The notes under the pieces were generated by a model, which saw only the letters and a program-made list of their open reading frames with translations, was not told where the DNA came from and made no database searches. The translations under genes were made by a program, and so were the position numbers. DNA of 64,000 bases, taken from Opitutaceae bacterium TAV5. Lineage in GTDB: Bacteria > Verrucomicrobiota > Verrucomicrobiia > Opitutales > Opitutaceae. Positions 1-64,000 of this stretch are shown here, piece after piece; positions within the stretch are counted from its first letter, which is position 1; every line of letters begins with the position of its first letter. The DNA lies in the NCBI GenBank assembly GCA_000242935.3, contig CP007053.1, positions 5,689,001 to 5,753,000 of the forward strand. The letters run 5' to 3'.

Positions 1-1
1 G

Positions 2-721
2 GCGGCCCATGCGGATATACTTTATTCGCTGCCGCAATTGATGAGTTACAATCTTTGGTCGGGTGTGCCCGGAGCCACGTGGAACAGCGGGGTATTGTGG
101 TACACTGATAATGACCACCCGCTGAAGACACAGACGTTAAAAGCTCTGAAGGAGCATCCGCGATCCATGCTGATCGTGGAGGATAACGTGCTTGAAAGCG
201 GCTACCGCTCGCAAGCGATCAGGCATGATGATCCGCTTTATTTGTATCTTAAAGATAACTACGTGCCGGTGATAACGATGGGGCGCTATAGCCTGCGCGT
301 GCGCAAGGGTCGAATTGTCACCCCGTTGCTTGTCGCCCAGCTCGGGCATGCCATGCCCGGTGACAAGCGAAGCCTGGCAGGGGAAGCGCATCCTCTGATT
401 CTGCGCATGATGATCCCGATGTATGCGGACCGGCGCTTGGCGAGTGTCGACATCGTCCGCATCGATCAGAGCAGGGCTCCGTTACGATCGCTTGGTGCGG
501 AGGTGGGTCGCATTACCGTGACACCGATGGGGCTTGAAGGAGATCCGCTTGGACCGGCGCAGGAGGTGAAGTTGCCGCTCTCTGCCCAGGGAGCGATGCT
601 GATCGAAATGGTGCTCGAAGATGATCCGGGACGATTCACAGGCGAACCGCTCATGGTTGTTTTGCGCGATCCCGACGGAATCGAAATCGGATTGGCATTC
701 CTCAATTGTGAACAATTGTAA
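2..721 (+). CDS. C-terminal part of a probable membrane-anchored protein (5' end outside window)
   Basis: The frame is open from the first complete codon of the window, so the gene begins upstream; TTG at 38 and ATG at 41 are possible but unlikely starts. The visible 239 residues are soluble, with no membrane segment. They begin with an aromatic-rich stretch (LWSGVPGATWNSGVLWY) and a segment that ends in a predicted beta-rich domain. This resembles the periplasmic tail of polytopic glycosyltransferases (GT-C type), but I see no diagnostic motif. It lies 23 bases before rfbG on the same strand, so it may belong to the polysaccharide operon. Function is not assigned. Confidence 0.6.
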   Translation, partial: AAHADILYSLPQLMSYNLWSGVPGATWNSGVLWYTDNDHPLKTQTLKALKEHPRSMLIVEDNVLESGYRSQAIRHDDPLYLYLKDNYVPVITMGRYSLRVRKGRIVTPLLVAQLGHAMPGDKRSLAGEAHPLILRMMIPMYADRRLASVDIVRIDQSRAPLRSLGAEVGRITVTPMGLEGDPLGPAQEVKLPLSAQGAMLIEMVLEDDPGRFTGEPLMVVLRDPDGIEIGLAFLNCEQL

Positions 722-744
722 TCTGCGACGAAATTTTCGTACGA

Positions 745-2031
745 ATGACGGCTGACAATTCCATGGTCAATCTCGCTGGCGAAGGCCTGTTCGGTGGCCG
801 CTTTCTCGGTCGCCGTGTACTCGTCACCGGTCACACCGGTTTCAAGGGCACATGGCTGGCCGAATGGTTGCTGTGCATGGGTGCCGATGTGATCGGTTTC
901 TCGGCGAAGGAACCGGTGTCGGAACCGGCGCTGTTTGACGTGCAGTTTCCCTCATCGTTCCCGCGTCTGGGAGTTGCTGACGTGCGTGGTGATATCTGCG
1001 ACCGCGAACAAATCGTGCAACTTCTGAAAAAGTGGCAACCCGACCTGGTGTTTCATCTCGCCGCGCAATCGCTCGTCCGTTCCTCCTACCGGCAGCCCTT
1101 CGAGACGTTTGCGACTAACGTCATGGGCACCGCCAGCCTGCTCGACGCGCTGCGAAATACCGGACGTTCCTGCGCTGTCGTCGTGGTGTCGTCGGATAAA
1201 TGCTACGAAAATCATAACACTGCGCACCCCTGCCGCGAAGGCGATCCTCTGGGGGGGCATGATCCCTACAGCTCCAGCAAGGCCTGTGCGGAACTCGTGG
1301 TGGATGCGTATCGCCATTCGTTTTTCGCCGAGCGCGCCGGTTCTGCGTCACCCCGCGAACCGCGTCTGCTGCTCGCCTCTGCACGGTCGGGTAACGTAAT
1401 CGGCGGCGGTGACTGGGCGCTAGACCGCATCATCCCCGATTGCGTCCGCAGCCTCGCACACGGCGAGCCGGTGACCGTTCGCAATCCGCACGCCACCCGC
1501 CCTTGGCAGCATGTGCTGGAACCGCTTGGCGGTTACCTTACGCTTGGAGCACGACTGCTCGAACGGCTGGATGCACGAAATATCGATGCATGCCCTCCCG
1601 GTCATTCGCGGATTCCGACCGCGTCTCCACTGGAGAGCGGATTCAACTTTGGCCCCGATTCGGCCTCGAATCACACCGTACGAGAACTCGTCGAAGAATT
1701 CCTTAAAAGTTGGCCCGAAGCCAACGCCACAGTCGAAGCCGACAACGTTGGTCTCTGGAAAGAGTTTTCGGGTAACAACGAACCTCTTGAGGCCACGCAT
1801 CTCCGGCTTGCCATCGACAAGGCTCGCCACCTGCTCGACTGGCGCCCTGTGTGGAACTTTTCGACTGCGGTCCGTCACACGGGGGAGTGGTATCATCGCT
1901 ATATCGCTGTTATGACTGCGACCAAGGGGACTGCCGAACTCGACAAGTTCACGCGCATGCAGATCCGCGATTATTGTAAAGATGCCGCCCGCCAACGGCT
2001 CCTTTGGGCAAACCCGGATGGCATCCGATGA
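745..2031 (+). CDS. rfbG: CDP-glucose 4,6-dehydratase
   Basis: This short-chain dehydrogenase converts CDP-D-glucose to CDP-4-keto-6-deoxy-D-glucose in the cytoplasm, the first committed step to CDP-linked 3,6-dideoxyhexoses. Visible evidence: NAD-binding GHTGFKG at residues 29-35 (the GFKG form is typical of RfbG), FHLAAQ near 103-108, SSDK at 139-142, and the catalytic YxxxK pair Y175/K179 in HDPYSSSKA. At 428 residues it is longer than the usual ~360 because of a short N-terminal leader and a C-terminal tail. Its stop codon overlaps the start of rfbH by four bases (ATGA), so translation is probably coupled. The cytidylyltransferase partner (rfbF) is not in the window. Confidence 0.93.
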   Translation: MTADNSMVNLAGEGLFGGRFLGRRVLVTGHTGFKGTWLAEWLLCMGADVIGFSAKEPVSEPALFDVQFPSSFPRLGVADVRGDICDREQIVQLLKKWQPDLVFHLAAQSLVRSSYRQPFETFATNVMGTASLLDALRNTGRSCAVVVVSSDKCYENHNTAHPCREGDPLGGHDPYSSSKACAELVVDAYRHSFFAERAGSASPREPRLLLASARSGNVIGGGDWALDRIIPDCVRSLAHGEPVTVRNPHATRPWQHVLEPLGGYLTLGARLLERLDARNIDACPPGHSRIPTASPLESGFNFGPDSASNHTVRELVEEFLKSWPEANATVEADNVGLWKEFSGNNEPLEATHLRLAIDKARHLLDWRPVWNFSTAVRHTGEWYHRYIAVMTATKGTAELDKFTRMQIRDYCKDAARQRLLWANPDGIR

Positions 2032-3641
2032 AGACTCCAGCCGAACTCAAGGCAGAAATCCTGCGTCTTACCCGCGAGTACTCCCGTGCTGTCCACCAGG
2101 CCAACCGGCCCGGCGACACTGTAATCGACAATTCCGGTCATCCTCCGCCCTTCACGCCCGGCCATACCGCCGTGCCCTACGCGGCCCGCGTCTTTACGGA
2201 GGACGAAGTAGAGGCCGCTGTTGGCAGCACGCTCGATTTCTGGCTCACGCTCGGCGGGGAAGGCGCGGCCTTTGAACGTGAATTCGCCGCCTTCCTCGGC
2301 GTCCGTCATACGCTTCTCGTTAACTCCGGTTCCTCTGCCAACCTGCTCGCCCTCGCCGCCCTCACTTCGCACAAGCTCCCTGCACACAAACGCCTTCGCA
2401 CCGGCGACGAAGTCATCACTGTCGCCGCCGGCTTTCCGACGACCGTCGCTCCTATCGTGCAACTCGGAGCCATCCCCGTTTTCATCGACAATGATCCCGT
2501 CACCGGTAACGCCGGCCCCGATCTTCCCGCCTGCCTCGCCGCCGCCCATGCTCCCGGCAAAACCAGAGCGGTCATGATGGCACACACACTCGGGAATCCC
2601 TTCGACATTGGCGCCGTCCTGGAGTTTTGCCGCGCCCACGACCTCTGGTTGATCGAGGACAACTGCGACTCGCTCGGCAGCACCTACACCATGCCGGCTG
2701 CCCGCGCTCGCACACTTGGTTTTACGGAAAATTCCCCCGGCCTCCCCCCATCATTTGCTGCCGATGGCAAAACGCTCACGCACATCACGCGCTATACCGG
2801 CACCTGGGGCGACCTCTCCACACAATCCTTTTATCCGCCACATCACCTCACGATGGGAGAGGGCGGAGCCGTCAACATCGCTACACGCGCCTCGCTCAAA
2901 ACCTGCATCGAGAGCTTCCGTGATTGGGGCCGGGACTGCTGGTGCCCTTCTGGCCACGACAACACCTGCAAAAAACGTTTCGACTGGCAACTCGGCGAAC
3001 TTCCCCGCGGTTACGACCACAAATACATTTACGCCCATCTCGGCTACAATCTGAAGCCCCTCGACCCCCAGGCTGCTATCGGACGCCAGCAGCTCAAAAA
3101 GCTCCCTGCCTTCATCGACGCTCGCTCCCGTAACTGGCAGCGCCTCCGCGCCGGTCTCGACGATTTGTCTGAGTTTTTTGAATACAGCTGTCCCACTCAT
3201 GCGACGGGATGGGCTGTATCTGGCGGAAAGCGGAAAGCCGAAGATTGCACATCCGGTGATCAGTTCGCCTGGGATGATACCGGCTGCCGTGTCGAATGTT
3301 CCTGGTTTGGTTTCATGTTACGGGTTCGTCCGGATGCGCCCTTCACACGCAGCGATCTCGCCCGCCATCTCGATGAAGGCAAGATCGGCAACCGCATGCT
3401 CTTCGGCGGCAATCTGGTTCGCCAGCCCGCCTTCGTGCAGCTTCGCAAGGATCGGCCTGGCGCCTTCCGTATCGCGGGTAATGGCAGTGGCACACTTCCG
3501 GGAGCGGACGAGATCATGCACCGCGCCCTCTTTCTGGGAACCTACCCCGGCCTCACCCCGGCAATGATCGACTATGAAATCGAGACCATTCACGCTTTCG
3601 TGAAAAAGCACAAAAGCACAAAAACACCCGACTACGGGTGA
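2028..3641 (+). CDS. rfbH: CDP-4-keto-6-deoxyglucose 3-dehydrase (E1, RfbH)
   Basis: This PMP- and [2Fe-2S]-dependent enzyme removes the C3 hydroxyl of CDP-4-keto-6-deoxyglucose. It has the aspartate-aminotransferase fold, but His replaces the PLP lysine, seen here as YPPHHLTMGEGG (H272/H273). Iron-sulfur cysteines are visible in GRDCWCP (C304, C306) and NTCKK (C314). The start at the ATG overlapping the rfbG stop is preferred to an upstream TTG that would overlap rfbG by 28 bases. At 537 residues it is about 100 longer than typical E1 (~437). Extra segments lie near residues 226-255 and near 400-435, the latter with additional cysteines (C417, C430, C434). A reductase partner (E3) is not encoded nearby. 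Confidence 0.92.
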   Translation: MKTPAELKAEILRLTREYSRAVHQANRPGDTVIDNSGHPPPFTPGHTAVPYAARVFTEDEVEAAVGSTLDFWLTLGGEGAAFEREFAAFLGVRHTLLVNSGSSANLLALAALTSHKLPAHKRLRTGDEVITVAAGFPTTVAPIVQLGAIPVFIDNDPVTGNAGPDLPACLAAAHAPGKTRAVMMAHTLGNPFDIGAVLEFCRAHDLWLIEDNCDSLGSTYTMPAARARTLGFTENSPGLPPSFAADGKTLTHITRYTGTWGDLSTQSFYPPHHLTMGEGGAVNIATRASLKTCIESFRDWGRDCWCPSGHDNTCKKRFDWQLGELPRGYDHKYIYAHLGYNLKPLDPQAAIGRQQLKKLPAFIDARSRNWQRLRAGLDDLSEFFEYSCPTHATGWAVSGGKRKAEDCTSGDQFAWDDTGCRVECSWFGFMLRVRPDAPFTRSDLARHLDEGKIGNRMLFGGNLVRQPAFVQLRKDRPGAFRIAGNGSGTLPGADEIMHRALFLGTYPGLTPAMIDYEIETIHAFVKKHKSTKTPDYG

Positions 3642-4744
3642 CCAACCTCTCCTTGCCTGCCCGATTCCCAACGCCGCCACTTTTCCGTGAGGACCTCGAC
3701 CACGTCCTCGCACATACCTGCGATCTCTGGCCGGAGGCGCGCGGCCAGTCGTTTTTCATCACAGGCGGCACGGGGTTTTTCGGTATGTGGCTCCTCGAAA
3801 CGTTCGCCCACACCAACGACACCTTGGGCCTTGGCATGCGGGCCACCATTCTCACACGCAACGCCATGGCCTTTGCACAAAAATCCCCACGTCTCGCCCG
3901 ACGCGCCGACCTCACGTTTGTCGAAGGGGATGTGCGCACTTTCGATTTCATGCCCCTGCGGGCAAACGCCCCCTTCCGCTACATCATCCACGCAGCCACG
4001 TCTGCCAGCGCGAAACTCAATGCCGAGGCTCCGCGCGAGATGCTCGATACAATCATCGCCGGCACCCGTCGCGTGCTGGATTTCGCAGCGCAGCCAATCA
4101 TCGGCACGCGCAAGCTCCTCCTCACCAGCTCCGGTGCTGTCTACGGACGCCAGCCACCCGGAATGACCCACATCCCAGAGACCTATGTCGGCGCACCCGA
4201 TCCACTTGATCCCAGCTCGGCCTATGGCATTGGCAAGCGCACGGCCGAACATATGTGCGTGATCGATGGGGCACTCTACGGTTACGAAATAAAAATTGCC
4301 CGCTGCTTTGCTTTTGTTGGTCCTCACCTCCCGCTCGACGCCCACTTTGCTATTGGCAACTTCATCCGCGACGCCCTCACCGGCAGTATTATTCGCGTCA
4401 ATGGTGACGGCACTCCTTACCGTAGCTATCTCTATGCTGCAGACCTGGCTATCTGGCTCTGGACGATCCTGTTTCGCGGCGAATCCAATCGCGCCTATAA
4501 TGTGGGATCAGCCGAACAACATTCCATCAAGGAAATCGCCCGGGACGTTAGCCGGATAGCGGGAAAGGCATGCAGTGTTGCCATTGCGAACCAGCCTGTC
4601 CCTGGAGCTTCGGCATCTCGTTATATTCCTGACGTTAACCGGATTAGGTTAGAACTTGGGTTGACAGAGATGCATTCGCTCGACAAGTCGTTGCTGCGCA
4701 CTATACATTGGTTGAGCCAAACACATGGCGACGCAAAACAGTAA
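3638..4744 (+). CDS. NAD(P)-dependent sugar epimerase/dehydratase family protein
   Basis: This is an extended short-chain dehydrogenase that likely acts on the nucleotide-sugar product of RfbG/RfbH. It has the Rossmann motif GGTGFFG (43-49), SSGAVYG (164-170) and the catalytic pair Y196/K200 in SSAYGIGKR. The start is a GTG overlapping the rfbH stop (GTGA), which implies coupled translation. By position it could be the terminal 4-ketoreductase (an abequose/paratose/tyvelose synthase or YerF-type role) or an epimerase. The sequence alone does not decide. Length (368 residues) is normal for the family. Confidence 0.85.
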   Translation: MTNLSLPARFPTPPLFREDLDHVLAHTCDLWPEARGQSFFITGGTGFFGMWLLETFAHTNDTLGLGMRATILTRNAMAFAQKSPRLARRADLTFVEGDVRTFDFMPLRANAPFRYIIHAATSASAKLNAEAPREMLDTIIAGTRRVLDFAAQPIIGTRKLLLTSSGAVYGRQPPGMTHIPETYVGAPDPLDPSSAYGIGKRTAEHMCVIDGALYGYEIKIARCFAFVGPHLPLDAHFAIGNFIRDALTGSIIRVNGDGTPYRSYLYAADLAIWLWTILFRGESNRAYNVGSAEQHSIKEIARDVSRIAGKACSVAIANQPVPGASASRYIPDVNRIRLELGLTEMHSLDKSLLRTIHWLSQTHGDAKQ

Positions 4745-4787
4745 TTGATCAGACTCGCCTGCCTCTCCTTGCCCATCCTGAATTATC

Positions 4788-5744
4788 ATGATTAATATCG
4801 CCAGAATTCAGCAGTACCTTCCCAATGGACTGAAAACATTTTTGAAGCCCCACTACAGAAAATTATTTCCAAACCGCTTGCATATTGTATTTTGGGCAAC
4901 ATTTCAGTGTAACTATCGTTGCTCTTATTGTCCAATAATCACGCGATTCAATTATGGGAAAGTTATCCCACGAAACGTGGAACGGACTGCGGATGAATGG
5001 ATCTCTGCATTTGAGAAACTCCCGCCAGCCCTGATATATATATCGGGTGGAGAGCCTTTTCTGTATAATGGACTCGTTGATTTTATTAACGGTTTGCCCG
5101 AAAAGCACCAGATTCTCGGAATTGTTACGAACCTTACGCAAAAGGCAGAATTGTACAGGAGAATAAAGAAGAAGCCGCACTTGAATGTAAGTTTTCACCG
5201 GGAATTCGTTTCGGAAGAAAATTTCCTCGCCCGTATCAAGGAACTGAAAGCTGATTATCATATATGCGTCAATATTGTGGCAACGCCTGAAAATATTGAT
5301 GTTATCGAGGTGCTGCATGAACGATTTGACGATGAGCATATTGCGCTTCATGTCGATCCTTTCATTGATCCCGGATTCACTTATACTGCCGAGCAAAAAA
5401 AGCGCCTTCATCCATTTCTCCCGCATGACAGGCTGAATGAAAATCAGTCGAAATATGACGATTATGAACCTAAAATATGTTCGGCAGGGAAAAATTATTT
5501 TAATCTCCTCCCTGATGGTCGCGTACTGACGTGTGCGGGCGGAATGGATTACGTTTATTCGCCGCTGGTGGCCGATATCCTGGAAAAACATCCAGGAACG
5601 GCGTTCGATGTGAAACGATTTGAAATGGGTAATCTGTTCGATCCCGGATTTTCATTGCGCTCGACCCCAATGATTTGCTCCCTCCCCTGCAAGGCAGCAT
5701 GCGATCTTGATTCTGTCTCCATAAAAAGAGGCCGTCGAAATTAA
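4788..5744 (+). CDS. radical SAM protein with C-terminal cysteine cluster
   Basis: A radical SAM enzyme with the [4Fe-4S] motif C41-x3-C45-x2-C48 (CNYRCSYCP) and the glycine-rich SAM-contact segment ISGGEPFLY. Further cysteines in KICSAGKN, LTCAGG and MICSLPCKAAC suggest a SPASM-like auxiliary cluster. Substrate is unknown. In a sugar cluster such enzymes act as dehydratases, epimerases or methylation partners, but this is inference. The gene is clearly richer in A and T than its neighbours, with frequent AAT/ATT/AAA codons, consistent with recent acquisition. It lies 43 bases after the epimerase gene and is followed almost at once by a methyltransferase gene. Confidence 0.85.
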   Translation: MINIARIQQYLPNGLKTFLKPHYRKLFPNRLHIVFWATFQCNYRCSYCPIITRFNYGKVIPRNVERTADEWISAFEKLPPALIYISGGEPFLYNGLVDFINGLPEKHQILGIVTNLTQKAELYRRIKKKPHLNVSFHREFVSEENFLARIKELKADYHICVNIVATPENIDVIEVLHERFDDEHIALHVDPFIDPGFTYTAEQKKRLHPFLPHDRLNENQSKYDDYEPKICSAGKNYFNLLPDGRVLTCAGGMDYVYSPLVADILEKHPGTAFDVKRFEMGNLFDPGFSLRSTPMICSLPCKAACDLDSVSIKRGRRN

Positions 5745-5769
5745 TTTGGTTTCTCCGATCAATCCTTGT

Positions 5770-6990
5770 ATGCCTTTTATGCGAACCCACCGTTATTGCC
5801 CGGTTTGCGCATCCCGGAACGCCGAGTTGCTTCATCACCAGCGTTTCGCTTTGCCTGCTGAGCACCCGCTCCCTTCCCGGTTTGACATCGTTGTCTGCGC
5901 CAGCTGTGGCTTTGTCTTTGCTGATACGACGGGAACCGCGTCTGATTATGGACGCTATTACGCGACTTGTTCCAAATACGCCGACCAGCAAACGTCTACG
6001 GGTGGAGGTGGAAACCCGAAGGACCAGGAACGCCTCGACGCCACCGCTGCCGATATCGCCGGAGAGATTCCCGACAAAAAGGCGTGTATTGTTGATATCG
6101 GCTGCGCCAATGGTGGCTTGCTGGGAGCGCTGAAAGCACGCGGTTATACCAATCTTTGCGGTATTGATCCATCGCCCGACTGCGTAAGAAACATCGGCGA
6201 GCTTTTTGGCATTCATGCAAAACAGGGCTGGCTGGGGGCGCTTCCCGAGATTGGCTCTTCCGCCGATGGGGTTATCATCTCTCATGTTCTTGAACATGTC
6301 CTGTATCCACTGCCCGCTTTGCGTTCCGTGGCCGGGATCCTTGCGCCCGGCGGCATTGTGTACGCAGAGGTACCCGATGCGGACCGCTATGTCGATTGTC
6401 TGGCTGCGCCTTTCCAGGATTTCAACACGGAGCACATAAACCACTTTTCATCGGCTACGCTCGGGAATCTTTTCTCTGCTGCCGGCTTCAAGTGTCTCAC
6501 CGTCTCAACCAGGTTTCTGGAAGCCGCCCCAGGCATCCCTTATCCGGTCGTGTCCGGCTTCTTCCAAAAGGAGGACGTCTCCCGCACGAGACCAGAAGTG
6601 GAGGGCAGACTATGGAGACGAGACGAAGGCTTTCTCGCCCATCTGGAGGACTACATCAAAAAATCCCGTGAGCAGCTCGTTGCCATTGATGAACGCCTTG
6701 CCCCCTCTTTAACGGGACCGGTGATTGTCTGGGGCACTGGCCAGCTGACCTTGAAGCTGCTGGCGGAAACATGTCTCGCGGGCGCCGCAATCGCGGCCTT
6801 TGTCGATGGTAATCCGGTTAACCACGGGAAGCGCCTTCAGGGGGTGGAAATTGTGTCTCCCGAAAAACTGAAAACCTTGCCCCCATATCCGATCATCATC
6901 GGCTCGCTGCTGCATCATGAGGCGATACGAGGCCGGATCGTGAACGAACTCCACCTGCCTAATCAGCTCGTCATGCTGGCATCCGGCTGA
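5770..6990 (+). CDS. class I SAM-dependent C-methyltransferase-like protein with C-terminal Rossmann-like domain
   Basis: Domain order resembles sugar C-methyltransferases: an N-terminal zinc-type site (YCPVC and CASCG), then a SAM-binding core with VDIGCANGGLLGAL, then a C-terminal nucleotide-binding-like segment (VIVWGTGQLTLKLL, followed by FVDGNP). The family methylates keto-deoxysugars or related small substrates; the acceptor here is unknown. ATG 5770 gives 406 residues. A TTG two bases after the previous stop would add eight residues, and ATG 5779 is a third choice. It sits in the sugar operon between the radical SAM and FkbM genes. Confidence 0.82.
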   Translation: MPFMRTHRYCPVCASRNAELLHHQRFALPAEHPLPSRFDIVVCASCGFVFADTTGTASDYGRYYATCSKYADQQTSTGGGGNPKDQERLDATAADIAGEIPDKKACIVDIGCANGGLLGALKARGYTNLCGIDPSPDCVRNIGELFGIHAKQGWLGALPEIGSSADGVIISHVLEHVLYPLPALRSVAGILAPGGIVYAEVPDADRYVDCLAAPFQDFNTEHINHFSSATLGNLFSAAGFKCLTVSTRFLEAAPGIPYPVVSGFFQKEDVSRTRPEVEGRLWRRDEGFLAHLEDYIKKSREQLVAIDERLAPSLTGPVIVWGTGQLTLKLLAETCLAGAAIAAFVDGNPVNHGKRLQGVEIVSPEKLKTLPPYPIIIGSLLHHEAIRGRIVNELHLPNQLVMLASG

Positions 6991-7036
6991 CCCCGGCTAA
7001 TCCGTCATCTTCGGCAGTCGGCAGCCCTTTCCCGCC

Positions 7037-8212
7037 ATGACAACTCCACGCTCAACTTCCCGGTTTTTTTCGCTCCATCCATCTGCCCCCCATCCCGCAA
7101 CGCTTGCTGCAATTGCTCCCGGGAGGACAGTGGCTGTCTACGGTGCCGGAACGATAGCGAGTGGCCTCATGACCCAACTGGCTGCCAAAGATGTTCGCGT
7201 TGCCCGGGTGATCGATGCAAAGGCGGCGGGACAATCTGTTGGTGATCACGTGGTGCTCCATCCGGATACGCCAGAAATCACGCATTCCGAGCGTGCGGAT
7301 ATTCCCCTGATTCTCGGAATCTTCAACTGCTTTGTGGATATCTCTGCCTTGCGCACCCGTCTTGCTGGCTGGGGCTGGACTCGAATCATCGACTACACGG
7401 AAATCCATGCCGTTTGGCCGGATGAACTCGGAAACCATTTCTGGCTGACGAATCGCAAGGTGTGCCAGGAAAACGAAGCAGAAATCACCAAGGTATCCTC
7501 TCTCTGGGCAGATGAAACCAGCCGTGAACTTTATCAGGAAATTCTCCGGTTCCGTGTCACCGGTTGCCAGCAGGGGCTTCAGCCGACGGGTACGGGAAAC
7601 CAGTATTTCCCTGCCGATGTGCCACCCTGGAAAACACCGCTGCGCCTTATCGACTGCGGCGGGTTTGACGGCGACACGCTGCGCCAGATTCACCTGCGAC
7701 GACATCGCCTGCAATTGGAAGCCGTGGCGACTTTCGAGCCCGACTTGGCTAACTTTGCCAGACTCGCGGAGACGCTTCGTATGGTAGCGACTACCGCTGA
7801 GAGCGGCAACGAGCATTTATCGCCTCGGGAATGCATCGCGTTTCCATGTGGGGTATGGGAACGTACGGTTCAGTTGCGTTTCAATTCCGGCAAAGGCGGC
7901 GGTAGCGACATCAGCCAGTCCGGGGAGACTCTTGTCCAGTGTGTCTCCATTGACGATGCGCTGCCAGGGTTTCGCCCCACACTCATCAAAATGGACATCG
8001 AAGGTGCCGAGGTGGCAGCGCTTCATGGTGCACGCAGCACCATCAGTTGCCACCGTCCCGGACTGGCCATTTGCGTTTACCACAAGCCTGATGATCTCTG
8101 GTGTATTCCTCTGCTCCTCGACTCGTGGCAGGTTGGCTACCGGTTTTATCTTCGCCTCCACCGTTACAGCGGATTCGATCTCGTTTTATATGCCCTGCCC
8201 GAGCTCGCCTGA
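7037..8212 (+). CDS. FkbM family methyltransferase with N-terminal Rossmann-like domain
   Basis: The C-terminal half is an FkbM-type O-methyltransferase: LIDCGGFDGDT is the SAM-binding motif, VATFEPD is the acidic beta-2 end, and IKMDIEGAE is the hallmark FkbM motif. The N-terminal ~140 residues form a separate nucleotide-binding-like domain (VAVYGAGTIASGL). It resembles in type the C-terminal domain of the preceding methyltransferase. The protein probably methylates a sugar hydroxyl during polysaccharide synthesis, but the acceptor cannot be read from sequence. Length is 391 residues. It lies 46 bases after the previous gene and 27 before the ThDP enzyme. Confidence 0.85.
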   Translation: MTTPRSTSRFFSLHPSAPHPATLAAIAPGRTVAVYGAGTIASGLMTQLAAKDVRVARVIDAKAAGQSVGDHVVLHPDTPEITHSERADIPLILGIFNCFVDISALRTRLAGWGWTRIIDYTEIHAVWPDELGNHFWLTNRKVCQENEAEITKVSSLWADETSRELYQEILRFRVTGCQQGLQPTGTGNQYFPADVPPWKTPLRLIDCGGFDGDTLRQIHLRRHRLQLEAVATFEPDLANFARLAETLRMVATTAESGNEHLSPRECIAFPCGVWERTVQLRFNSGKGGGSDISQSGETLVQCVSIDDALPGFRPTLIKMDIEGAEVAALHGARSTISCHRPGLAICVYHKPDDLWCIPLLLDSWQVGYRFYLRLHRYSGFDLVLYALPELA

Positions 8213-8239
8213 ACCTTATACCCATCCCGGTCGATTCTT

Positions 8240-10096
8240 ATGAATGTTCCACCCGTCATCCGCGTTGCCGACTACATATTCCGCACACTCGCGGATCACA
8301 ACGTACGCGATGTCTTTGTTGTTACGGGTGGCGGAGCCATGCATCTTGATGACGCACTCGGACGCGAACCGCGCCTCCGCTACATCTGCAACCATCACGA
8401 ACAGGCTTCCGCCATGGCGGCCGAGGCTCACGCCCGCATCACCAACAAAGTCGGTGTCGCCTGCGTGACCAGCGGCCCCGGCGGCATCAACGCCATCAAC
8501 GGCGTCTTTGGCGCGTGGACGGATTCGATCCCCGTTCTCGTTCTCTCCGGCCAGATGAAACGAGAAACCCTCCTGCGCACGCACAATCTCACCGGACGCC
8601 TTCGCCAACTGGGTGACCAGGAAGCCGATGTCGTGGCGATGGTCAGCGGCATCACCAAATACGCACACGTTGTCACCGAACCCGAATCGATCCGTTATCA
8701 CCTCGAACGCGCCCTCCATCTCGCCACCCACGGACGCCCCGGTCCCTGCTGGCTCGACATACCGATCGACGTCCAGGCTGCGCTCATCAATCCTGAAGCG
8801 CTCCTTTCCTACGACCCTGCCGGGGATTCCGCTGTCGTTGCTACCGCACAGACCTGTGACTCCACTGTCCTGCGCGATCACGCACGCGATGTTGCTCGCC
8901 GCCTCCTTGAGGCTCGTCGTCCTGTCCTTCTCGGCGGCACCGGCGTCCGTCTCGCTGGCGCTGTCCCGCAATTCCGTCAACTCGCCGAACGTCTCAACAT
9001 CCCTGTTACCACGGCCTGGACTCATGACCTTATCCCGGGCGACCATCCGCTTTTTTGCGGGCGACAGGGCACCATTGGCACCCGCGCCGGTAATTTTACC
9101 GTCCAGAACGCCGACCTGTTGCTGATCGTCGGCAGTCGCCTTTGCATCCGCCAGATCAGCTACAACTGGCAAAGCTTCGCCCGCGCTGCACATACCATCC
9201 AAGTGGATATCGACGCTGCCGAACTTTCCAAGCCCACCTTCCGCGCCGCGCAGCCTATCCATGCCGACGCCCGCGCCTTCCTCGACCTCCTTCTCGAAGA
9301 ACTGTCCGCCGTGCACACACCGTTGCCCGCGCATATCGAATGGCTCGCCTGGTGCCGCGAACGCGTCCGTCGTTTCCCCAACGTCCTCCCACGCCACCGC
9401 CAGTCTTCCCCCGGCAGCATTAACCAATACCACTTCATCGAACTCCTCTTTGCCGCGGCTCGTGCTGACGCCATTTTTGCCTGCGGTGATGCCACCGCTT
9501 GCATCACTCCCTTCCAGGCCGGTGATCTCAAGGATGGCCAGCGCCTTTTCAGCAACTCCGGCAGTGCTTCCATGGGCTACGATCTTCCCTCTGCCATTGG
9601 TGCCGCCGTTGCCGCGCCCGATCGACAAACCATCTGTCTTGCTGGCGATGGCAGTATCATGATGAACCTCCAGGAACTCGCCACCATCGTCCACAACCGT
9701 CTCCCGATAAAAATCTTCGTCCTCTGCAACGGCGGCTACCAATCCATCCGCGCCACTCAGCAAAATTTCTTCAATCGCCTTGTCGGGGAAGGGCCTGACA
9801 GTGGTGTGGGTTTCCCCGATTTCGTGGCCCTTGCCCGGGCCTACAGCATCCCCGCTGCCAGGCTCGACACCGCCACGTCCGCCTCTGCGGCTGCGCACAT
9901 CACCACCGTCTTGGCCGCCGATGGACCGCAGCTCATTGCCGTGGACCTCGACCCCACTCAAACCTTCGAACCCAAACTCAGCTCCCGCCGCCTCCCTGAC
10001 GGACGCATGGTGACCTCCCCTCTTGAAGATATGGCCCCTTTTCTCGATCGTGAAGAGCTGAAGGAGAACATGCTTATCCCCGTGCTCGATGACTGA
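8240..10096 (+). CDS. thiamine diphosphate-dependent enzyme, acetolactate synthase-like
   Basis: It has the three-part fold of acetolactate synthase and pyruvate oxidase. The catalytic glutamate E54 lies in NHHEQASAMAAEAHAR, followed by TSGPGGIN. The ThDP/Mg motif appears as AGDGSIMMN followed ~25 residues later by LCNGGYQS. At 618 residues it is slightly longer than biosynthetic IlvB, and no small subunit is adjacent. Next to rfbG/rfbH it recalls YerE, which adds a two-carbon branch to CDP-4-keto-3,6-dideoxyglucose in yersiniose synthesis. That role is inference. Its 3' end overlaps the HAD gene by eight bases. Confidence 0.85.
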   Translation: MNVPPVIRVADYIFRTLADHNVRDVFVVTGGGAMHLDDALGREPRLRYICNHHEQASAMAAEAHARITNKVGVACVTSGPGGINAINGVFGAWTDSIPVLVLSGQMKRETLLRTHNLTGRLRQLGDQEADVVAMVSGITKYAHVVTEPESIRYHLERALHLATHGRPGPCWLDIPIDVQAALINPEALLSYDPAGDSAVVATAQTCDSTVLRDHARDVARRLLEARRPVLLGGTGVRLAGAVPQFRQLAERLNIPVTTAWTHDLIPGDHPLFCGRQGTIGTRAGNFTVQNADLLLIVGSRLCIRQISYNWQSFARAAHTIQVDIDAAELSKPTFRAAQPIHADARAFLDLLLEELSAVHTPLPAHIEWLAWCRERVRRFPNVLPRHRQSSPGSINQYHFIELLFAAARADAIFACGDATACITPFQAGDLKDGQRLFSNSGSASMGYDLPSAIGAAVAAPDRQTICLAGDGSIMMNLQELATIVHNRLPIKIFVLCNGGYQSIRATQQNFFNRLVGEGPDSGVGFPDFVALARAYSIPAARLDTATSASAAAHITTVLAADGPQLIAVDLDPTQTFEPKLSSRRLPDGRMVTSPLEDMAPFLDREELKENMLIPVLDD

Positions 10097-10757
10097 CGGT
10101 TTGAACCCGCCAAAAGCCATGCACATATTTTTCGATCTCGACGGTACTCTGGTTGATTCCTTTCCCGGTATCGAGCACTCTGCGCTGACCGCTATTGGAG
10201 CAATCCTGCCCGAGCGTGCTACCGCTATTCCCGATCTGCGTCGGCTCATCGGACCACCTGTACGCAAAATCTTCGCCACTGCTCTCCCGGGCCTGGATGT
10301 CGCCACACTCGACATCCTTGAACGCACCTTTCGCCAGCACTATAATACCGAAGGCTGGCGCCAAACGTTTGCCCAACCGGGCGCTGTCGCCACGCTCGCG
10401 GCCCTTCGCGCCCGCGGGCACACGTTGTACGTTCTCACCAACAAACCCTTCATCCCGGCCCGGGCCATCCTCGACGACCTGGCCCTTGCGCCCTACCTTT
10501 CCGGGATCATCACGCCGGACAGCTCCACGCCTCCTTTTCCTACCAAGACCGCCGCTGCCCTTGCTGCCCGTGATCGCCTGACTCCTCCCGCTGCTCTTGT
10601 TGTTGGCGATGCCGTCGACGATGCCGAGGCAGCCGCTGCCTGTGGTTTTCGCTTCTGTGCCGTCACCTGCGGTTATGGCCAGCCCCATCTCTCCTGCGGG
10701 TACCCGGTTCATTTCCGGATCAATGCGCTCATCGAACTCTTGAACTGTCTCGATTGA
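10089..10757 (+). CDS. HAD family hydrolase (phosphoglycolate phosphatase-like)
   Basis: A haloacid-dehalogenase-type phosphatase with motif I FFDLDGTLVDS, motif II YVLTNKP, the lysine of motif III in PTKTAAAL and motif IV VVGDAVDDAEAA. An alpha-helical cap lies between motifs I and II. The ATG overlaps the end of the ThDP gene; ATG 10119 lies even closer to motif I and is an alternative start. In this cluster it could dephosphorylate a sugar or ketoacid phosphate made by the ThDP or NeuB-like enzymes. The true substrate is unknown. Length is 222 residues, normal for the family. Confidence 0.87.
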   Translation: MTDGLNPPKAMHIFFDLDGTLVDSFPGIEHSALTAIGAILPERATAIPDLRRLIGPPVRKIFATALPGLDVATLDILERTFRQHYNTEGWRQTFAQPGAVATLAALRARGHTLYVLTNKPFIPARAILDDLALAPYLSGIITPDSSTPPFPTKTAAALAARDRLTPPAALVVGDAVDDAEAAAACGFRFCAVTCGYGQPHLSCGYPVHFRINALIELLNCLD

Positions 10758-10834
10758 GGCGATTGGCTTGTATGTCTGTTTGCGCTTCCCGCGGTTAACC
10801 CGTTCTAAAACCAGCATTAATTTCTTCTCCATTC

Positions 10835-11962
10835 ATGCGATCATCAGCCGCAGGGCCCATGCGCCCCATCATTCGGGATAACATTTTTGATGAACTCTTT
10901 GTTCTTGAAATGGCCAACAACCATTGGGGCAAACTTGAACGCGGTCTCAAAATCATTTCCGCCTTCAGTCAGGTCGTGCGTTTCAATAACGCCCACGCTT
11001 CCATCAAACTCCAGTTCCGCGACGTCGATAATTTCATTCACAAGGATTTTCGCAACCGCACCGATGTCCGTTACATCGACAAAACCCTCAAAACCCGCCT
11101 CGACCGCTCCCACTATCGGACCCTCGTCACTGCCATTCGTGACGCCGGCTGTCTTACCTCGGCTACTCCCTTTGATGAAGCGTCGGTAGACCTCTGCGAA
11201 GAGCTCAACCTCGACTTCGTCAAAATCGCCAGCTCCGATATCAACGACTGGTTTCTCATCGAGCGCATCGCCCGCCTCCGCAAGCCCGTTTCCTTTTCCA
11301 CCGGCGGCTCCTCGCTCAAGGACGTGGACGACCTGGTCAAGTTCTTCTCCAATCGCGGAATCCCTTTTGCAATCAACCACTGCGTTTCGCTTTATCCTTC
11401 CGACGATGCCGATCTGCACCTCAACCAGATCGATTTTTATCGCAACCGCTATCCACAGGCGATGATCGGCTTCTCGACCCACGAATGCACCGGTTGGGAC
11501 GCATCGATCCTCATCGCCTACGCGAAGGGAGCGCGCACCTTCGAGCGCCACATCGACATCGACGACGCCAGTGTCCCGGTTTCCCCCTACTGTTCGCTTC
11601 CGCACCAGATCGACACCTGGTTTCGTGCCTTCCGCAAAGCCAAGGAAATGTGCGGAGGCAGCGGTACGGAGAAGCGTCAGGTTTCCCGTCGCGAGGCCCA
11701 ATACCTCGATGCTCTTGTCCGCGGTGTTTACGCGAAGCGCGACCTCCCGGCCGGCCACAAACTCCACAAGGATCACATGAATGATGATTTTTACCTGGCA
11801 ATCCCCTTGCAGAAGGGGCAGCTCTCCTGCCGCGAAATCCTGAATGGCGAATCCCTTAAATCTCCGATTGCCAAGGATAGTCCTGTACGGATCGACGATA
11901 TCGACTCACCCTATGCGAGCAACCGGAGCCTGCGGGAGCTCATCTATAATCGCGGTATCTGA
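10835..11962 (+). CDS. N-acetylneuraminate synthase (NeuB) family protein with SAF domain
   Basis: The N-terminal TIM barrel resembles sialic/legionaminic acid synthases, which condense phosphoenolpyruvate with an aldose: EMANNHWG, TPFDEASVDL, VKIASSDI, FSTGGSS, and FSTHECTG. The C-terminal ~80 residues form an antifreeze-like SAF domain (VYAKRDLPAGHKL). It is the last gene of the run of nine. No NeuA (CMP transferase) or NeuC/legionaminate genes are in view, so the product is unspecified. The first eight residues before ATG 10859 are dispensable in appearance. Length is 375 residues. Confidence 0.85.
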   Translation: MRSSAAGPMRPIIRDNIFDELFVLEMANNHWGKLERGLKIISAFSQVVRFNNAHASIKLQFRDVDNFIHKDFRNRTDVRYIDKTLKTRLDRSHYRTLVTAIRDAGCLTSATPFDEASVDLCEELNLDFVKIASSDINDWFLIERIARLRKPVSFSTGGSSLKDVDDLVKFFSNRGIPFAINHCVSLYPSDDADLHLNQIDFYRNRYPQAMIGFSTHECTGWDASILIAYAKGARTFERHIDIDDASVPVSPYCSLPHQIDTWFRAFRKAKEMCGGSGTEKRQVSRREAQYLDALVRGVYAKRDLPAGHKLHKDHMNDDFYLAIPLQKGQLSCREILNGESLKSPIAKDSPVRIDDIDSPYASNRSLRELIYNRGI

Positions 11963-11999
11963 TGGTGCTGCGCCGGTCCGGCAACTGACGACATTATGC

Positions 12000-13700
12000 T
12001 CATCCTTCGGGATTCTGCGGACCGGGAGATCGGTTTGCTGAGGGTGTTTTAGATTCATCAGGGAGAGGGCTTGTGCCTGATGGCGCGGTATCGGCTTCCA
12101 TCCAGGCGAACTTGCGCAGGGCCGGCTTTCCGCTTCCGACAGTTAACAGCCAGAATGTCCGATCCTTGTAGTACCTGAAAAGCGGTACGTTGGATCCGTT
12201 TTCCATCCAGCGGGCCCAGATAACCCGTTGGGCATCGATGTTGGCCGAGTTATAAACGTATTCTGTATGACGCACCGGAGCTTCGTCGGTGTAACGGACC
12301 ACGACCAGGTGCTTGCCGGGTTCTTGGGCCAGTCGTTCTTCGAGCATGGTTTTGTTCGCTCTGAATGACTTGATCTCCTCGTTGGGTACAAAACTGTCCG
12401 CGCGCGTCCCGATATCGAAGAGCAGGACGACTGACAGTACGCCCAGGCAAAGCCGCTGCCGGCGCTGGTAAAGAGGTGTGGCCATAATCGCCGTAGCGCC
12501 AGTGAACAGTCCGATCAAGAGAGGGGCAACCAACGGTGCATAATAGTGCAGAGTGAAAGGGAAAATCAGAATGACCCCAAGGAGGGAGACGCCTCCGGAG
12601 ATGATCGCCCATTTCAACCAGAATGACCGGGTCAGAAAAACTCCTGTGGCGATGATGACGATCCCGAGTGTCCCTGGATAAAATGATCCGATACGGGTCA
12701 GCCGTTTCTGGACGTCACGATAGACGGGATTATTGAGCCGTTCTTCGCCCCGGTAAAACACGTCGAATTTCTCCATCCGGGGGTGCCGGAATTCGGGAAA
12801 CAGGCCAGTCTTCTGAAAGAGGAAATAGGGATTGGCGTCGTACTGGGCGTTGTATTCGACGTAAGGCAGTCGCCAGGCGGAACCCGTGACGGCGTGATTC
12901 ACCGCGCCCTGAAAAACAAAAGCGGACGCCAAAGGTAGTGCTCCCGCTCCCAAGCAGGCCAGCATGCGCAGCCGCGTCACTTCCGGCGGAGTGCGAATCA
13001 GTCGCCAGACGATGAGCCCGAGCGGTACGCTGCAGGCGAGAAAACCTTCGAACGGACGAGACAGAAACAAAATACCCGCTCCGGCGCTCATCCACGAGGC
13101 CGACCGGATCGACGGGAGTTTCCAAAAACGGATCAGGCCACCCCATACGAGGACCGTTCCCAAGGCTGCGACGGCTCCACCCCAAAAAGACTGGGCCCAG
13201 TAGGAGGCACCCCCAAACCACGCTCCCGCCCAGAGTCCGAACAGGCCAGCCAGACCATGCTGTTTTAACGGAAACAGCATCCATGCAATCGCCGCAGCCA
13301 GAAGTGCGACCGAGAGCCAGACGCCGTAGATAGGGTTCCCCAGCCTGATACCCAGCGCCAGAAACAATCCTTGTGCGGGCGGATATTTCGAGGCGTAGGC
13401 CGGAGTTTGCAGGATGTGGTAACTCTCGAAGTATTCCCACACCGGATGCCGGGGCATAGCCAGTTTCCCTTCTGCGTAGGTTTCACCGGCAATCAGATAA
13501 GAAAACTCATCCTGGATCGATGGAAGGGGAGGGCCCTGAATTTGCTGGCAAAACCATGCGAAGCCGAATGTCACCAACGTGACCAGCACCGCGGTCCAGA
13601 ATTGTGGGGACCGGGCAAAACCACGCGCGACGGCAGCGGCAACCCGATCAAGCGGCGATTCAACGGGGGAGGTCTCGTCCTGTTTCGGCTCGGATGGCAT
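12000..13700 (-). CDS. polytopic membrane protein, probable glycosyltransferase-like
   Basis: About ten hydrophobic segments run from near residue 30 to about 420 (for example FWTAVLVTLVTFGFAWF), followed by a soluble C-terminal tail of ~130 residues. A conserved-looking QDEFSYLIAGETYAEG follows the first membrane helix, a position where GT-C glycosyltransferases carry their acidic catalytic residue. I therefore favour a lipid-linked-sugar mannosyltransferase-like role, without proof. The ATG that gives MPSEPKQ is chosen because the longer reading frame would run into the divergently transcribed gene. It converges with the NeuB-like gene (37 bases apart). Confidence 0.75.
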   Translation of the reverse strand: MPSEPKQDETSPVESPLDRVAAAVARGFARSPQFWTAVLVTLVTFGFAWFCQQIQGPPLPSIQDEFSYLIAGETYAEGKLAMPRHPVWEYFESYHILQTPAYASKYPPAQGLFLALGIRLGNPIYGVWLSVALLAAAIAWMLFPLKQHGLAGLFGLWAGAWFGGASYWAQSFWGGAVAALGTVLVWGGLIRFWKLPSIRSASWMSAGAGILFLSRPFEGFLACSVPLGLIVWRLIRTPPEVTRLRMLACLGAGALPLASAFVFQGAVNHAVTGSAWRLPYVEYNAQYDANPYFLFQKTGLFPEFRHPRMEKFDVFYRGEERLNNPVYRDVQKRLTRIGSFYPGTLGIVIIATGVFLTRSFWLKWAIISGGVSLLGVILIFPFTLHYYAPLVAPLLIGLFTGATAIMATPLYQRRQRLCLGVLSVVLLFDIGTRADSFVPNEEIKSFRANKTMLEERLAQEPGKHLVVVRYTDEAPVRHTEYVYNSANIDAQRVIWARWMENGSNVPLFRYYKDRTFWLLTVGSGKPALRKFAWMEADTAPSGTSPLPDESKTPSANRSPGPQNPEG

Positions 13701-13782
13701 GGGAGGCAAATGGAGAAATCTCGGGAGAACGAACGCGAGCTTGATTTCGGTCTCCCCTGGATTTCCACTCCGCTCTTCCTTT
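13701..13782. promoter_or_regulatory. divergent promoter space between two membrane-protein genes
   Basis: Eighty-two bases separate the start codons of two oppositely transcribed polytopic membrane protein genes, so both promoters must lie here or overlap the coding starts. I see no convincing -35/-10 pair or operator, so this is assigned from gene geometry alone. Confidence 0.4.
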
Positions 13783-15972
13783 ATGCCTGACCTGAACACC
13801 ATATCCCCGGAAGGCTCCCGGGAAAAACATGAGCGCATCTGGCTGGTGCTGCTATTGGCCATTACGGCAGTGGCGTTTTCCCAAGGCATCGGCAGGGAAC
13901 TGGTTTTCGATGCGGCCAGCATCGTCGGTGGAGACATCCGCCTTCGGGCAGTGACAGCAGAGAACTTGGGAGGCATTTTTACGGAAAACTATTGGTATCC
14001 GACGAGAGAGACCGATCTGTATCGCCCTGTCACCACCTTGTCCCTGTTTTTCAATTATTCTGTCTTTGGCAACGAGGCATCAGCTGCCGGCTATCAGGTG
14101 ACCAATCTCCTCTTGCATCTGCTGTGTGTCTGGATGGCTTTCCGGCTGTTGAGGCGGTTGCAAATCGGGTTGGGAGTGACCGTGTTTGCTGCCAGCATGT
14201 TTGCCCTGCATCCGGCGGTTGCAGAGGTGGTTCCCAATATCGTCGGACGATCCGATTTACTGGCTGCCCTGGCGGTGTTTGGCGGATTGCATATCTACTT
14301 GTCATGGTGGGAAGGGCGAGTTCGTACTGCGATGGCGACGGTCGCCTTTTTCGTCGTGGGAGCGCTCGGGGTTCTGAGCAAGGAAAACGCGGCCGTTCTT
14401 CCCGGATTGGTGGTCTGGCACATGTTGTTGTTTGGTCCGGGGCAACGCTGGCAAGAAAAGGGCGGGGGGCCGTCGCCCGATAATCGCAAGAAGTGGAATT
14501 CCCCGGCTGTTTACGGCTTTGGGAGCGGGATTGTACTGGTCTTGATTATCGCGCTGTTACCAAAGGTGCTGTGGCATGCTTCAAGCGGGGCCAATCCGAA
14601 CGAAGTCTTGGACAACCCTTTGCTGGCGGAGTCTTTCATCGACGGGAGACTGAGCGCCTTGGGGGTTCTGGGGCGAATGATCAGCGCGATCTTTTTGCCG
14701 CTCGATTTGTCTCCGGATTATTCATTCAACCAGACTCCTCCGGTACGACTCTCTTCCCTTGGCAATACTGCGACTCTTGCCGGAATTCTGTGGGGCGCGC
14801 TTGTAGTCGGGATTGGCGCTTTTTGTTTGGTTTTGTGGCGTTGCAGGAAGCGGAAGGCAGCTTTTACCTTGGGGGCCGGTCTGATATCCTTTCTCCCGAC
14901 TGCTAATATTCTGGTGCTTGTCGGCACGATCCGGGCGGACCGGTTTATGTATATGCCCGCCCTTTGGTTTGCCGCAGGGGTGGGGCTTTTATTTTCGTTG
15001 AATCCAAAAAATCTGTCACACCGATCTTTTCTGATTCGCAAGGCAGCCCTTATTGTTGCTGTGTCACTACCGATCTTGCTTGGTGCGATAACATTCTTTC
15101 GTTGCTCCGATTGGATTAGTGACCGGCAATTCTGGTTGAGTGCTTGGCAATCCGCGCCAAACAGTTTCAAGGGCAAGTTGGGCTATGGCCTCCGTCTGGC
15201 GCTGACGGAGAAACGTGAAGATGCCGAGGAGGCCCGGCCCTTAATTTTGGAGGCTTTGAGGTTGGTCCGGGAAAGCCCGACTCCGCGACACCCGATGATC
15301 ATGTCCCAGATCGGGGGAGGATTGGTTCAGGTTGCACGGACGCTGAAAAAGGCAGGACAGTTGACTGATGCGAAGGTGCTTCGTGACGAGGCCATCGTGC
15401 TCTTGTTAGCCGGATTGAATGATGTGCGGCACCTTAATGAAGAAATTGAGTTTCAGGAAAAAGAGAATGGTGAACATTATTTTTCCCGTCGCAGAAAAGG
15501 CACGGATTTGTTGGCAACTCAGTTGGCGAATGCCTATGTGGATGGTGGTAATGTGGCGTTCGCCCATCAAGTTTTGCTCGATAACTTGGAAGTGAATCGC
15601 TTTGACCCATCCTATTTGCGGGAGTTGGCTCGGGTCGAAGCTCTCGCAGGAGAATGGGAGTTGGCTGAGAAAAGATTATACCAAGTTCTTGTCTTGCGTC
15701 CTTCCGCGACGATAACGCCGGAATTGATAATCTCAGTTGAGAATCAAACTCTGCCTCTCGCTTGGCAGGAGAATACATTGAGAACATCGAAACTCGATAT
15801 TTCAAGTGCAGTGGATGTGGGAAACCAGTCAGCCAAGCGATCAATCATTGAGGCAACAGATGTAATTTGTTCTGAGTTAGGAAGATATGGTAGGTCTGGC
15901 GAAGTTGATATTGTAAGGCGAACCGTGCGGCACAAATTGGGGGTAACTGAGTACGGGGTTAGCGTGAAATAA
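13783..15972 (+). CDS. TMTC-like membrane protein with C-terminal TPR region
   Basis: The N-terminal half has about ten membrane helices with the pattern typical of TMTC/DUF1736-type proteins: DLYRPVTTLSLFFNY, then NLLLHLLCV, FALHPAVAEV and VGRSDLLAAL. The C-terminal ~250 residues are helical and repeat-like, consistent with divergent TPRs. TMTC relatives are O-mannosyltransferases, so a GT-C role is plausible but unproven. The start giving MPDLNTISP is chosen to leave an 82-base divergent promoter space. The 3' third is richer in A and T and ends just before a group of IS relics. Length is 729 residues. Confidence 0.78.
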   Translation: MPDLNTISPEGSREKHERIWLVLLLAITAVAFSQGIGRELVFDAASIVGGDIRLRAVTAENLGGIFTENYWYPTRETDLYRPVTTLSLFFNYSVFGNEASAAGYQVTNLLLHLLCVWMAFRLLRRLQIGLGVTVFAASMFALHPAVAEVVPNIVGRSDLLAALAVFGGLHIYLSWWEGRVRTAMATVAFFVVGALGVLSKENAAVLPGLVVWHMLLFGPGQRWQEKGGGPSPDNRKKWNSPAVYGFGSGIVLVLIIALLPKVLWHASSGANPNEVLDNPLLAESFIDGRLSALGVLGRMISAIFLPLDLSPDYSFNQTPPVRLSSLGNTATLAGILWGALVVGIGAFCLVLWRCRKRKAAFTLGAGLISFLPTANILVLVGTIRADRFMYMPALWFAAGVGLLFSLNPKNLSHRSFLIRKAALIVAVSLPILLGAITFFRCSDWISDRQFWLSAWQSAPNSFKGKLGYGLRLALTEKREDAEEARPLILEALRLVRESPTPRHPMIMSQIGGGLVQVARTLKKAGQLTDAKVLRDEAIVLLLAGLNDVRHLNEEIEFQEKENGEHYFSRRRKGTDLLATQLANAYVDGGNVAFAHQVLLDNLEVNRFDPSYLRELARVEALAGEWELAEKRLYQVLVLRPSATITPELIISVENQTLPLAWQENTLRTSKLDISSAVDVGNQSAKRSIIEATDVICSELGRYGRSGEVDIVRRTVRHKLGVTEYGVSVK

Positions 15973-16009
15973 GAACGTTAATTCCTCTTTCCTCAGCGGA
16001 TTGTTCGTT

Positions 16010-16080
16010 CTTGGTAGGGCTCCGCAAATTTCTGAGCATATAGGGAACGAAGGATGGTTATACGTTTTTTGTTGGTTGGC
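16010..16080. mobile_element. relic of an IS256-like terminal region
   Basis: This AT-rich stretch is a diverged copy of the transposase-distal end of the intact IS256 element just downstream. Both share, in order, a CGCA-ATTT core, TGAGCAT-TAG, then GGAAGGTTATA-like sequence and a T-rich tail with GGTTG. It carries no coding capacity. It directly abuts the start of another relic of the opposite IS end, which suggests one old element inserted into another. Confidence 0.6.
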
Positions 16081-16215
16081 GATAATGCCCTGAGTTTTGC
16101 GTGTATTTATTGAGGTAATAGAAGCGGGAGGGGTAGTGTCCGTCAAGTTTCGCACATTTTTTTGAGCATGTAGGTAGCGGAGGAAGGTTATATGTTATTT
16201 TTATGGTTGTTTTAG

Positions 16216-16277
16216 TGATGGAAGGCGGCTGCGCGCAGGCCCGGCTTGGCGGGCCGTAGCGCAGCCGCCTTCCATCA
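16216..16277. repeat. 19-bp perfect hairpin at the 3' end of the IS256 transposase gene
   Basis: Arms at 16216-16234 and 16259-16277 are perfect inverted repeats (TGATGGAAGGCGGCTGCGC), with a second smaller GC-rich hairpin (GGCCCG/CGGGCC) in the loop. It begins four bases beyond the transposase stop. It may terminate transcription of the transposase or protect against transcription entering the element. No long T-run follows. Confidence 0.75.
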
Positions 16278-16281
16278 AGAT

Positions 16282-17535
16282 TCATGCTGCGCGTGTTTGG
16301 TTTTCCATCACGCAAGTCTGGTTCAGATGGGTCATATCCATGTAGCGTTTCTGGCCCCACTGCGAGCCTGCCACATGCCGCAGGCGTGCGGCCACAAGGA
16401 TCATCGCGGAGTTGCCGTCAGGAAACGCTCCCACCGCACGCGTTCTGCGGCGTATCTCACGCATGAGCCTTTCGAGCGGATTGTTTGTTCGCAATGAACG
16501 CCAGTGCTGACTGGGGAAGTCGTAATAATTGAGCGTTTCGTCGATCCCGGTTTCCACCAGTTGTGCGGCCGCGGGCAGTTTCATCTCGCGCAGCTTGGCG
16601 GTTACCTGCGCGGCCTTGGTGCGGGCCGATGCCCGATCCTCGCTCGCATGGATCGCCTTGAGCATGGCGGCCACATCGCGCACCTTGCCGGCAGGCACCA
16701 GTGACCAGACATTGCGGTAAAAATGCACTGCGCAGCGTTGGTGTTTGGCCTCGGGATAAAACTCGGCCAGGCTTTCCACCAATCCCAGGCACTTGTCCGA
16801 GATGAACAGCTTCACTGCCTTGAGCCCTCGCTCCTTGATGCGACGAAGGAAGTTTTGCCACGAGGCTTTGTCTTCTTTCGTGCCTTCTTCGACCGCAAGC
16901 ACTTCGCGGTAGCCTTCGGTGTTCACTCCGACTGCCACCAGGATGCTCACGTTTTTGACTTCCCCGCCCCAGCTGCGTTTCAGCCAGATGCCGTCCAGAT
17001 AAACATAGGCGTGTTTGCCTTCGATCGGGCGAGCCCGCCAGGTGTCGATTTGCACCGCGATCTTCTGGTTGAGTTCGCTCAGGGTCGACGGACTCACCCG
17101 CGAACCCCACAGCGCCTCGGTGATGTCTTCGACTCGTCGCACCGACACACCTGCCAGATACATCTCCACCAATGCCTCCTCCACGCTGCTTTCACGTCGA
17201 CGGTAGCGTTCGATTATTGCCGTCTCAAACGGCAGTTTCCTCAGCTTGGGCATCCTCAGCGTCACTTCTCCTGCCTTCGTCTGATATTGACGCTCATAAT
17301 GGCCCGCACGCGTGTCCACACGCTGCCCGGTATGCTCGTAGCGCCCTGCCTTGCACAACTGCTCGGCCTCCGCTTCAAGCAGCCCGTTGAGCGTTTGCTC
17401 CACCGTGCTCACCACCACCTTGTCCAGATGGCTCCTGATCAGCTCTTCATCCACACGGATCACTCCGCCGGACATATCTTTGCTCGCCGCTTCTCCGCCG
17501 ATACCTTCATTCGTATTTTCAGTTCTTTCGTTCAT
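16282..17535 (-). CDS. IS256-family (Mutator-type) transposase
   Basis: A DDE transposase of the IS256/Mutator family, which cuts and pastes its own element through a circular intermediate. Recognisable segments include DGIWLKRSWGG with the first catalytic Asp, FISDKCLGLVESL with the second, and RTNNPLERLMREIRRRTR near the C-terminus with the catalytic Glu. The ATG at 17535 gives MNERTENTNEG and 417 residues, normal for the family; a longer frame would run out of the element. The gene looks intact. A truncated relative lies on the other strand about 150 bases upstream. Confidence 0.93.
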   Translation of the reverse strand: MNERTENTNEGIGGEAASKDMSGGVIRVDEELIRSHLDKVVVSTVEQTLNGLLEAEAEQLCKAGRYEHTGQRVDTRAGHYERQYQTKAGEVTLRMPKLRKLPFETAIIERYRRRESSVEEALVEMYLAGVSVRRVEDITEALWGSRVSPSTLSELNQKIAVQIDTWRARPIEGKHAYVYLDGIWLKRSWGGEVKNVSILVAVGVNTEGYREVLAVEEGTKEDKASWQNFLRRIKERGLKAVKLFISDKCLGLVESLAEFYPEAKHQRCAVHFYRNVWSLVPAGKVRDVAAMLKAIHASEDRASARTKAAQVTAKLREMKLPAAAQLVETGIDETLNYYDFPSQHWRSLRTNNPLERLMREIRRRTRAVGAFPDGNSAMILVAARLRHVAGSQWGQKRYMDMTHLNQTCVMENQTRAA

Positions 17536-17639
17536 CGAGGGTGACTCCCCCGCTTCTATTATCTCTAAAAATGTGCGCAAGATTCCGGACGTTATCGCGG
17601 GAGGCCAACCCCGAAGGGAAATACCAAAGCAGAAGCCAA

Positions 17640-17852
17640 CAACGGGATCGGCAAGGGAGCCGAGAAAGGAAAAAAAGTATCTGGCGGAGTGATTCGGGTG
17701 GACGAAAGCATAATCAGGAGCCACCTAGACAAGGTTGTGGTAAGCACGATGGAGCAAACGCTCAACGCGATGCTAGATGTGGAGGCCGGACCTGTTGTAT
17801 AAAGGCAGGACATTATGAGCTACAACTAGGAGCGAGTGAGCACGCAGGCCGG
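17640..17852 (+). pseudogene. N-terminal remnant of an IS256-family transposase
   Basis: Translated on the + strand, this stretch gives GIGKGAEKGKK, then SGGVIRVDESIIRSHLDKVV, a near match to residues ~13-45 of the intact transposase encoded opposite. It continues with VSTMEQTLNAMLDVEAG, reaches a stop at about 17802, and resumes with AGHYELQ in another frame, where the intact protein has AGHYERQ. No start or catalytic domain remains. An ISL3 element has inserted immediately downstream. The divergence shows it is older than the intact copy. Confidence 0.8.
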
Positions 17853-17860
17853 GTATTACG

Positions 17861-19191
17861 GGTTCTTCCGGTTTCTTAATGGCAAGGGGCTAAGGGCAAA
17901 TGAGGAGCAAGATCGAGTTTACCGCAAAAGAAGAGGATGCGAGTGCGATAATTGGCAAAGCGGCGGAAGCCGCGGGCGGCGGCTTTCAAGGATTGGATAC
18001 GCGAGTTGAAGCCCTCGGTGATGGCGTTGGTGATGGGGTGGTCGAAGTAGTTGAGCAAACCGCATAGATGGGACTGAAGCATGCGTGCCACCTTTTTAAG
18101 CGGTTCGAGTCTGGAGCGTATCACGGTGTCATGCCATTGCTCGAAGAAGCGCTTGGCGCGAAGGCCGTCGGGCTGGCTCCAAAACTCAACGAAAGCCTCC
18201 TTGAACGCCCATGCCTTTGCGGTCTTCAACTCGCGGGCCAGGAGCTGCTCAAAGGCCAAGGCTTGGCCGCCTTCGACGAGCGCACCTTGCAGCCAGAGGA
18301 ACTTGGTGTGCTTGAGGCTCTCGTCGCCTTTTTCCAAGAGACGGCGGTGCTCGTCGCGACGGACTTTATCGACCGCCTCGTTGAGGTGCTTGGAGACGTG
18401 AAAACGGTCATGCACGATTTTGGCCTGAGGGGCGGCTTGGCGGGTGGCGGCGGCGAAGCCAGCCCCCATGTCCATGCTGGCCGCCATGACCTTTTTTCGT
18501 TGAGGCTCGGGCAGACTCTCCCACAAGGCCACCGCCGCCTCGATAGTGCGCTCCGGCACCACTTCGAGCACCCGGGCAGGCTTATGGCCGGTCATCAACG
18601 AGACGTAGCTGTGACCACGGCCAAAACTCTTCTCATCAAGGCCGACGCGGGTGACTTCGTCGGTGGTGCGCCGTGCAAGTCCTCGGGTCTCCGCCCGGTC
18701 CATGATCCGCTGCACACTGTCCCAGTCGAGTCGCAGCAACTCGGCGGCCTGGGTGAGCGAAGCACTGGCCAGGAGCACCTGCACGGCAAAGGCCTCAAAC
18801 ATCAGCGTAAAGCGCGAACCCGGCCCGGCCCACGGCGGCACCAAGGTGACGACCTTGTGCTCCTCGCAGGCGCAACGTGGCAGGCAGGCCCGGACCTGCG
18901 TGGTGAACTCCATCACGTCCAAATGCCGCCACGTGCGCTCCGGACCATGGTCGTGACGACGACACTCCCGCCGGCATTGCGGACAACGCACCGGCCTTCC
19001 CTGCTCATGCTCCACCTCAATATCCACCAATCGCTGCGCGATCTCCAGCTTCGCCCTCTTCACTCTCCACGGGCTCTGAATGCCCAACAGCATCCCGTAA
19101 TGTGCCGCTACCGCCTCCTCTGCTTCTCGTTCCGTCATCCCTCGCTAAACTAAATTGCTTGCTCCCTTGCCACTAGAAAACCGGAAGAACC
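17861..19191 (-). mobile_element. intact ISL3-family insertion sequence, 1331 bp, TSD GTATTACG
   Basis: The ends are inverted repeats beginning GGTTCTTCCGGTTT (14 perfect bases, extending imperfectly to ~30 through a shared TGGCAAGGG). The octamer GTATTACG is duplicated exactly at 17853-17860 and 19192-19199, matching the 8-bp duplication of ISL3 elements. One full-length transposase is carried on the minus strand. The target was the decayed IS256-like element, so this is among the youngest insertions in the nest. Confidence 0.92.
17876..19138 (-). CDS. ISL3-family transposase
   Basis: A 420-residue transposase with the family layout. The N-terminal zinc finger shows CPQCRRECRRH and later CLPRCACEEH. 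A helix-turn-helix region follows, around LTQAAELLRLDWDSVQRIMD. The DDE-type catalytic core has VGLDEKSFGRGH, AASMDMGAGF, HDRFHVSKHL, and TEGFNSRIQSLKAAARGF near the C-terminus. It moves only its own element. The frame is uninterrupted and both element ends are present, so it is probably functional. Confidence 0.95.
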   Translation of the reverse strand: MTEREAEEAVAAHYGMLLGIQSPWRVKRAKLEIAQRLVDIEVEHEQGRPVRCPQCRRECRRHDHGPERTWRHLDVMEFTTQVRACLPRCACEEHKVVTLVPPWAGPGSRFTLMFEAFAVQVLLASASLTQAAELLRLDWDSVQRIMDRAETRGLARRTTDEVTRVGLDEKSFGRGHSYVSLMTGHKPARVLEVVPERTIEAAVALWESLPEPQRKKVMAASMDMGAGFAAATRQAAPQAKIVHDRFHVSKHLNEAVDKVRRDEHRRLLEKGDESLKHTKFLWLQGALVEGGQALAFEQLLARELKTAKAWAFKEAFVEFWSQPDGLRAKRFFEQWHDTVIRSRLEPLKKVARMLQSHLCGLLNYFDHPITNAITEGFNSRIQSLKAAARGFRRFANYRTRILFFCGKLDLAPHLPLAPCH

Positions 19192-19321
19192 GTATTACGA
19201 GGGCAGTGCCAAGCGGAGGCGAGGGAAGATGACTCAAAACATAACTCAACCATAACCTCCTGCGACCTGCAGTCCTCTACCAAACATGCGCAACTTGATG
19301 CTATTGTCGACGCACACAAAA

Positions 19322-19347
19322 AACCTGCATTATAAAGAATGCAGGTT
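19322..19347. terminator. hairpin downstream of the pseudopilin gene
   Basis: AACCTGCATT and AATGCAGGTT form a perfect 10-bp stem with a six-base loop. On the minus strand the stem is followed by a T-rich stretch, so it fits an intrinsic terminator for the pseudopilin-like gene ending 31 bases away. Confidence 0.75.
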
Positions 19348-19378
19348 GAAAATGAAATATGTTTCAGAACATGCCGTA

Positions 19379-20068
19379 TTACGGCACAACTATATCACTT
19401 GTAGCAAGGCGAGTTGGAATAGCCAGCTGCACATTCTCAGTAGTCGCACCAGTTGATGCATTGATCAGAGGTGTATTACTATCGATTTTTTTAAACCAGC
19501 TCACATTGCCACCAAGAAATACAATATGTCCACCATCCTTTTTCCATGGAAATTTATCATCATTCCACTGACCCCCGGTTGTCAACCCTCGGGTCCAAGA
19601 GATAGGCGTTGTGGAAGGGTCAGTGGCAATCAACCCTGAAACATAGGTATAACTTGTGCTACCTACTTTAGACAAAAACTGAGTTTCAAGATTAGTTTTA
19701 GCAGAGTTCATGACGGTTGATATACCAGTGGCATTGGTCTCATCTTGACCAGCGAACCAGATCTGGGCATCATTAAGACCGCCACCTGAAGCCAGCCGGA
19801 ATGTTATTGCATCCAAGCCTTGTGCTGCGCTTGCGGCATCGTTCCCACTGGTGGATTTGGGAAGAGAATCATTATTATCTGTCGCATAAATCAGCGAAGC
19901 CTGACCAACCTGTCGCAGATTGCTAGCGGCAACCATGCGTTTGGCCGTTTCGCGGACTTTGCCGACGGTCGGGATGATGATGGCGGCCAGAATGCCGATG
20001 ATGGCAATAACCGTCAACAATTCGATCAATGTAAAACCCTTGCGAGGGTGTTGTGTGTATTTTGTCAT
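19379..20068 (-). CDS. type II secretion-like pseudopilin (prepilin-type N-terminal methylation domain)
   Basis: After a short basic leader the prepilin peptidase site [20 protein letters not shown] is followed by a single hydrophobic helix, as in type IV pilins and GspG/H pseudopilins. The Glu at position +5 is present. The globular part (~190 residues) is Thr/Ser/Asn-rich and ends with a GGNVSWFKK segment reminiscent of the H-X9-DG proteins abundant in Planctomycetes and Verrucomicrobia. The gene is richer in A and T than the core genes. It stands alone beside the IS nest. The cargo or assembly role is unknown; no secretion machinery is nearby. Confidence 0.88.
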   Translation of the reverse strand: MTKYTQHPRKGFTLIELLTVIAIIGILAAIIIPTVGKVRETAKRMVAASNLRQVGQASLIYATDNNDSLPKSTSGNDAASAAQGLDAITFRLASGGGLNDAQIWFAGQDETNATGISTVMNSAKTNLETQFLSKVGSTSYTYVSGLIATDPSTTPISWTRGLTTGGQWNDDKFPWKKDGGHIVFLGGNVSWFKKIDSNTPLINASTGATTENVQLAIPTRLATSDIVVP

Positions 20069-20787
20069 AGGGGGGTGGGTGTGTAAACGTCGCAGACAGG
20101 CTGAAGTGCTCCCGGTTCCACCGCAAGCAGAAAGTTGAAGAAGTGTGAGGTGCCATTCGTATTTTGTTTGTTAATTCATTCGCGGACTGGGGAAAATTTC
20201 TGGAAATTCATCTAGCTTTTGTAAGCAAATGACTTGCGTGGAAAACACCGCCAGCTCGCGGGTACATGAGATATGCGAAAATTTTATTGTCCGAGAGAAA
20301 TCCAGTGGGGAGGAAGCACACGTTTTCGGGTGACTGCTCTCTGGCGAGCGGGAAACGGCCTTCTCGGAGTGACCGGAGAACTTGAAGAGTGGCAGAGGAG
20401 AAGCCGCCGCCCGGTCGCAAGGGGCGGAGTCGCTCCTTTCCTCTTTTAAGGAACTACTAAAAATTGATTTTTACCGCGAAGGATGCGAAGAGCGCAAAGG
20501 CTAAACTACTACCGCTATACTTTACAACTAATTAATCACAAATGATTTGAATTATTTTTTTCGGTTTCACTTTTTCCACTCTTCGCATCCTTCGTGTCCT
20601 TCGCGGTTAATTTTTAGAACCTCCCTTTCTTTCTTTGGGTAATCATCAGGACGGGGAGAGGCGGCAAATCACAGACCCGGGCTTGCCTCTCGTCCTTCAG
20701 CGGTTGCGAGGCGGCTGCTCCTTGGAGAATGCATTTCGAGCTACGCAGTCTGGACAAACGGTGAGAGAACTTTCTAGCGTCGGCGGG
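20069..20787. other. 719-base non-coding interval with one large palindrome
   Basis: I find no supportable gene here; the only minus-strand frame (20208-20420) has no family signature and poor codon pattern. The interval holds the upstream region of the pseudopilin gene, a large imperfect inverted repeat (separate entry), and the leader of ilvE. Confidence 0.6.
20454..20620. repeat. imperfect inverted repeat, CCGCGAAGGATGCGAAG family
   Basis: The left arm (about 20454-20492) reads TAAAAATT...ACCGCGAAGGATGCGAAGAG; the right arm (about 20577-20620) is its approximate reverse complement, CTCTTCGCATCCTTCG...CGCGGTTAATTTTTAG. The centre is AT-rich. The arms consist of repeated CGAAGGA-like words. 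A related copy lies at 41440-41501. Confidence 0.75.
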
Positions 20788-21654
20788 ATGAAGATTTACC
20801 TGGATGGGAAATTTGTCGATCAGGCTGACGCAAAGATCTCCGTGTTCGATCACGGTCTGCTCTACGGCGACGGTGTCTTCGAGGGCATCCGGCTTTACCA
20901 GGGCAATATCTTTCGTCTCGAGGAGCACCTCGAGCGGCTCGAATATTCGGCCAAGGCCATCCTCCTCGACATGCCCTGGTCACGTGAGGAGATCGCCTCT
21001 GCAACTTGCGAAACCTGTCGCCAGAACAACCTGACGGACGGCTACATCCGTCTGGTGGTGACCCGCGGCGTGGGCGACCTCGGCATGTCGCCCTGGTCAT
21101 GCGTCAACCCCTCGCTTTTTATCATTGCCGCAAAAATTTCCCTGTATCCCAAGGAGCATTACACAAAGGGGCTGGCCCTCGTGACCGCGGCGACCCGCCG
21201 CCTGAGCCCGGCGGCCCTGCCGCCCACGGTCAAATCGCTCAACTACCTCAACAACATCCTCGCCAAGATCGAGGCGCGCCAGGCCGGTTGCCTCGAGGCG
21301 ATCATGCTCAACGACCAGGGCTACGTGGCCGAGTGCACCGGCGACAACATCTTCATCATCCACAAGGGCACGGTCCTCACGCCGGCGGCCTCGCAGGGCG
21401 CGCTCAAGGGCATCACCCGCGATACGATCATCGATATCGCCGCCGAACTCGGTCTGCCCTTCCGCGAGGCCAACCTCACGCGTTACGATATCTGGAATGC
21501 CGACGAATGCTTCCTGACGGGAAGCGCCGCCGAGGTGATTCCGGTGGTGAAGCTCGACAGCCGGCAGATCGGCACAGGCCAGCCCGGAGCGCTCACGCAG
21601 CGCGTGCTCGAGGCGTTCCACCGCCGCGTGCTGGTCGAAGGCACCCGGATCTGA
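20788..21654 (+). CDS. ilvE: branched-chain amino acid aminotransferase
   Basis: A class IV PLP-dependent aminotransferase that makes and breaks down valine, leucine and isoleucine by exchange with glutamate. Visible evidence: MKIYLDGKFV start, FDHGLLYGDGVFEGIR, the PLP lysine in TVKSLNYLNNILAK, ECTGDNIFI and a phosphate-binding GITRDTI. The ATG at 20788 gives 288 residues, normal for the short IlvE type; an in-frame upstream extension lacks family resemblance. D-amino acid aminotransferase and ADC lyase share the fold, but the FEGIR and GDNIF motifs favour IlvE. The stop is followed immediately by hairpins. Confidence 0.9.
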   Translation: MKIYLDGKFVDQADAKISVFDHGLLYGDGVFEGIRLYQGNIFRLEEHLERLEYSAKAILLDMPWSREEIASATCETCRQNNLTDGYIRLVVTRGVGDLGMSPWSCVNPSLFIIAAKISLYPKEHYTKGLALVTAATRRLSPAALPPTVKSLNYLNNILAKIEARQAGCLEAIMLNDQGYVAECTGDNIFIIHKGTVLTPAASQGALKGITRDTIIDIAAELGLPFREANLTRYDIWNADECFLTGSAAEVIPVVKLDSRQIGTGQPGALTQRVLEAFHRRVLVEGTRI

Positions 21655-22094
21655 CGCGCCCGAAGTGGCGCGGGCGTCCCGCCCGCTCCGGACGGCATGC
21701 ACAGAAGCATGCCGCTACGCGCAAACCTGTTGCCGCGGTCCCGTATCCGGGGAGTTTGGGATGGTGTGCGCTGCCTGCTGCCGGTGTTTTCCCGCGCCAA
21801 AACGGCGCGGATTCCCCGGCGTGGCGCACCCGGCTGGCGCATTTTGCGCTCACTTCCGGCGGTTCGCCGCCTGTTTTCCCTTCACGGCTTGCCGGGTTTG
21901 CTACACTCCCTTCAGGCGGTCCGGTCCCGCCCCGGTTTGGCCTGGTCGAGCCGGCGCCGGCCCGGCCTGGCATGAACCGTGCAAGAAGGATGTGCGATTC
22001 CGCTCGCCGGAGTCCCGTTTCTCCTTCGGAATTCTTTACCAAACAATTTTCACAAACCGGTCGAAACCTGCCCGAAAAACGTTAAACTTCAGTC
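21655..22094. other. 440-base intergenic interval with two hairpins after ilvE
   Basis: Directly after the ilvE stop are two GC-rich hairpins: GCGGGC/GCCCGC (21670-21686) and CGGCATGC/GCATGCCG (21693-21714). The latter contains a word (GGCATGC...GCATGCCGC) related to other intergenic repeats in this window. The rest is GC-rich, with several open frames but no recognisable protein. The promoter of the mcsA operon should lie near the more AT-rich 22030-22085. Confidence 0.55.
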
Positions 22095-22628
22095 ATGGCC
22101 TCCAACATCAAGTGCGACATTTGCGGAAAGCCCGCCACCGTACACCTCACGCAGATCGTGAACAACAAGGTGCACAAGGTGGATCTTTGCGAGGAATGCG
22201 CCCAGGCCAAGGGCGTGACCGATCCGAGCGGGTTCTCGCTTTCGGATCTCCTGCACAAGGCCGCCCTCACCGCCGGCGATACCGCTTCCGCCGGTGCGCT
22301 CCGCTGCGAGGCCTGCGGCTTCACCGAGGCCGATTTCAAGAAGCACGGTCGCTTCGGTTGCCCGCAATGCTACGAAACCTTCCGCGACATGGTCGGCCCC
22401 ATGCTGGAAAACATGCACAAGGGCGTCTCCCACGCCGGCAAGGTTCCGGTCAAGTCCCTCACGCGCAAGTCGCTCTACGACCGCCTCACCGAACTGGAGG
22501 TCAACCTCAACGAGGCCGTCAAGACCGAGCGCTACGAGGACGCCGCCAAATACCGCGACGAAATCCGCCAGCTCAAATCCACGAGAGAGGTCGAGGAACT
22601 CGACCTCTCGAAAAAACTGAAAAACTGA
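22095..22628 (+). CDS. mcsA: McsA-like protein arginine kinase activator (UvrB/UvrC motif protein)
   Basis: A 177-residue protein with paired zinc-binding cysteines at the N-terminus (C7/C10 in KCDICG, C32/C35 in LCEECA). A second zinc site follows (CEACG and CPQC), and a C-terminal UVR motif (YEDAAKYRDEIRQLKS). This matches McsA of Bacillus, which activates the arginine kinase McsB and binds metals. It is directly followed by mcsB and clpC, the same order as in Firmicutes but here without ctsR. An upstream frame extension is not needed because the start gives MASNIKCDIC. Confidence 0.9.
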   Translation: MASNIKCDICGKPATVHLTQIVNNKVHKVDLCEECAQAKGVTDPSGFSLSDLLHKAALTAGDTASAGALRCEACGFTEADFKKHGRFGCPQCYETFRDMVGPMLENMHKGVSHAGKVPVKSLTRKSLYDRLTELEVNLNEAVKTERYEDAAKYRDEIRQLKSTREVEELDLSKKLKN

Positions 22629-22751
22629 ACGCTGAAAAACTGAAAACCGGACCTTCCAACTCCCGCAAGCACCGCCACGCCGCTGCGAAACCCGCATTGT
22701 CCTTTGCCGCTCGCAGCGTTTCCGCCCGCTGAATCGCCCACCTTTCCCGCC

Positions 22752-23909
22752 ATGAACATCGACGCCCTTCTCGCCACACCTTCGGAACTCACGGATACCG
22801 CGAACTCCGGTTCCAAGTGCGCGATCGTGCTCATGACGCGCATCCGGCTCGCACGCAACCTCGCCCGCCACTCCTTCCCGGGCTGGGCTCGCGAGACCGA
22901 CCGCGCCGATGTTCTCGGCCTCTGCCGCGAGGCGCTCGCCGCCACCGCGCCGATGAAGCGCTCGTCCATGCAGGCCGTCATCGGCGACCTCACCGAGTTG
23001 CAGAAGCAGATGCTCGTGGAGCGCCATCTCATTTCACGCGAACTCAGCGGCACGAAGGGGCCGTCCGGCGTCGTCATCAACCGGGACCAGACTTTCTCCG
23101 TCATGATCAACGAGGAGGATCACCTGCGCATCCAGATCCTCCGCTCCGGCTTCCAGCTCAAAAAAACCTGGACGGCCATCGATGCGCTCGACACCGAACT
23201 CGAGGGCCGGCTCGACTACGCCTTCGATTCCACCCTCGGCTACCTGACCGCCTGCCCGACCAATCTCGGCACCGGCCTGCGCGCTTCGGCCATGATGCAC
23301 CTGCCCGCGCTCGTCATCTCGGGCCAGATGGAAAAAGTCGTCCGTGCCGTCAACCAGCTCGGCATGGCCGTGCGCGGTCTCTTCGGCGAAGGCTCCGACG
23401 CCTCCGGCAGCATTTTCCAGATTTCCAACCAGACCACACTCGGCGAGTCCGAGGAAGCCATCATCAAGCGCCTCGGCAGCGTGCTGCAGTCGATCATCGA
23501 GCACGAGGTCAACGCCCGCGGCAAACTCCTCGAGACCGACGGCGCCCGCCTCCACGACAAGATCGGCCGCGCCTACGGTATCCTGCAAAATTGCCACCTG
23601 CTCACCTCCAGCGAGGCGATGAACCTCCTCTCGCTCCAGCGGCTCGGCATTGACCTCGGCATTTTTCCGGACCACACCCGGCCCGTGATCGACCGCCTCC
23701 TTATCGAGAGCCAGCCCGGCCACATCCAGCATGCCGCCGGCACCGATGCCGATGGCGCCCGTCGCGACATGCTCCGCGCCGACAAACTGCGTGCCGAATT
23801 TGCCGCTTTCGCCAAACCGGATTTCGTAAAACCTGACCAGGAACAGGAAACGGAAAACCAGAACCGAAAGCCGCCAGCCAGCAACGATCACAACTCCGAC
23901 CCGATTTAA
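22752..23909 (+). CDS. mcsB: protein arginine kinase McsB (ATP:guanido phosphotransferase)
   Basis: Phosphorylates arginine side chains on client proteins, marking them for ClpC. The phosphagen-kinase fold is evident: MTRIRLARN (R30, R32), NEEDHLRIQ at 120-128, the catalytic cysteine C168 in TACPTNLGTGLRAS, GLFGEGSDASG, and the nucleotide-loop SNQTTLG. The C168 context and the NEEDH motif match McsB rather than creatine/arginine kinases. ATG 22752 is chosen; the frame extends upstream without similarity. The tail (~25 residues) is polar and low complexity. Length is 385 residues against ~355-365 in Firmicutes. It lies between mcsA and clpC with short gaps. Confidence 0.92.
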   Translation: MNIDALLATPSELTDTANSGSKCAIVLMTRIRLARNLARHSFPGWARETDRADVLGLCREALAATAPMKRSSMQAVIGDLTELQKQMLVERHLISRELSGTKGPSGVVINRDQTFSVMINEEDHLRIQILRSGFQLKKTWTAIDALDTELEGRLDYAFDSTLGYLTACPTNLGTGLRASAMMHLPALVISGQMEKVVRAVNQLGMAVRGLFGEGSDASGSIFQISNQTTLGESEEAIIKRLGSVLQSIIEHEVNARGKLLETDGARLHDKIGRAYGILQNCHLLTSSEAMNLLSLQRLGIDLGIFPDHTRPVIDRLLIESQPGHIQHAAGTDADGARRDMLRADKLRAEFAAFAKPDFVKPDQEQETENQNRKPPASNDHNSDPI

Positions 23910-23957
23910 CAACCCGCAACCCGCCACTCGCAACTACACACCAGAAGGGGCAATATC

Positions 23958-26507
<2,550 letters not shown>

Positions 26508-26510
26508 GAT

Positions 26511-26648
26511 TTGACGGAGCGGCGGCATTCCTGCCGCTGCATGTGCGTCAGCGCGTATCCTGTCGGCCTCCCCTCCCGCGCACGCCCACAACCGTGCGGG
26601 GCGTCGTGGACGTCCCGCGCAGCGACGTGGACGTCGCCGCTCCGTCAA
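26511..26648. repeat. hairpin repeat, GGAGCGGCGGCAT family, after clpC
   Basis: The outer arms TTTGACGGAGCGGCGGCAT (26511-26529) and its near reverse complement at 26630-26648 bracket an internal GC-rich stretch with further short palindromes (GACGTCC/GGACGTC-like). It begins four bases after the clpC stop, so it probably shapes the 3' end of that transcript. The same core word recurs at 33.8, 35.7, 36.7, 43.0 and 53.8 kb. Confidence 0.75.
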
Positions 26649-26713
26649 ACGCGGCCCCGTCGCCAGATTTTTGGATTCGACGGGAGGCGCCCGCACCGCC
26701 GAGAGTGCGCGAC

Positions 26714-28321
26714 GTGTCGAAAAGCGTTCACAAAAACATCGGAGTCGTGGCCAGCGTAACGATGTTTTCCCGCGTGCTCGGACTCGGCCGCGACATGCTC
26801 ACGGCGGCGGTCTTCGGCGCGAGCGCGCTCAACTCGGCCTTCGTCACCGCCTTCACGTTGCCCAACCTGTTTCGCCGGCTGCTCGGCGAAGGTGCGCTGA
26901 CGGCGGCGCTCGTGCCCACGCTGCACGAGGAACTGAAACGCAACGATCGCGAGGGCGCGCTCCGGCTGGTCAGCCGCGTGGCGAGCTGGCTGCTGGTGGT
27001 GACGGGAATCCTGGTGGGCGCGGCCATGCTGTTTTTCGCTCTCGCGGGCCGCTGGGCCGCGGTGCTGCGCGGGTGGGGCGTGGATGCGGATACGGCGGGG
27101 CGCTGGGAAGCGGCGGCGAGTCTGGCCGTGGTGCTGTTTCCCTACCTGGTTTTTGTGTGCCTGGCGGCGGCCTTCAGCGCGGCGTTGCAGACGTTCAACC
27201 GGTTTCTCGAACCGGCGTTGTCGCCGGTGTGGCTCAACCTTTCGATGATCGGCCTGCTCGGCGGCGCGACCTGGCTGGGCTGGGCCGGCACGGAGGCGGG
27301 CCGGATGCAATGGCTGTGCGGCGGCGTGCTCGCGGGCGGTTTCTTGCAGATGCTGGTGCCGGCGCTGGCGCTGACGAGGGAAGGGTGGCGTCCGCGCTTC
27401 GAACTGCGGCGCGATGAAAACGTGCGCCAGATCATGCGGCTGATGGGGCCGACGCTTTTCGGCTCGGCGATCTATCTGGTGAACATGGCGGTGTCGCGCA
27501 TCATCGGGCTGTCGCTCAACGACGCGGCGGCGACGGTGCTCAATCTTTCCACTCGCCTGATGGAGCTGCCCATCGGCGTGTTCGCGGTGGCGGTGTCCAC
27601 GGTGGTTTTCCCGCAGATCGCGCGCCACGCGGCGGCCGGAGACATGGCGGGGCTGGCGACGGATTACCGGCGCGGCATGCGGCTGATCCTGCTGATCAAC
27701 CTGCCGGCGGCGGCGGGACTGATCGCGTTGTCGGGCCCGGTGGTGCGGCTGCTGTTCCAGCGCGGGGCGTTCTCGCTGGAGGATACCCTGACCATGTCGC
27801 CGGTGGTGATGGCGAGCGCGCTGGGGCTGCCGTTTTTTGCCTTCACGAACCTGGCGTTGCGGGCGTTTTACGCGCGCAAGGACACGAAGACGCCGGTGCA
27901 GGCGGCGTGGTGGAGTTTTGTGGTCAACATCGCGGCGAGCCTGCTGCTGATGCGCCCGTTCGGCACGGTTGGCCTCGCCCTGGCCGGCTGCCTCGCGATC
28001 GTGGTGCAGGCGGTGTTCCTGCAGGTGCGGCTCACCCGGGCGAGCGAGACGCTGGCCTTCGGATATCTGCTGAACGACGTGCTGAAAGTGACGGCGGCAA
28101 GCGTGGTCATGGGCGTGGCGGTGGCCCGTCTCTGGCGGTTCTGGATGCGCTGGACGGCGTCGATGTCCCCGGCGGAGGGCGGACGCTGGCTGGAGGTGAT
28201 CGGGGTGGCGGTCTGCGTGGGCGCGGGCATGGCGCTCTATGCGGGGATCGTCTGGGCCTTGCGCATCGAGGGGCGCGACGAACTGCGCGCGCTCATCCTG
28301 CGCAAGCTGCGGCGACAGTAG
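26714..28321 (+). CDS. murJ: lipid II flippase MurJ
   Basis: A polytopic inner-membrane protein of the MOP superfamily that flips lipid II for peptidoglycan synthesis. The N-terminus has the family pattern SVTMFSRVLGLGRDMLTAAVFG followed by FVTAFTLPNLFRRLLGEGAL. About 14 hydrophobic segments follow, with PIGVFAVAVSTVVFPQIAR and RLLFQRGAFS typical of MurJ. The GTG at 26714 (MSKSVHKN) is chosen because the longer frame would start inside the intergenic repeat; GTG 26705 is equally possible. Length is 535 residues, normal for the family. Confidence 0.9.
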   Translation: MSKSVHKNIGVVASVTMFSRVLGLGRDMLTAAVFGASALNSAFVTAFTLPNLFRRLLGEGALTAALVPTLHEELKRNDREGALRLVSRVASWLLVVTGILVGAAMLFFALAGRWAAVLRGWGVDADTAGRWEAAASLAVVLFPYLVFVCLAAAFSAALQTFNRFLEPALSPVWLNLSMIGLLGGATWLGWAGTEAGRMQWLCGGVLAGGFLQMLVPALALTREGWRPRFELRRDENVRQIMRLMGPTLFGSAIYLVNMAVSRIIGLSLNDAAATVLNLSTRLMELPIGVFAVAVSTVVFPQIARHAAAGDMAGLATDYRRGMRLILLINLPAAAGLIALSGPVVRLLFQRGAFSLEDTLTMSPVVMASALGLPFFAFTNLALRAFYARKDTKTPVQAAWWSFVVNIAASLLLMRPFGTVGLALAGCLAIVVQAVFLQVRLTRASETLAFGYLLNDVLKVTAASVVMGVAVARLWRFWMRWTASMSPAEGGRWLEVIGVAVCVGAGMALYAGIVWALRIEGRDELRALILRKLRRQ

Positions 28322-28404
28322 CACGCCCCTCTGCGCCCCCGCCCGGTGTCACATTCTGTTTTTCCCGCTTTCAACTTTCCCGGCGGGTGCTGTTATCGGC
28401 CGGA

Positions 28405-28881
28405 ATGAACTTTCGCATCGGCCACGGCTATGACATCCATCGCACGCTTGTCGGGCGCCCGCTTGTTCTGGGCGGCGTTCGTTTCGATTGCGCTTTCGGG
28501 CTCGATGGCCATTCGGATGCGGATTGCCTGACGCATGCGGTGTGTGATGCGCTTCTCGGCGCGGCGGGCTTGCCTGACATCGGTCATTTTTTTCCGAATA
28601 CCGATCCTGCCTGGAAGGACATTGATTCGCAGATCTTGCTCGGCCGCGTGGCCGCCGAACTTCGCGCGCGCGGCTGGGAAATCGCCAACGTCGACGCCTC
28701 GCTCATCGCCGAGCAACCGAAAATCAGCCCGCGTCTCGGCGAGATGAAGACGGCGCTCGCCCGCTCCGCCGGGATCACGCCGGCGCAGGTCGGCCTCAAG
28801 GCGACGACCAACGAAGGCAGCGACGACATCGGGCGCGGCCTCGCCATCGCGGCGCATGCCGTGGCCCTGATCGGAAAATGA
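28405..28881 (+). CDS. ispF: 2-C-methyl-D-erythritol 2,4-cyclodiphosphate synthase
   Basis: Catalyses the cyclisation step of the non-mevalonate (MEP) isoprenoid pathway in the cytoplasm. It has the metal-binding GHGYDIHR at residues 6-13 (DxH), GLDGHSDADCLTHAVCDALLG with the second His ligand, and GLPDIGHFFPNTDP. The C-terminal KATTNEGSDDIGRG provides the conserved Thr/Glu loop. Length (158 residues) is exactly typical. It lies 83 bases after murJ on the same strand. It is not fused to ispD. Confidence 0.96.
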   Translation: MNFRIGHGYDIHRTLVGRPLVLGGVRFDCAFGLDGHSDADCLTHAVCDALLGAAGLPDIGHFFPNTDPAWKDIDSQILLGRVAAELRARGWEIANVDASLIAEQPKISPRLGEMKTALARSAGITPAQVGLKATTNEGSDDIGRGLAIAAHAVALIGK

Positions 28882-28889
28882 GTCATGGG

Positions 28890-29070
28890 GACTCCTGAAA
28901 AACGATTTTTTGAACAGAAGATAACGAAGGAAACAAAGATCAAACCAACGAAGAGGAATCTGTAACTCAGTAAATATAATAGTACTATATATTTTATTTC
29001 AGAGGCATTCTTTGTTTCAGGACTTCGTTATCTTCGTTTCCTTCTGTTCAAAAATGAATTTTTAGAACCT
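28890..29070. repeat. imperfect inverted repeat, GAACAGAAGATAACGAAGG family
   Basis: The left arm (about 28890-28951) contains TTGAACAGAAGATAACGAAG and GAAACAAAGA; the right arm (about 29006-29070) carries TCTTTGTTTC and CTTCGTTATCTTCGTTTCCT, then TTCTGTTCAAAAA. The centre is very AT-rich. It fills nearly the whole gap between ispF and the oligopeptide-binding protein gene. Confidence 0.8.
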
Positions 29071-29086
29071 TCCTCATTTTCTCTCC

Positions 29087-30754
29087 ATGTGCTTTTCCCG
29101 GAAACCCGTCCTTCTTTTCGCTGCCGGCCTGCTCGTCACCGCTCTTGCCGGCTGCGGTCGCCGTGAAACGCCGGTCGTCGCAGGCATCCGCACGCAGACC
29201 CTGCACCAGGGCATTCGCGCCGAACCGACATCGCTCGATCCTCACCAGGCGACGCAGGCGACGGACTATCATGTGTTCTCCGCGCTTTACGAAGGGCTCG
29301 TCGCCGAAGACCCGGTGGACCTGCACCCGGTGCCCGGCGTGGCGACGCGTTGGGACGTCTCGCCCGACGGTCTCGTTTACACCTTCCGCCTGCGCGCCGA
29401 CGCCCGCTGGTCCAACGGCGCACCGGTGACGGCCGGCGATTTCGCCGAGTCGATCCGGCGCGTGCTGACGCCGGCCTTTGCCTGCGCCAACGCCCCGCTT
29501 CTCTACGTGCTCCAGGGAGCGCAGGCGTACCATCAAGGCAAACTCGACGACTTTTCGCAGGTGGGCGTCCGCGTGATCGACGACCGCACGCTGCGACTCA
29601 CGCTCGAACACCCGGCGCCGGCCTTTGTCTCGCAGCTCAATCATCCGGTGTGGTTTCCCGTGCATCGCGCCTCGATCGAGGCGGCTGCCTCGCCGCAAGG
29701 TTTTGCCGATCGCGCCGCCCGCTGGGCCGTCCCCGGCACGCTGGTCGGCAACGGTCCGTTCGTGCTCTCCGAAGTGCTCTCCGGGCAACGCATCACCGTC
29801 ACGAAATCTCCGACTTATTGGGACGCGGCCACGGTGAAGCTCAACGCCATCAGCTTCCATCCGATCGAGAGTCTCGATGCCGAGGAACGCGCTTTCCGGG
29901 GCGGTCAACTCCACATCACGGATTCGATTCCCGTCGGCCGCATCGATGCCTGGCGACGCGATCAGCCGGAGTCGCTGCGTGTCGATCCCTACCTCGCGGT
30001 CGAGTTTTACCGGATCAACATCACGCGCCCCTTCCTCAATGAAACAAAAGTCCGCCGCGCTCTGGCGCTCGCCATCGACCGCGCCACCCTGGCCGGCCAG
30101 GTGCTGCGCGGCGTGCAGCGTCCCGCGGCCACCTTCACGCCCGATGGCATCCCCGGTTACGCACCGCCGGCCGACGCGCCCGCGGCGTTTCGCTACGATC
30201 CCGATGCCGCCCGCAAGCTGCTCGCCGACGCCGGTTATCCCGATGGCAAGGGCGCGCCGGTCGTGGAAATTTTGTTCAACACCTCGGAAACGCGCCGCGC
30301 CGTCGCCGAGACGGTCCAGCGGATGTGGCAGCGCGAACTCCACATCGAGTCACGCCTTGTCAACCAGGAGTTCGGCGCCACGCTCCAGGCGCGCACCTCC
30401 GGCAGCTACGAAGTGCTCCGTTCGTCATGGACGGCCGACTACGCCGACCCGATGACCTTTCTCGATCTTTTCACATCCGCCAGCGCGAACAATTTCACCC
30501 ACTGGAAAAACACGGCCTACGACCAGCTCGTCTACCGCGCCCAGCGCACCGCCGATCCCGCCGCCCGCGCCGCGTTCCTGCGCGAGGCCGAGACGCTCCT
30601 GCTCGAGGCCACACCGGTGATCCCGCTCTGGCACTACGCGCACGTCTTCCTGATCCATCCCGCCGTGCGCGGCTGGCATCCCACCGTGCTCGACCATCAT
30701 CCCTGGAAACACGTCTCGCTCTCCGCGTCCGGTTCTCCAGGCTCCGCTCCCTGA
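29087..30754 (+). CDS. oligopeptide ABC transporter substrate-binding lipoprotein (OppA-like)
   Basis: A periplasmic solute-binding protein of the SBP_bac_5 family. The N-terminus is a lipoprotein signal peptide with lipobox LAGC (Cys23). Family landmarks are EPTSLDPHQATQ, YEGLVAEDP, DGLVYTFRLRADARWSNGAP and VRRALALAIDR. It should bind oligopeptides or similar ligands and deliver them to an Opp/Dpp permease, but no permease or ATPase genes follow, so it works with a transporter encoded elsewhere. Length is 555 residues. The gene begins 16 bases after a large palindrome. Confidence 0.92.
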   Translation: MCFSRKPVLLFAAGLLVTALAGCGRRETPVVAGIRTQTLHQGIRAEPTSLDPHQATQATDYHVFSALYEGLVAEDPVDLHPVPGVATRWDVSPDGLVYTFRLRADARWSNGAPVTAGDFAESIRRVLTPAFACANAPLLYVLQGAQAYHQGKLDDFSQVGVRVIDDRTLRLTLEHPAPAFVSQLNHPVWFPVHRASIEAAASPQGFADRAARWAVPGTLVGNGPFVLSEVLSGQRITVTKSPTYWDAATVKLNAISFHPIESLDAEERAFRGGQLHITDSIPVGRIDAWRRDQPESLRVDPYLAVEFYRINITRPFLNETKVRRALALAIDRATLAGQVLRGVQRPAATFTPDGIPGYAPPADAPAAFRYDPDAARKLLADAGYPDGKGAPVVEILFNTSETRRAVAETVQRMWQRELHIESRLVNQEFGATLQARTSGSYEVLRSSWTADYADPMTFLDLFTSASANNFTHWKNTAYDQLVYRAQRTADPAARAAFLREAETLLLEATPVIPLWHYAHVFLIHPAVRGWHPTVLDHHPWKHVSLSASGSPGSAP

Positions 30755-30796
30755 AATCACCCGTCACCCTCGACTCGCAACATTCCGCAATCCACC

Positions 30797-31717
30797 ATGA
30801 AACACTCCCGAACCGATTACCGCGGCGGCAACGCCCATGTACTCTCGACGCCCGCGCTCGAACTCGCCGTGACCACCGACGTGGGGCCGCGCGTCGTCTC
30901 GCTCCGCTCCCTCAAGGGCAAAAAAGCCGGCAATGTTTTCCTCTCGTTCGATCCGAAAACGGAGCAGCGGCTCAACGGCTACCTCCTGCGCGGCGGCCAC
31001 CGCCTCTGGACGTCTCCCGAGCATCCCGTGCGCAGCTACCAGCCCGACGATGAACCGCTCGCCGTCAAACCGCTCAAAAACGGCATCGCGCTCTCGCAGC
31101 CCGTCGAACAAAAAACCGGCATCCAGAAAGCTCTCAAGATCGAGCTCCTCGGCGCCCGCACGGTCAAGGTCACCCATGCGCTCACCAACGAAGGTCTCTG
31201 GCCCGTCGAGCTCTCTGCCTGGGGACTCAGCATGCTCCGTGCCGGCGGCTACGGCGTGCTGCCGCTTCTGCCGAAAGGCGACCACAGGAGCGGCGACCTG
31301 CTCCCCTCGTATTCCGTCGTCCCCTGGACGTACACCGACCTCTCGCTGCCGGTCTGGGACCTGCACCGCGACTTCATCGGCATCGACGTCCGGAAAGCGC
31401 CCGCGCCGCAAAAACTCGGCATCACCAACTATCCCGGCTGGTCCGCCTACTGGGTCGAGGGAACGACCTTCGTCAAATATGCGCCCGTTCGCCCCGGCGC
31501 TGCGTACCCGGATTTCGGATGCGCCTTCGAGACGTTCACGGACGGAGCCATGATCGAGTTCGAGACGTTGAGCCCGCTGGTGAAGCTGGAGCCGGGCGCG
31601 TTTGTCCAGCACGTCGAACACTGGACGCTGCTCGATGGCCTTGCGAAGCCGAATACCGACGCCGCCTTCACCAAGCTTGCCGCCGCGGTCGGCAAGTGGA
31701 CAAAAACTCTCCGGTAA
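30797..31717 (+). CDS. DUF4380-like protein, beta-sandwich (mutarotase-like)
   Basis: A 306-residue protein without signal peptide or membrane segment. It starts with a pattern seen in DUF4380/galactose-mutarotase-like proteins: LELAVTTDVGPRVVSLRSL, then GGHRLWTSPEH, and a central LTNEGLWPVELSAWGLSML. Such proteins bind or rearrange sugars, but I cannot name the substrate. It lies 42 bases after the OppA-like gene and 57 before fmt on the same strand. Confidence is good that it is a gene, moderate in the family. Confidence 0.75.
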   Translation: MKHSRTDYRGGNAHVLSTPALELAVTTDVGPRVVSLRSLKGKKAGNVFLSFDPKTEQRLNGYLLRGGHRLWTSPEHPVRSYQPDDEPLAVKPLKNGIALSQPVEQKTGIQKALKIELLGARTVKVTHALTNEGLWPVELSAWGLSMLRAGGYGVLPLLPKGDHRSGDLLPSYSVVPWTYTDLSLPVWDLHRDFIGIDVRKAPAPQKLGITNYPGWSAYWVEGTTFVKYAPVRPGAAYPDFGCAFETFTDGAMIEFETLSPLVKLEPGAFVQHVEHWTLLDGLAKPNTDAAFTKLAAAVGKWTKTLR

Positions 31718-31774
31718 GAGGCGTCGCCTCGTTCTCCCTGTCCTTCGAGACAAGCTGTCAAAGTCTTCCGTCCT

Positions 31775-32782
31775 ATGCCGCCACCGCCGCTCCGGCTTGT
31801 TTTCATGGGCTCCGATGCCATTGCCCTCCCGCTGCTCGACTGGCTGGCGGGGGAGGGCTGCGGCGTGGCGCGTATCGTCGCCGTTTTCACCCAGCCCGAC
31901 CGGGCGGTCGGCCGCGGGCAGAAGGTCGTGCCCAATGCGATAAAAACCTGGGCGCTCGCCCGCGGGCTGCCCGTGCTCCAGCCGGAGAAACTCACCGATG
32001 AGACCCGCGCCGGCCTCGCGGCTTTCGAGCCCGATGTGACTCTCGTCATGGCCTACGGCCACATCCTGCGCGAGGCGTTTATCGCCACGCCGCGGCTGGG
32101 CACCCTCAACCTCCACACCTCGCTGCTTCCCGAATACCGCGGCGCCTCTCCGATCCAGACGGCCATCGCCTGCGGCGAGCGTGAAACCGGGGTCACGCTC
32201 ATGCGGATCGTCCGCCAGCTCGACGCCGGGCCGGTGGCCGATGTCGAACGCGTGCCGGTCGGCCCGCGCGACACCGCCCTCGATGTAGAGCAGCGCCTCG
32301 CGGCTGCCTGCGTGCCGCTGCTTGCCCGGGCCCTCCCGCGACTCGCCGCCGGCACGCTCGCTTTTGCCGAACAGGATCACGCCGCCGCGACGTTTTGCCG
32401 CAAACTTTCGAAGACCGACTCCGCCCTGGACTTCAGCCAGCCTGCCGCCGCCCTTGCCGCCCGCATCAACGGTTTTTTCCCGTGGCCGGCCTGCAGCGTC
32501 GAAATAAACGGACAACCGATCCGGTTTGGCCAAGCGGACACGCTTGCCTTCGCCGCCCCACCGCCATCGACCGGAAGCGACGCGCCGCCACCCGGACCGG
32601 GCGTCGTTCTCGGCCAGGATGCCGAAGGATTGCTGATCACGACCGGCGAAGGAACGCTCCGCGTGCTGCGCCTGCAACGCCCCGGCGGACGCATGCTGCC
32701 GGCCCCGGAATTTTTCCGCGGGTTTGTTCTCCCTCCGGGAACCCCGCTTCCCTCAAAAACCATGATTTCGCTCATGGCGTAA
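31775..32782 (+). CDS. fmt: methionyl-tRNA formyltransferase
   Basis: Transfers a formyl group from 10-formyl-THF to initiator Met-tRNA. Catalytic landmarks: LNLHTSLLPEYRGASPI with the conserved Asn-His pair, VFTQPDRAVGRG for folate binding, and ETGVTLMRIVRQLDAGPV with the catalytic Asp. The C-terminal ~110 residues form the tRNA-binding domain (INGFFPWPACSVEINGQPIR). Length is 335 residues, about 20 more than in E. coli. No def gene is adjacent. The start at the ATG giving MPPPPLRLVFMGSD is the first plausible one. Confidence 0.95.
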   Translation: MPPPPLRLVFMGSDAIALPLLDWLAGEGCGVARIVAVFTQPDRAVGRGQKVVPNAIKTWALARGLPVLQPEKLTDETRAGLAAFEPDVTLVMAYGHILREAFIATPRLGTLNLHTSLLPEYRGASPIQTAIACGERETGVTLMRIVRQLDAGPVADVERVPVGPRDTALDVEQRLAAACVPLLARALPRLAAGTLAFAEQDHAAATFCRKLSKTDSALDFSQPAAALAARINGFFPWPACSVEINGQPIRFGQADTLAFAAPPPSTGSDAPPPGPGVVLGQDAEGLLITTGEGTLRVLRLQRPGGRMLPAPEFFRGFVLPPGTPLPSKTMISLMA

Positions 32783-32964
32783 TCTGATGGAGCTGATAAG
32801 CAGTCCTCCAGGCTGCTTTCGATGAGCGGGATGTGAGGTCTCCAGGCAGCTATCCGGATGGCGAAACAGGGTGGTTCCGGCGAGTACGGAAAAATTCGTA
32901 CAGCCTCAAATATCAGGTGTTTGCCTGACTACCGCGGCCCGGAAATTTCGGGCAAGATGGGGCC

Positions 32965-33681
32965 ATGAAATTAACCCGACTCGTCTCCATTCTTACCGTT
33001 GCAGTCCTTTCGGTTCCGTTTGCGCAGGCCGATGACTCGGCGTCTTCCTCCGGTGTGGCCACCAACATGGCCGCCGGCGGCCACGAAAACACGGCCTACC
33101 GCGCACTGTCTTCCGAGGCGGTGCGAAAGCTGAATGCCGGTAATCATCGCATGCGGACGGGCCGTCCGAAGTACGCGAAATTCCAGGGCGAGAGCGCGGC
33201 TGCCTCTCCTCTGGCCAAGGGGGTGGATGCCCTGATCGTGACCAGCGCCGAACTGGCCCCCACGGTTTCCGAGATCGTCGACGCCCAGCCGGGCGCGGTC
33301 CACGCGGTTCCCGTGGATGTGAACAACCTGACCGAGGCCGATGCGCAGCGCATCGCCGATGAACTGACCCAATCCAGGGCTCCGCTTTGTGTGTTCCTGG
33401 TTCACCCGACCGAGGCGCTCGAGGAGCAGTACGGCAAGTCGACACGTCAGCTGGATGCGGCACTCTCCGAAATCGCTTCGGCCGGCATCTCCCGCCTGCT
33501 CGCCCTGAGCCCGGCGCTCAGTTCCCGCGTCCAGAACGGCACACTGAGCCTGATCGGCGGCACCTACGACTTTACCTCTTCCAGGCTCATGCTGCTCACA
33601 CCCAAGTCGACTCGCCGCTGGGTAGCCAATTACGACGTCCCGCATCCCCAGGATCTGGTTCCGGTGAGCCCTTCTTCCTGA
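32965..33681 (+). CDS. secreted beta-carbonic-anhydrase-like protein lacking zinc ligands
   Basis: A signal peptide (residues 1-22, ending AQA|DD) precedes a domain with the order of beta-carbonic anhydrase: RKLNAGNHRMRTGRPKY (54-70) matches the L-x-GN-x-R-F opening. DALIVTSAEL (88-97) lies where the enzyme has the Cys-x-Asp-x-Arg zinc and catalytic dyad. CVFLVHPTEA (142-151) occupies the His-x2-Cys position, and NGTLSLIGGTYDF (191-203) matches the closing strand. Two of three zinc ligands are therefore replaced (Thr93 for Cys, Glu150 for Cys) and the Asp-Arg dyad is lost. It should be exported and catalytically inactive as an anhydrase. A ribosome-binding site and a clear terminator flank it. 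Confidence 0.8.
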   Translation: MKLTRLVSILTVAVLSVPFAQADDSASSSGVATNMAAGGHENTAYRALSSEAVRKLNAGNHRMRTGRPKYAKFQGESAAASPLAKGVDALIVTSAELAPTVSEIVDAQPGAVHAVPVDVNNLTEADAQRIADELTQSRAPLCVFLVHPTEALEEQYGKSTRQLDAALSEIASAGISRLLALSPALSSRVQNGTLSLIGGTYDFTSSRLMLLTPKSTRRWVANYDVPHPQDLVPVSPSS

Positions 33682-33716
33682 AGTCGAAGGACCCGAAAAC
33701 CTGATCCCTTGCAAAA

Positions 33717-33744
33717 AAACCCGGAGCATATCCGGGTTTTTCTG
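33717..33744 (+). terminator. intrinsic terminator after the carbonic-anhydrase-like gene
   Basis: AAACCCGGA and TCCGGGTTT form a 9-bp stem with a GCATA loop followed by a short T-run, 35 bases after the stop codon. The A-run before the stem means it could also act on the opposite strand. Confidence 0.88.
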
Positions 33745-33763
33745 TTTCCGGAGCGGAGTGTGA

Positions 33764-33886
33764 AGGAGCGGCGATCTCCAGATCGCCGGATTGGAGTAAT
33801 CGGGGGAGGTGTGGGCCATGGAGACGGCGAGGCACCGGGCGAGGCGCTGTCGCGCCTCGTCGCAGCGGCAGGAATGCCGCCGCTCC
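33764..33886. repeat. hairpin repeat, GGAGCGGCG family
   Basis: Opens with GGAGCGGCGATCTCCAGATC and closes with GCAGCGGCAGGAATGCCGCC followed by GCTCC, the inverse of the family core. Between the ends lie smaller palindromes such as GGCGATCT/AGATCGCC and GCGAGGCG/CGCCTCG. The composition is a mosaic of hairpin modules seen elsewhere in the window. Confidence 0.7.
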
Positions 33887-33976
33887 AGGCGGCATCGCTT
33901 CGGGTCGTAACCGCCTGGGCGTCCGCTTCACTTCCGGGCTTGAGCGGCGGCGGCCGGGCGGGACAGACTCCGCGGC

Positions 33977-35671
33977 GTGTCGCCTCGCTTCGCGCGTTTC
34001 GTCTTTCTCCTGACCGCGGTGTTTTTCGCGGCCTTTTTCGTCTGGCCGGTTTTTCAGATCCTGAAAGGCGGCTTCATCGATGCAGATGGCCGCTTCACAC
34101 TCGGCTACGTCGGCGCGGTGCTGCGCGATCCGGTCTACCTCGAAGGTTTTTTCAATGCGTTCCGGCTCGCCTGCGCGACCACGGCGGCGGCGTTTCTGAT
34201 CGGGGTGCCGCTGGCCTTCATCTCGGACCGGTTTGTGTTTCCCGGGCGCGGACTGCTCGGCGCCGTCGTGCTGGTGCCGATGATCCTGCCGCCGTTTGTC
34301 GGAGCGATCGGCATCCGGCAGATTTTTGGCCAGTATGGCGCGCTCAATGCCCTCCTCATCCAGCTCGGCGTGCGACCGGAGGGATGGACGTTCGACTGGT
34401 TTGCGGCGAACCAGTTCTGGGGGATCGTCGCCGTCAATGCGCTCTCGCTCTATCCGATCGTGTACCTCAACACGGCGGCGGCGCTCGCCAACGTGGACCC
34501 GGCGATGGAGGAGGCGGCGCAAAATCTCGGCTGCACCGGCTGGCGGCGGTTTTTCCGCGTGACGCTGCCGCTGATCCGGCCGGGCCTCTTCGCCGGCGGC
34601 ACGATCGTGTTCATCTGGTCGTTCACCGAACTCGGGGTGCCGCTGATTTTCGACTACACGCAGGTGACGTCGGTGCAGATTTTCGACGGGCTGAAAAACA
34701 TCGGCAACAACCCGTTTCCGTATGCGCTGGTGAGCGTGCTGCTGGTGGCGAGCACGCTGATCTACGCCGTCGGCAAGGGCGTTTTCGGGCGGGCGGGCCA
34801 CGCGATGATGGCGAAGGCCACGAGCAGCGGCGGGGCGCGGCGGTTGCCGGCGACCGGAGCGCTGGCCTGCACGCTGGCGTTTGGCGGCGTCACGGCGCTG
34901 GCGATGCTGCCGCATGCCGGGGTGGTCTTGATGGCGTTCGGGCAGGACTGGTTCGGCACGGTGTTTCCCGAGCGCTACACGCTGGAAAATTTCCGGCTCG
35001 CGCTCGGGCACGATCTGACCGTGCCGGCCATCGCCAACAGCCTGAAATTCGCCAGCTTCTCCACGCTCGTCGATCTGGTGCTCGGCGTGACGATCGCGTG
35101 GGTGGTGGTGCGTTCGCGGATCGCGGGCCGGCAGGTGCTGGATTTGCTGGCGATGCTGCCGCTGGCCGTGCCGGGGCTCGTCCTGGCGTTCGGCTACCTG
35201 GCGATGAGCCAGGAAGGGCGATTTTTCGCGTTCCTGAATCCGGTGGAAAACCCGACGGTGCTGCTGATTGTGGCGTACGCCGTGCGCCGGTTGCCGTACG
35301 TGGTGCGCTCGGCGGTGGCGGGTTTCCAGCAGGCGAGCGAGACGCTCGAGGAGGCGGCGCAAAATCTCGGCTGCCCGCCGCTCAAGTCCGTTGTCAAGGT
35401 GACGCTGCCGCTGATCGCGGCCAACCTGATCGCGGGCGGTCTGCTGGCGTTCGCATTCGCGATGCTGGAGGTATCCGATTCGCTGATACTGGCGCAGAAG
35501 CAGGCGTTTTATCCGATCACCAAATCCATCCTCGAACTGTTCCAGTTGCTCGGCGACGGGCAGTTCATCGCCAGCGCGCTGGGCGTGTGGGCGATGGCGT
35601 TCCTCGCGGCGGTGATCGTGGGGGCGAGCCTGCTGCTGGGGAAAAAACTGGGAGCGATTTTCCGTGTGTGA
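33977..35671 (+). CDS. two-domain ABC transporter permease (iron(III)/thiamine-type, FbpB-like)
   Basis: A 564-residue polytopic protein made of two homologous permease halves, each with an EAA loop: EEAAQNLGCTGWRRFF near residue 177 and EEAAQNLGCPPLKSVV near 457. This duplicated layout is typical of FbpB/ThiP/PotB-type permeases for ferric iron, thiamine or 2-aminoethylphosphonate. No ATPase or binding protein gene adjoins it, unlike most members. The GTG at 33977 gives MSPRFARFVFLL; the frame has no better start. Substrate is not assigned. Confidence 0.88.
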   Translation: MSPRFARFVFLLTAVFFAAFFVWPVFQILKGGFIDADGRFTLGYVGAVLRDPVYLEGFFNAFRLACATTAAAFLIGVPLAFISDRFVFPGRGLLGAVVLVPMILPPFVGAIGIRQIFGQYGALNALLIQLGVRPEGWTFDWFAANQFWGIVAVNALSLYPIVYLNTAAALANVDPAMEEAAQNLGCTGWRRFFRVTLPLIRPGLFAGGTIVFIWSFTELGVPLIFDYTQVTSVQIFDGLKNIGNNPFPYALVSVLLVASTLIYAVGKGVFGRAGHAMMAKATSSGGARRLPATGALACTLAFGGVTALAMLPHAGVVLMAFGQDWFGTVFPERYTLENFRLALGHDLTVPAIANSLKFASFSTLVDLVLGVTIAWVVVRSRIAGRQVLDLLAMLPLAVPGLVLAFGYLAMSQEGRFFAFLNPVENPTVLLIVAYAVRRLPYVVRSAVAGFQQASETLEEAAQNLGCPPLKSVVKVTLPLIAANLIAGGLLAFAFAMLEVSDSLILAQKQAFYPITKSILELFQLLGDGQFIASALGVWAMAFLAAVIVGASLLLGKKLGAIFRV

Positions 35672-35680
35672 GGGATTTCC

Positions 35681-35782
35681 CGGAGCGGCGGCATTCCTGC
35701 CGCCGGACGGGACGACAGTCCCGCCATCATACCGGACAGGCGCGCTGGCGCGCGCCCGGCGGCAGGGACGCCGCCGCTCCGG
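35681..35782. repeat. hairpin repeat, GGAGCGGCGGCAT family, after the permease gene
   Basis: CGGAGCGGCGGCATTCCTGC (35681) is inverted as GGCAGGGACGCCGCCGCTCC ending at 35780. The loop contains GACGGGAC/GTCCCGCC and GCGCGCTGGCGCGCGC palindromes. It begins about ten bases after the permease stop codon. Confidence 0.8.
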
Positions 35783-35845
35783 GCCTGCCTCGGGGCTTGC
35801 TCCCGGATTCCCCGCTGGTAAAGAACAGGACTTTTCCGCTTAACC

Positions 35846-36715
35846 ATGTTCTGGCTACTCCTCGTTTCACTGATCTGGGCGTTTTCCTTCGGGCTGATCA
35901 AGGGGCAGCTCGTGGGGCTCGATCCGGATGCGGTTTCGGCGGTGCGACTGGCGTTCGCTCTCGTGGTGTTTTTACCGGTCTGGAAACCGAAGGCGGTGCG
36001 GTGGCAGACCGGCTCCTGGTTGGCCGTGATCGGGGCGATGGAGTTTGGCGCGATGTATGTCCTTTACCAGCGCGCCTTTGTGTGGATCGAGGCCTATCAG
36101 GTGGTGCTGTTCACGATCCTTACCCCGATCTATGTGGCGTTGCTCGACTCGGCCCTGGACAACAAGCTGCGGCCGCGCCACCTGATCGCGGCGGCGGTGT
36201 CGGTCGCCGGAGCGGGCGTGGCGGTCTGGACGCGGGAGGGCGGGCCGGACCTGCTGACCGGTTTCGCGCTGGTGCAGGGAGCCAACCTGTGTTTCGCCGC
36301 GGGGCAGGTGGCGTACAAGCGCACGCGGCCGGCGATCCGCGCGGAGGTGTCGGGCGCGTCGCTGTTCGCCTGGCTTTATCTGGGGGCGGTGATTGCGGCG
36401 CTGGCGGCATCGCTGGTGTTTGGCGCGGACTGGGGGGCGTTCCGGCCGACGCCGAAGCAGTGGGGCGTGCTGGCGTATCTGGGGATACTGGCTTCGGGCG
36501 TGTGTTTCTTCTGGTGGAACCTCGGCGTGGTGCGCGTCAATGCAGGGACGCTGGCGGTGTTCAACAACGCCAAGCTGCCTCTCGGCATCGCGTGTTCGCT
36601 GCTGTTTTTTGGCGAGAAAGCCAACCCGTGGCGACTCGGTGTCAGCCTTGTCTTGCTGGTGATCGGCGTGCTGATCGCGGAGTGGCGAGGGAAGGGGAGA
36701 GAGAGGGCCGGGTGA
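35846..36715 (+). CDS. DMT superfamily (EamA) transporter
   Basis: A 289-residue inner-membrane protein with about ten hydrophobic helices in two repeats, the layout of EamA drug/metabolite exporters. The N-terminus MFWLLLVSLIWAFSFGLIKG and the second-half motif AYLGILASGVCFFWWNLGV are typical, with NNAKLPLGIACSLLFFGE near the C-terminus. Substrate is unknown; relatives export amino acids or metabolites. It lies between two hairpin repeats, on the strand of the preceding permease. The gap of 174 bases with a repeat makes co-transcription uncertain. Confidence 0.88.
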   Translation: MFWLLLVSLIWAFSFGLIKGQLVGLDPDAVSAVRLAFALVVFLPVWKPKAVRWQTGSWLAVIGAMEFGAMYVLYQRAFVWIEAYQVVLFTILTPIYVALLDSALDNKLRPRHLIAAAVSVAGAGVAVWTREGGPDLLTGFALVQGANLCFAAGQVAYKRTRPAIRAEVSGASLFAWLYLGAVIAALAASLVFGADWGAFRPTPKQWGVLAYLGILASGVCFFWWNLGVVRVNAGTLAVFNNAKLPLGIACSLLFFGEKANPWRLGVSLVLLVIGVLIAEWRGKGRERAG

Positions 36716-36780
36716 GGGAGCGGCGGCATTCCTGTCGCTGCTTTGCCGGACGGAGTTTCCGCAATACGGGGAGCAGCGCA
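36716..36780. repeat. repeat of the GGAGCGGCGGCAT family, single arm
   Basis: GGAGCGGCGGCATTCCTGTC, then GCTGC-TTGCCGGACGGAGTTT and GCAATACGG. This arrangement of words is found in reverse complement at 53878-53939, so the two sites share a stretch of roughly 55 bases. It starts at the DMT transporter stop codon. Confidence 0.7.
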
Positions 36781-36813
36781 GCCGTGTGACGGGCGAATGC
36801 CCCGCCGGGCGCA

Positions 36814-37497
36814 TCAATTGCGGACCGTGATCTCGTGGCCGTGTCGATGCTCGTGTTTCGCGGTGAAAATGGCCGAGGTCGTGTAGCCGTTGGCGGGATT
36901 GCGGATGTAGTCCAGAAACGCCTCCACGCCGTCGTGGTCGGTATTGTCGCTCGCGACGATCGCGCCGCTGCGCAGCCCCGGCTCCAGCAATTTGAGCACG
37001 TCGAAATACAGGTTCTTGGCGCCGTCCAGAAAGACCATGTCGATCTCGCCGACCGGCCCGGCCAGCGTCTGCAACGCATCGCCCACGCGAAACTCGACCA
37101 GATCCGCCAACCCGGCGTCCGTCAGGTTTTTCTTCGCCCGCTCCGCCTTGTCCGGAGCAAACTCGGTGGTGATCACCCGGCCGCCGCCGTTGTCGCGGAT
37201 CGCCGCCGCCAGATGGATCGTCGACACGCCGAAGGAGGTGCCAAACTCGACCACCGTCCTCGCCCGGGTTGCCCGCGCCAAGGCATAGAGCAACCGGCCG
37301 AATTCCGGAGGCACCGCGCTGTAAGCCTTGCGCATCTCGCCCAAAAAGGAGCCTCCGGTCCTGGAGAACTCGCCGGCCTGGCGCGCGATATCACGAACCA
37401 GGGGATCGTTTTGCGCAGCGTCGGCGTAGAGCGCGTCGAGCAATTCGCGAACGCGAGGTGTGTTTATGCAGGATTTCATGATGTTTGCCGTGTTCAT
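36814..37497 (-). CDS. class I SAM-dependent O-methyltransferase
   Basis: A 227-residue methyltransferase with the SAM-binding motif VVEFGTSFGVSTIHLAAAI, then RVITTEF (acidic beta-2 end), VGDALQTL, and IDMVFLDGAKNLY, the catechol-O-methyltransferase-like metal/substrate motif, with IVASDNTDHDG. A small-molecule or antibiotic acceptor is likely but unspecified. It is transcribed divergently from a MarR-type regulator 107 bases away, which suggests that the regulator controls it in response to the compound it methylates. ATG 37479 is an alternative start. Confidence 0.87.
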   Translation of the reverse strand: MNTANIMKSCINTPRVRELLDALYADAAQNDPLVRDIARQAGEFSRTGGSFLGEMRKAYSAVPPEFGRLLYALARATRARTVVEFGTSFGVSTIHLAAAIRDNGGGRVITTEFAPDKAERAKKNLTDAGLADLVEFRVGDALQTLAGPVGEIDMVFLDGAKNLYFDVLKLLEPGLRSGAIVASDNTDHDGVEAFLDYIRNPANGYTTSAIFTAKHEHRHGHEITVRN

Positions 37498-37588
37498 ACC
37501 GATGGGGAATGCGTCCGTGGCCGGAAGGGCCGCGGGCGGGATCGCCCCGGTGATACGCCGGATTTGGCTTTCATGCCGGGACGATATT

Positions 37589-37634
37589 GTTGACAGTGTC
37601 CACCATGAGTCGTCGATCAGTTGACTTTGTCAAC
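37589..37634. promoter_or_regulatory. two operator-like palindromes at the MarR start
   Basis: GTTGACTTTGTCAAC (37620-37634) is a perfect 6-bp dyad with a 3-base spacer. GTTGACAGTGTCCAC (37589-37603) matches it with one mismatch in the dyad. They are 31 bases apart centre to centre (three helical turns) and flank the chosen start codon of the MarR gene. This fits autoregulation and divergent control of the methyltransferase. Confidence 0.6.
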
Positions 37635-38105
37635 AAAAAATCCGCCAACGATGGTCTCGAGGTATTCGAGTCCATCCATGCCATCATGCACCTCTTTCGT
37701 GCGGAGCAGTATCGAGCGTTTCGCGACGGTCTCTTCGATCTGACACACATGGAGGGGCGGTTGCTCGGTTTTCTCGCGCGCAACGACGGCGCCACGCTGA
37801 CCGATCTGGTCGCCTATATGGAGCGTGACAAGAGCCAGCTCGCCCGCCTCGTCAAAAGTCTCAAGGAGCACGGTCTCCTCACGGGAAAGGACGACGAAAA
37901 GGACCGACGCAGCGTGCGGCTGCAACTGACCGCCGAGGGCCACGCCGTCCACGAGTCGTTGCGGCGCCGGGTGGCCCAGCTCATCGGGCTGGCCGTCAAG
38001 GGACTGAACGCGGCCGAACGTCGCCAGCTCATTGCTCTGCTGCACCGCGTCCGGACCAATCTCGGATCCGATTCGGACACCCCCAGGCCCGCGGCATCCG
38101 CCTAG
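37605..38105 (+). CDS. MarR family transcriptional regulator
   Basis: A 166-residue winged-helix dimer-type regulator. The DNA-binding region is HMEGRLLGFLARNDGATLTD, then YMERDKSQLARLVKSLKEHG (recognition helix) and the wing DEKDRRSVRLQLTAEG, typical of MarR (D-x-R-D/S-x-R). Such proteins repress neighbouring genes and release DNA on binding small phenolic or related ligands. Two palindromes overlap its 5' end; one lies inside the first ten codons, so the real start could be further downstream. Confidence 0.9.
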   Translation: MSRRSVDFVNKKSANDGLEVFESIHAIMHLFRAEQYRAFRDGLFDLTHMEGRLLGFLARNDGATLTDLVAYMERDKSQLARLVKSLKEHGLLTGKDDEKDRRSVRLQLTAEGHAVHESLRRRVAQLIGLAVKGLNAAERRQLIALLHRVRTNLGSDSDTPRPAASA

Positions 38106-38224
38106 GCCCCCTCTCCTGCGCCTCGAGGGGAACGCTGGCAGGAATGCGGTGCTTCGCGGTTTTCGTGCTCCTCATCCGGCCTCTCTTTTGTTCTCGTTCC
38201 GGATTCCTCTTTTCCAATTCCGTC

Positions 38225-39028
38225 ATGACAACTCCCGCGGACAGTTTCCCGCTCTGGACCGATGGCGCTCCCGGCGCACTCGGCTCGGCGCCACACGATA
38301 TTCCGACGCTCACGCGTTATCCCGCCGCGAAGCCGAATGGCGCGACGATCCTCATTCTGCCCGGCGGCGGCTATGGCAACCTCGCGGCGCACGAAGGCGA
38401 GGGCTATGTCTCCTGGTTTACGGATCGCGGGGTGACTGCGTTCGTGCTGGCCTACCGGCTTGGTTCCCGCGGCTACCGGCACCCGGTCATGTTGCAGGAC
38501 GTGGCGCGGGCGCTGCGCTGGACGCGCCATCTGGCGCGAGCGGAGGGGCGCGATCCGTCGCGGATCGCCATCATCGGCTGCTCGGCGGGCGGGCATCTCG
38601 CTTCGACGTTGCTCACGCATTTCGATGCGGGGCAGGCCGGCGCAACCGATGAGGTGGAGCGCGAGAGTTCGCGGCCTGACCTGGGCATCCTGTGCTATCC
38701 CGTCATCTCGTTCGGCACCTATGCGGCGCACACCGGCTCGATGAAAAACCTCCTCGGCGAAAATCCGCCCGCGGACCTCGTCTGGTCACTCTCCAACGAA
38801 GTGCAGGTGACGCCGCAAACCCCGCCGACCTTTTTGTGGCATACGGCCAACGATCCGGTGGTGCCGGTGGAAAACTCGTTCATGTTTGCGGGCGCGCTGC
38901 GACGGGCGGGCGTGCCGTTCGCGCTCCACGTTTTCGAAAATGGCCCGCACGGGCTCGGCATGCGGCCGGAAGCGCCGCCGTGGACGGATTGCCTCGACTT
39001 CTGGCTGCGCGAGCGCCGGTTTTTTTAA
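38225..39028 (+). CDS. alpha/beta hydrolase, acetyl-esterase-like
   Basis: The catalytic triad is visible: nucleophile Ser in GCSAGGHLAS, Asp in HTANDPVVPVENS and His in ENGPHGLG. The oxyanion-hole region is LPGGGYGNLAAHEGEG. These are the features of BD-FAE/pectin-acetylesterase-like carbohydrate esterases. The ATG giving MTTPADSF (267 residues) is chosen; an upstream ATG at 38144 would add a hydrophobic 27-residue leader that could be a signal peptide, so export is possible. It lies downstream of the MarR gene on the same strand, 119 bases away. It probably deacetylates plant-type glycans. Confidence 0.85.
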   Translation: MTTPADSFPLWTDGAPGALGSAPHDIPTLTRYPAAKPNGATILILPGGGYGNLAAHEGEGYVSWFTDRGVTAFVLAYRLGSRGYRHPVMLQDVARALRWTRHLARAEGRDPSRIAIIGCSAGGHLASTLLTHFDAGQAGATDEVERESSRPDLGILCYPVISFGTYAAHTGSMKNLLGENPPADLVWSLSNEVQVTPQTPPTFLWHTANDPVVPVENSFMFAGALRRAGVPFALHVFENGPHGLGMRPEAPPWTDCLDFWLRERRFF

Positions 39029-39029
39029 A

Positions 39030-39160
39030 AAATTGCAGCCGTACAGGATCCTGAAAACAGAACCACGGATATCACGGATGCACACGGATAAGAAGGAAGC
39101 GGCAAGGCATGGTTTGAATCCGTGATAATCCGTGAAATCCGTGGTTAAAAAACGGCTACA
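39030..39160. repeat. imperfect inverted repeat, ACCACGGATTTCACGGAT family
   Basis: The left arm holds AACCACGGATATCACGGATG and CACACGGATA; the right arm has AATCCGTGATAATCCGTGAA followed by ATCCGTGGTTAAAAAACGG. Outside these, GCAGCCGTA and CGGCTACAGC extend the symmetry. It occupies most of the gap between the esterase and oxidoreductase genes, which converge here. Confidence 0.82.
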
Positions 39161-39192
39161 GCTTTATTTGAACCGCTCTGGCGAAGCGTGAT

Positions 39193-40347
39193 TCAGCCGA
39201 GTTTCGGCACGTCGATCCACTTGCGATCGGCCCAGGACTGGAGGCCGAGTTCGGCGAGTTGCACGCCCTTGGCGCCTTGCAGCAGGTTCCAGGGGAACGG
39301 GTCGCCCTTGACGACGTGCTTCAGGAACAGCTCCCATTGCACCTTGAAGGCGTTGTCATAGGTGTCGTTGGAGGGGACGCGCGTCCAGCCGTCCTTGTAG
39401 TCGACCGGGCTGTCGATGTCGGGATTCCAGACGCAGCGCGGCGTGGCGGCCAGCGCCTGGGCCTTGCAGTCGCGGAGGCCGGCGACGGCGGAGCCGTGGG
39501 TGCCGTCCACCTGGAGGGTGAGCAGGTCGTCGCGGTTGACGCGCACGGCCCACGAGGAGTTGAAGTGGCAGATGACCCCGTTCTCGAGTTCGAAGGTCGC
39601 GTAGGCGGAGTCGTCGGCGGTGCACTTGTACTTCTTGCCGGCTTCGTCCCAGCGATGCGGGATGTGCGTGGCCCCGAGGCAGGACAGGCTCTTGATCTCG
39701 CCGAAGAGGTTCTGGATGACGTACTGCCAGTGGCAGAGCATGTCCACGATGATGCCGCCGTCCTCTTCCTTGCGGTAGTTCCACGAGGGGCGTTGCAGCT
39801 TTTCGTATTCGCCGGTGAAAACCCAGTAGCCGAACTCGCCGCGCACGGAGAGAATTTTTCCGAAAAAGCCGGTGTCGATGAGGTACTTCAGCTTCACGAG
39901 GCCGGGCAGCCAGAGCTTGTCCTGGACGACGCCATTCTTGAGGCCGGCGGCGGTGACTTCCTTGTAGAGCGCGAGGGCCTCCTTCGAGGTCGTGGCGGTG
40001 GGTTTTTCGCAGTAGATGTGTTTCTTCGCGGCGATGGCCTTGCGGACGCCGGCCGGGCGCTGGCCGGTGAGGGTGGAGTCGAAGTAGACCTGGTTTTCCG
40101 GATCGGCGAGCGCCTTGTCGAGGTCGGTCGTGATGCGCTCTTCGGGCAGACCGGCGCGCAGGGCGAGGGCGGCGAGTTTGGAGGCGCTGCGACCGACGAG
40201 GATCGGATCGGGCATGATGATCTCGCCGTCGGAGAGCTTTACGCCCCCCTGGTCGATGATGGCCTTGATCGAGCGGAGCAAGTGCTGGTTGGTGCCCATG
40301 CGTCCGGTGACGCCGTTCATGATGATGCCTACTTTGTGCGTGGTCAT
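39193..40347 (-). CDS. Gfo/Idh/MocA family oxidoreductase
   Basis: An NAD(P)-dependent oxidoreductase of 384 residues. The N-terminal Rossmann domain (KVGIIMNGVTGRMGTNQHL) is followed by the hallmark HIYCEKPTA, then the C-terminal alpha/beta domain with GGIIVDMLCHWQYV. Relatives oxidise sugars or sugar acids, or act in inositol or uronate catabolism. The ATG at 40347 is used, since the longer frame runs into the divergent regulator's leader. An AraC-type regulator is transcribed divergently 248 bases away and is the likely controller. Confidence 0.9.
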   Translation of the reverse strand: MTTHKVGIIMNGVTGRMGTNQHLLRSIKAIIDQGGVKLSDGEIIMPDPILVGRSASKLAALALRAGLPEERITTDLDKALADPENQVYFDSTLTGQRPAGVRKAIAAKKHIYCEKPTATTSKEALALYKEVTAAGLKNGVVQDKLWLPGLVKLKYLIDTGFFGKILSVRGEFGYWVFTGEYEKLQRPSWNYRKEEDGGIIVDMLCHWQYVIQNLFGEIKSLSCLGATHIPHRWDEAGKKYKCTADDSAYATFELENGVICHFNSSWAVRVNRDDLLTLQVDGTHGSAVAGLRDCKAQALAATPRCVWNPDIDSPVDYKDGWTRVPSNDTYDNAFKVQWELFLKHVVKGDPFPWNLLQGAKGVQLAELGLQSWADRKWIDVPKLG

Positions 40348-40595
40348 ATGGTGGAAGGAGGAGGTGATGAGATGCCGGGGGATCGAAACTGGAACCGGCG
40401 GACAGCGTAGCGAAAACGGCGGCTTGCAGTTAGAACGTTTCCGATTCACCCTAGCACAAAACCGACTGCCGGCCCCGGCCGGAGAAGTTGGAAGTTGGTA
40501 TTTTGAAATTGGCTGCGAATGTGGATCTCCTTCCGGTTGTATCCTCGCGACCTGTCCGCTGAATCTCGTCAACCCGCCAAACCCTCCCGTTTCCC

Positions 40596-41372
40596 ATGCT
40601 CGGCTGGAGTCCCATCCTCATCCAGAAAATCGAAATCCAGGCACTCGGTTTCGTGTTGCGCAAATTGCAGCTCAACCGGCACCGCGAGGCGGAGGTGGCG
40701 GAGCATTCGCATCCGTTCACGCAACTGATCCTCTACCTGTCGGGCGAGGGCGGGCAGCTCGTGCGCGGGCGGCGTTACGAGGCGCGCGCGGGCGACCTGT
40801 TCGTGATCCCGCCGGAGGTGCCGCACGGGTTCGCGCTGACGGGCAACAGCCGTCCGCTCAATCTCGTGCTCGACTACGAGACGCTGCGTCCGGCCAGCCG
40901 GGTGGTGCACCGGCGGCTGCCACAACAATCGCTCAACGAACTGCACGGGTTGCTGGCCCGCGTGCCGACCAAGGGGCGGCCGACGCTCTCCGACTACCCG
41001 GCGATCATCGCGGTGATCGCGCGGCTGCTGGAGCCGGCGCGTCACCAGCAGCCGGAGGCGCCGCCCACGAGCGAGCCGCTGGTGGACCGGGTGCGCGCCG
41101 AATTGCGTGAAGCGCCCTCGCTCGGCGAGGTGGCGCGGCGGGCGGGCTATGTGCGCGACGCGCTGAGCCGGAAGCTGAAGCGCGAGCATGGCCTCGGCCT
41201 GCGCGCGATGCGCGACCAGGAACGGTTGCAGGCGGCGCAGGAAGCCTTGCGCGTGGTCGGGATGAGCATCGCGGGCGCGGCGACGCGGGCGGGGTTCGAG
41301 GACCCGAACTATTTCGCACGCTGGTTCCGGAAGCAGACAGGACAATCCCCGAGCGTCTGGCGGCGGATGTGA
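40596..41372 (+). CDS. AraC family transcriptional regulator
   Basis: A 258-residue regulator with an N-terminal cupin sugar-sensing domain (HSHPFTQLILYLSGEG and AGDLFVIPPEVPHGF). The C-terminal double helix-turn-helix has SLGEVARRAGYVRDALSRKL and SIAGAATRAGFEDPNYFARW, the latter matching the AraC signature. It probably senses a sugar derivative and controls the divergent oxidoreductase. No operator could be read with confidence in the intergenic space. Confidence 0.92.
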   Translation: MLGWSPILIQKIEIQALGFVLRKLQLNRHREAEVAEHSHPFTQLILYLSGEGGQLVRGRRYEARAGDLFVIPPEVPHGFALTGNSRPLNLVLDYETLRPASRVVHRRLPQQSLNELHGLLARVPTKGRPTLSDYPAIIAVIARLLEPARHQQPEAPPTSEPLVDRVRAELREAPSLGEVARRAGYVRDALSRKLKREHGLGLRAMRDQERLQAAQEALRVVGMSIAGAATRAGFEDPNYFARWFRKQTGQSPSVWRRM

Positions 41373-41439
41373 GCGTGAGCGCGCTGGCGTGACACGGGGG
41401 ACCTGGATTGGCTGCACCAAAACCGATCCGAGCCATTTT

Positions 41440-41501
41440 ACCGCGAAGGACGCGAAGGATGCGAAGAACAATAAAAAGCCCGATCTCTTCGCGCCCTTCG
41501 C
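41440..41501. repeat. short inverted repeat, CCGCGAAGGATGCGAAG family
   Basis: TACCGCGAAGGACGCGAAGG, then ATGCGAAGA, is followed after ~16 bases by TCTTCGCGCCCTTCGC, an inverse of the arm. It is a second, shorter member of the family seen at 20454-20620. It lies in a 583-base interval (41373-41955) with no convincing gene. Confidence 0.72.
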
Positions 41502-41576
41502 AAGGCTACCCTGAGAAATCGTGCACAAAAGCGCATGATTGCCCTCGGTGCGGATGCGTTCCGGATTCAAACCGGG

Positions 41577-41690
41577 ATGGCCACAAAAAACACAAAATTC
41601 CCATCTGCCCGACGGGAATCTCCCGCGCGCTTATAAGCGCGATGGAGGATTTCATGCGCAGTGTGTCTTTTCGTGTTTTTCGTGGCCATT
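41577..41690. repeat. imperfect inverted repeat, GGCCACAAAAAACACAAAA family
   Basis: ATGGCCACAAAAAACACAAA (41577) is inverted as TTTTCGTGTTTTTCGTGGCC near 41667-41688. The ~70 bases between contain a second small dyad, GCGCGCTTATAAGCGCG. No open frame here resembles a protein. It is another word-like intergenic palindrome, of different sequence from its neighbour 75 bases away. Confidence 0.72.
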
Positions 41691-41955
41691 CTTTCTGTCC
41701 CTTCGATTGCGGCTCTGCCGCCCAAGGTCCTTCGTGGTAAAAAAATCCGGACGGGGGAAGGGAGGCCAGGCGGCACCGGTCTGCTGAAACAGGCCGGTGG
41801 GATCGCCCGGGATTTGCAAAAATACGGAAGACATTGCATCTGCCCGGTTTTCTCGTAAATCGCCGGATCAGAAATCTACCACACCTGTTGCCTGCCGGGC
41901 GCCGGAGCGGCTGTGCGCTTCGTCGTATTGTCCGGCCGGGACGGCTCCTCCCGTC

Positions 41956-42942
41956 ATGAATCTCGAAACCGACTCACCCTTTCCCGATCCCGGGAGACTG
42001 TTTTATCTCGGCATCCGGCGCCCGCTCGAGCTGATCCGCCAGTCGATCCGCGAGGGAGGGCCGATCCAGCAGTGGATCACGCGGCGGGGGCGGCGGGCGA
42101 TGCAGCGCGCGGCGGCGGAAATGGAGCCTCTCCCCGTGCGGGCTCCGGAGGGAGACGAACCGGCGATCGCCATGCTGACGGGGGCGGGGTTTTATGCGCA
42201 GACGATTTTTTGCCTGCACTCGCTGTTGCGGCAGGCGGGAACGGAGCGGCTTCCGGTCTGTATCGTCGATGACGGTTCGCTCGGCGACTATACGGCAGTG
42301 GTGTCCTCGCGTTTTCCCGGGGTCAGGATTTTTTCGCCGCCGGAGATTCGTCGTGATCTGGAGCGCCGTTTTCCGTCTGGCGAGTTCCCGGCGCTGCGCG
42401 GGCACCGGAGGGTCTACAAACACCTGCGGAAGCTCGTGGACGTGCATGCCGTGCGGCCCGGCTGGAACCTGGTGCTCGATTCTGACATGCTGTTTTTCCG
42501 GAAACCGGAGACGGTGCTGCACTGGCTGGAGGCACCCTCGCGTCCGCTGGTGTTGACCGATCCGGCGGACGAGTACGGTTATCCGCGCGAGGTGCTCGAC
42601 GAACTGGCCGGGGCCGAGCTCCCGCTCCGGATCAACGTCGGCATCATGGGGTTCAACTCGAACCGGGTGCCATGGAGCGCGGTGGAGACCTGGGCGTCGT
42701 CGCTTTTGCTGCGGCACGGGTCGAGCCCGCGCCTGACGCAGGCGCTCGTGACGATGTTGCTCGCCCACCGGCAGCCGGTGCAACTCGAGGCGGAGGATTA
42801 CGTGGTGCGCCCGGAGCTGCCGGAGGCGAAAGCCTGCGCGGCGACGTTGCACCATTACGTGGAAGGGTCGCGGGCAATGTACTTCCGGCACAACTGGAAG
42901 CCGTTCACCGGAGGCGGAAGGGGTGATGGAGTGATGGCGTGA
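41956..42942 (+). CDS. glycosyltransferase-like protein (GT-A type)
   Basis: A 328-residue cytoplasmic protein with no signal peptide. It shows AIAMLTGAGFYAQTIFCLHSLL as the nucleotide-sugar-binding start of a GT-A fold, VCIVDDGSLGD, and a DxD-type metal motif in NLVLDSDMLFF, with LRINVGIMGFNS in the acceptor half. This matches GT8-like or DUF-type glycosyltransferases; the sugar is unknown. The ATG giving MNLETDSPF is preferred to a long upstream extension that would run into the palindrome. It is alone on its strand, converging with prfC. Confidence 0.78.
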   Translation: MNLETDSPFPDPGRLFYLGIRRPLELIRQSIREGGPIQQWITRRGRRAMQRAAAEMEPLPVRAPEGDEPAIAMLTGAGFYAQTIFCLHSLLRQAGTERLPVCIVDDGSLGDYTAVVSSRFPGVRIFSPPEIRRDLERRFPSGEFPALRGHRRVYKHLRKLVDVHAVRPGWNLVLDSDMLFFRKPETVLHWLEAPSRPLVLTDPADEYGYPREVLDELAGAELPLRINVGIMGFNSNRVPWSAVETWASSLLLRHGSSPRLTQALVTMLLAHRQPVQLEAEDYVVRPELPEAKACAATLHHYVEGSRAMYFRHNWKPFTGGGRGDGVMA

Positions 42943-42982
42943 CGGCACGGCGTGGCATCGCGCGGGCTTTCAGCCGCTTCGT

Positions 42983-43112
42983 GGGAGCGGCGGCATGGCA
43001 AGCTGTCGGCCTTCGGCCTCGGTACCTGCCGCTGTGACGAGGCGCAACACGCCTCGCCTCCGAACCGTGCGACGCTGCGCGTCGTCCAGCGGTCTGGAGA
43101 CCGCCGCTCCCA
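42983..43112. repeat. hairpin repeat, GGAGCGGCGGCATGGC sub-family
   Basis: Begins GGAGCGGCGGCATGGCAAGC and ends GGAGACCGCCGCTCCC. A 61-base stretch from 42985 is identical, but for one base, to 53754-53814. Internal palindromes include GGCCTTCGGCC and GAGGCG/CGCCTC. It lies about 40 bases after the glycosyltransferase stop. Confidence 0.82.
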
Positions 43113-43151
43113 TGTGGCAGGAGCTTTCCCGTCCGTGTTTCGACGGCGCGG

Positions 43152-44792
43152 CTACGCTGGCCACGTCTGTTCGATCGGGAGCTCGTGAAGGATCAGTTCC
43201 GGGTTTTTCTCTACGAAATAGTGCATGCTCCATTCGTTGGGGAAGAGGACGATGGGGTGCCCGAACTTGTCGGCGCCGAAGCTCACGCCGCTGGCCACGA
43301 CGATGGCGTTGGGATTTTCCAGCGCCGGATGCGGCTCGACCCAGCGCATGAGCGTCCAGGGAGCGGTTTCGAGGCGGGAGTCGGCGTTGTATTCACTTTT
43401 CAGGCGATATTGCACGACCTCGAACTGGAGCGGACCGACCGCCGCGAGAAGCGTGGCTCCGGGGGGAGCGTTGCGCGGCTGGAACGACTGGACGACGCCC
43501 TCCTGGAGGAGCTGTTCGAGGCCGGCGCGGTATTTCTTGGCGTCGGCCGAGACGGGATTGGAGATGTACGCGAACACCTCGGAGGGGAAGCGGGGGATTT
43601 CGTCGTAAAAAATGCTGCGATCCTCGGTGAGGGTGTCGCCGATGCCGAATTCGCTGTGGCCGACGAGGCCGATGACGTCGCCCGGCCAGGCTTCGTCCAC
43701 GGTCTCGCGTTCCTGGCCGAAGAGCTTGTGCGAGGAGGAGAGGCGCACGCTTTTGCCGGTGCGCTGGTGGGTGACGACCATGTCGCGGGTGAACTTGCCG
43801 GAGCATACGCGGATGAAGGCGATGCGGTCGCGGTGCTTCGGGTCCATGTTGGCCTGGATCTTGAAGACGAAGCCGGAAAATTTTTCGCAGGTGACGGGCA
43901 CTTCGCGCGCCTCGGTCGGCGCCGGTAATCCGGGAACGGATACGCTGACGGAGCGCCGCGTGGTGGGCGGGATGGAGTTTTTCAAAAACCCTTCGAGCAG
44001 GAGCTGCACGCCGAAGTTGTTGATCGCGGAGCCGAAGAAGACGGGGGTCTGTTTGCCGGCGTGAATGGCGGCGAGGTCGAATTCGGCGCTGGCGCCGTCG
44101 AGCATCTCGATCTGTTCGGCAACTTCACCGTACGTGTAGTCGTCGAGCTTGCTGCGCACGGCGGGGTCGTCGAGGCCGGTGACGTTGACGGGGGCCTGGT
44201 ACGCGCCGCCGGGGACGCGTTCGAAGAGGTGGACTTGTTTGCTGCGGCGATCGAAGACGCCGCGGAAGGACGGACCGTTGCCGAGCGGCCAGGTGAGCGG
44301 GCAGGGGGCGAGGCCGAGGACGCGCTCGAGTTCGTCGATGAGCTCGAGCGGGTTGATCGTGGGGCGGTCGCACTTGTTCATGAAGGTCATGATGGGCACG
44401 CCGCGGCGGCGGCAGACCTCGAAGAGCTTGCGCGTCTGCGGCTCGATGCCCTTGGCGGCGTCGATGACCATGAGGGCGGCGTCCACGGCGGTGAGCACGC
44501 GGTAGGTGTCTTCGGAAAAGTCCTTGTGGCCGGGGGTGTCGAGGAGGTTGACGGCGTAGCCCTGGTAGTCGAACTGGAGGACAGTGGAGGAGACGGAGAT
44601 GCCGCGCTGCTTTTCGAGTTCCATCCAGTCGGAGGTGGTGGCGCGCTGGTTCTTGCGGGCGGTGACGGTGCCGGCGAGGTGGATGGCGTTTCCGTAGAGA
44701 AGGAATTTTTCCGTGATGGTGGTCTTGCCGGCATCGGGATGCGAAATGATGGCGAACGTGCGGCGGCGGGCGATTTCCTGGGCGGGAGACAT
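43152..44792 (-). CDS. prfC: peptide chain release factor 3
   Basis: A translational GTPase that recycles RF1/RF2 from the ribosome. G1 motif SHPDAGKTTITEKFL (residues ~17-31), DTPGHKDFSEDTYR (G3), MNKCDRP (G4) and the switch RGISVSSTVLQF are present. The remaining ~300 residues follow the RF3-specific domain order (YDEIPRFPSEVFAYI near 430). Length is 546 residues, normal for RF3 and shorter than EF-G. The ATG giving MSPAQEIARRRTF is used, since the longer frame is not conserved in type. It runs opposite to the LacI gene; the two start codons are 234 bases apart. Confidence 0.96.
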   Translation of the reverse strand: MSPAQEIARRRTFAIISHPDAGKTTITEKFLLYGNAIHLAGTVTARKNQRATTSDWMELEKQRGISVSSTVLQFDYQGYAVNLLDTPGHKDFSEDTYRVLTAVDAALMVIDAAKGIEPQTRKLFEVCRRRGVPIMTFMNKCDRPTINPLELIDELERVLGLAPCPLTWPLGNGPSFRGVFDRRSKQVHLFERVPGGAYQAPVNVTGLDDPAVRSKLDDYTYGEVAEQIEMLDGASAEFDLAAIHAGKQTPVFFGSAINNFGVQLLLEGFLKNSIPPTTRRSVSVSVPGLPAPTEAREVPVTCEKFSGFVFKIQANMDPKHRDRIAFIRVCSGKFTRDMVVTHQRTGKSVRLSSSHKLFGQERETVDEAWPGDVIGLVGHSEFGIGDTLTEDRSIFYDEIPRFPSEVFAYISNPVSADAKKYRAGLEQLLQEGVVQSFQPRNAPPGATLLAAVGPLQFEVVQYRLKSEYNADSRLETAPWTLMRWVEPHPALENPNAIVVASGVSFGADKFGHPIVLFPNEWSMHYFVEKNPELILHELPIEQTWPA

Positions 44793-45014
44793 GGCGGGAA
44801 TGCGGGATGGCGAATGCGGCGTGATGCGCGGAAGGAGATGCGAAACGAAAAGCCGCCAACGCAACAGGTCGGGGCAGGGGAGGGGAAGTTTTATTTGTCG
44901 GGGCAAGCGGGCGACGGGCGGCGCAGGGCCTCGGAAGAAGGCATGCCACCGGATTGGCCGGAGAACAAAAATTTGTCGGGAAACGATCTTGACGAATTTA
45001 TCAGAGCCTGATTT

Positions 45015-45026
45015 TGAATCGTTTCA
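45015..45026. promoter_or_regulatory. LacI-type operator abutting the start codon
   Basis: TGAATCGTTTCA is a near-perfect LacI/CcpA-type palindrome (consensus form TGAAACGTTTCA). It ends at the base before the ATG of the LacI-family gene. It suggests autorepression by the encoded regulator and may also serve genes downstream. Confidence 0.6.
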
Positions 45027-46103
45027 ATGAAATCAACACCTCGTTCAACGATCACTGTTCAGGACGTCGCCCGCAATGCCGGCGTATCGGTGGGTACGGT
45101 GAGTCGGGTGCTGAACGGCGCGACGAACATCGCCCCGGAAAATCTCAAGAAGGTACAGGTCGCTATCGAGGAGCTCGGTTACCAGAAAAACCACTCCGCC
45201 GGTCTCCTCGCCTCGCGCCGCGTCGGCTCGGTCTCGCGCACAGGGAATATCGGGATGGTTTATACCGAGGCAGGTCCTTCGTGGAACAATCATCCACTTG
45301 TCGCCGCCTACACGTTGGGGGTGGAGCAGGCGTGTCAGGAAAAAGGCTTTCACTCGTTGATCGAGTTGTCAGGCGACGACAAGACCATGCCGCGTTGTGT
45401 CCGCGAGCGCAAAGTTGACGGCCTACTCATTCGTTGTACGCGTGCCGATCCCGAATTTCTGAAAACAGAGCGGCTTGACATTCCGGTTGTCTTCGTCGGC
45501 CTCAACAATCCTGCCGTCCATTTTCCGCAAGTTGCGCCAGACAATCAGGGTGCTGGCTGGATGATGGCTGACTACCTCTGGCAAAAAGGCCATCGCCGTA
45601 TTGCCTTCCTCTGCACGGACGCATTGCACCCTTTTTTTATCGCACGTCTCCACGGCTATGAGAGCTACCTGCGGCAGAGGCAGGCATTTGTGCCCGGCTT
45701 GGTGACAATGAATGTGTTGCATCGGCCAGGTGATCGTACCCGGCCGGAATCGGTGCCGCCGAATATGGTTTCACTGCTCGATCCACTCCTCGCCCTTCCT
45801 ACCGAGCAACGCCCCACCGCCATCCTCACCGCTAATGACTGGATGGCGCGCGGCCTCTACGACGCCCTCGCCGCGCGCGGCCTGACTGTGCCTGCCGACA
45901 TGGCAGTGGCGGGGTTCGACAACATGGAGCCGCTCTGTGAGGCGATGATTCCTCCGTTAACGAGCTTCGACCTCGACTTCACCGCCGTGGCTCGCGCCGC
46001 CGCGATGGAGCTTTTCGACATGATCACTGTTCCTTCTGCACGTCGCGACCCCGCCGTCCACCTCGTGCGCGGGCGACTGGTCGAACGAGCGTCGGTTCGC
46101 TGA
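45027..46103 (+). CDS. LacI family transcriptional regulator
   Basis: A 358-residue regulator. The N-terminal helix-turn-helix is ITVQDVARNAGVSVGTVSRV followed by the hinge LGYQKNHSAGLLASRR. The periplasmic-binding-protein-like ligand domain includes RRIAFLCTDALHPFF and PTAILTANDWMARGLYDAL. It likely senses a sugar released by the polysaccharide-degrading genes downstream (PEP-CTERM protein, pseudopilin, toroid protein, beta-propeller glycosidase). A matching operator lies at its own start. Confidence 0.94.
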   Translation: MKSTPRSTITVQDVARNAGVSVGTVSRVLNGATNIAPENLKKVQVAIEELGYQKNHSAGLLASRRVGSVSRTGNIGMVYTEAGPSWNNHPLVAAYTLGVEQACQEKGFHSLIELSGDDKTMPRCVRERKVDGLLIRCTRADPEFLKTERLDIPVVFVGLNNPAVHFPQVAPDNQGAGWMMADYLWQKGHRRIAFLCTDALHPFFIARLHGYESYLRQRQAFVPGLVTMNVLHRPGDRTRPESVPPNMVSLLDPLLALPTEQRPTAILTANDWMARGLYDALAARGLTVPADMAVAGFDNMEPLCEAMIPPLTSFDLDFTAVARAAAMELFDMITVPSARRDPAVHLVRGRLVERASVR

Positions 46104-46167
46104 TGCTTTTTGTACGAGTCACCGGCTTTCCGATTGATCCAACAACCCAATAAACCCAACACCCAAA

Positions 46168-47031
46168 ATGCATATCAAATCGTATACCAGAAATCTGTTT
46201 GCCGCCCCCGCTGTCGTGGCCCTTGCCGCATTACTTGCGATCTCTGCCGCCCGCGCCATTGTCATCGATTTTGAAGCCGGTTCCGGTTACTCAACCACAG
46301 GAGGCGCCAGCGATGACGGCCGACTGGTTGGCCAGCCCTCCGGATCGGGACAAACAACCTGGACAAGTGCGGCCGCAGGTAACGCGCTGATTATTGTCGA
46401 AAACGGAGCCAATGGACAGGTGCTTCAGACAACCCAATCCGGTTCCGGCGGCAGCTCCTATGTTTTCGCATCATCTTCGGCTGACCTCGGTGGTGATTTT
46501 AACAGTACGAAATCCATCCTGTCCTTCGGTTTCACGTACCGGCTGGATGACACTCCTCGCGCAAATCTTGCACTCCTTCGTTTCGGTATCGGGACGGCCA
46601 GCGGCCCTGTGATTCAGGTCGAGATAATGTCCAATGGAAGGGTCAATTACGGGAGCGGAACCACCTATACCATTGCCGCGAAGGATTCACTCGGGGCTAC
46701 TTTCCTCGCATTGGAAGGCGCTTGGGTAACGATTTCCGGAGAAGTCAATTTTTCAACGAACACCTATACGCTGACAGTCAACGGCGTGCAGCAACTCAAC
46801 TCTGTCGGAGGCAGCGCATTTGATTTCCGGGCCAATGCGACTGATGCAAGCCGCGGAGCCGGCATACTCCTGACCGCGCGTGAACAAGCCAACGAGAACT
46901 GGATTCCGGTGTCCCTGGACAGCATAAGTCTCTCCCTGATTGCCATTCCCGAACCATCGTCTGCGGGGATGGCCCTTACGCTGGTGGTGCTGGCGGCAGC
47001 GGTGCTCGCCCGGGTAAATTTCAGAAAATGA
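46168..47031 (+). CDS. PEP-CTERM sorting-domain protein
   Basis: A 287-residue secreted protein. A signal peptide (about residues 1-28, ending ISAARA) is followed by a beta-rich, Ser/Gly/Thr-rich domain with a lectin-like feel (ATDASRGAGILLTAREQ). The C-terminus has the PEP-CTERM pattern: the IPEPSSAG motif, a hydrophobic helix and a basic end (ARVNFRK). Such proteins are handled by exosortase and anchored or released at the cell surface. It sits between the LacI regulator and the pseudopilin. It may bind the target polysaccharide, but this is inference. Confidence 0.88.
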   Translation: MHIKSYTRNLFAAPAVVALAALLAISAARAIVIDFEAGSGYSTTGGASDDGRLVGQPSGSGQTTWTSAAAGNALIIVENGANGQVLQTTQSGSGGSSYVFASSSADLGGDFNSTKSILSFGFTYRLDDTPRANLALLRFGIGTASGPVIQVEIMSNGRVNYGSGTTYTIAAKDSLGATFLALEGAWVTISGEVNFSTNTYTLTVNGVQQLNSVGGSAFDFRANATDASRGAGILLTAREQANENWIPVSLDSISLSLIAIPEPSSAGMALTLVVLAAAVLARVNFRK

Positions 47032-47184
47032 TTTCCGAATAAAAGATGATACAGGTATGGTGACCATGCCGGTGCCAGTCCGGGAGTGTTTCGCCCCGGG
47101 ATCGACACAGGGCACACGACGCGACCGCCGGTCAGTCAGCCGGTCACCAGTTCCTGCAACGTTTAACCTCAACCCTGTTCTGTC

Positions 47185-47928
47185 ATGCCCCGAAAATACG
47201 TTCCCTCCCGGAGTGAGCGGAAAGGATTCACCCTCATCGAGCTGATTGTCGTTGTGACCATTATCGGCATCCTTTCGGCAATCGTTCTGGTCTCGATTCG
47301 CGGAGCCCTGGCGACTGCGAGGAAAAGCCGGTGCCTGTCGAACATGCGTCAGATCGGCGTGGCTGTTCACCAATACATAGCCGATAACAAAGGGCGGTTG
47401 CCCTACGGCTATTGGACGGGTCATTCACCTTGGGACAAACTGATCGCCCCTTACATGAACATCACTGACCCGGATGGCGGGAAGGCCGCCGCAGTGCTGG
47501 CGTGTCCCAATGATCATTTGCCACCGATTTCACCTGCTACCCGGGTTCGCCGCACTTATTCTTTGGTACGAGCTAACAACTCGGGTATCAAAGGCGTCAT
47601 TGACACCTCCAGCAACTCCACCCAGTCGCCGCGCATCTTCAGGATAACCGAAGTGGATTCGCCTGGCCGTCTGCTGCTTGCTGCGGAACTCAGTCACGCC
47701 AGCGCTACCGGAGACGGTTCCGACAGCTATTTCGGTGGTTCCGCCGCCAGCGTGATCGACCGGCCCAGAACGCAACTCGATGCCGGAGTCGGATCACGCC
47801 TTCACGACGGACGCTTCAGTTACCTGTTCGTTGACGGGCATGTGAAATCATATCGCCCGGAAGAAACAATCGGTGGTGGCACTCTCGACATTCCCAAGGG
47901 GATGTGGAGCCGATTCCACGAAAATTGA
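47185..47928 (+). CDS. pseudopilin-type protein (prepilin methylation domain, H-X9-DG type)
   Basis: A leader of 12 residues ends in RKG|FTLIELIVVVTIIGILSAI, the prepilin peptidase site and hydrophobic helix with Glu+5. The C-terminal LHDGRFSYLFVDGHVKSY is the H-X9-DG motif characteristic of large pseudopilin-like families in Verrucomicrobia and Planctomycetes. It lies directly before the toroid protein gene (10 bases between stop and start), so the two are probably co-expressed. The role (surface display or secretion of degradative enzymes) is inference. Length is 247 residues. Confidence 0.9.
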   Translation: MPRKYVPSRSERKGFTLIELIVVVTIIGILSAIVLVSIRGALATARKSRCLSNMRQIGVAVHQYIADNKGRLPYGYWTGHSPWDKLIAPYMNITDPDGGKAAAVLACPNDHLPPISPATRVRRTYSLVRANNSGIKGVIDTSSNSTQSPRIFRITEVDSPGRLLLAAELSHASATGDGSDSYFGGSAASVIDRPRTQLDAGVGSRLHDGRFSYLFVDGHVKSYRPEETIGGGTLDIPKGMWSRFHEN

Positions 47929-47938
47929 TGGAGTAGTT

Positions 47939-50236
47939 ATGCGAAAAATGACCCGACTGCTGATGTTATCGTGCCTCTCCGGCACAAGCCTTTCCCTTCT
48001 GCCTTTTACACATGCCTCGACCAGCGCCACTGCCAACTCCTTCCCTGTTGTTTCGATGAAGGAGTTTTGGACCAACGGAGTGAAAGAGGGTGACAACTAT
48101 TGGCAGGGCGATCACTGGAAAACCGACAACGGCGTCCATGCCAGCACGCAGATGTACATGACAACTGCATATACGGTTGCCACGGGTGACAAGAGCCGCA
48201 TGGACCATGTGTATTCACATTATCGTTACATCTTGCCGGACTGGAACGAGGAGGCCGGATGTTTCTGGAATCCCGGAAGCTACATGACGCAAGCGTGCAT
48301 CGCGTTGACTTTTGCGCTCACGCTCGAAGAGGGGCGGGCTGTGCTGGAACCAGCGGTAGCGACAGACATGGAAGCGAAGTTGCGCCGTCTGTGTGTCGGT
48401 CTGAGCCGCAGCGGAACGAGCCTGGTGAAGGACGACGACTTGCGAGCCTGCAACCAGGACGCCGTCGCCGCCGCGGCGCTTTCACTGGCAGGCGAATTGC
48501 TGGACAATCCCGAAATCAGGGGATGGGGGCATCTCAAGCTGCTCCAGATCCTGAATGCCAGTTCCGGACCATTCTGGACCGAGGGCGGGGTGGACATCAG
48601 CTACCAGGGAGTGGGCGAGTCGTCTTTCGCAATGGCGGCGGATTTGCAGTGGGATAATCTGAGTGCCGGTCAAAAACGACGTGTGATGGATTTGTTGATG
48701 CGTCCTCTGGCAACCCAGGGACTGAACCTTGAGGCGATGCGCTCGGAGAGCAATCTGTCCATGCTGTCGCGGCCGGTAGCGTCGCGGGCGAGTTCGATGA
48801 CAGGAAGGGTGGGCGATCCGTATCTGGCGTGGGGTGTGCGCCAGACTTTTGAAGATGTGCGAGGCATGAAGAGCCGGTTCTGGTTGTTCGATACGCCGAC
48901 CATGACTTTTTACCGGGGCGTGAAACGCAACGCCGGGCTTCTGGAAAACATGCCGCTGGAGGCGGTGCCGCCGGGCTGGGGAGGACAGGCAGAGTTGACC
49001 ATGCACCGGAGCGAGTTCCAATGGGCCGCATCCACGGACGAAAAAACATTTATCACAAGCGAGAATACGCTGGTCGCGATGTTCGCTGACATCAGCCGAC
49101 AGCATCCGGATTACCCGAAAAAAAAGCGTAATCTCGCGGTCGCTCCGAAGCAGTTCAATGCGGGTGGCCTGCGTTACATCGGGAAAGGGGGGCGCGTGTT
49201 CGTGTGGGCCGATGCCGAATACGGTTTCCCGCGTGTATGGCAGGGCGGGGAGGACGATGCAGACAACGTCAACGGTGCTCCGCTGCGTTTGCTGACGGAA
49301 ATGCAGGCCGGGTATTTCGGCAGCCAATACCATTTGTCGCAATCGGTTCGTCCCTCCGACGGGGAAAACCGGGCACTCGTGACGCAGCGGTTCGCCGTGC
49401 TCGGGGATATGGTGCTTTTGATATTGGAGGCGGACGGGGAGCTCTCGCGGATAACGTCTCCGCGTTATGCACTGACCGTTCCTGTTAAAAATGCGGTTTC
49501 GACGGATGGGCCGATGCTTGCTTGGGACGATGGCACGCTGATCAACGGAAACGATGTGCGCCGTCAGGCGCTGATCGCTGCGGACGGAGGGATGCTGCGC
49601 CTCGTGGCTGCCAATCGAAAGGCTTACTTGGCCAACGAACGAATGAGGATATGGGTTGATGGAGGGCAACGCCATGCTTCTCCCACGATGCCGCTTTCCC
49701 AAGCGGAAATCCCGCTCGTGGCTGGTGGACGGCGCTGGGCGCTGCTTTGTTGCGATGGCGACGCGGTTCGCTGGGAAAAACTGCAAAAGAGCATTTTGCT
49801 GGAGCAGGACGATGCGGGTGGCGTATTGCAGTTCCGGGATGGCGAGCGGGATTATGTGGTCGTGCTCGACAGAAAGGAATCCGGAAAATCCGCCGTCCGG
49901 CGAGTCGGGGTTGGCGCCAACCAAGTTGGTTTCGTTGGAGCAACTCCGGGTCGAATTCATTGTGCAGTGATTGAAAAAGGAGCATTGGTCGGCGCGATGT
50001 TTCAGGGGACTGAAATCTCGTGGAATGGTCAGACCATCGCACGAGCGGCAGCGGCGAAAGCGATTGCGATTTCACTGTTGAAGCGGCCAACCGGCTGGTT
50101 TGTCAGCGTCGAAGATGGTCCGGCTATGGTCGATCCGGCCGGGCTTCGCTCGGGCGTGACGGGAACCGGTCTTTTGGACGGTTCACAGCTGAATCTGAAA
50201 AACGCCTTGGATAATGACCGCGTCTGGATCCCTTGA
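47939..50236 (+). CDS. secreted (alpha/alpha)-toroid protein, polysaccharide-lyase-like
   Basis: A signal peptide (about residues 1-27, ending THASTSA) precedes a large protein of 765 residues. The N-terminal ~330 residues are helical and Trp/Tyr-rich, with YWQGDHWKTDNGVHASTQMY and GVDISYQGVGESSFAMA, resembling the toroid of PL8/heparinase-type lyases. The C-terminal ~400 residues look beta-rich (PLRLLTEMQAGYFGSQYH), the usual super-beta-sandwich. A catalytic Asn/His/Tyr set is likely in the toroid but cannot be mapped without alignment. The ATG giving MRKMTRLLML is chosen over an in-frame start within the pilin gene. It does not match a family I can name. Confidence 0.8.
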   Translation: MRKMTRLLMLSCLSGTSLSLLPFTHASTSATANSFPVVSMKEFWTNGVKEGDNYWQGDHWKTDNGVHASTQMYMTTAYTVATGDKSRMDHVYSHYRYILPDWNEEAGCFWNPGSYMTQACIALTFALTLEEGRAVLEPAVATDMEAKLRRLCVGLSRSGTSLVKDDDLRACNQDAVAAAALSLAGELLDNPEIRGWGHLKLLQILNASSGPFWTEGGVDISYQGVGESSFAMAADLQWDNLSAGQKRRVMDLLMRPLATQGLNLEAMRSESNLSMLSRPVASRASSMTGRVGDPYLAWGVRQTFEDVRGMKSRFWLFDTPTMTFYRGVKRNAGLLENMPLEAVPPGWGGQAELTMHRSEFQWAASTDEKTFITSENTLVAMFADISRQHPDYPKKKRNLAVAPKQFNAGGLRYIGKGGRVFVWADAEYGFPRVWQGGEDDADNVNGAPLRLLTEMQAGYFGSQYHLSQSVRPSDGENRALVTQRFAVLGDMVLLILEADGELSRITSPRYALTVPVKNAVSTDGPMLAWDDGTLINGNDVRRQALIAADGGMLRLVAANRKAYLANERMRIWVDGGQRHASPTMPLSQAEIPLVAGGRRWALLCCDGDAVRWEKLQKSILLEQDDAGGVLQFRDGERDYVVVLDRKESGKSAVRRVGVGANQVGFVGATPGRIHCAVIEKGALVGAMFQGTEISWNGQTIARAAAAKAIAISLLKRPTGWFVSVEDGPAMVDPAGLRSGVTGTGLLDGSQLNLKNALDNDRVWIP

Positions 50237-50284
50237 TCGTACGCAAGCGAAAGGGCTGCAGGATTTGTTTTCCTGAATTTAGAT

Positions 50285-51403
50285 ATGCAATTGTTCCAGT
50301 TCGAACCGATCAGGGCAGAAAATGGCTTCCGCATGGAAGACTATTGGGTGTGGGATCCGTCGGTGATTCGTGGTCCGGATGGCCGCTGGCACATGTTTGC
50401 CTCGCGCTGGCCAAAGTGGCTGCCCTTTCATCCGGGATGGCTGGTGCGCTCGGAGGTGGTCAGAGCGGAAGCGGCCAAGCCGGAGGGACCTTACACGTTC
50501 AAACAAGTGGTGCTGGCTGCACGTGGCCCGGAATACTGGGATGGTTGCACAACGCACAATCCGACGATCCGGTTTTTCGAGGGACGTTATTTTTTGTTCT
50601 ATATGGGCAGCACGCATCCGCTGAAGGACGTGCGGTCCGAAGAAGGCGAACGCACCTTGTCGATCGAAGACCCGCGTGTGATCGTTGCCCGTTCGATGAA
50701 GCGGATTGGTGTCGCATGGGCGGACAACCTTGAGGGTCCATGGCATCGGCAGGATGCGCCGCTTCTGCCAACCCGGCCGGGAACGTTTTACAGCTTTCTC
50801 ACCTCCAACCCGGCTCCCTGGATTCACGAGAGTGGACAGGTGACAATGTTGTTCAAGGCACGTGCTTGGGAGGGGCACACTAACGGGCGCATGAGCATCG
50901 GTGTTGCTACCGCTCCCGGGCCACTTGGTCCGTATTCGGTTATCGGTGACAAACCGGTTTTTGATGGCGGAAGTTCACGGGAAATCGAGGATCCGTTTTT
51001 ATGGCAGGATGCTTCGGACGGCAGTGGGTTCAGGATGGTCGCCAAGGATATGCACGGGACATGGTCCGCCAATGGAGTGAAGGGAGGCGGCGCTTATATG
51101 TGTTCGAAAGACGCGCTTCACTGGATGCCCGGCATGCCACGAGTTGCCTGGAGATTGGAAATCCCGTTGGCGATTTCTGGCAAGAAGGCGAGCGAGAGCG
51201 TGCAAATGACAAAAATGGGAAACATCGAGCGTCCTTTTTTGCTGATGGACCACAACAACGGGACCCGCATCACACACCTCTGCGCAGCCGTTTCGAATGG
51301 TCACGACGGTTGGGCCGGAGCGACGGCAACCTGGAATGTTATCATCCCTGTTCGCATTGCAGATGGCTCCGGCCTTGCCCGGCGGACTCGCACGCCGAAT
51401 TGA
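50285..51403 (+). CDS. five-bladed beta-propeller glycosidase-like protein (GH43/GH117-like)
   Basis: A 372-residue protein without a clear signal peptide. Its features fit the beta-propeller clan: MEDYWVWDPSVIRGPDGRW offers the catalytic base Asp in blade one, HNPTIRFFEGRYFLFYMG blade two, and REIEDPFLWQD the catalytic acid region. Relatives remove arabinose, xylose or anhydrogalactose side chains. It lies 48 bases after the toroid protein gene, so both are probably one unit for degrading a surface or host polysaccharide. Family subdivision is uncertain. Confidence 0.78.
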   Translation: MQLFQFEPIRAENGFRMEDYWVWDPSVIRGPDGRWHMFASRWPKWLPFHPGWLVRSEVVRAEAAKPEGPYTFKQVVLAARGPEYWDGCTTHNPTIRFFEGRYFLFYMGSTHPLKDVRSEEGERTLSIEDPRVIVARSMKRIGVAWADNLEGPWHRQDAPLLPTRPGTFYSFLTSNPAPWIHESGQVTMLFKARAWEGHTNGRMSIGVATAPGPLGPYSVIGDKPVFDGGSSREIEDPFLWQDASDGSGFRMVAKDMHGTWSANGVKGGGAYMCSKDALHWMPGMPRVAWRLEIPLAISGKKASESVQMTKMGNIERPFLLMDHNNGTRITHLCAAVSNGHDGWAGATATWNVIIPVRIADGSGLARRTRTPN

Positions 51404-51494
51404 AGCAAACGGGCCGTTTCTCTGCGGAGCCAAAAAACGATCCGATTTTCCGATCCCGTTTTATTCGAAATTGTTCGAATCCTGCAAAAGTGCC

Positions 51495-51755
51495 TCAGTC
51501 CTTCACGAACTCGATGAGCATGACGTGAACAATCCGGGCGCCATGATCCACCCAGTAGGTGATGATGATGTTTTCACGCACAACCACGGGATAGGTCCGT
51601 CCTTCGGAGGAAGATTCCTTCAGGTCGGCCTCTGCAAACGGGTTTCCCGCCAGTTGCTCGATCGCATCCATTGTCATGCGGCGCCAGCGCGTCGATGCTC
51701 CAAGCAACGAACGAATGGCCTTCGAGGACAGGCTGAAATCGTAACCGGGTGGCAT
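51495..51755 (-). CDS. RelE/ParE-type toxin
   Basis: An 86-residue protein with the layout of the ParE/RelE fold: an N-terminal helix pair (SSKAIRSLLGASTRWRRMTM) and the strands RTYPVVVRENIIITYWVDHG and RIVHVMLIEFVKD. Such toxins cleave mRNA on the ribosome or inhibit gyrase. Its ATG overlaps the last base of the antitoxin stop codon, the usual coupling of antitoxin-first pairs. No mobile element adjoins. Assignment rests on size, fold pattern and pairing. Confidence 0.75.
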   Translation of the reverse strand: MPPGYDFSLSSKAIRSLLGASTRWRRMTMDAIEQLAGNPFAEADLKESSSEGRTYPVVVRENIIITYWVDHGARIVHVMLIEFVKD

Positions 51756-51967
51756 CAGGCTCCTGATTTCTCGAGTGAGGAGACCAGATTGCGCACCTCA
51801 TCAAGGCTCATCTTGTGACCCTGCTCCATGTCGTGCCAGATCGCGTCGAGTTCTGCGAGCCGGGACGGGGTATTGTGCTGCGACAAAGCCTTGAACCACG
51901 CGGCCAGATGCAAGGTTTCCGATGGGGTCAAGTGTTGGCTTTCTGCTTTGATTTCAGCAACGGACAT
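51755..51967 (-). CDS. antitoxin of a ParE-type pair
   Basis: A 70-residue acidic/helical protein beginning MSVAEIKAESQHLTPSETL, with a basic HTH-free N-terminus and a C-terminal helix (MSLDEVRNLVSSLEKSGA) suited to wrapping a toxin. It resembles small DUF/addiction-module antitoxins. It lies immediately upstream of, and overlaps by one base, the toxin gene on the minus strand. A longer in-frame extension upstream is not supported by resemblance. Confidence 0.7.
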   Translation of the reverse strand: MSVAEIKAESQHLTPSETLHLAAWFKALSQHNTPSRLAELDAIWHDMEQGHKMSLDEVRNLVSSLEKSGA

Positions 51968-52112
51968 GATTCTCAATATGGAGATCTTTTGGCTTCTTTC
52001 AAGCAGGGGCTTTGCCACCGGAGAGGAGTATGTGCGTACGCCGATGCGCGAACACACGTGGCATGCAGGCTTGCCAGTGCGGGAGCGGAGTCGCAGAAAA
52101 CACGGTTTCATT

Positions 52113-52135
52113 CGGTTGTTAACCGTTATTAACCG
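52113..52135. promoter_or_regulatory. overlapping dyads in the purH leader
   Basis: CGGTTGTTAACCGTTATTAACCG, a 23-base stretch seen as CGGTT-GTTAACCG and repeated TTAACCG, lies 12 bases before the purH ATG. It could be an operator or a weak RNA hairpin. It is reported as a structure, without a named factor. Confidence 0.4.
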
Positions 52136-52147
52136 TAAAAACTATCC

Positions 52148-53743
52148 ATGCAAAAGCTGGCCCTTCTCTCGGTGAGTGACAAACGCGGTCTGGCGGACTT
52201 CGCCACCGCTCTCGTAAAACAGCACGGCTACAAGCTGCTCTCGACCGGCGGCACCGCAAAGCTCCTCGCAGAGAAGGGGTTGCCCGTTACCGAAGTCAGC
52301 CAGCACACCGGCTTTCCTGAAATGATGGAGGGTCGCGTCAAGACCCTGCATCCCAAAATCCACGGCGGGCTCCTCTGCCGTCGCGACAAGGCCGATCACC
52401 TCGCCGCCGCCAGCCAGCACGGCATCGACCTGATCGACCTCGTCGTCGTGAACCTTTATCCGTTCGAGCAGACCGTGGCGAAGCCGCACGTCGAGTTCGA
52501 GGAAGCCATCGAAAACATCGACATCGGCGGCCCCTCCATGCTGCGCAGCGCGGCGAAAAACCACGAGAGCGTCACCGTGGTGTGTGATCCCGATGATTAC
52601 ACGGGCGTGCTCGCTGCGTTTTCCGCTGCGGACAAGGGCGACGCTACCGGACAGACCGCGCTTGCCGCGCTTCGCCGCAAGCTCGCCCTGAAAGTTTTCC
52701 AGCGCACCGGCAGCTACGACACGGCCATCGCCGCATACCTCGAAAAACAACTCGCCGCGGCCGAAGCCGAGGCGGCGGACGCGCCCGACCTCGCCGCGCT
52801 CGGCGGGTTCCCGGAACAGTTTTCGCTCAGCTACAAAAAAGCACAGTCGCTCCGCTACGGCGAAAACCCGCACCAGCAGGCCGCGCTCTATGGCACGTTC
52901 CACGACCATTTCCAGCAACTCCAGGGCAAGGAGCTTTCGTATAACAACATCCTGGACATCACCTCGGCGACGTACCTGATCGGCGAATTCGAAAAGCCGA
53001 CCGTCGCGATCCTGAAGCACACCAACCCGTGTGGCGTGGCCAGCGCGGATACGTTGCTCGAGGCGTGGCACGCCGCCTTCGAGACCGACAAGCAGGCGCC
53101 CTTCGGCGGCATCATCGTGGTCAACCGCACGCTCGACACCGATGTGGCCGAGCAGATCAAGGACATCTTTACGGAGGTCATCATCGCTCCGCGGTTCACG
53201 GATGCGGCGCTGGCGATCTTTGCCAAAAAGAAAAACCTGCGCCTGATGATTGCGAAGGAAGGACTCGGCGCCGATTCGCTCCAGGATGTGCGTTCCGTGG
53301 TCGGCGGCCTGCTCGTGCAGGATCGCAACATCAAGCTCGGCAACCCGGCCGACTTCAAGGTCGTCACGAAACGTCAGCCCACCGCCGAGGAATGGGCGAC
53401 GATGCTTTTCGGCTGGCGCGTGTGCAAGCACGTCAAGTCCAACGCCATCGTCTACTGTCGCGGCGAGCGCACGCTCGGCGTGGGTGCGGGCCAGATGGCG
53501 CGGGTGGACAGTTCGCGGATCGCGGTCTGGAAGGCCGGCGAGGCGAAGCTCGATCTGCACGGTTCCGTGGTGGTGAGCGAGGCGCTGTTCCCGTTTGCCG
53601 ACGGGCTCGTTGCGGCGGCCGATGCAGGCGCCACGGCGGCGATCCAGCCGGGCGGTTCGGTGCGCGACGAGGAAGTCATCAAGGCCGCCGACGAACGCGG
53701 CATGGCGATGGTGTTCACCGGCATCCGGCATTTCAAACACTGA
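52148..53743 (+). CDS. purH: bifunctional AICAR transformylase/IMP cyclohydrolase
   Basis: Performs the last two steps of de novo purine synthesis. The N-terminal MGS-like cyclohydrolase domain has [24 protein letters not shown] and [12 protein letters not shown], and the C-terminal transformylase domain has [30 protein letters not shown] and [14 protein letters not shown] with the active-site FTGIRHFKH at the end. Length (531 residues) is typical. A palindromic stretch lies in its leader and a hairpin repeat begins ten bases after its stop. Confidence 0.97.
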
Positions 53744-53752
53744 GGGGATCGA

Positions 53753-53939
53753 CGGAGCGGCGGCATGGCAAGCTGTCGGCCTTCGGCCTCGGTACTTGCC
53801 GCTGTGACGAGGCGCGGCAGCGCCTCGCCCCGAAGACGGAAAACCGTGCGAAATCGCAGCCGCTTCGCCTGACGTACGGTTCTCCGTATCGCGAAAACTC
53901 CGTCCGGCCAATGCAGCGGCAGGAATGCCGCCGCTCCGG
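53753..53939. repeat. large hairpin repeat combining two sub-families, after purH
   Basis: Begins GGAGCGGCGGCATGGCAAGC (as at 42985) and ends with GCAGCGGCAGGAATGCCGCC followed by GCTCC. The right half is the reverse complement of the arrangement at 36716-36776. Internal dyads include GAGGCG/CGCCTC and GTACGGTTCTCCGTA. The outer arms pair over ten or more bases. It is a mosaic of modules, not a simple palindrome. Confidence 0.8.
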
Positions 53940-53970
53940 GCGCGACGCGGTTTTCGGAGCGTTTCACAAA

Positions 53971-54006
53971 AAACCCTTCCGGCCTCGAGTGCCGGAAGGG
54001 TTTTTT
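53971..54006. terminator. strong bidirectional terminator between purH and cysK
   Basis: AAACCCTTCCGGC and GCCGGAAGGGTTT form a 13-bp perfect stem with a seven-base loop (CTCGAGT), followed by a T-run and preceded by an A-run. It can serve both the + strand purH transcript and the minus-strand cysK, which ends 52 bases further. Confidence 0.92.
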
Positions 54007-54057
54007 GTTATGGCAGAGCAGATTCCCGAAGGTCGCTCGGGTGTCTTGCCGCCGCGC

Positions 54058-55044
54058 TCAGGCGTTGGCGGGAGCAGCGATCAGGGAGTCGATGTTGTCG
54101 CTCTCGACGTTGACGTCGGCAAACAGCCAGGAAGACAGGTAGCGCTCGGCGGCGGAAGGCACGATCACGACGATCTTCTTGCCCTTGTTTTCCGGGCGCT
54201 TGGCGAGCTGGAGCGCAGCCCAGATGGCGGCGCCGGACGAAATGCCGACCGGAATGCCGTCGAGCGTGCTCACCTGTTTGGAGATCGGTCCGGAGTCGTC
54301 TTCCTTCACCTGGATGATCTCGTCGATGATCTTCGTGTTGAGGACGGACGGGATGAAGCCGGCGCCGATGCCTTGCAGCTTGTGCGGGCCGGGGTTGCCG
54401 CCGGAAAGGACGGGCGAACCGGCCGGCTCGACGGCGACGAGTTTCACGCCGGGCTTGCGCTCCTTGAGCACTTCGCCCACGCCGGTGATGGTGCCGCCGG
54501 TGCCGATGCCGGAAACGACGATGTCCACCTCGCCGTCGGTGTCGCGCCAGATTTCCTCGGCGGTCGTCTTGCGATGGATGGCCGGGTTGTCGGGATTGGC
54601 GAATTGCTGGAGCACGACGCTGTTCGGGATTTGTTTGTTGAGCTCCTCGGCCTTGGCGATGGCACCCTTCATGCCCTTGGCGCCCTCGGTGAGAACGAGC
54701 TTGGCGCCGAGCACTTTCAGGAGCTTGCGGCGTTCGAGCGACATCGTCTCGGGCATCGTGAGGATGAGTTTCAGGCCCTTGGCGGCGGCGACGAAAGCCA
54801 GCGCGATGCCGGTGTTGCCGGAGGTGGGCTCGATGAGGACGGTGTCCTGGTTGATGCGACCGGATTTGAGGGCTTCGTCGATCATGGCGAAGCCGATGCG
54901 GTCTTTCACCGAGGACAGCGGGTTGAAAAACTCCAGCTTGAGGAGGATTTCGGCCCCGGCTCCGTGAGCGGCGGCGGTGCGGTTGAGGCGGACGAGCGGC
55001 GTGTTGCCGATGGTCTCGGTGATGTTGTTATAGATACGGGCCAT
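54058..55044 (-). CDS. cysK: cysteine synthase A
   Basis: A PLP enzyme that joins O-acetylserine and sulfide to give cysteine. The PLP lysine is in [16 protein letters not shown], the substrate loop is [13 protein letters not shown], and the phosphate loop [15 protein letters not shown]. The start giving [20 protein letters not shown] is typical. Length (328 residues) is slightly above the usual ~310 because of a C-terminal tail ([13 protein letters not shown]). It converges on purH across a strong terminator and repeat. Confidence 0.96.
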
Positions 55045-55124
55045 GTTCGGAATTTAGTTAGGTATGTTGGTGAACTTGCCAAGAATTGATGCAGGTGGAG
55101 GGCTTCTGGCAAATGGAAAATCAT

Positions 55125-55158
55125 GAAAAAAAGAGGGGCGACATCCGGCTCGCCCCTC
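55125..55158 (-). terminator. terminator of the acs gene
   Basis: GAGGGGCGA and TCGCCCCTC form a 9-bp stem; on the minus strand it is followed by eight T residues, 25 bases after the acs stop codon. It separates acs from cysK on the same strand. Confidence 0.88.
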
Positions 55159-55182
55159 CGGCCGGCCTGGCTTCCGGGTTCT

Positions 55183-57138
<1,956 letters not shown>

Positions 57139-57294
57139 GTAAGTGGTAGTCGTGAGGTTTAAGGTGTACTCGCCCGCAAGCGGGTGAGCGTTTTCCGGAG
57201 CGCAGGCCTTATCCCGAGCGATGTTTTCATCGTCAAGATCCGTAAGCATTCCGAATGATCGTTATCAGAAACACTTTTCACGTCCACGCAACCT

Positions 57295-58572
57295 ATGTCC
57301 CAGCAAACTGAAGAAACCCCGACCAATCCGCCGGCCGTCGCCACCGATGCCGCCGCGGGTTCCCCGGCGCCCGTCGCCCCTGCCAGTGCCCCCGCACAGG
57401 CTGCCCCTTCCACCCCGGCTCCCGATGCCCCCAAACCCGAAAAAGAGGAAAAACCCGACAACACTTTCCCGGTCAGCGGCGTTCTCGACATCGACACCCA
57501 GAAGGGCGGCAACGGCCAGCTCCTCGATCTGTCCCGCTACGGCAAACGCCGGCCGACCGACGCCTTTGTCCCCAAGGAGCTCATCCGCCGCTTCAAGCTC
57601 AAGCAGGGCTCCTTCATCACCGGCACCGCGTTTCCGGCCGAGGGACGTTTCCCGAACCCCAAGATGAAATTCATCGAATCCGTCGACGGGCTCACCATCG
57701 AGGAGCGCCGCGCGAAGATCGAATTTACCCAGCTCACGACCGTTTCTCCCGACGAACAGCTCAAGCTGGAGACGAAGGACGGCCGCCTCACCACCCGGGC
57801 CGTCGACCTGTTCTGCCCCGTCGGCAAGGGCACCCGCGGTCTGATCGTCGCTCCGCCCCGCACCGGCAAGACCACGCTCCTGCGCGACATGGCGCTGGGC
57901 GTGCTGGAAAACCACCCCGAGTGTCACGTCATGATCCTCCTCGTGGACGAGCGCCCCGAGGAAGTCACCGATTTCAAGCGCAGCGTGCCCGCCGAAGTCT
58001 GGGCCTCGTCCAACGACGAAAACGTCGAAAGCCACCTCCGCATCGCCGATCTCTGCATCGAGCGCGCCCGCCGCCTCGTCGAGGCCGGCAAGGATGTCGT
58101 CCTTTTCCTGGATTCGCTCACCCGTCTCGCCCGGGCGCACAACACCCAGCGCAACTCCGGCCGCACCGGCACCGGCGGTCTTGACGTGCGCGCCCTCGAA
58201 AAGCCCCGCCAGCTTTTCGCCTCCGCCCGCCGCACCGAGGAAGCCGGCTCGCTCACCATCGTCGCCTCCATTCTCGTCGAGACCGGCAGCCGCATGGACG
58301 ACGTGATTTTCCAGGAGTTCAAGGGAACCGGCAACATGGAGCTCGTGCTCGACCGCAAGTGCGCCGAGATGCGCCTCTGGCCCGCGATGAACGTCGCCGC
58401 CTCCGGCACCCGCAAGGAAGAGCTCCTCATCGACCCGCAGAAACTCGACGGCATCCATTTCTTCCGCCGCGCCCTCGTCTCGCAGCGCATCGAGGAGGCC
58501 ACCGAGACGATGATCGCCCGCCTCTCGAAAACAAAAAACAACGACGAATTCCTGAAACTCATCGCCCGCTGA
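57295..58572 (+). CDS. rho: transcription termination factor Rho
   Basis: A hexameric RNA helicase that ends transcription. The N-terminal ~65 residues are Pro/Ala-rich and disordered (PAPVAPASAPAQAAPSTP), followed by the RNA-binding OSB fold (VSGVLDIDTQKGGNGQLLDL) and the RecA-like motor with Walker A APPRTGKTTLLRDMA, Walker B DVVLFLDSLTRLARA and the Q/R-loop region RTGTGGLDVRALEKP. Length is 425 residues. The Pro/Ala leader is not in the E. coli protein but is common in other phyla. A repeat of GTTCGGAGTTC words follows. Confidence 0.97.
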   Translation: MSQQTEETPTNPPAVATDAAAGSPAPVAPASAPAQAAPSTPAPDAPKPEKEEKPDNTFPVSGVLDIDTQKGGNGQLLDLSRYGKRRPTDAFVPKELIRRFKLKQGSFITGTAFPAEGRFPNPKMKFIESVDGLTIEERRAKIEFTQLTTVSPDEQLKLETKDGRLTTRAVDLFCPVGKGTRGLIVAPPRTGKTTLLRDMALGVLENHPECHVMILLVDERPEEVTDFKRSVPAEVWASSNDENVESHLRIADLCIERARRLVEAGKDVVLFLDSLTRLARAHNTQRNSGRTGTGGLDVRALEKPRQLFASARRTEEAGSLTIVASILVETGSRMDDVIFQEFKGTGNMELVLDRKCAEMRLWPAMNVAASGTRKEELLIDPQKLDGIHFFRRALVSQRIEEATETMIARLSKTKNNDEFLKLIAR

Positions 58573-58593
58573 CGCCCTGCGTCGGCGGGGGGT

Positions 58594-58720
58594 CGGGAGT
58601 TCAGGGTTCGGAGTTCAGAATTCGGAGTTTGGCGACCAGGCAACCACGCCGCCACTCCCTCCCGGTTTCGCCTCCGGCCATCCTGAACCCCGAACCCTGA
58701 ATTCTGAACCCTGAACTCCG
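58594..58720. repeat. inverted repeat, GAACCCTGAACTCCG family, after rho
   Basis: The left arm CGGGAGTTCAGGGTTCGGAG, then TTCAGAATTCGGAGT, pairs with the right arm CCTGAACCCCGAACCCTGAA, then TTCTGAACCCTGAACTCCG. The arms are strings of 8-9-base words (GAACTCCG, GAACCCTG), so they can pair in several registers. A related family surrounds the four-helix-bundle gene at 60.6-61.3 kb. Confidence 0.85.
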
Positions 58721-58872
58721 CCGGGCGGGCGAATTCCCCATTTTCCCCGCAAAATGGGGAATTCGCCCTTGCGCCTCCCGCGTGAAACCTGAAAAAATCC
58801 ACCTTTACTATTCGTCCCGGCACATTTCATCGCAGGGCCGCACCGACCAGCACGCTCCTTCAAACCTCCTCT

Positions 58873-60636
58873 ATGCATAGCTTTTCCGAGCAATGTCTCG
58901 ACATGGCCCGCTCCATGCTCGGCCACAATCTTGATGCCATCCAGCCCGATGGCAGCATCCTTCCCGCCCAAGGTGAATTGCCCCGCCCCGATGAACCCGG
59001 CCATGTTGCCTACGCCCTCGGCGATTTTTATCGCGCCACCGGCGAGACCACGCTCAAGGGTTACGACCTGATCGACCTTACCGCCCGTTGCGTCACCGCG
59101 CAGATGTTCACCGAGCCTGCCGCGGAAAACGGCCTCGCCTACGCCTCGCTCGGCCTCCTCTGCTTCGGCCCCTCCAAGGAGCGCAACCCCGTCTGGGAGC
59201 GCCTCGTCGAGGAGACCCAGCAGCGGATCGACAAGCAGCTCCTGCACCGCAGCGACTACGACAACCACTGGCAGGCCTTCAACATCGCCAAGGCCGTGGC
59301 CCGCTACTCGTTCGGCCTTTCCAAGAAGGACGAAACCTCGCGCCTCATCGAGCGCATGGTCGACCGCATCAACCAGACCAGCTCCAGCGGTTTTTTCGAC
59401 GACTCCACCGAAGGCTTCGGCGGCAACTTCAATCTCTACGGCGTCCTCGCCTTCGTCTTCATCCGCTCCGCGCTCCAGCTCCACGCCAACAGCGGTGTGC
59501 GCGACCGCAAGCTCCCCACGCTGCGCACCTACGCGGAAAAATACCTCAAGATGATCCCCGACCTCGTCCGCTCCGACGGACTCGGCTGGGCTTTCGGCCG
59601 CGCTGCCGGCGCCTATGGCCAGACGCATCTCATCAGCCTCATCCTCCAGGGCCTGCGCGACGGCTGGATTCCCGATACCGACAAGCCGAAGTATTTCGAC
59701 ATCCTGCGCCGCCTCTTCGTCTTTTTCTACCAGACCTACCTCGACCAGGAGCACGGCTTCCTCGACTTGCGCGACGGTGAGCGCACCGCCTACGACAATC
59801 ACACCACGCGCATGGCCAACTTCGACGCCGCGCGTTACCTTTGTCAGTGGGCCCGCCTCGCCAAGACCGTGCACCTGCCCGCCATCCCGACGGGCAAGAC
59901 CGAGGCGCCGCGCACCGTCGGCCGCTTCATCATCTTCGACAAGTCCAGCCGCAAGGAGCAGGGGCTCTTCCTCTATCGCGATGCCGGCAGCGGCCTGCAC
60001 ACGCAGATTCCGCTCATCAGTTCCGGCACCCATCTCACGGCCGACTCGCTGCCTTTCCCGCATTGTCCGGGCATTTTCGACTGGCCCAACAACATCTACG
60101 CCCCGGTGCTCCTGCCCGAGCTCACCTTCGGCGACAATGTGACGATCCCCGCCTTCTACGGCAAAAACTGCGTCACCGGCCTCGGCCTCCGCAACAGCTT
60201 CTATTTCCGCTACGAACAGCCCGAGCTCATCAACATAAAGGAAGAGATCGTCAAGGGCCTCGGCAGCGTGAAAGTCCAGTGGAACTTCAGCGGACCCAAC
60301 ATCAGTTGCGAATTCATCTACACGGTGAAACAGCAGGTCCAGCTCGACAAGTTCCGCTACCAGCTCTTCATCGCCGCGCCGCATTCGAAGTACCGCATGG
60401 CCGGCTCGCTCGCCCTCGGTCCCGAAGGCCACCGCTGCACCGTACAAAAAGACGACTTCCAGGGCCACTGGCTGGAAACCGAGGTCGTCAATCTCGATCC
60501 GCACTACCGGACCAACTACGGCAAGATCCACTACATCCAGACCCTGCTGCGCGACCACCCGCTCATCATGCGCCCCGGCAACGTTTACCGTTTTGCCGTA
60601 AACTTCGAGCCGGACGTGGCGCAGATCGACGGCTGA
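58873..60636 (+). CDS. heparinase-like (alpha/alpha)-toroid protein, no signal peptide
   Basis: A 587-residue protein starting MHSFSEQCLDMARSMLGH. The N-terminal ~350 residues are helical (YDNHWQAFNIAKAVARYSFG and GLGWAFGRAAGAYGQTHLIS), and the C-terminal ~230 are beta-rich, the architecture of heparinase II/III and alginate-lyase families. No signal peptide is seen, unlike most secreted lyases, so it may act on oligosaccharides inside the cell. Substrate is unknown. A 12-bp hairpin spans its stop codon (60621-60650). It stands between rho and the repeat-bounded unit. Confidence 0.75.
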   Translation: MHSFSEQCLDMARSMLGHNLDAIQPDGSILPAQGELPRPDEPGHVAYALGDFYRATGETTLKGYDLIDLTARCVTAQMFTEPAAENGLAYASLGLLCFGPSKERNPVWERLVEETQQRIDKQLLHRSDYDNHWQAFNIAKAVARYSFGLSKKDETSRLIERMVDRINQTSSSGFFDDSTEGFGGNFNLYGVLAFVFIRSALQLHANSGVRDRKLPTLRTYAEKYLKMIPDLVRSDGLGWAFGRAAGAYGQTHLISLILQGLRDGWIPDTDKPKYFDILRRLFVFFYQTYLDQEHGFLDLRDGERTAYDNHTTRMANFDAARYLCQWARLAKTVHLPAIPTGKTEAPRTVGRFIIFDKSSRKEQGLFLYRDAGSGLHTQIPLISSGTHLTADSLPFPHCPGIFDWPNNIYAPVLLPELTFGDNVTIPAFYGKNCVTGLGLRNSFYFRYEQPELINIKEEIVKGLGSVKVQWNFSGPNISCEFIYTVKQQVQLDKFRYQLFIAAPHSKYRMAGSLALGPEGHRCTVQKDDFQGHWLETEVVNLDPHYRTNYGKIHYIQTLLRDHPLIMRPGNVYRFAVNFEPDVAQIDG

Positions 60637-60650
60637 TACCGTCGATCTGC
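60621..60650. terminator. hairpin over the stop codon of the heparinase-like gene
   Basis: GCAGATCGACGG and CCGTCGATCTGC form a perfect 12-bp stem with loop CTGATA, and the stop codon lies inside it. No T-run follows, so it may be an RNA-stabilising or Rho-independent-like structure, and termination is not certain. Confidence 0.6.
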
Positions 60651-60652
60651 TG

Positions 60653-61268
60653 AAGTTTAGGGTTTGGGGTTCGGAGTTTAGAGTTTATGCAAATGTGGCC
60701 GACACCGTTCCTTGGCGTCTGCCACAACTTTGAACGCTAAACTCCGAACTCTAAACTTTTATCGGTTATGGCCACCATCCAACGTTTCGAGGATTTCGAC
60801 TGCTGGAAAACAGGGCGCATGTTGAAGCGGGCAATCTACCGTTTCACGCGGCAACGTCCCTTTGCTGCCGACTTCGCGCTTGTTGACCAGATTCGACGGG
60901 CGGCCCAGTCTGTTACCTCAAACATTGCCGAGGGTTTCGAGCGCGAGGGAAACAAGGAATTTATCCAGTTTCTGTCGTATTCCAAAGGCTCCGTCGGCGA
61001 GGTGAAGGACCAACTCTATACCGCACTCGACGAGTGCTACATCACGCAGGAAGACTTTGACCGTACCTACGCTCTTGCGGACGAAACCACCCGAATGATT
61101 GGTGGCCTCATGGCCTACTTGCGGCGAACCGAACTCACCGGTTCGAAATTCAAACGTTCCCCTGCCTCCATGTCTCCCTCTGGCCCGGCCACTCCCGTCC
61201 GCTCCAAACCCCGAACTCCAAACCCCGAACTCCAAACTCCAAACCCTGAACGCCAAACCCTGAACTGA
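60653..61268. repeat. repeat-bounded unit around a four-helix-bundle gene
   Basis: Left arm at 60653-60686 (AAGTTTAGGGTTTGGGGTTC, then GGAGTTTAGAGTTT) and an inner right arm at 60733-60759 form one palindrome before the gene. A second, longer right arm of repeated words (CCGAACTCCAAACCC, CTGAACGCCAAACCC) runs from 61204 to 61268 and is in inverse orientation to the left arm. The last ~20 codons of the gene are made of this repeat. The whole therefore has inverted ends and one gene. Confidence 0.75.
60768..61268 (+). CDS. four-helix-bundle protein (23S rRNA intervening-sequence/Avd-like)
   Basis: A 166-residue protein starting MATIQRFEDFDCWK. The helical core has LVDQIRRAAQSVTSNIAEGF with the family signature (SV-x-SNIAEG-x-x-R), then NKEFIQFLSYSKGSVGEVKD. 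This family is known from 23S rRNA intervening sequences and from the Avd proteins of diversity-generating retroelements, but no rRNA or retroelement is near. The last ~35 residues are Pro/Thr/Asn-rich (KPRTPNPELQTPNPERQTLN) and encoded by the downstream intergenic-type repeat, so the original stop was probably lost. Role unknown. Confidence 0.85.
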   Translation: MATIQRFEDFDCWKTGRMLKRAIYRFTRQRPFAADFALVDQIRRAAQSVTSNIAEGFEREGNKEFIQFLSYSKGSVGEVKDQLYTALDECYITQEDFDRTYALADETTRMIGGLMAYLRRTELTGSKFKRSPASMSPSGPATPVRSKPRTPNPELQTPNPERQTLN

Positions 61269-61271
61269 ACC

Positions 61272-62033
61272 ATGCTCGCTCGCAGAATCATCCCTTGTCT
61301 CGACGTAAAGGACGGCCGTGTCGTCAAAGGCATCAAGTTCCAGGAACTCCGCGATGCCGGTGATCCCGTCGAATCGGCCAAGGCCTACGACGCCCAGGGC
61401 GCCGACGAGCTCGTCTTTCTCGATATCACGGCCTCCAGCGACGAGCGCAACATCATGCACGACGTCGTCGCCCGTACGGCCGAGCAATGCTTCATGCCGC
61501 TGACGGTGGGCGGCGGCCTGCGCACGGTCGAGGATATCGAACGCATGCTCAAGAGCGGCGCCGACAAGGTCTCGCTCAACACGGCGGCGATCAAAAACCC
61601 GCAGCTCATCGCCGACGCCTCCAGCCGTTTCGGCGCGCAGTGCATTGTCGTTGCCATTGACGCCCGCCGCGAACCCGACGGCAAGACCTGGCGTGTATTC
61701 ACGCACGGAGGACGCAACCCGACCGAGCTCAACGCCGTCGCCTGGGCCCGCGAGGCCGTGGCGCTCGGCGCGGGCGAGATTCTGCTCACGAGCATGGATG
61801 CCGACGGCACGAAGGCTGGCTACGATGTGGCGCTTACGCGAGCGGTCAGCGATGCCGTGACGGTGCCGGTCATCGCCAGCGGCGGGGCAGGGGAGCTGGC
61901 GCATTTCAGCGAGGTGCTGGATGCCGGCCACGCCAGCGCCGTGCTGGCGGCCAGCCTGTTCCACTTCGGCACGCTCACGGTGCCGCAGGTAAAGGACTAT
62001 CTCGCGAGCCAGGCCATTCCGGTGCGCCGCTGA
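61272..62033 (+). CDS. hisF: imidazole glycerol phosphate synthase subunit HisF
   Basis: The cyclase subunit of histidine synthesis, which uses ammonia from HisH. The catalytic Asp pair is in [15 protein letters not shown] (Asp near residue 11) and in [14 protein letters not shown]. The (beta/alpha)8 barrel phosphate loops are [11 protein letters not shown] and [14 protein letters not shown]. Length (253 residues) is standard. Only three bases separate its ATG from the stop of the four-helix-bundle gene. No other his gene lies in the window. Confidence 0.97.
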
Positions 62034-62222
62034 GAGGCTCACCTCCTTGGATGCCGGGTCGTCGATGGTGCGGCGCGTAGGGTGGAAGATTTACAATCGC
62101 GCCACAGATGCGAGCGTACCGATCGTAATGCTCACCAAAGACCGTCCGCTGACGGGTGCCAGGTCGCTTGGTCTGGCGCTTGGTGTGGCTTGTGATGTCA
62201 GCGCAGCGACCCGGAATTTCAT

Positions 62223-63077
62223 TTATCGCGATCTTCTCGCCCGGGCCTCCTGAAATGCCCGGAACAACACGGTGGCGTAGCCTTCCATCCCCTTGTCATT
62301 CGGATGCCACTTCACGCCCTTGTGTTCACCCCAGCCGCGACACGTCGGGTCGAGCGCGTAGTCGCGTACGCTGGCGAAAGGGACGTTCTTGTCTGTGCAA
62401 ACTTCCTGAAAAACACGCTCGATGGTCGCACTCCAGCCGGAGCCTTCGTAGCTGTTCCATCCTTTGGCAGGGTTGCCAGGGACCCAGACGCCCGTGCAGA
62501 TCACCAGCGGCTGCGGATCACGAAGATCGCTGAAAGACTCGATGAGTTGCGCGTACGTTTTGCGGAGCTCGGCCTCACCCACAGATTCACGATCGTGTTC
62601 GCCAAGCTGAATCACGACAAGATGGGGCCGAAAGGCTTTCATGCCTTCGGCCTGATACAGTTTGCCGGCCACCGTGGCGCTGCGCAGATTCTGACCGGCG
62701 TCAGGCGGGAGAGGACGCCGCCGCGCTTGCGAGTCATAATAGATTTCCACCACACGGTCAGGCATTGTTTTGCGGATACGTTCGGCAAGCAGATGGACAT
62801 AGTCCTTTTCCGCCTGCGAAGCCGCCATGCCGGCCACGTGATTCCAGCCGAGTTCCGGTTTGATACCATGCCGTGTGATGCTGTCGCCGATAAAAAGGAT
62901 GCGCCAGGCATTGGGTGCACTTTTGGCGACAGGTGAGTCGAGCACCTCGCGCTGGCTCCGGACGACCTCGTCCGGATCGTGTGTGGCTGACATATCAGCG
63001 CGAGTATAGCCAGCGCACAGGGAGACGGCGCAGCAGACAAGCAGACAGGCACGGCGAAAAAGGAGTGAAATCACCAT
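62223..63077 (-). CDS. secreted SGNH/GDSL-family hydrolase
   Basis: A signal peptide (residues 1-27, ending AGYTRA) precedes an SGNH esterase: the catalytic Ser is in ILFIGDSITRHG, the Gly/Asn region in HLVVIQLGEHDRESVGEAEL, and the Asp/His pair in KWHPNDKGMEGYA. Such enzymes deacetylate polysaccharides or peptidoglycan. The ATG giving MVISLLFRRACLLVCC (284 residues) provides the signal peptide; the frame upstream has no similarity. It lies 28 bases after a pseudopilin gene on the same strand, so the two may be one unit. Confidence 0.87.
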   Translation of the reverse strand: MVISLLFRRACLLVCCAVSLCAGYTRADMSATHDPDEVVRSQREVLDSPVAKSAPNAWRILFIGDSITRHGIKPELGWNHVAGMAASQAEKDYVHLLAERIRKTMPDRVVEIYYDSQARRRPLPPDAGQNLRSATVAGKLYQAEGMKAFRPHLVVIQLGEHDRESVGEAELRKTYAQLIESFSDLRDPQPLVICTGVWVPGNPAKGWNSYEGSGWSATIERVFQEVCTDKNVPFASVRDYALDPTCRGWGEHKGVKWHPNDKGMEGYATVLFRAFQEARARRSR

Positions 63078-63105
63078 TTTGGGGAAACGGGGAGCAGAAG
63101 AGGAA

Positions 63106-63894
63106 TCAGGATTCGCCCGGCGCTTTGTTCGGTTGTTGGTTTCCTGGGGCGAGTTTCCACAGTTTGTGCTCATTGGCATGACCATTCTGCTGCTGCGTGC
63201 TGGAAAAGGCTGTATCCGACTCCTTGAAGGCTGCCACATGGGCGTCCAGAAATACCGCGTTGCAGGTGTCGCCCCGGTGACGGAATTTGGGCACGAAATC
63301 GTTGCCGCCATAACCAACGCCATTTTTCCCTCCCGGTCTCACATAAGGGCGCCACTCCTGCGAAGGGTTGCCGCTCCCCTTTCCCGAATCGACAATGAGC
63401 ACGGTACGCGACGGAGCCCCGGCCATCGACATGCTGTAACGCTGTGTCACCGTGCCTCCGCTGATCTTGCACAGGTAGGTGACGTTGTGTCCGTATCCAA
63501 AGACGCTCTCTTTGATGTCCGGACATTTGTATGCCGGCATCTCGTCGTAACTGGAAATCGGATCGTTTCCCAATGTCCGTCCCCCCATGTAGGACAATAG
63601 CAATCCGGGCCAGTTTTTCCTGTGCAAAGGAGCCAACGACTGCTCCGCATCGTAGGCGTAAGGAAGGATGACATCCTTGTTCTCGGTCGAATACATCATG
63701 GCCGCGACACCGATTTGGCGGAGGTTGGACTTGCACTGAGCAGCGCGAGCCGAGGAACGGACAAGCGCGACGGTCGGAAGTATGATCGCGGCCAGAATGC
63801 CAATGATGGCAATGACCGTCAAAAGCTCGATCAATGTGAAGCCTCTCGTGACTAAAAATCGAATACGTATCGGGGTTGAATGCGTGGATTCCAT
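63106..63894 (-). CDS. pseudopilin-type protein (prepilin methylation domain, H-X9-DG type)
   Basis: An 18-residue leader ends in [22 protein letters not shown], the prepilin cleavage site with Glu+5. The C-terminal [20 protein letters not shown] is an H-X9-D variant of the H-X9-DG signature. The middle is Tyr/Gly-rich. It is the third pseudopilin of the window, next to an SGNH hydrolase, as the second lies beside a toroid protein. It probably works at the cell surface with its neighbour. Length is 262 residues. Confidence 0.9.
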
Positions 63895-63926
63895 GTGATG
63901 GTGGGGGGAAGGATACTGCGCAGGGA

Positions 63927-64000
63927 TCAGGGTTTCAGCAGCGACAGGGAGGCGTCCGTAAACGCTCCGCTGCCACTGGCGAAAAACACGCGGTCGGTCG
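63927..64000 (-). CDS. C-terminal end of an unknown gene (5' part outside window)
   Basis: On the minus strand a frame open from the window edge reads [20 protein letters not shown], then LKP and a stop. It lies 32 bases upstream of the pseudopilin gene, in the same direction, so it is probably the preceding gene of that unit. Too little is visible to name a function. Confidence 0.45.

Follow-up and report, generated by a model that had tools for sequence, protein, structure and literature searches.

Beta-class carbonic anhydrases (beta-CAs) carry an N-terminal GN-x-R helix that serves as the dimer arm and an R-x-A-G-N loop with a role in substrate binding. A degenerate half has reportedly been described (it is said, by Sawaya et al. 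in 2006) in the carboxysomal beta-CA CsoSCA. In this protein a zinc-less half with the beta-CA fold is fused to a live half inside the carboxysome. The carbonic anhydrase-related protein CA VIII occurs in animals and has an alpha fold unrelated to that of beta-CAs. In excerpts of published work, this alpha-class protein is described as catalytically inactive and kept for other work, one of its three zinc histidines being lost (PMC13253706), the gamma-like CcmM domain as an inactive carbonic anhydrase relative (PMC12646314), and Synechocystis EcaB as inactive in one report and active in a later one (PMC9865033); a further excerpt records signal peptides for some bacterial beta-CAs (PMC5746736). 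Among the matches listed by a literature search at title and abstract level, which took in few subscription papers, no stand-alone exported pseudoenzyme of the beta-CA class was found.

The protein described here, P0001, is encoded in the genome of Opitutaceae strain TAV5, a termite-hindgut bacterium with a published genome of 7,317,842 plus 99,831 bases (PMC4358385). The assembly that holds the window, i.e., the whole analysed stretch of 64,000 nucleotides, consists of two contigs, together 7,417,673 bases long. P0001 is a member of the beta-CA superfamily as to descent and predicted fold, and judged by its ligands and catalytic dyad it is not a catalytic beta-CA. A preliminary description of this DNA took P0001 for a leader-bearing protein that derives from beta-CAs and has no zinc ligands, a view that is well supported by searches with a family profile (A1), by hhalign and by predicted models, the leader having been recognised by eye. 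The following features were assigned to the locus:

32920..32933, + strand: TTTGCCTGACTACC, a motif common to other genes of the genus, putative promoter or operator (site counts)
32965..33681, + strand: ORF of the degenerate beta-CA P0001, 238 aa (ATG start; homology searches)
32965..33030, + strand: putative Sec signal peptide, residues 1–22, cleavage between AQA and DD (by eye)
33097..33603, + strand: beta-CA-like domain, about residues 45–213 (profile 54–213; hhalign 43–211; VIA model range 47–226)
33664..33678, + strand: C-terminal VSPSS, invariant in four of four members (alignment of the four)
33715..33741, + strand: intrinsic-terminator-like hairpin (folding, −18.4 kcal/mol, z −5.87)

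The N-terminus of P0001 is a Sec-like hydrophobic leader, MKLTRLVSILTVAVLSVPFAQA, according to a by-eye reading made without a signal predictor. The terminator claimed for the gene corresponds to the strong hairpin, which is situated between the ORF and the downstream permease gene and is absent from the output of a simple terminator scan. The claim that the gene has its own ribosome-binding site holds only as far as a weak purine stretch, GATGGGG, seen by eye, and a sigma-70 promoter scan found no site. Upstream lies a formyltransferase gene, which is taken to be fmt, and downstream a gene for an ABC-type permease (family scan); the four neighbouring proteins scanned were a formyltransferase, an ABC permease, a solute-binding protein and one without a match. 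No conserved operon was found around the pseudo-CA genes.

The protein family consists of four members, P0001 and its paralogue L002, located elsewhere in the TAV5 genome and 49% identical to it, and two proteins of Geminisphaera colitermitum TAV2, L003 and L004, the latter adjoining fmt like P0001. The genes of the three relatives are located as follows:

L002 1501-2223, + strand: paralogue gene, TAV5
L003 1501-2223, − strand: paralogue gene, TAV2
L004 1501-2292: fmt-linked copy, TAV2

With P0001 as the query, two of 95 genomes were matched, TAV5 and TAV2, and a first scan of wider genomic contigs with P0001 alone revealed no relative. In 200 genomes of the bacterial family, the four-member profile A1 matched the genus genes with E-values below 1e-100, followed by the next match at 5e-7. 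At a threshold of 1e-9, its only matches in 384 genomes of the class, a sample evidently without TAV2, were in TAV5 and one other genome (G470), and its scan of the wider genomic contigs confirmed two loci, both of TAV2. The G470 protein, the sole class-wide match outside the genus, was rejected as an ordinary exported-type beta-CA in which C-S-D-S-R and G-H-x-x-C-G are present. Among the genomes searched, the pseudo-CA family is restricted to its genus.

The two fmt-linked proteins, P0001 and L004, have a common place and upstream motif, yet are only 29% identical, P0001 being closer to the unlinked L002; the divergence may stem from gene conversion, from differential loss or from unusually rapid change. 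L003 has CTG at the position of the ATG of its orthologue L002, and both genes have an alignable in-frame extension upstream.

Estimates of dN/dS by the Nei–Gojobori method (200 bootstraps, 95% intervals), which are rough, as synonymous change was high in several pairs, were 0.43 (0.30–0.64) for L002/L003, or 0.47 (0.33–0.72) with the N-terminal extension, 0.43 (0.28–0.62) for P0001/L002, and 0.64 (0.42–0.90) for P0001/L004. The control values for TAV5 versus TAV2 were 0.14 (0.09–0.23) for the cytosolic beta-CA and 0.12 (0.08–0.18) for fmt. Since the pseudo-CA values are well above the controls, the constraint is loose; the pairwise dN/dS of 0.43 suggests loose purifying selection, not decay.

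The likely explanation, in our opinion, is that P0001 is a probably exported, metal-free pseudoenzyme with the beta-CA fold, descended from exported-type enzymes and working by binding. Its ancestor would be an exported-type beta-carbonic anhydrase. The alpha/beta core and the GN-x-R helix of such enzymes are retained in P0001, which has lost both cysteine ligands of zinc, the Arg of the dyad and, from the R-x-A-G-N loop, R, A and G. Once exported, the protein would fold as a metal-free dimer or oligomer, would not hydrate CO2, and could have a small anion, a sugar or another protein as its binding partner, either in the periplasm or on the cell surface; its production is possibly joint with that of some surface proteins via the common upstream motif. 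A selected binding or scaffold function of P0001 appears somewhat likely, and the binding or regulatory role suggested in the preliminary description may reasonably be supposed.

It is improbable that the family is instead a drifting relic, a duplicate of an exported beta-CA that no longer has a role and decays without serving any function. Such decay would agree with a dN/dS that is high next to that of the control orthologues (0.43 versus 0.12–0.14), the occurrence of the family in one genus only, the low identity of P0001 and L004 despite the same fmt-linked place, and the CTG of L003 in place of the usual ATG, present in its orthologue. However, there are four open reading frames in the two species, the bootstrap intervals of dN/dS are below 1 in all four pseudo-CA comparisons bootstrapped, and two elements beyond the fold, Glu96 and the C-terminal VSPSS, are invariant in all four members; the terminator-like hairpin, and the upstream motif that is common to P0001 and the TAV2 copy, also argue against it.

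A loss of catalysis is suggested by the state of the former active site, in which the following positions were recognised:

33244..33246, + strand: Ser94, position of the first zinc Cys (hmmsearch, MAFFT, hhalign)
33250..33252, + strand: Glu96, position of the catalytic Asp, Glu in four of four members (alignments)
33403..33405, + strand: His147, position of the zinc His, Gln in one of four members (alignments)
33406..33414, + strand: residues 148–150, where the second zinc Cys is gone in an indel (MAFFT alignment)

A MAFFT alignment was made of the four genus members with 28 exported-type beta-CAs and one cytosolic enzyme. All 29 comparison rows have the Cys, His and Cys ligands, although the 28 were admitted by the motif C-x-D-S/A-R/H, so that their first Cys and Asp are present by construction. 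The four genus members carry Ser, Ser, Ser and Thr in the first-Cys column, His, His, Gln (in L003) and His in the zinc-His column, and a gap in the second-Cys column; Asp of the dyad is replaced by Glu in all four, and Arg by Ala, Ala, Ala and Val (Ala98 in P0001). The R-x-A-G-N loop of the genus proteins has likewise lost its R, A and G, and they have a shortened stretch behind the zinc site, L004 least of all. Of the marks of a catalytic beta-CA, P0001 has neither the Cys-His-Cys ligands, nor the C-x-D-x-R dyad, nor a match to Pfam PF00484.

These columns bear out the loss of the cysteine ligands that had been claimed for P0001 and correct its details. The first Cys had been considered replaced by Thr93, whereas the three alignments (hmmsearch, MAFFT and hhalign) give Ser94, one residue later; Glu150, named as the replacement of the second Cys, borders the gap in P0001 only, Pro being found at that place in the other three members. 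As for the Asp-Arg dyad, said to be lost, the Arg is indeed gone, but the acid is kept as Glu96 in every member. The search for homologues with lost ligands, recommended as a check, produced the three further members, and the substitution of the zinc ligands by others, which would have spoken for retained zinc binding, is not apparent from the sequences, as Ser/Thr, His/Gln and a gap constitute no conserved alternative set. Since the parts that hold zinc are lost, P0001 probably no longer works as an enzyme. That the metal site is lost can be seen clearly in the alignments, and from this we infer the absence of metal and activity; altogether, the status of P0001 as a pseudoenzyme is highly probable.

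A metalloenzyme with altered ligands, for example, His147 together with Glu96 or Glu150, still acting on CO2 or another small molecule, is very unlikely. The presence of His147 in three and of Glu96 in all four members could be understood in this way, and enzymes of the beta-CA fold with another substrate do exist, namely COS hydrolase, the structures of which (3vqj and 3vrk) are among the structural matches of the three-row model of P0001 considered below. On the other hand, His is replaced by Gln in L003, Glu150 is confined to P0001, the remaining positions are Ser/Thr or a gap, and no trio of metal-binding residues common to the four members could be seen by eye at the old site.

P0001 alone had no Pro_CA match in Pfam, its matches below the cut-off being SepF, CecR_C and ComX, all weak; it had no match in NCBIfam and a weak one (E=0.0053) to a PHROG named polysaccharide deacetylase. 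Pro_CA (PF00484) matched one of the four members (E=0.0012), and whole-genome PF00484 searches of TAV5 and TAV2 listed none of the four pseudo-CA genes. In a phmmer search with P0001 alone, beta-CAs ranked first, weakly, with E=0.017. Profile A1 matched the solved beta-CA Rv3588c (chains 2a5v and 1ym3) in hmmsearch with E=2e-5, collinearly over the whole domain, and hhalign against the 28 beta-CAs returned E=3.6e-16 for A1, 2e-11 for three members and 8e-10 for P0001 alone, versus 0.048–0.87 for control profiles (five column shuffles and one reversal). The hhalign E-value is somewhat flattering, and neither it nor the position in the tree is wholly independent of A1, since 25 of the 28 comparison beta-CAs came from the A1 matches themselves and three (L038, L041 and L042) from the PF00484 list; free of this bias are the phmmer result, the match of A1 to the solved beta-CA, and the fold matches of the single-sequence and three-row models. 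The beta-CA order of motifs noticed earlier is therefore upheld by A1, hhalign and the fold matches alike, with collinear homology to the superfamily across the domain.

In its search of the bacterial family, A1 had a match at E≤1 in 64 of the 200 genomes, many of them short and probably due to chance. Among the loci listed, which correspond to part of these matches, the 28 from outside the genus (L044–L071) were examined, and 27 of them have an ORF bearing beta-CA motifs (a locus-level count). Dropped from the comparison set were L036 and L037 as divergent, L039 and L040 as cytosolic, L046 as the same as locus L041, L061, the frame of which ends before C-x-D-x-R, and L067, which has no motif, while L052 and L059 were included with an incomplete N-terminus that shows no leader.

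AlphaFold without templates modelled P0001 with a pTM of 0.49 from the single sequence and of 0.63 from three rows; the latter model has a mean pLDDT of 61.2 (moderate confidence), with values under 50 for residues 1–41, 66–85 and 222–238. The single-sequence model was best matched by beta-CAs, KaiC chains being also among the matches. For the three-row model, all 14 Foldseek matches in PDB at E≤0.001 were carbonic anhydrases, the best being 1ym3 (E=7.9e-7), to which VIA-align aligned 158 residues with a Z of 15.4 and rmsd of 3.8. In a viral structure library, the single match at E≤0.001 was to a carbonic anhydrase of a giant virus. The predicted models thus have the alpha/beta fold of beta-CAs, and the GN-x-R residues are present in all four members. 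Structure prediction with superposition, the check proposed at the outset, therefore had a beta-CA as the top match, not an unrelated fold. An origin unrelated to beta-CAs, the motifs being a chance likeness on a common alpha/beta fold, would suit the lack of a Pfam Pro_CA match for P0001 alone and the KaiC chains, and is rejected as having next to no probability in view of the match of A1 to the solved beta-CA, the hhalign E-value reached while the controls fail, and the beta-CAs being the top fold matches of both models, VIA-align included. A match to the beta-CA fold alone does not mean carbonic anhydrase activity.

In a phylogenetic tree of 42 rows, the four genus members form one clade (100/100) that groups with five exported-type beta-CA rows (fork 99/99), and ten cytosolic beta-CAs are placed apart in a clade of their own (100/99). 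The sister of the genus clade is L053 (support 80/64); however, the stem of 4.9 changes per column and a sampling that favoured exported rows make this sister not trustworthy and the exact neighbour unsure. No alpha-CA match was found in the TAV5 or TAV2 genome, and both carry a single Pro_CA match, a protein of the cytosolic type in which no leader could be seen by eye. A simple reading would be that an exported beta-CA of this lineage turned non-catalytic and was duplicated.

The motif TTTGCCTGACTACC ends 31 bases before the ATG of P0001 and is followed, 17 nt further, by GGCA (32951–32954); it is common to P0001 and the TAV2 fmt-linked copy L004. Its pattern, TTTRCCYGACTACC, has nine exact sites in TAV5, that of P0001 included, and three in TAV2, where the reversed pattern has 0 and 0, against 0.14 expected in TAV5 from base composition alone; with one mismatch, 16 sites versus 3 controls were counted in TAV5. 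Outside the genus there were 0 sites in 23 genomes of the bacterial family and 2 in 13 genomes of the order (0 and 1, respectively, for the reversed pattern). The 12 exact genus sites (window 32920–32933; loci L081–L089, L097, L100 and L101) have GGTA 16–18 bases past the motif in five cases and GGCA in two, by eye. Nine of the 12 precede genes judged by eye to be of exported or surface type, a raw count in which two of the nine are the pseudo-CA genes that had served to define the motif. Of the downstream proteins, nine were scanned for family matches, namely seven next to exact sites and two (L091 and L094) next to sites with one mismatch: autotransporter-type repeats over the cut-off were found for L087 and L097, weak PEP-CTERM matches under the cut-off for L085 and L094, and PilT/PilU for L081, and no family match for L084, L088, L091 and L100. 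These scans therefore back only part of the by-eye calls. No motif with up to three mismatches was found within 1000 bases upstream of the paralogues L002 and L003, which makes it weaker as a property of the whole family. TTTRCCYGACTACC is a possible genus-specific promoter or operator, and coexpression of the pseudo-CA with surface proteins could be proposed tentatively, at somewhat less than an even chance.

The nearest profile and tree neighbours of the P0001 family are the exported-type bacterial beta-CAs (PF00484 with a leader), and like them it has a leader, the GN-x-R helix, the core strands and helices, and the final ..YD strand. Unlike them, it has neither the two Cys ligands of zinc nor the C-x-D-x-R dyad, retains little of the R-x-A-G-N loop, is shortened after the zinc site and carries the VSPSS tail. 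CsoSCA likewise contains a beta-CA-fold unit without a zinc site, but in P0001 the whole protein is site-less and carries a leader; instead of two fused domains in a carboxysome locus, there is one domain in 238 aa with the neighbours listed above. CA VIII differs from P0001 in that a single one of the three zinc histidines is lost, according to the excerpt available (PMC13253706). EcaB, a presumed extracellular beta-CA of disputed activity, is similar by description in the excerpted source, ligands aside (PMC9865033). As a complete protein with its fold kept and its zinc site lost, P0001 would mean that the beta-CA scaffold, a very common one among enzymes, lends itself to non-catalytic tasks, in this case probably outside the cytoplasm, which is already known of the alpha class. 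A broader and rather doubtful proposal would make the family a genus-specific set of exported beta-CA-derived pseudoenzymes that correspond, within the beta class, to the carbonic anhydrase-related proteins of animals, with the old active-site pocket reused for a ligand or partner and with expression under a motif found also ahead of autotransporter-type and PEP-CTERM-type surface-protein genes in termite-gut Opitutaceae.

Several minor observations concern the paralogues and other beta-CAs. The dS of L002/L003 is 0.34 versus 0.96 (CA) and 1.5 (fmt) for the control pairs, as if the genes had been exchanged between species or mutated slowly. The TAV5 paralogue gene is flanked by a direct repeat of 31 nt, 87% alike (L002 1211–1241 and 2278–2308), the core of which, TAGGGTTACRCCCCATGG, has just these two sites in the whole TAV5 genome at one mismatch or fewer. 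A direct repeat of 27 nt, 81% alike, flanks its TAV2 orthologue (L072 5696–5722 and 6773–6799), which is adjoined by an ORF of 324 aa (L072 7350–8324) with a C-terminal end, VPVPEPAAVLWLAPLGALGFTLWRRR, that is PEP-CTERM-like by eye. In other genomes of the bacterial family, the beta-CAs L049, L056, L060, L061 and L070 lie inside one long open frame of 467–905 aa.
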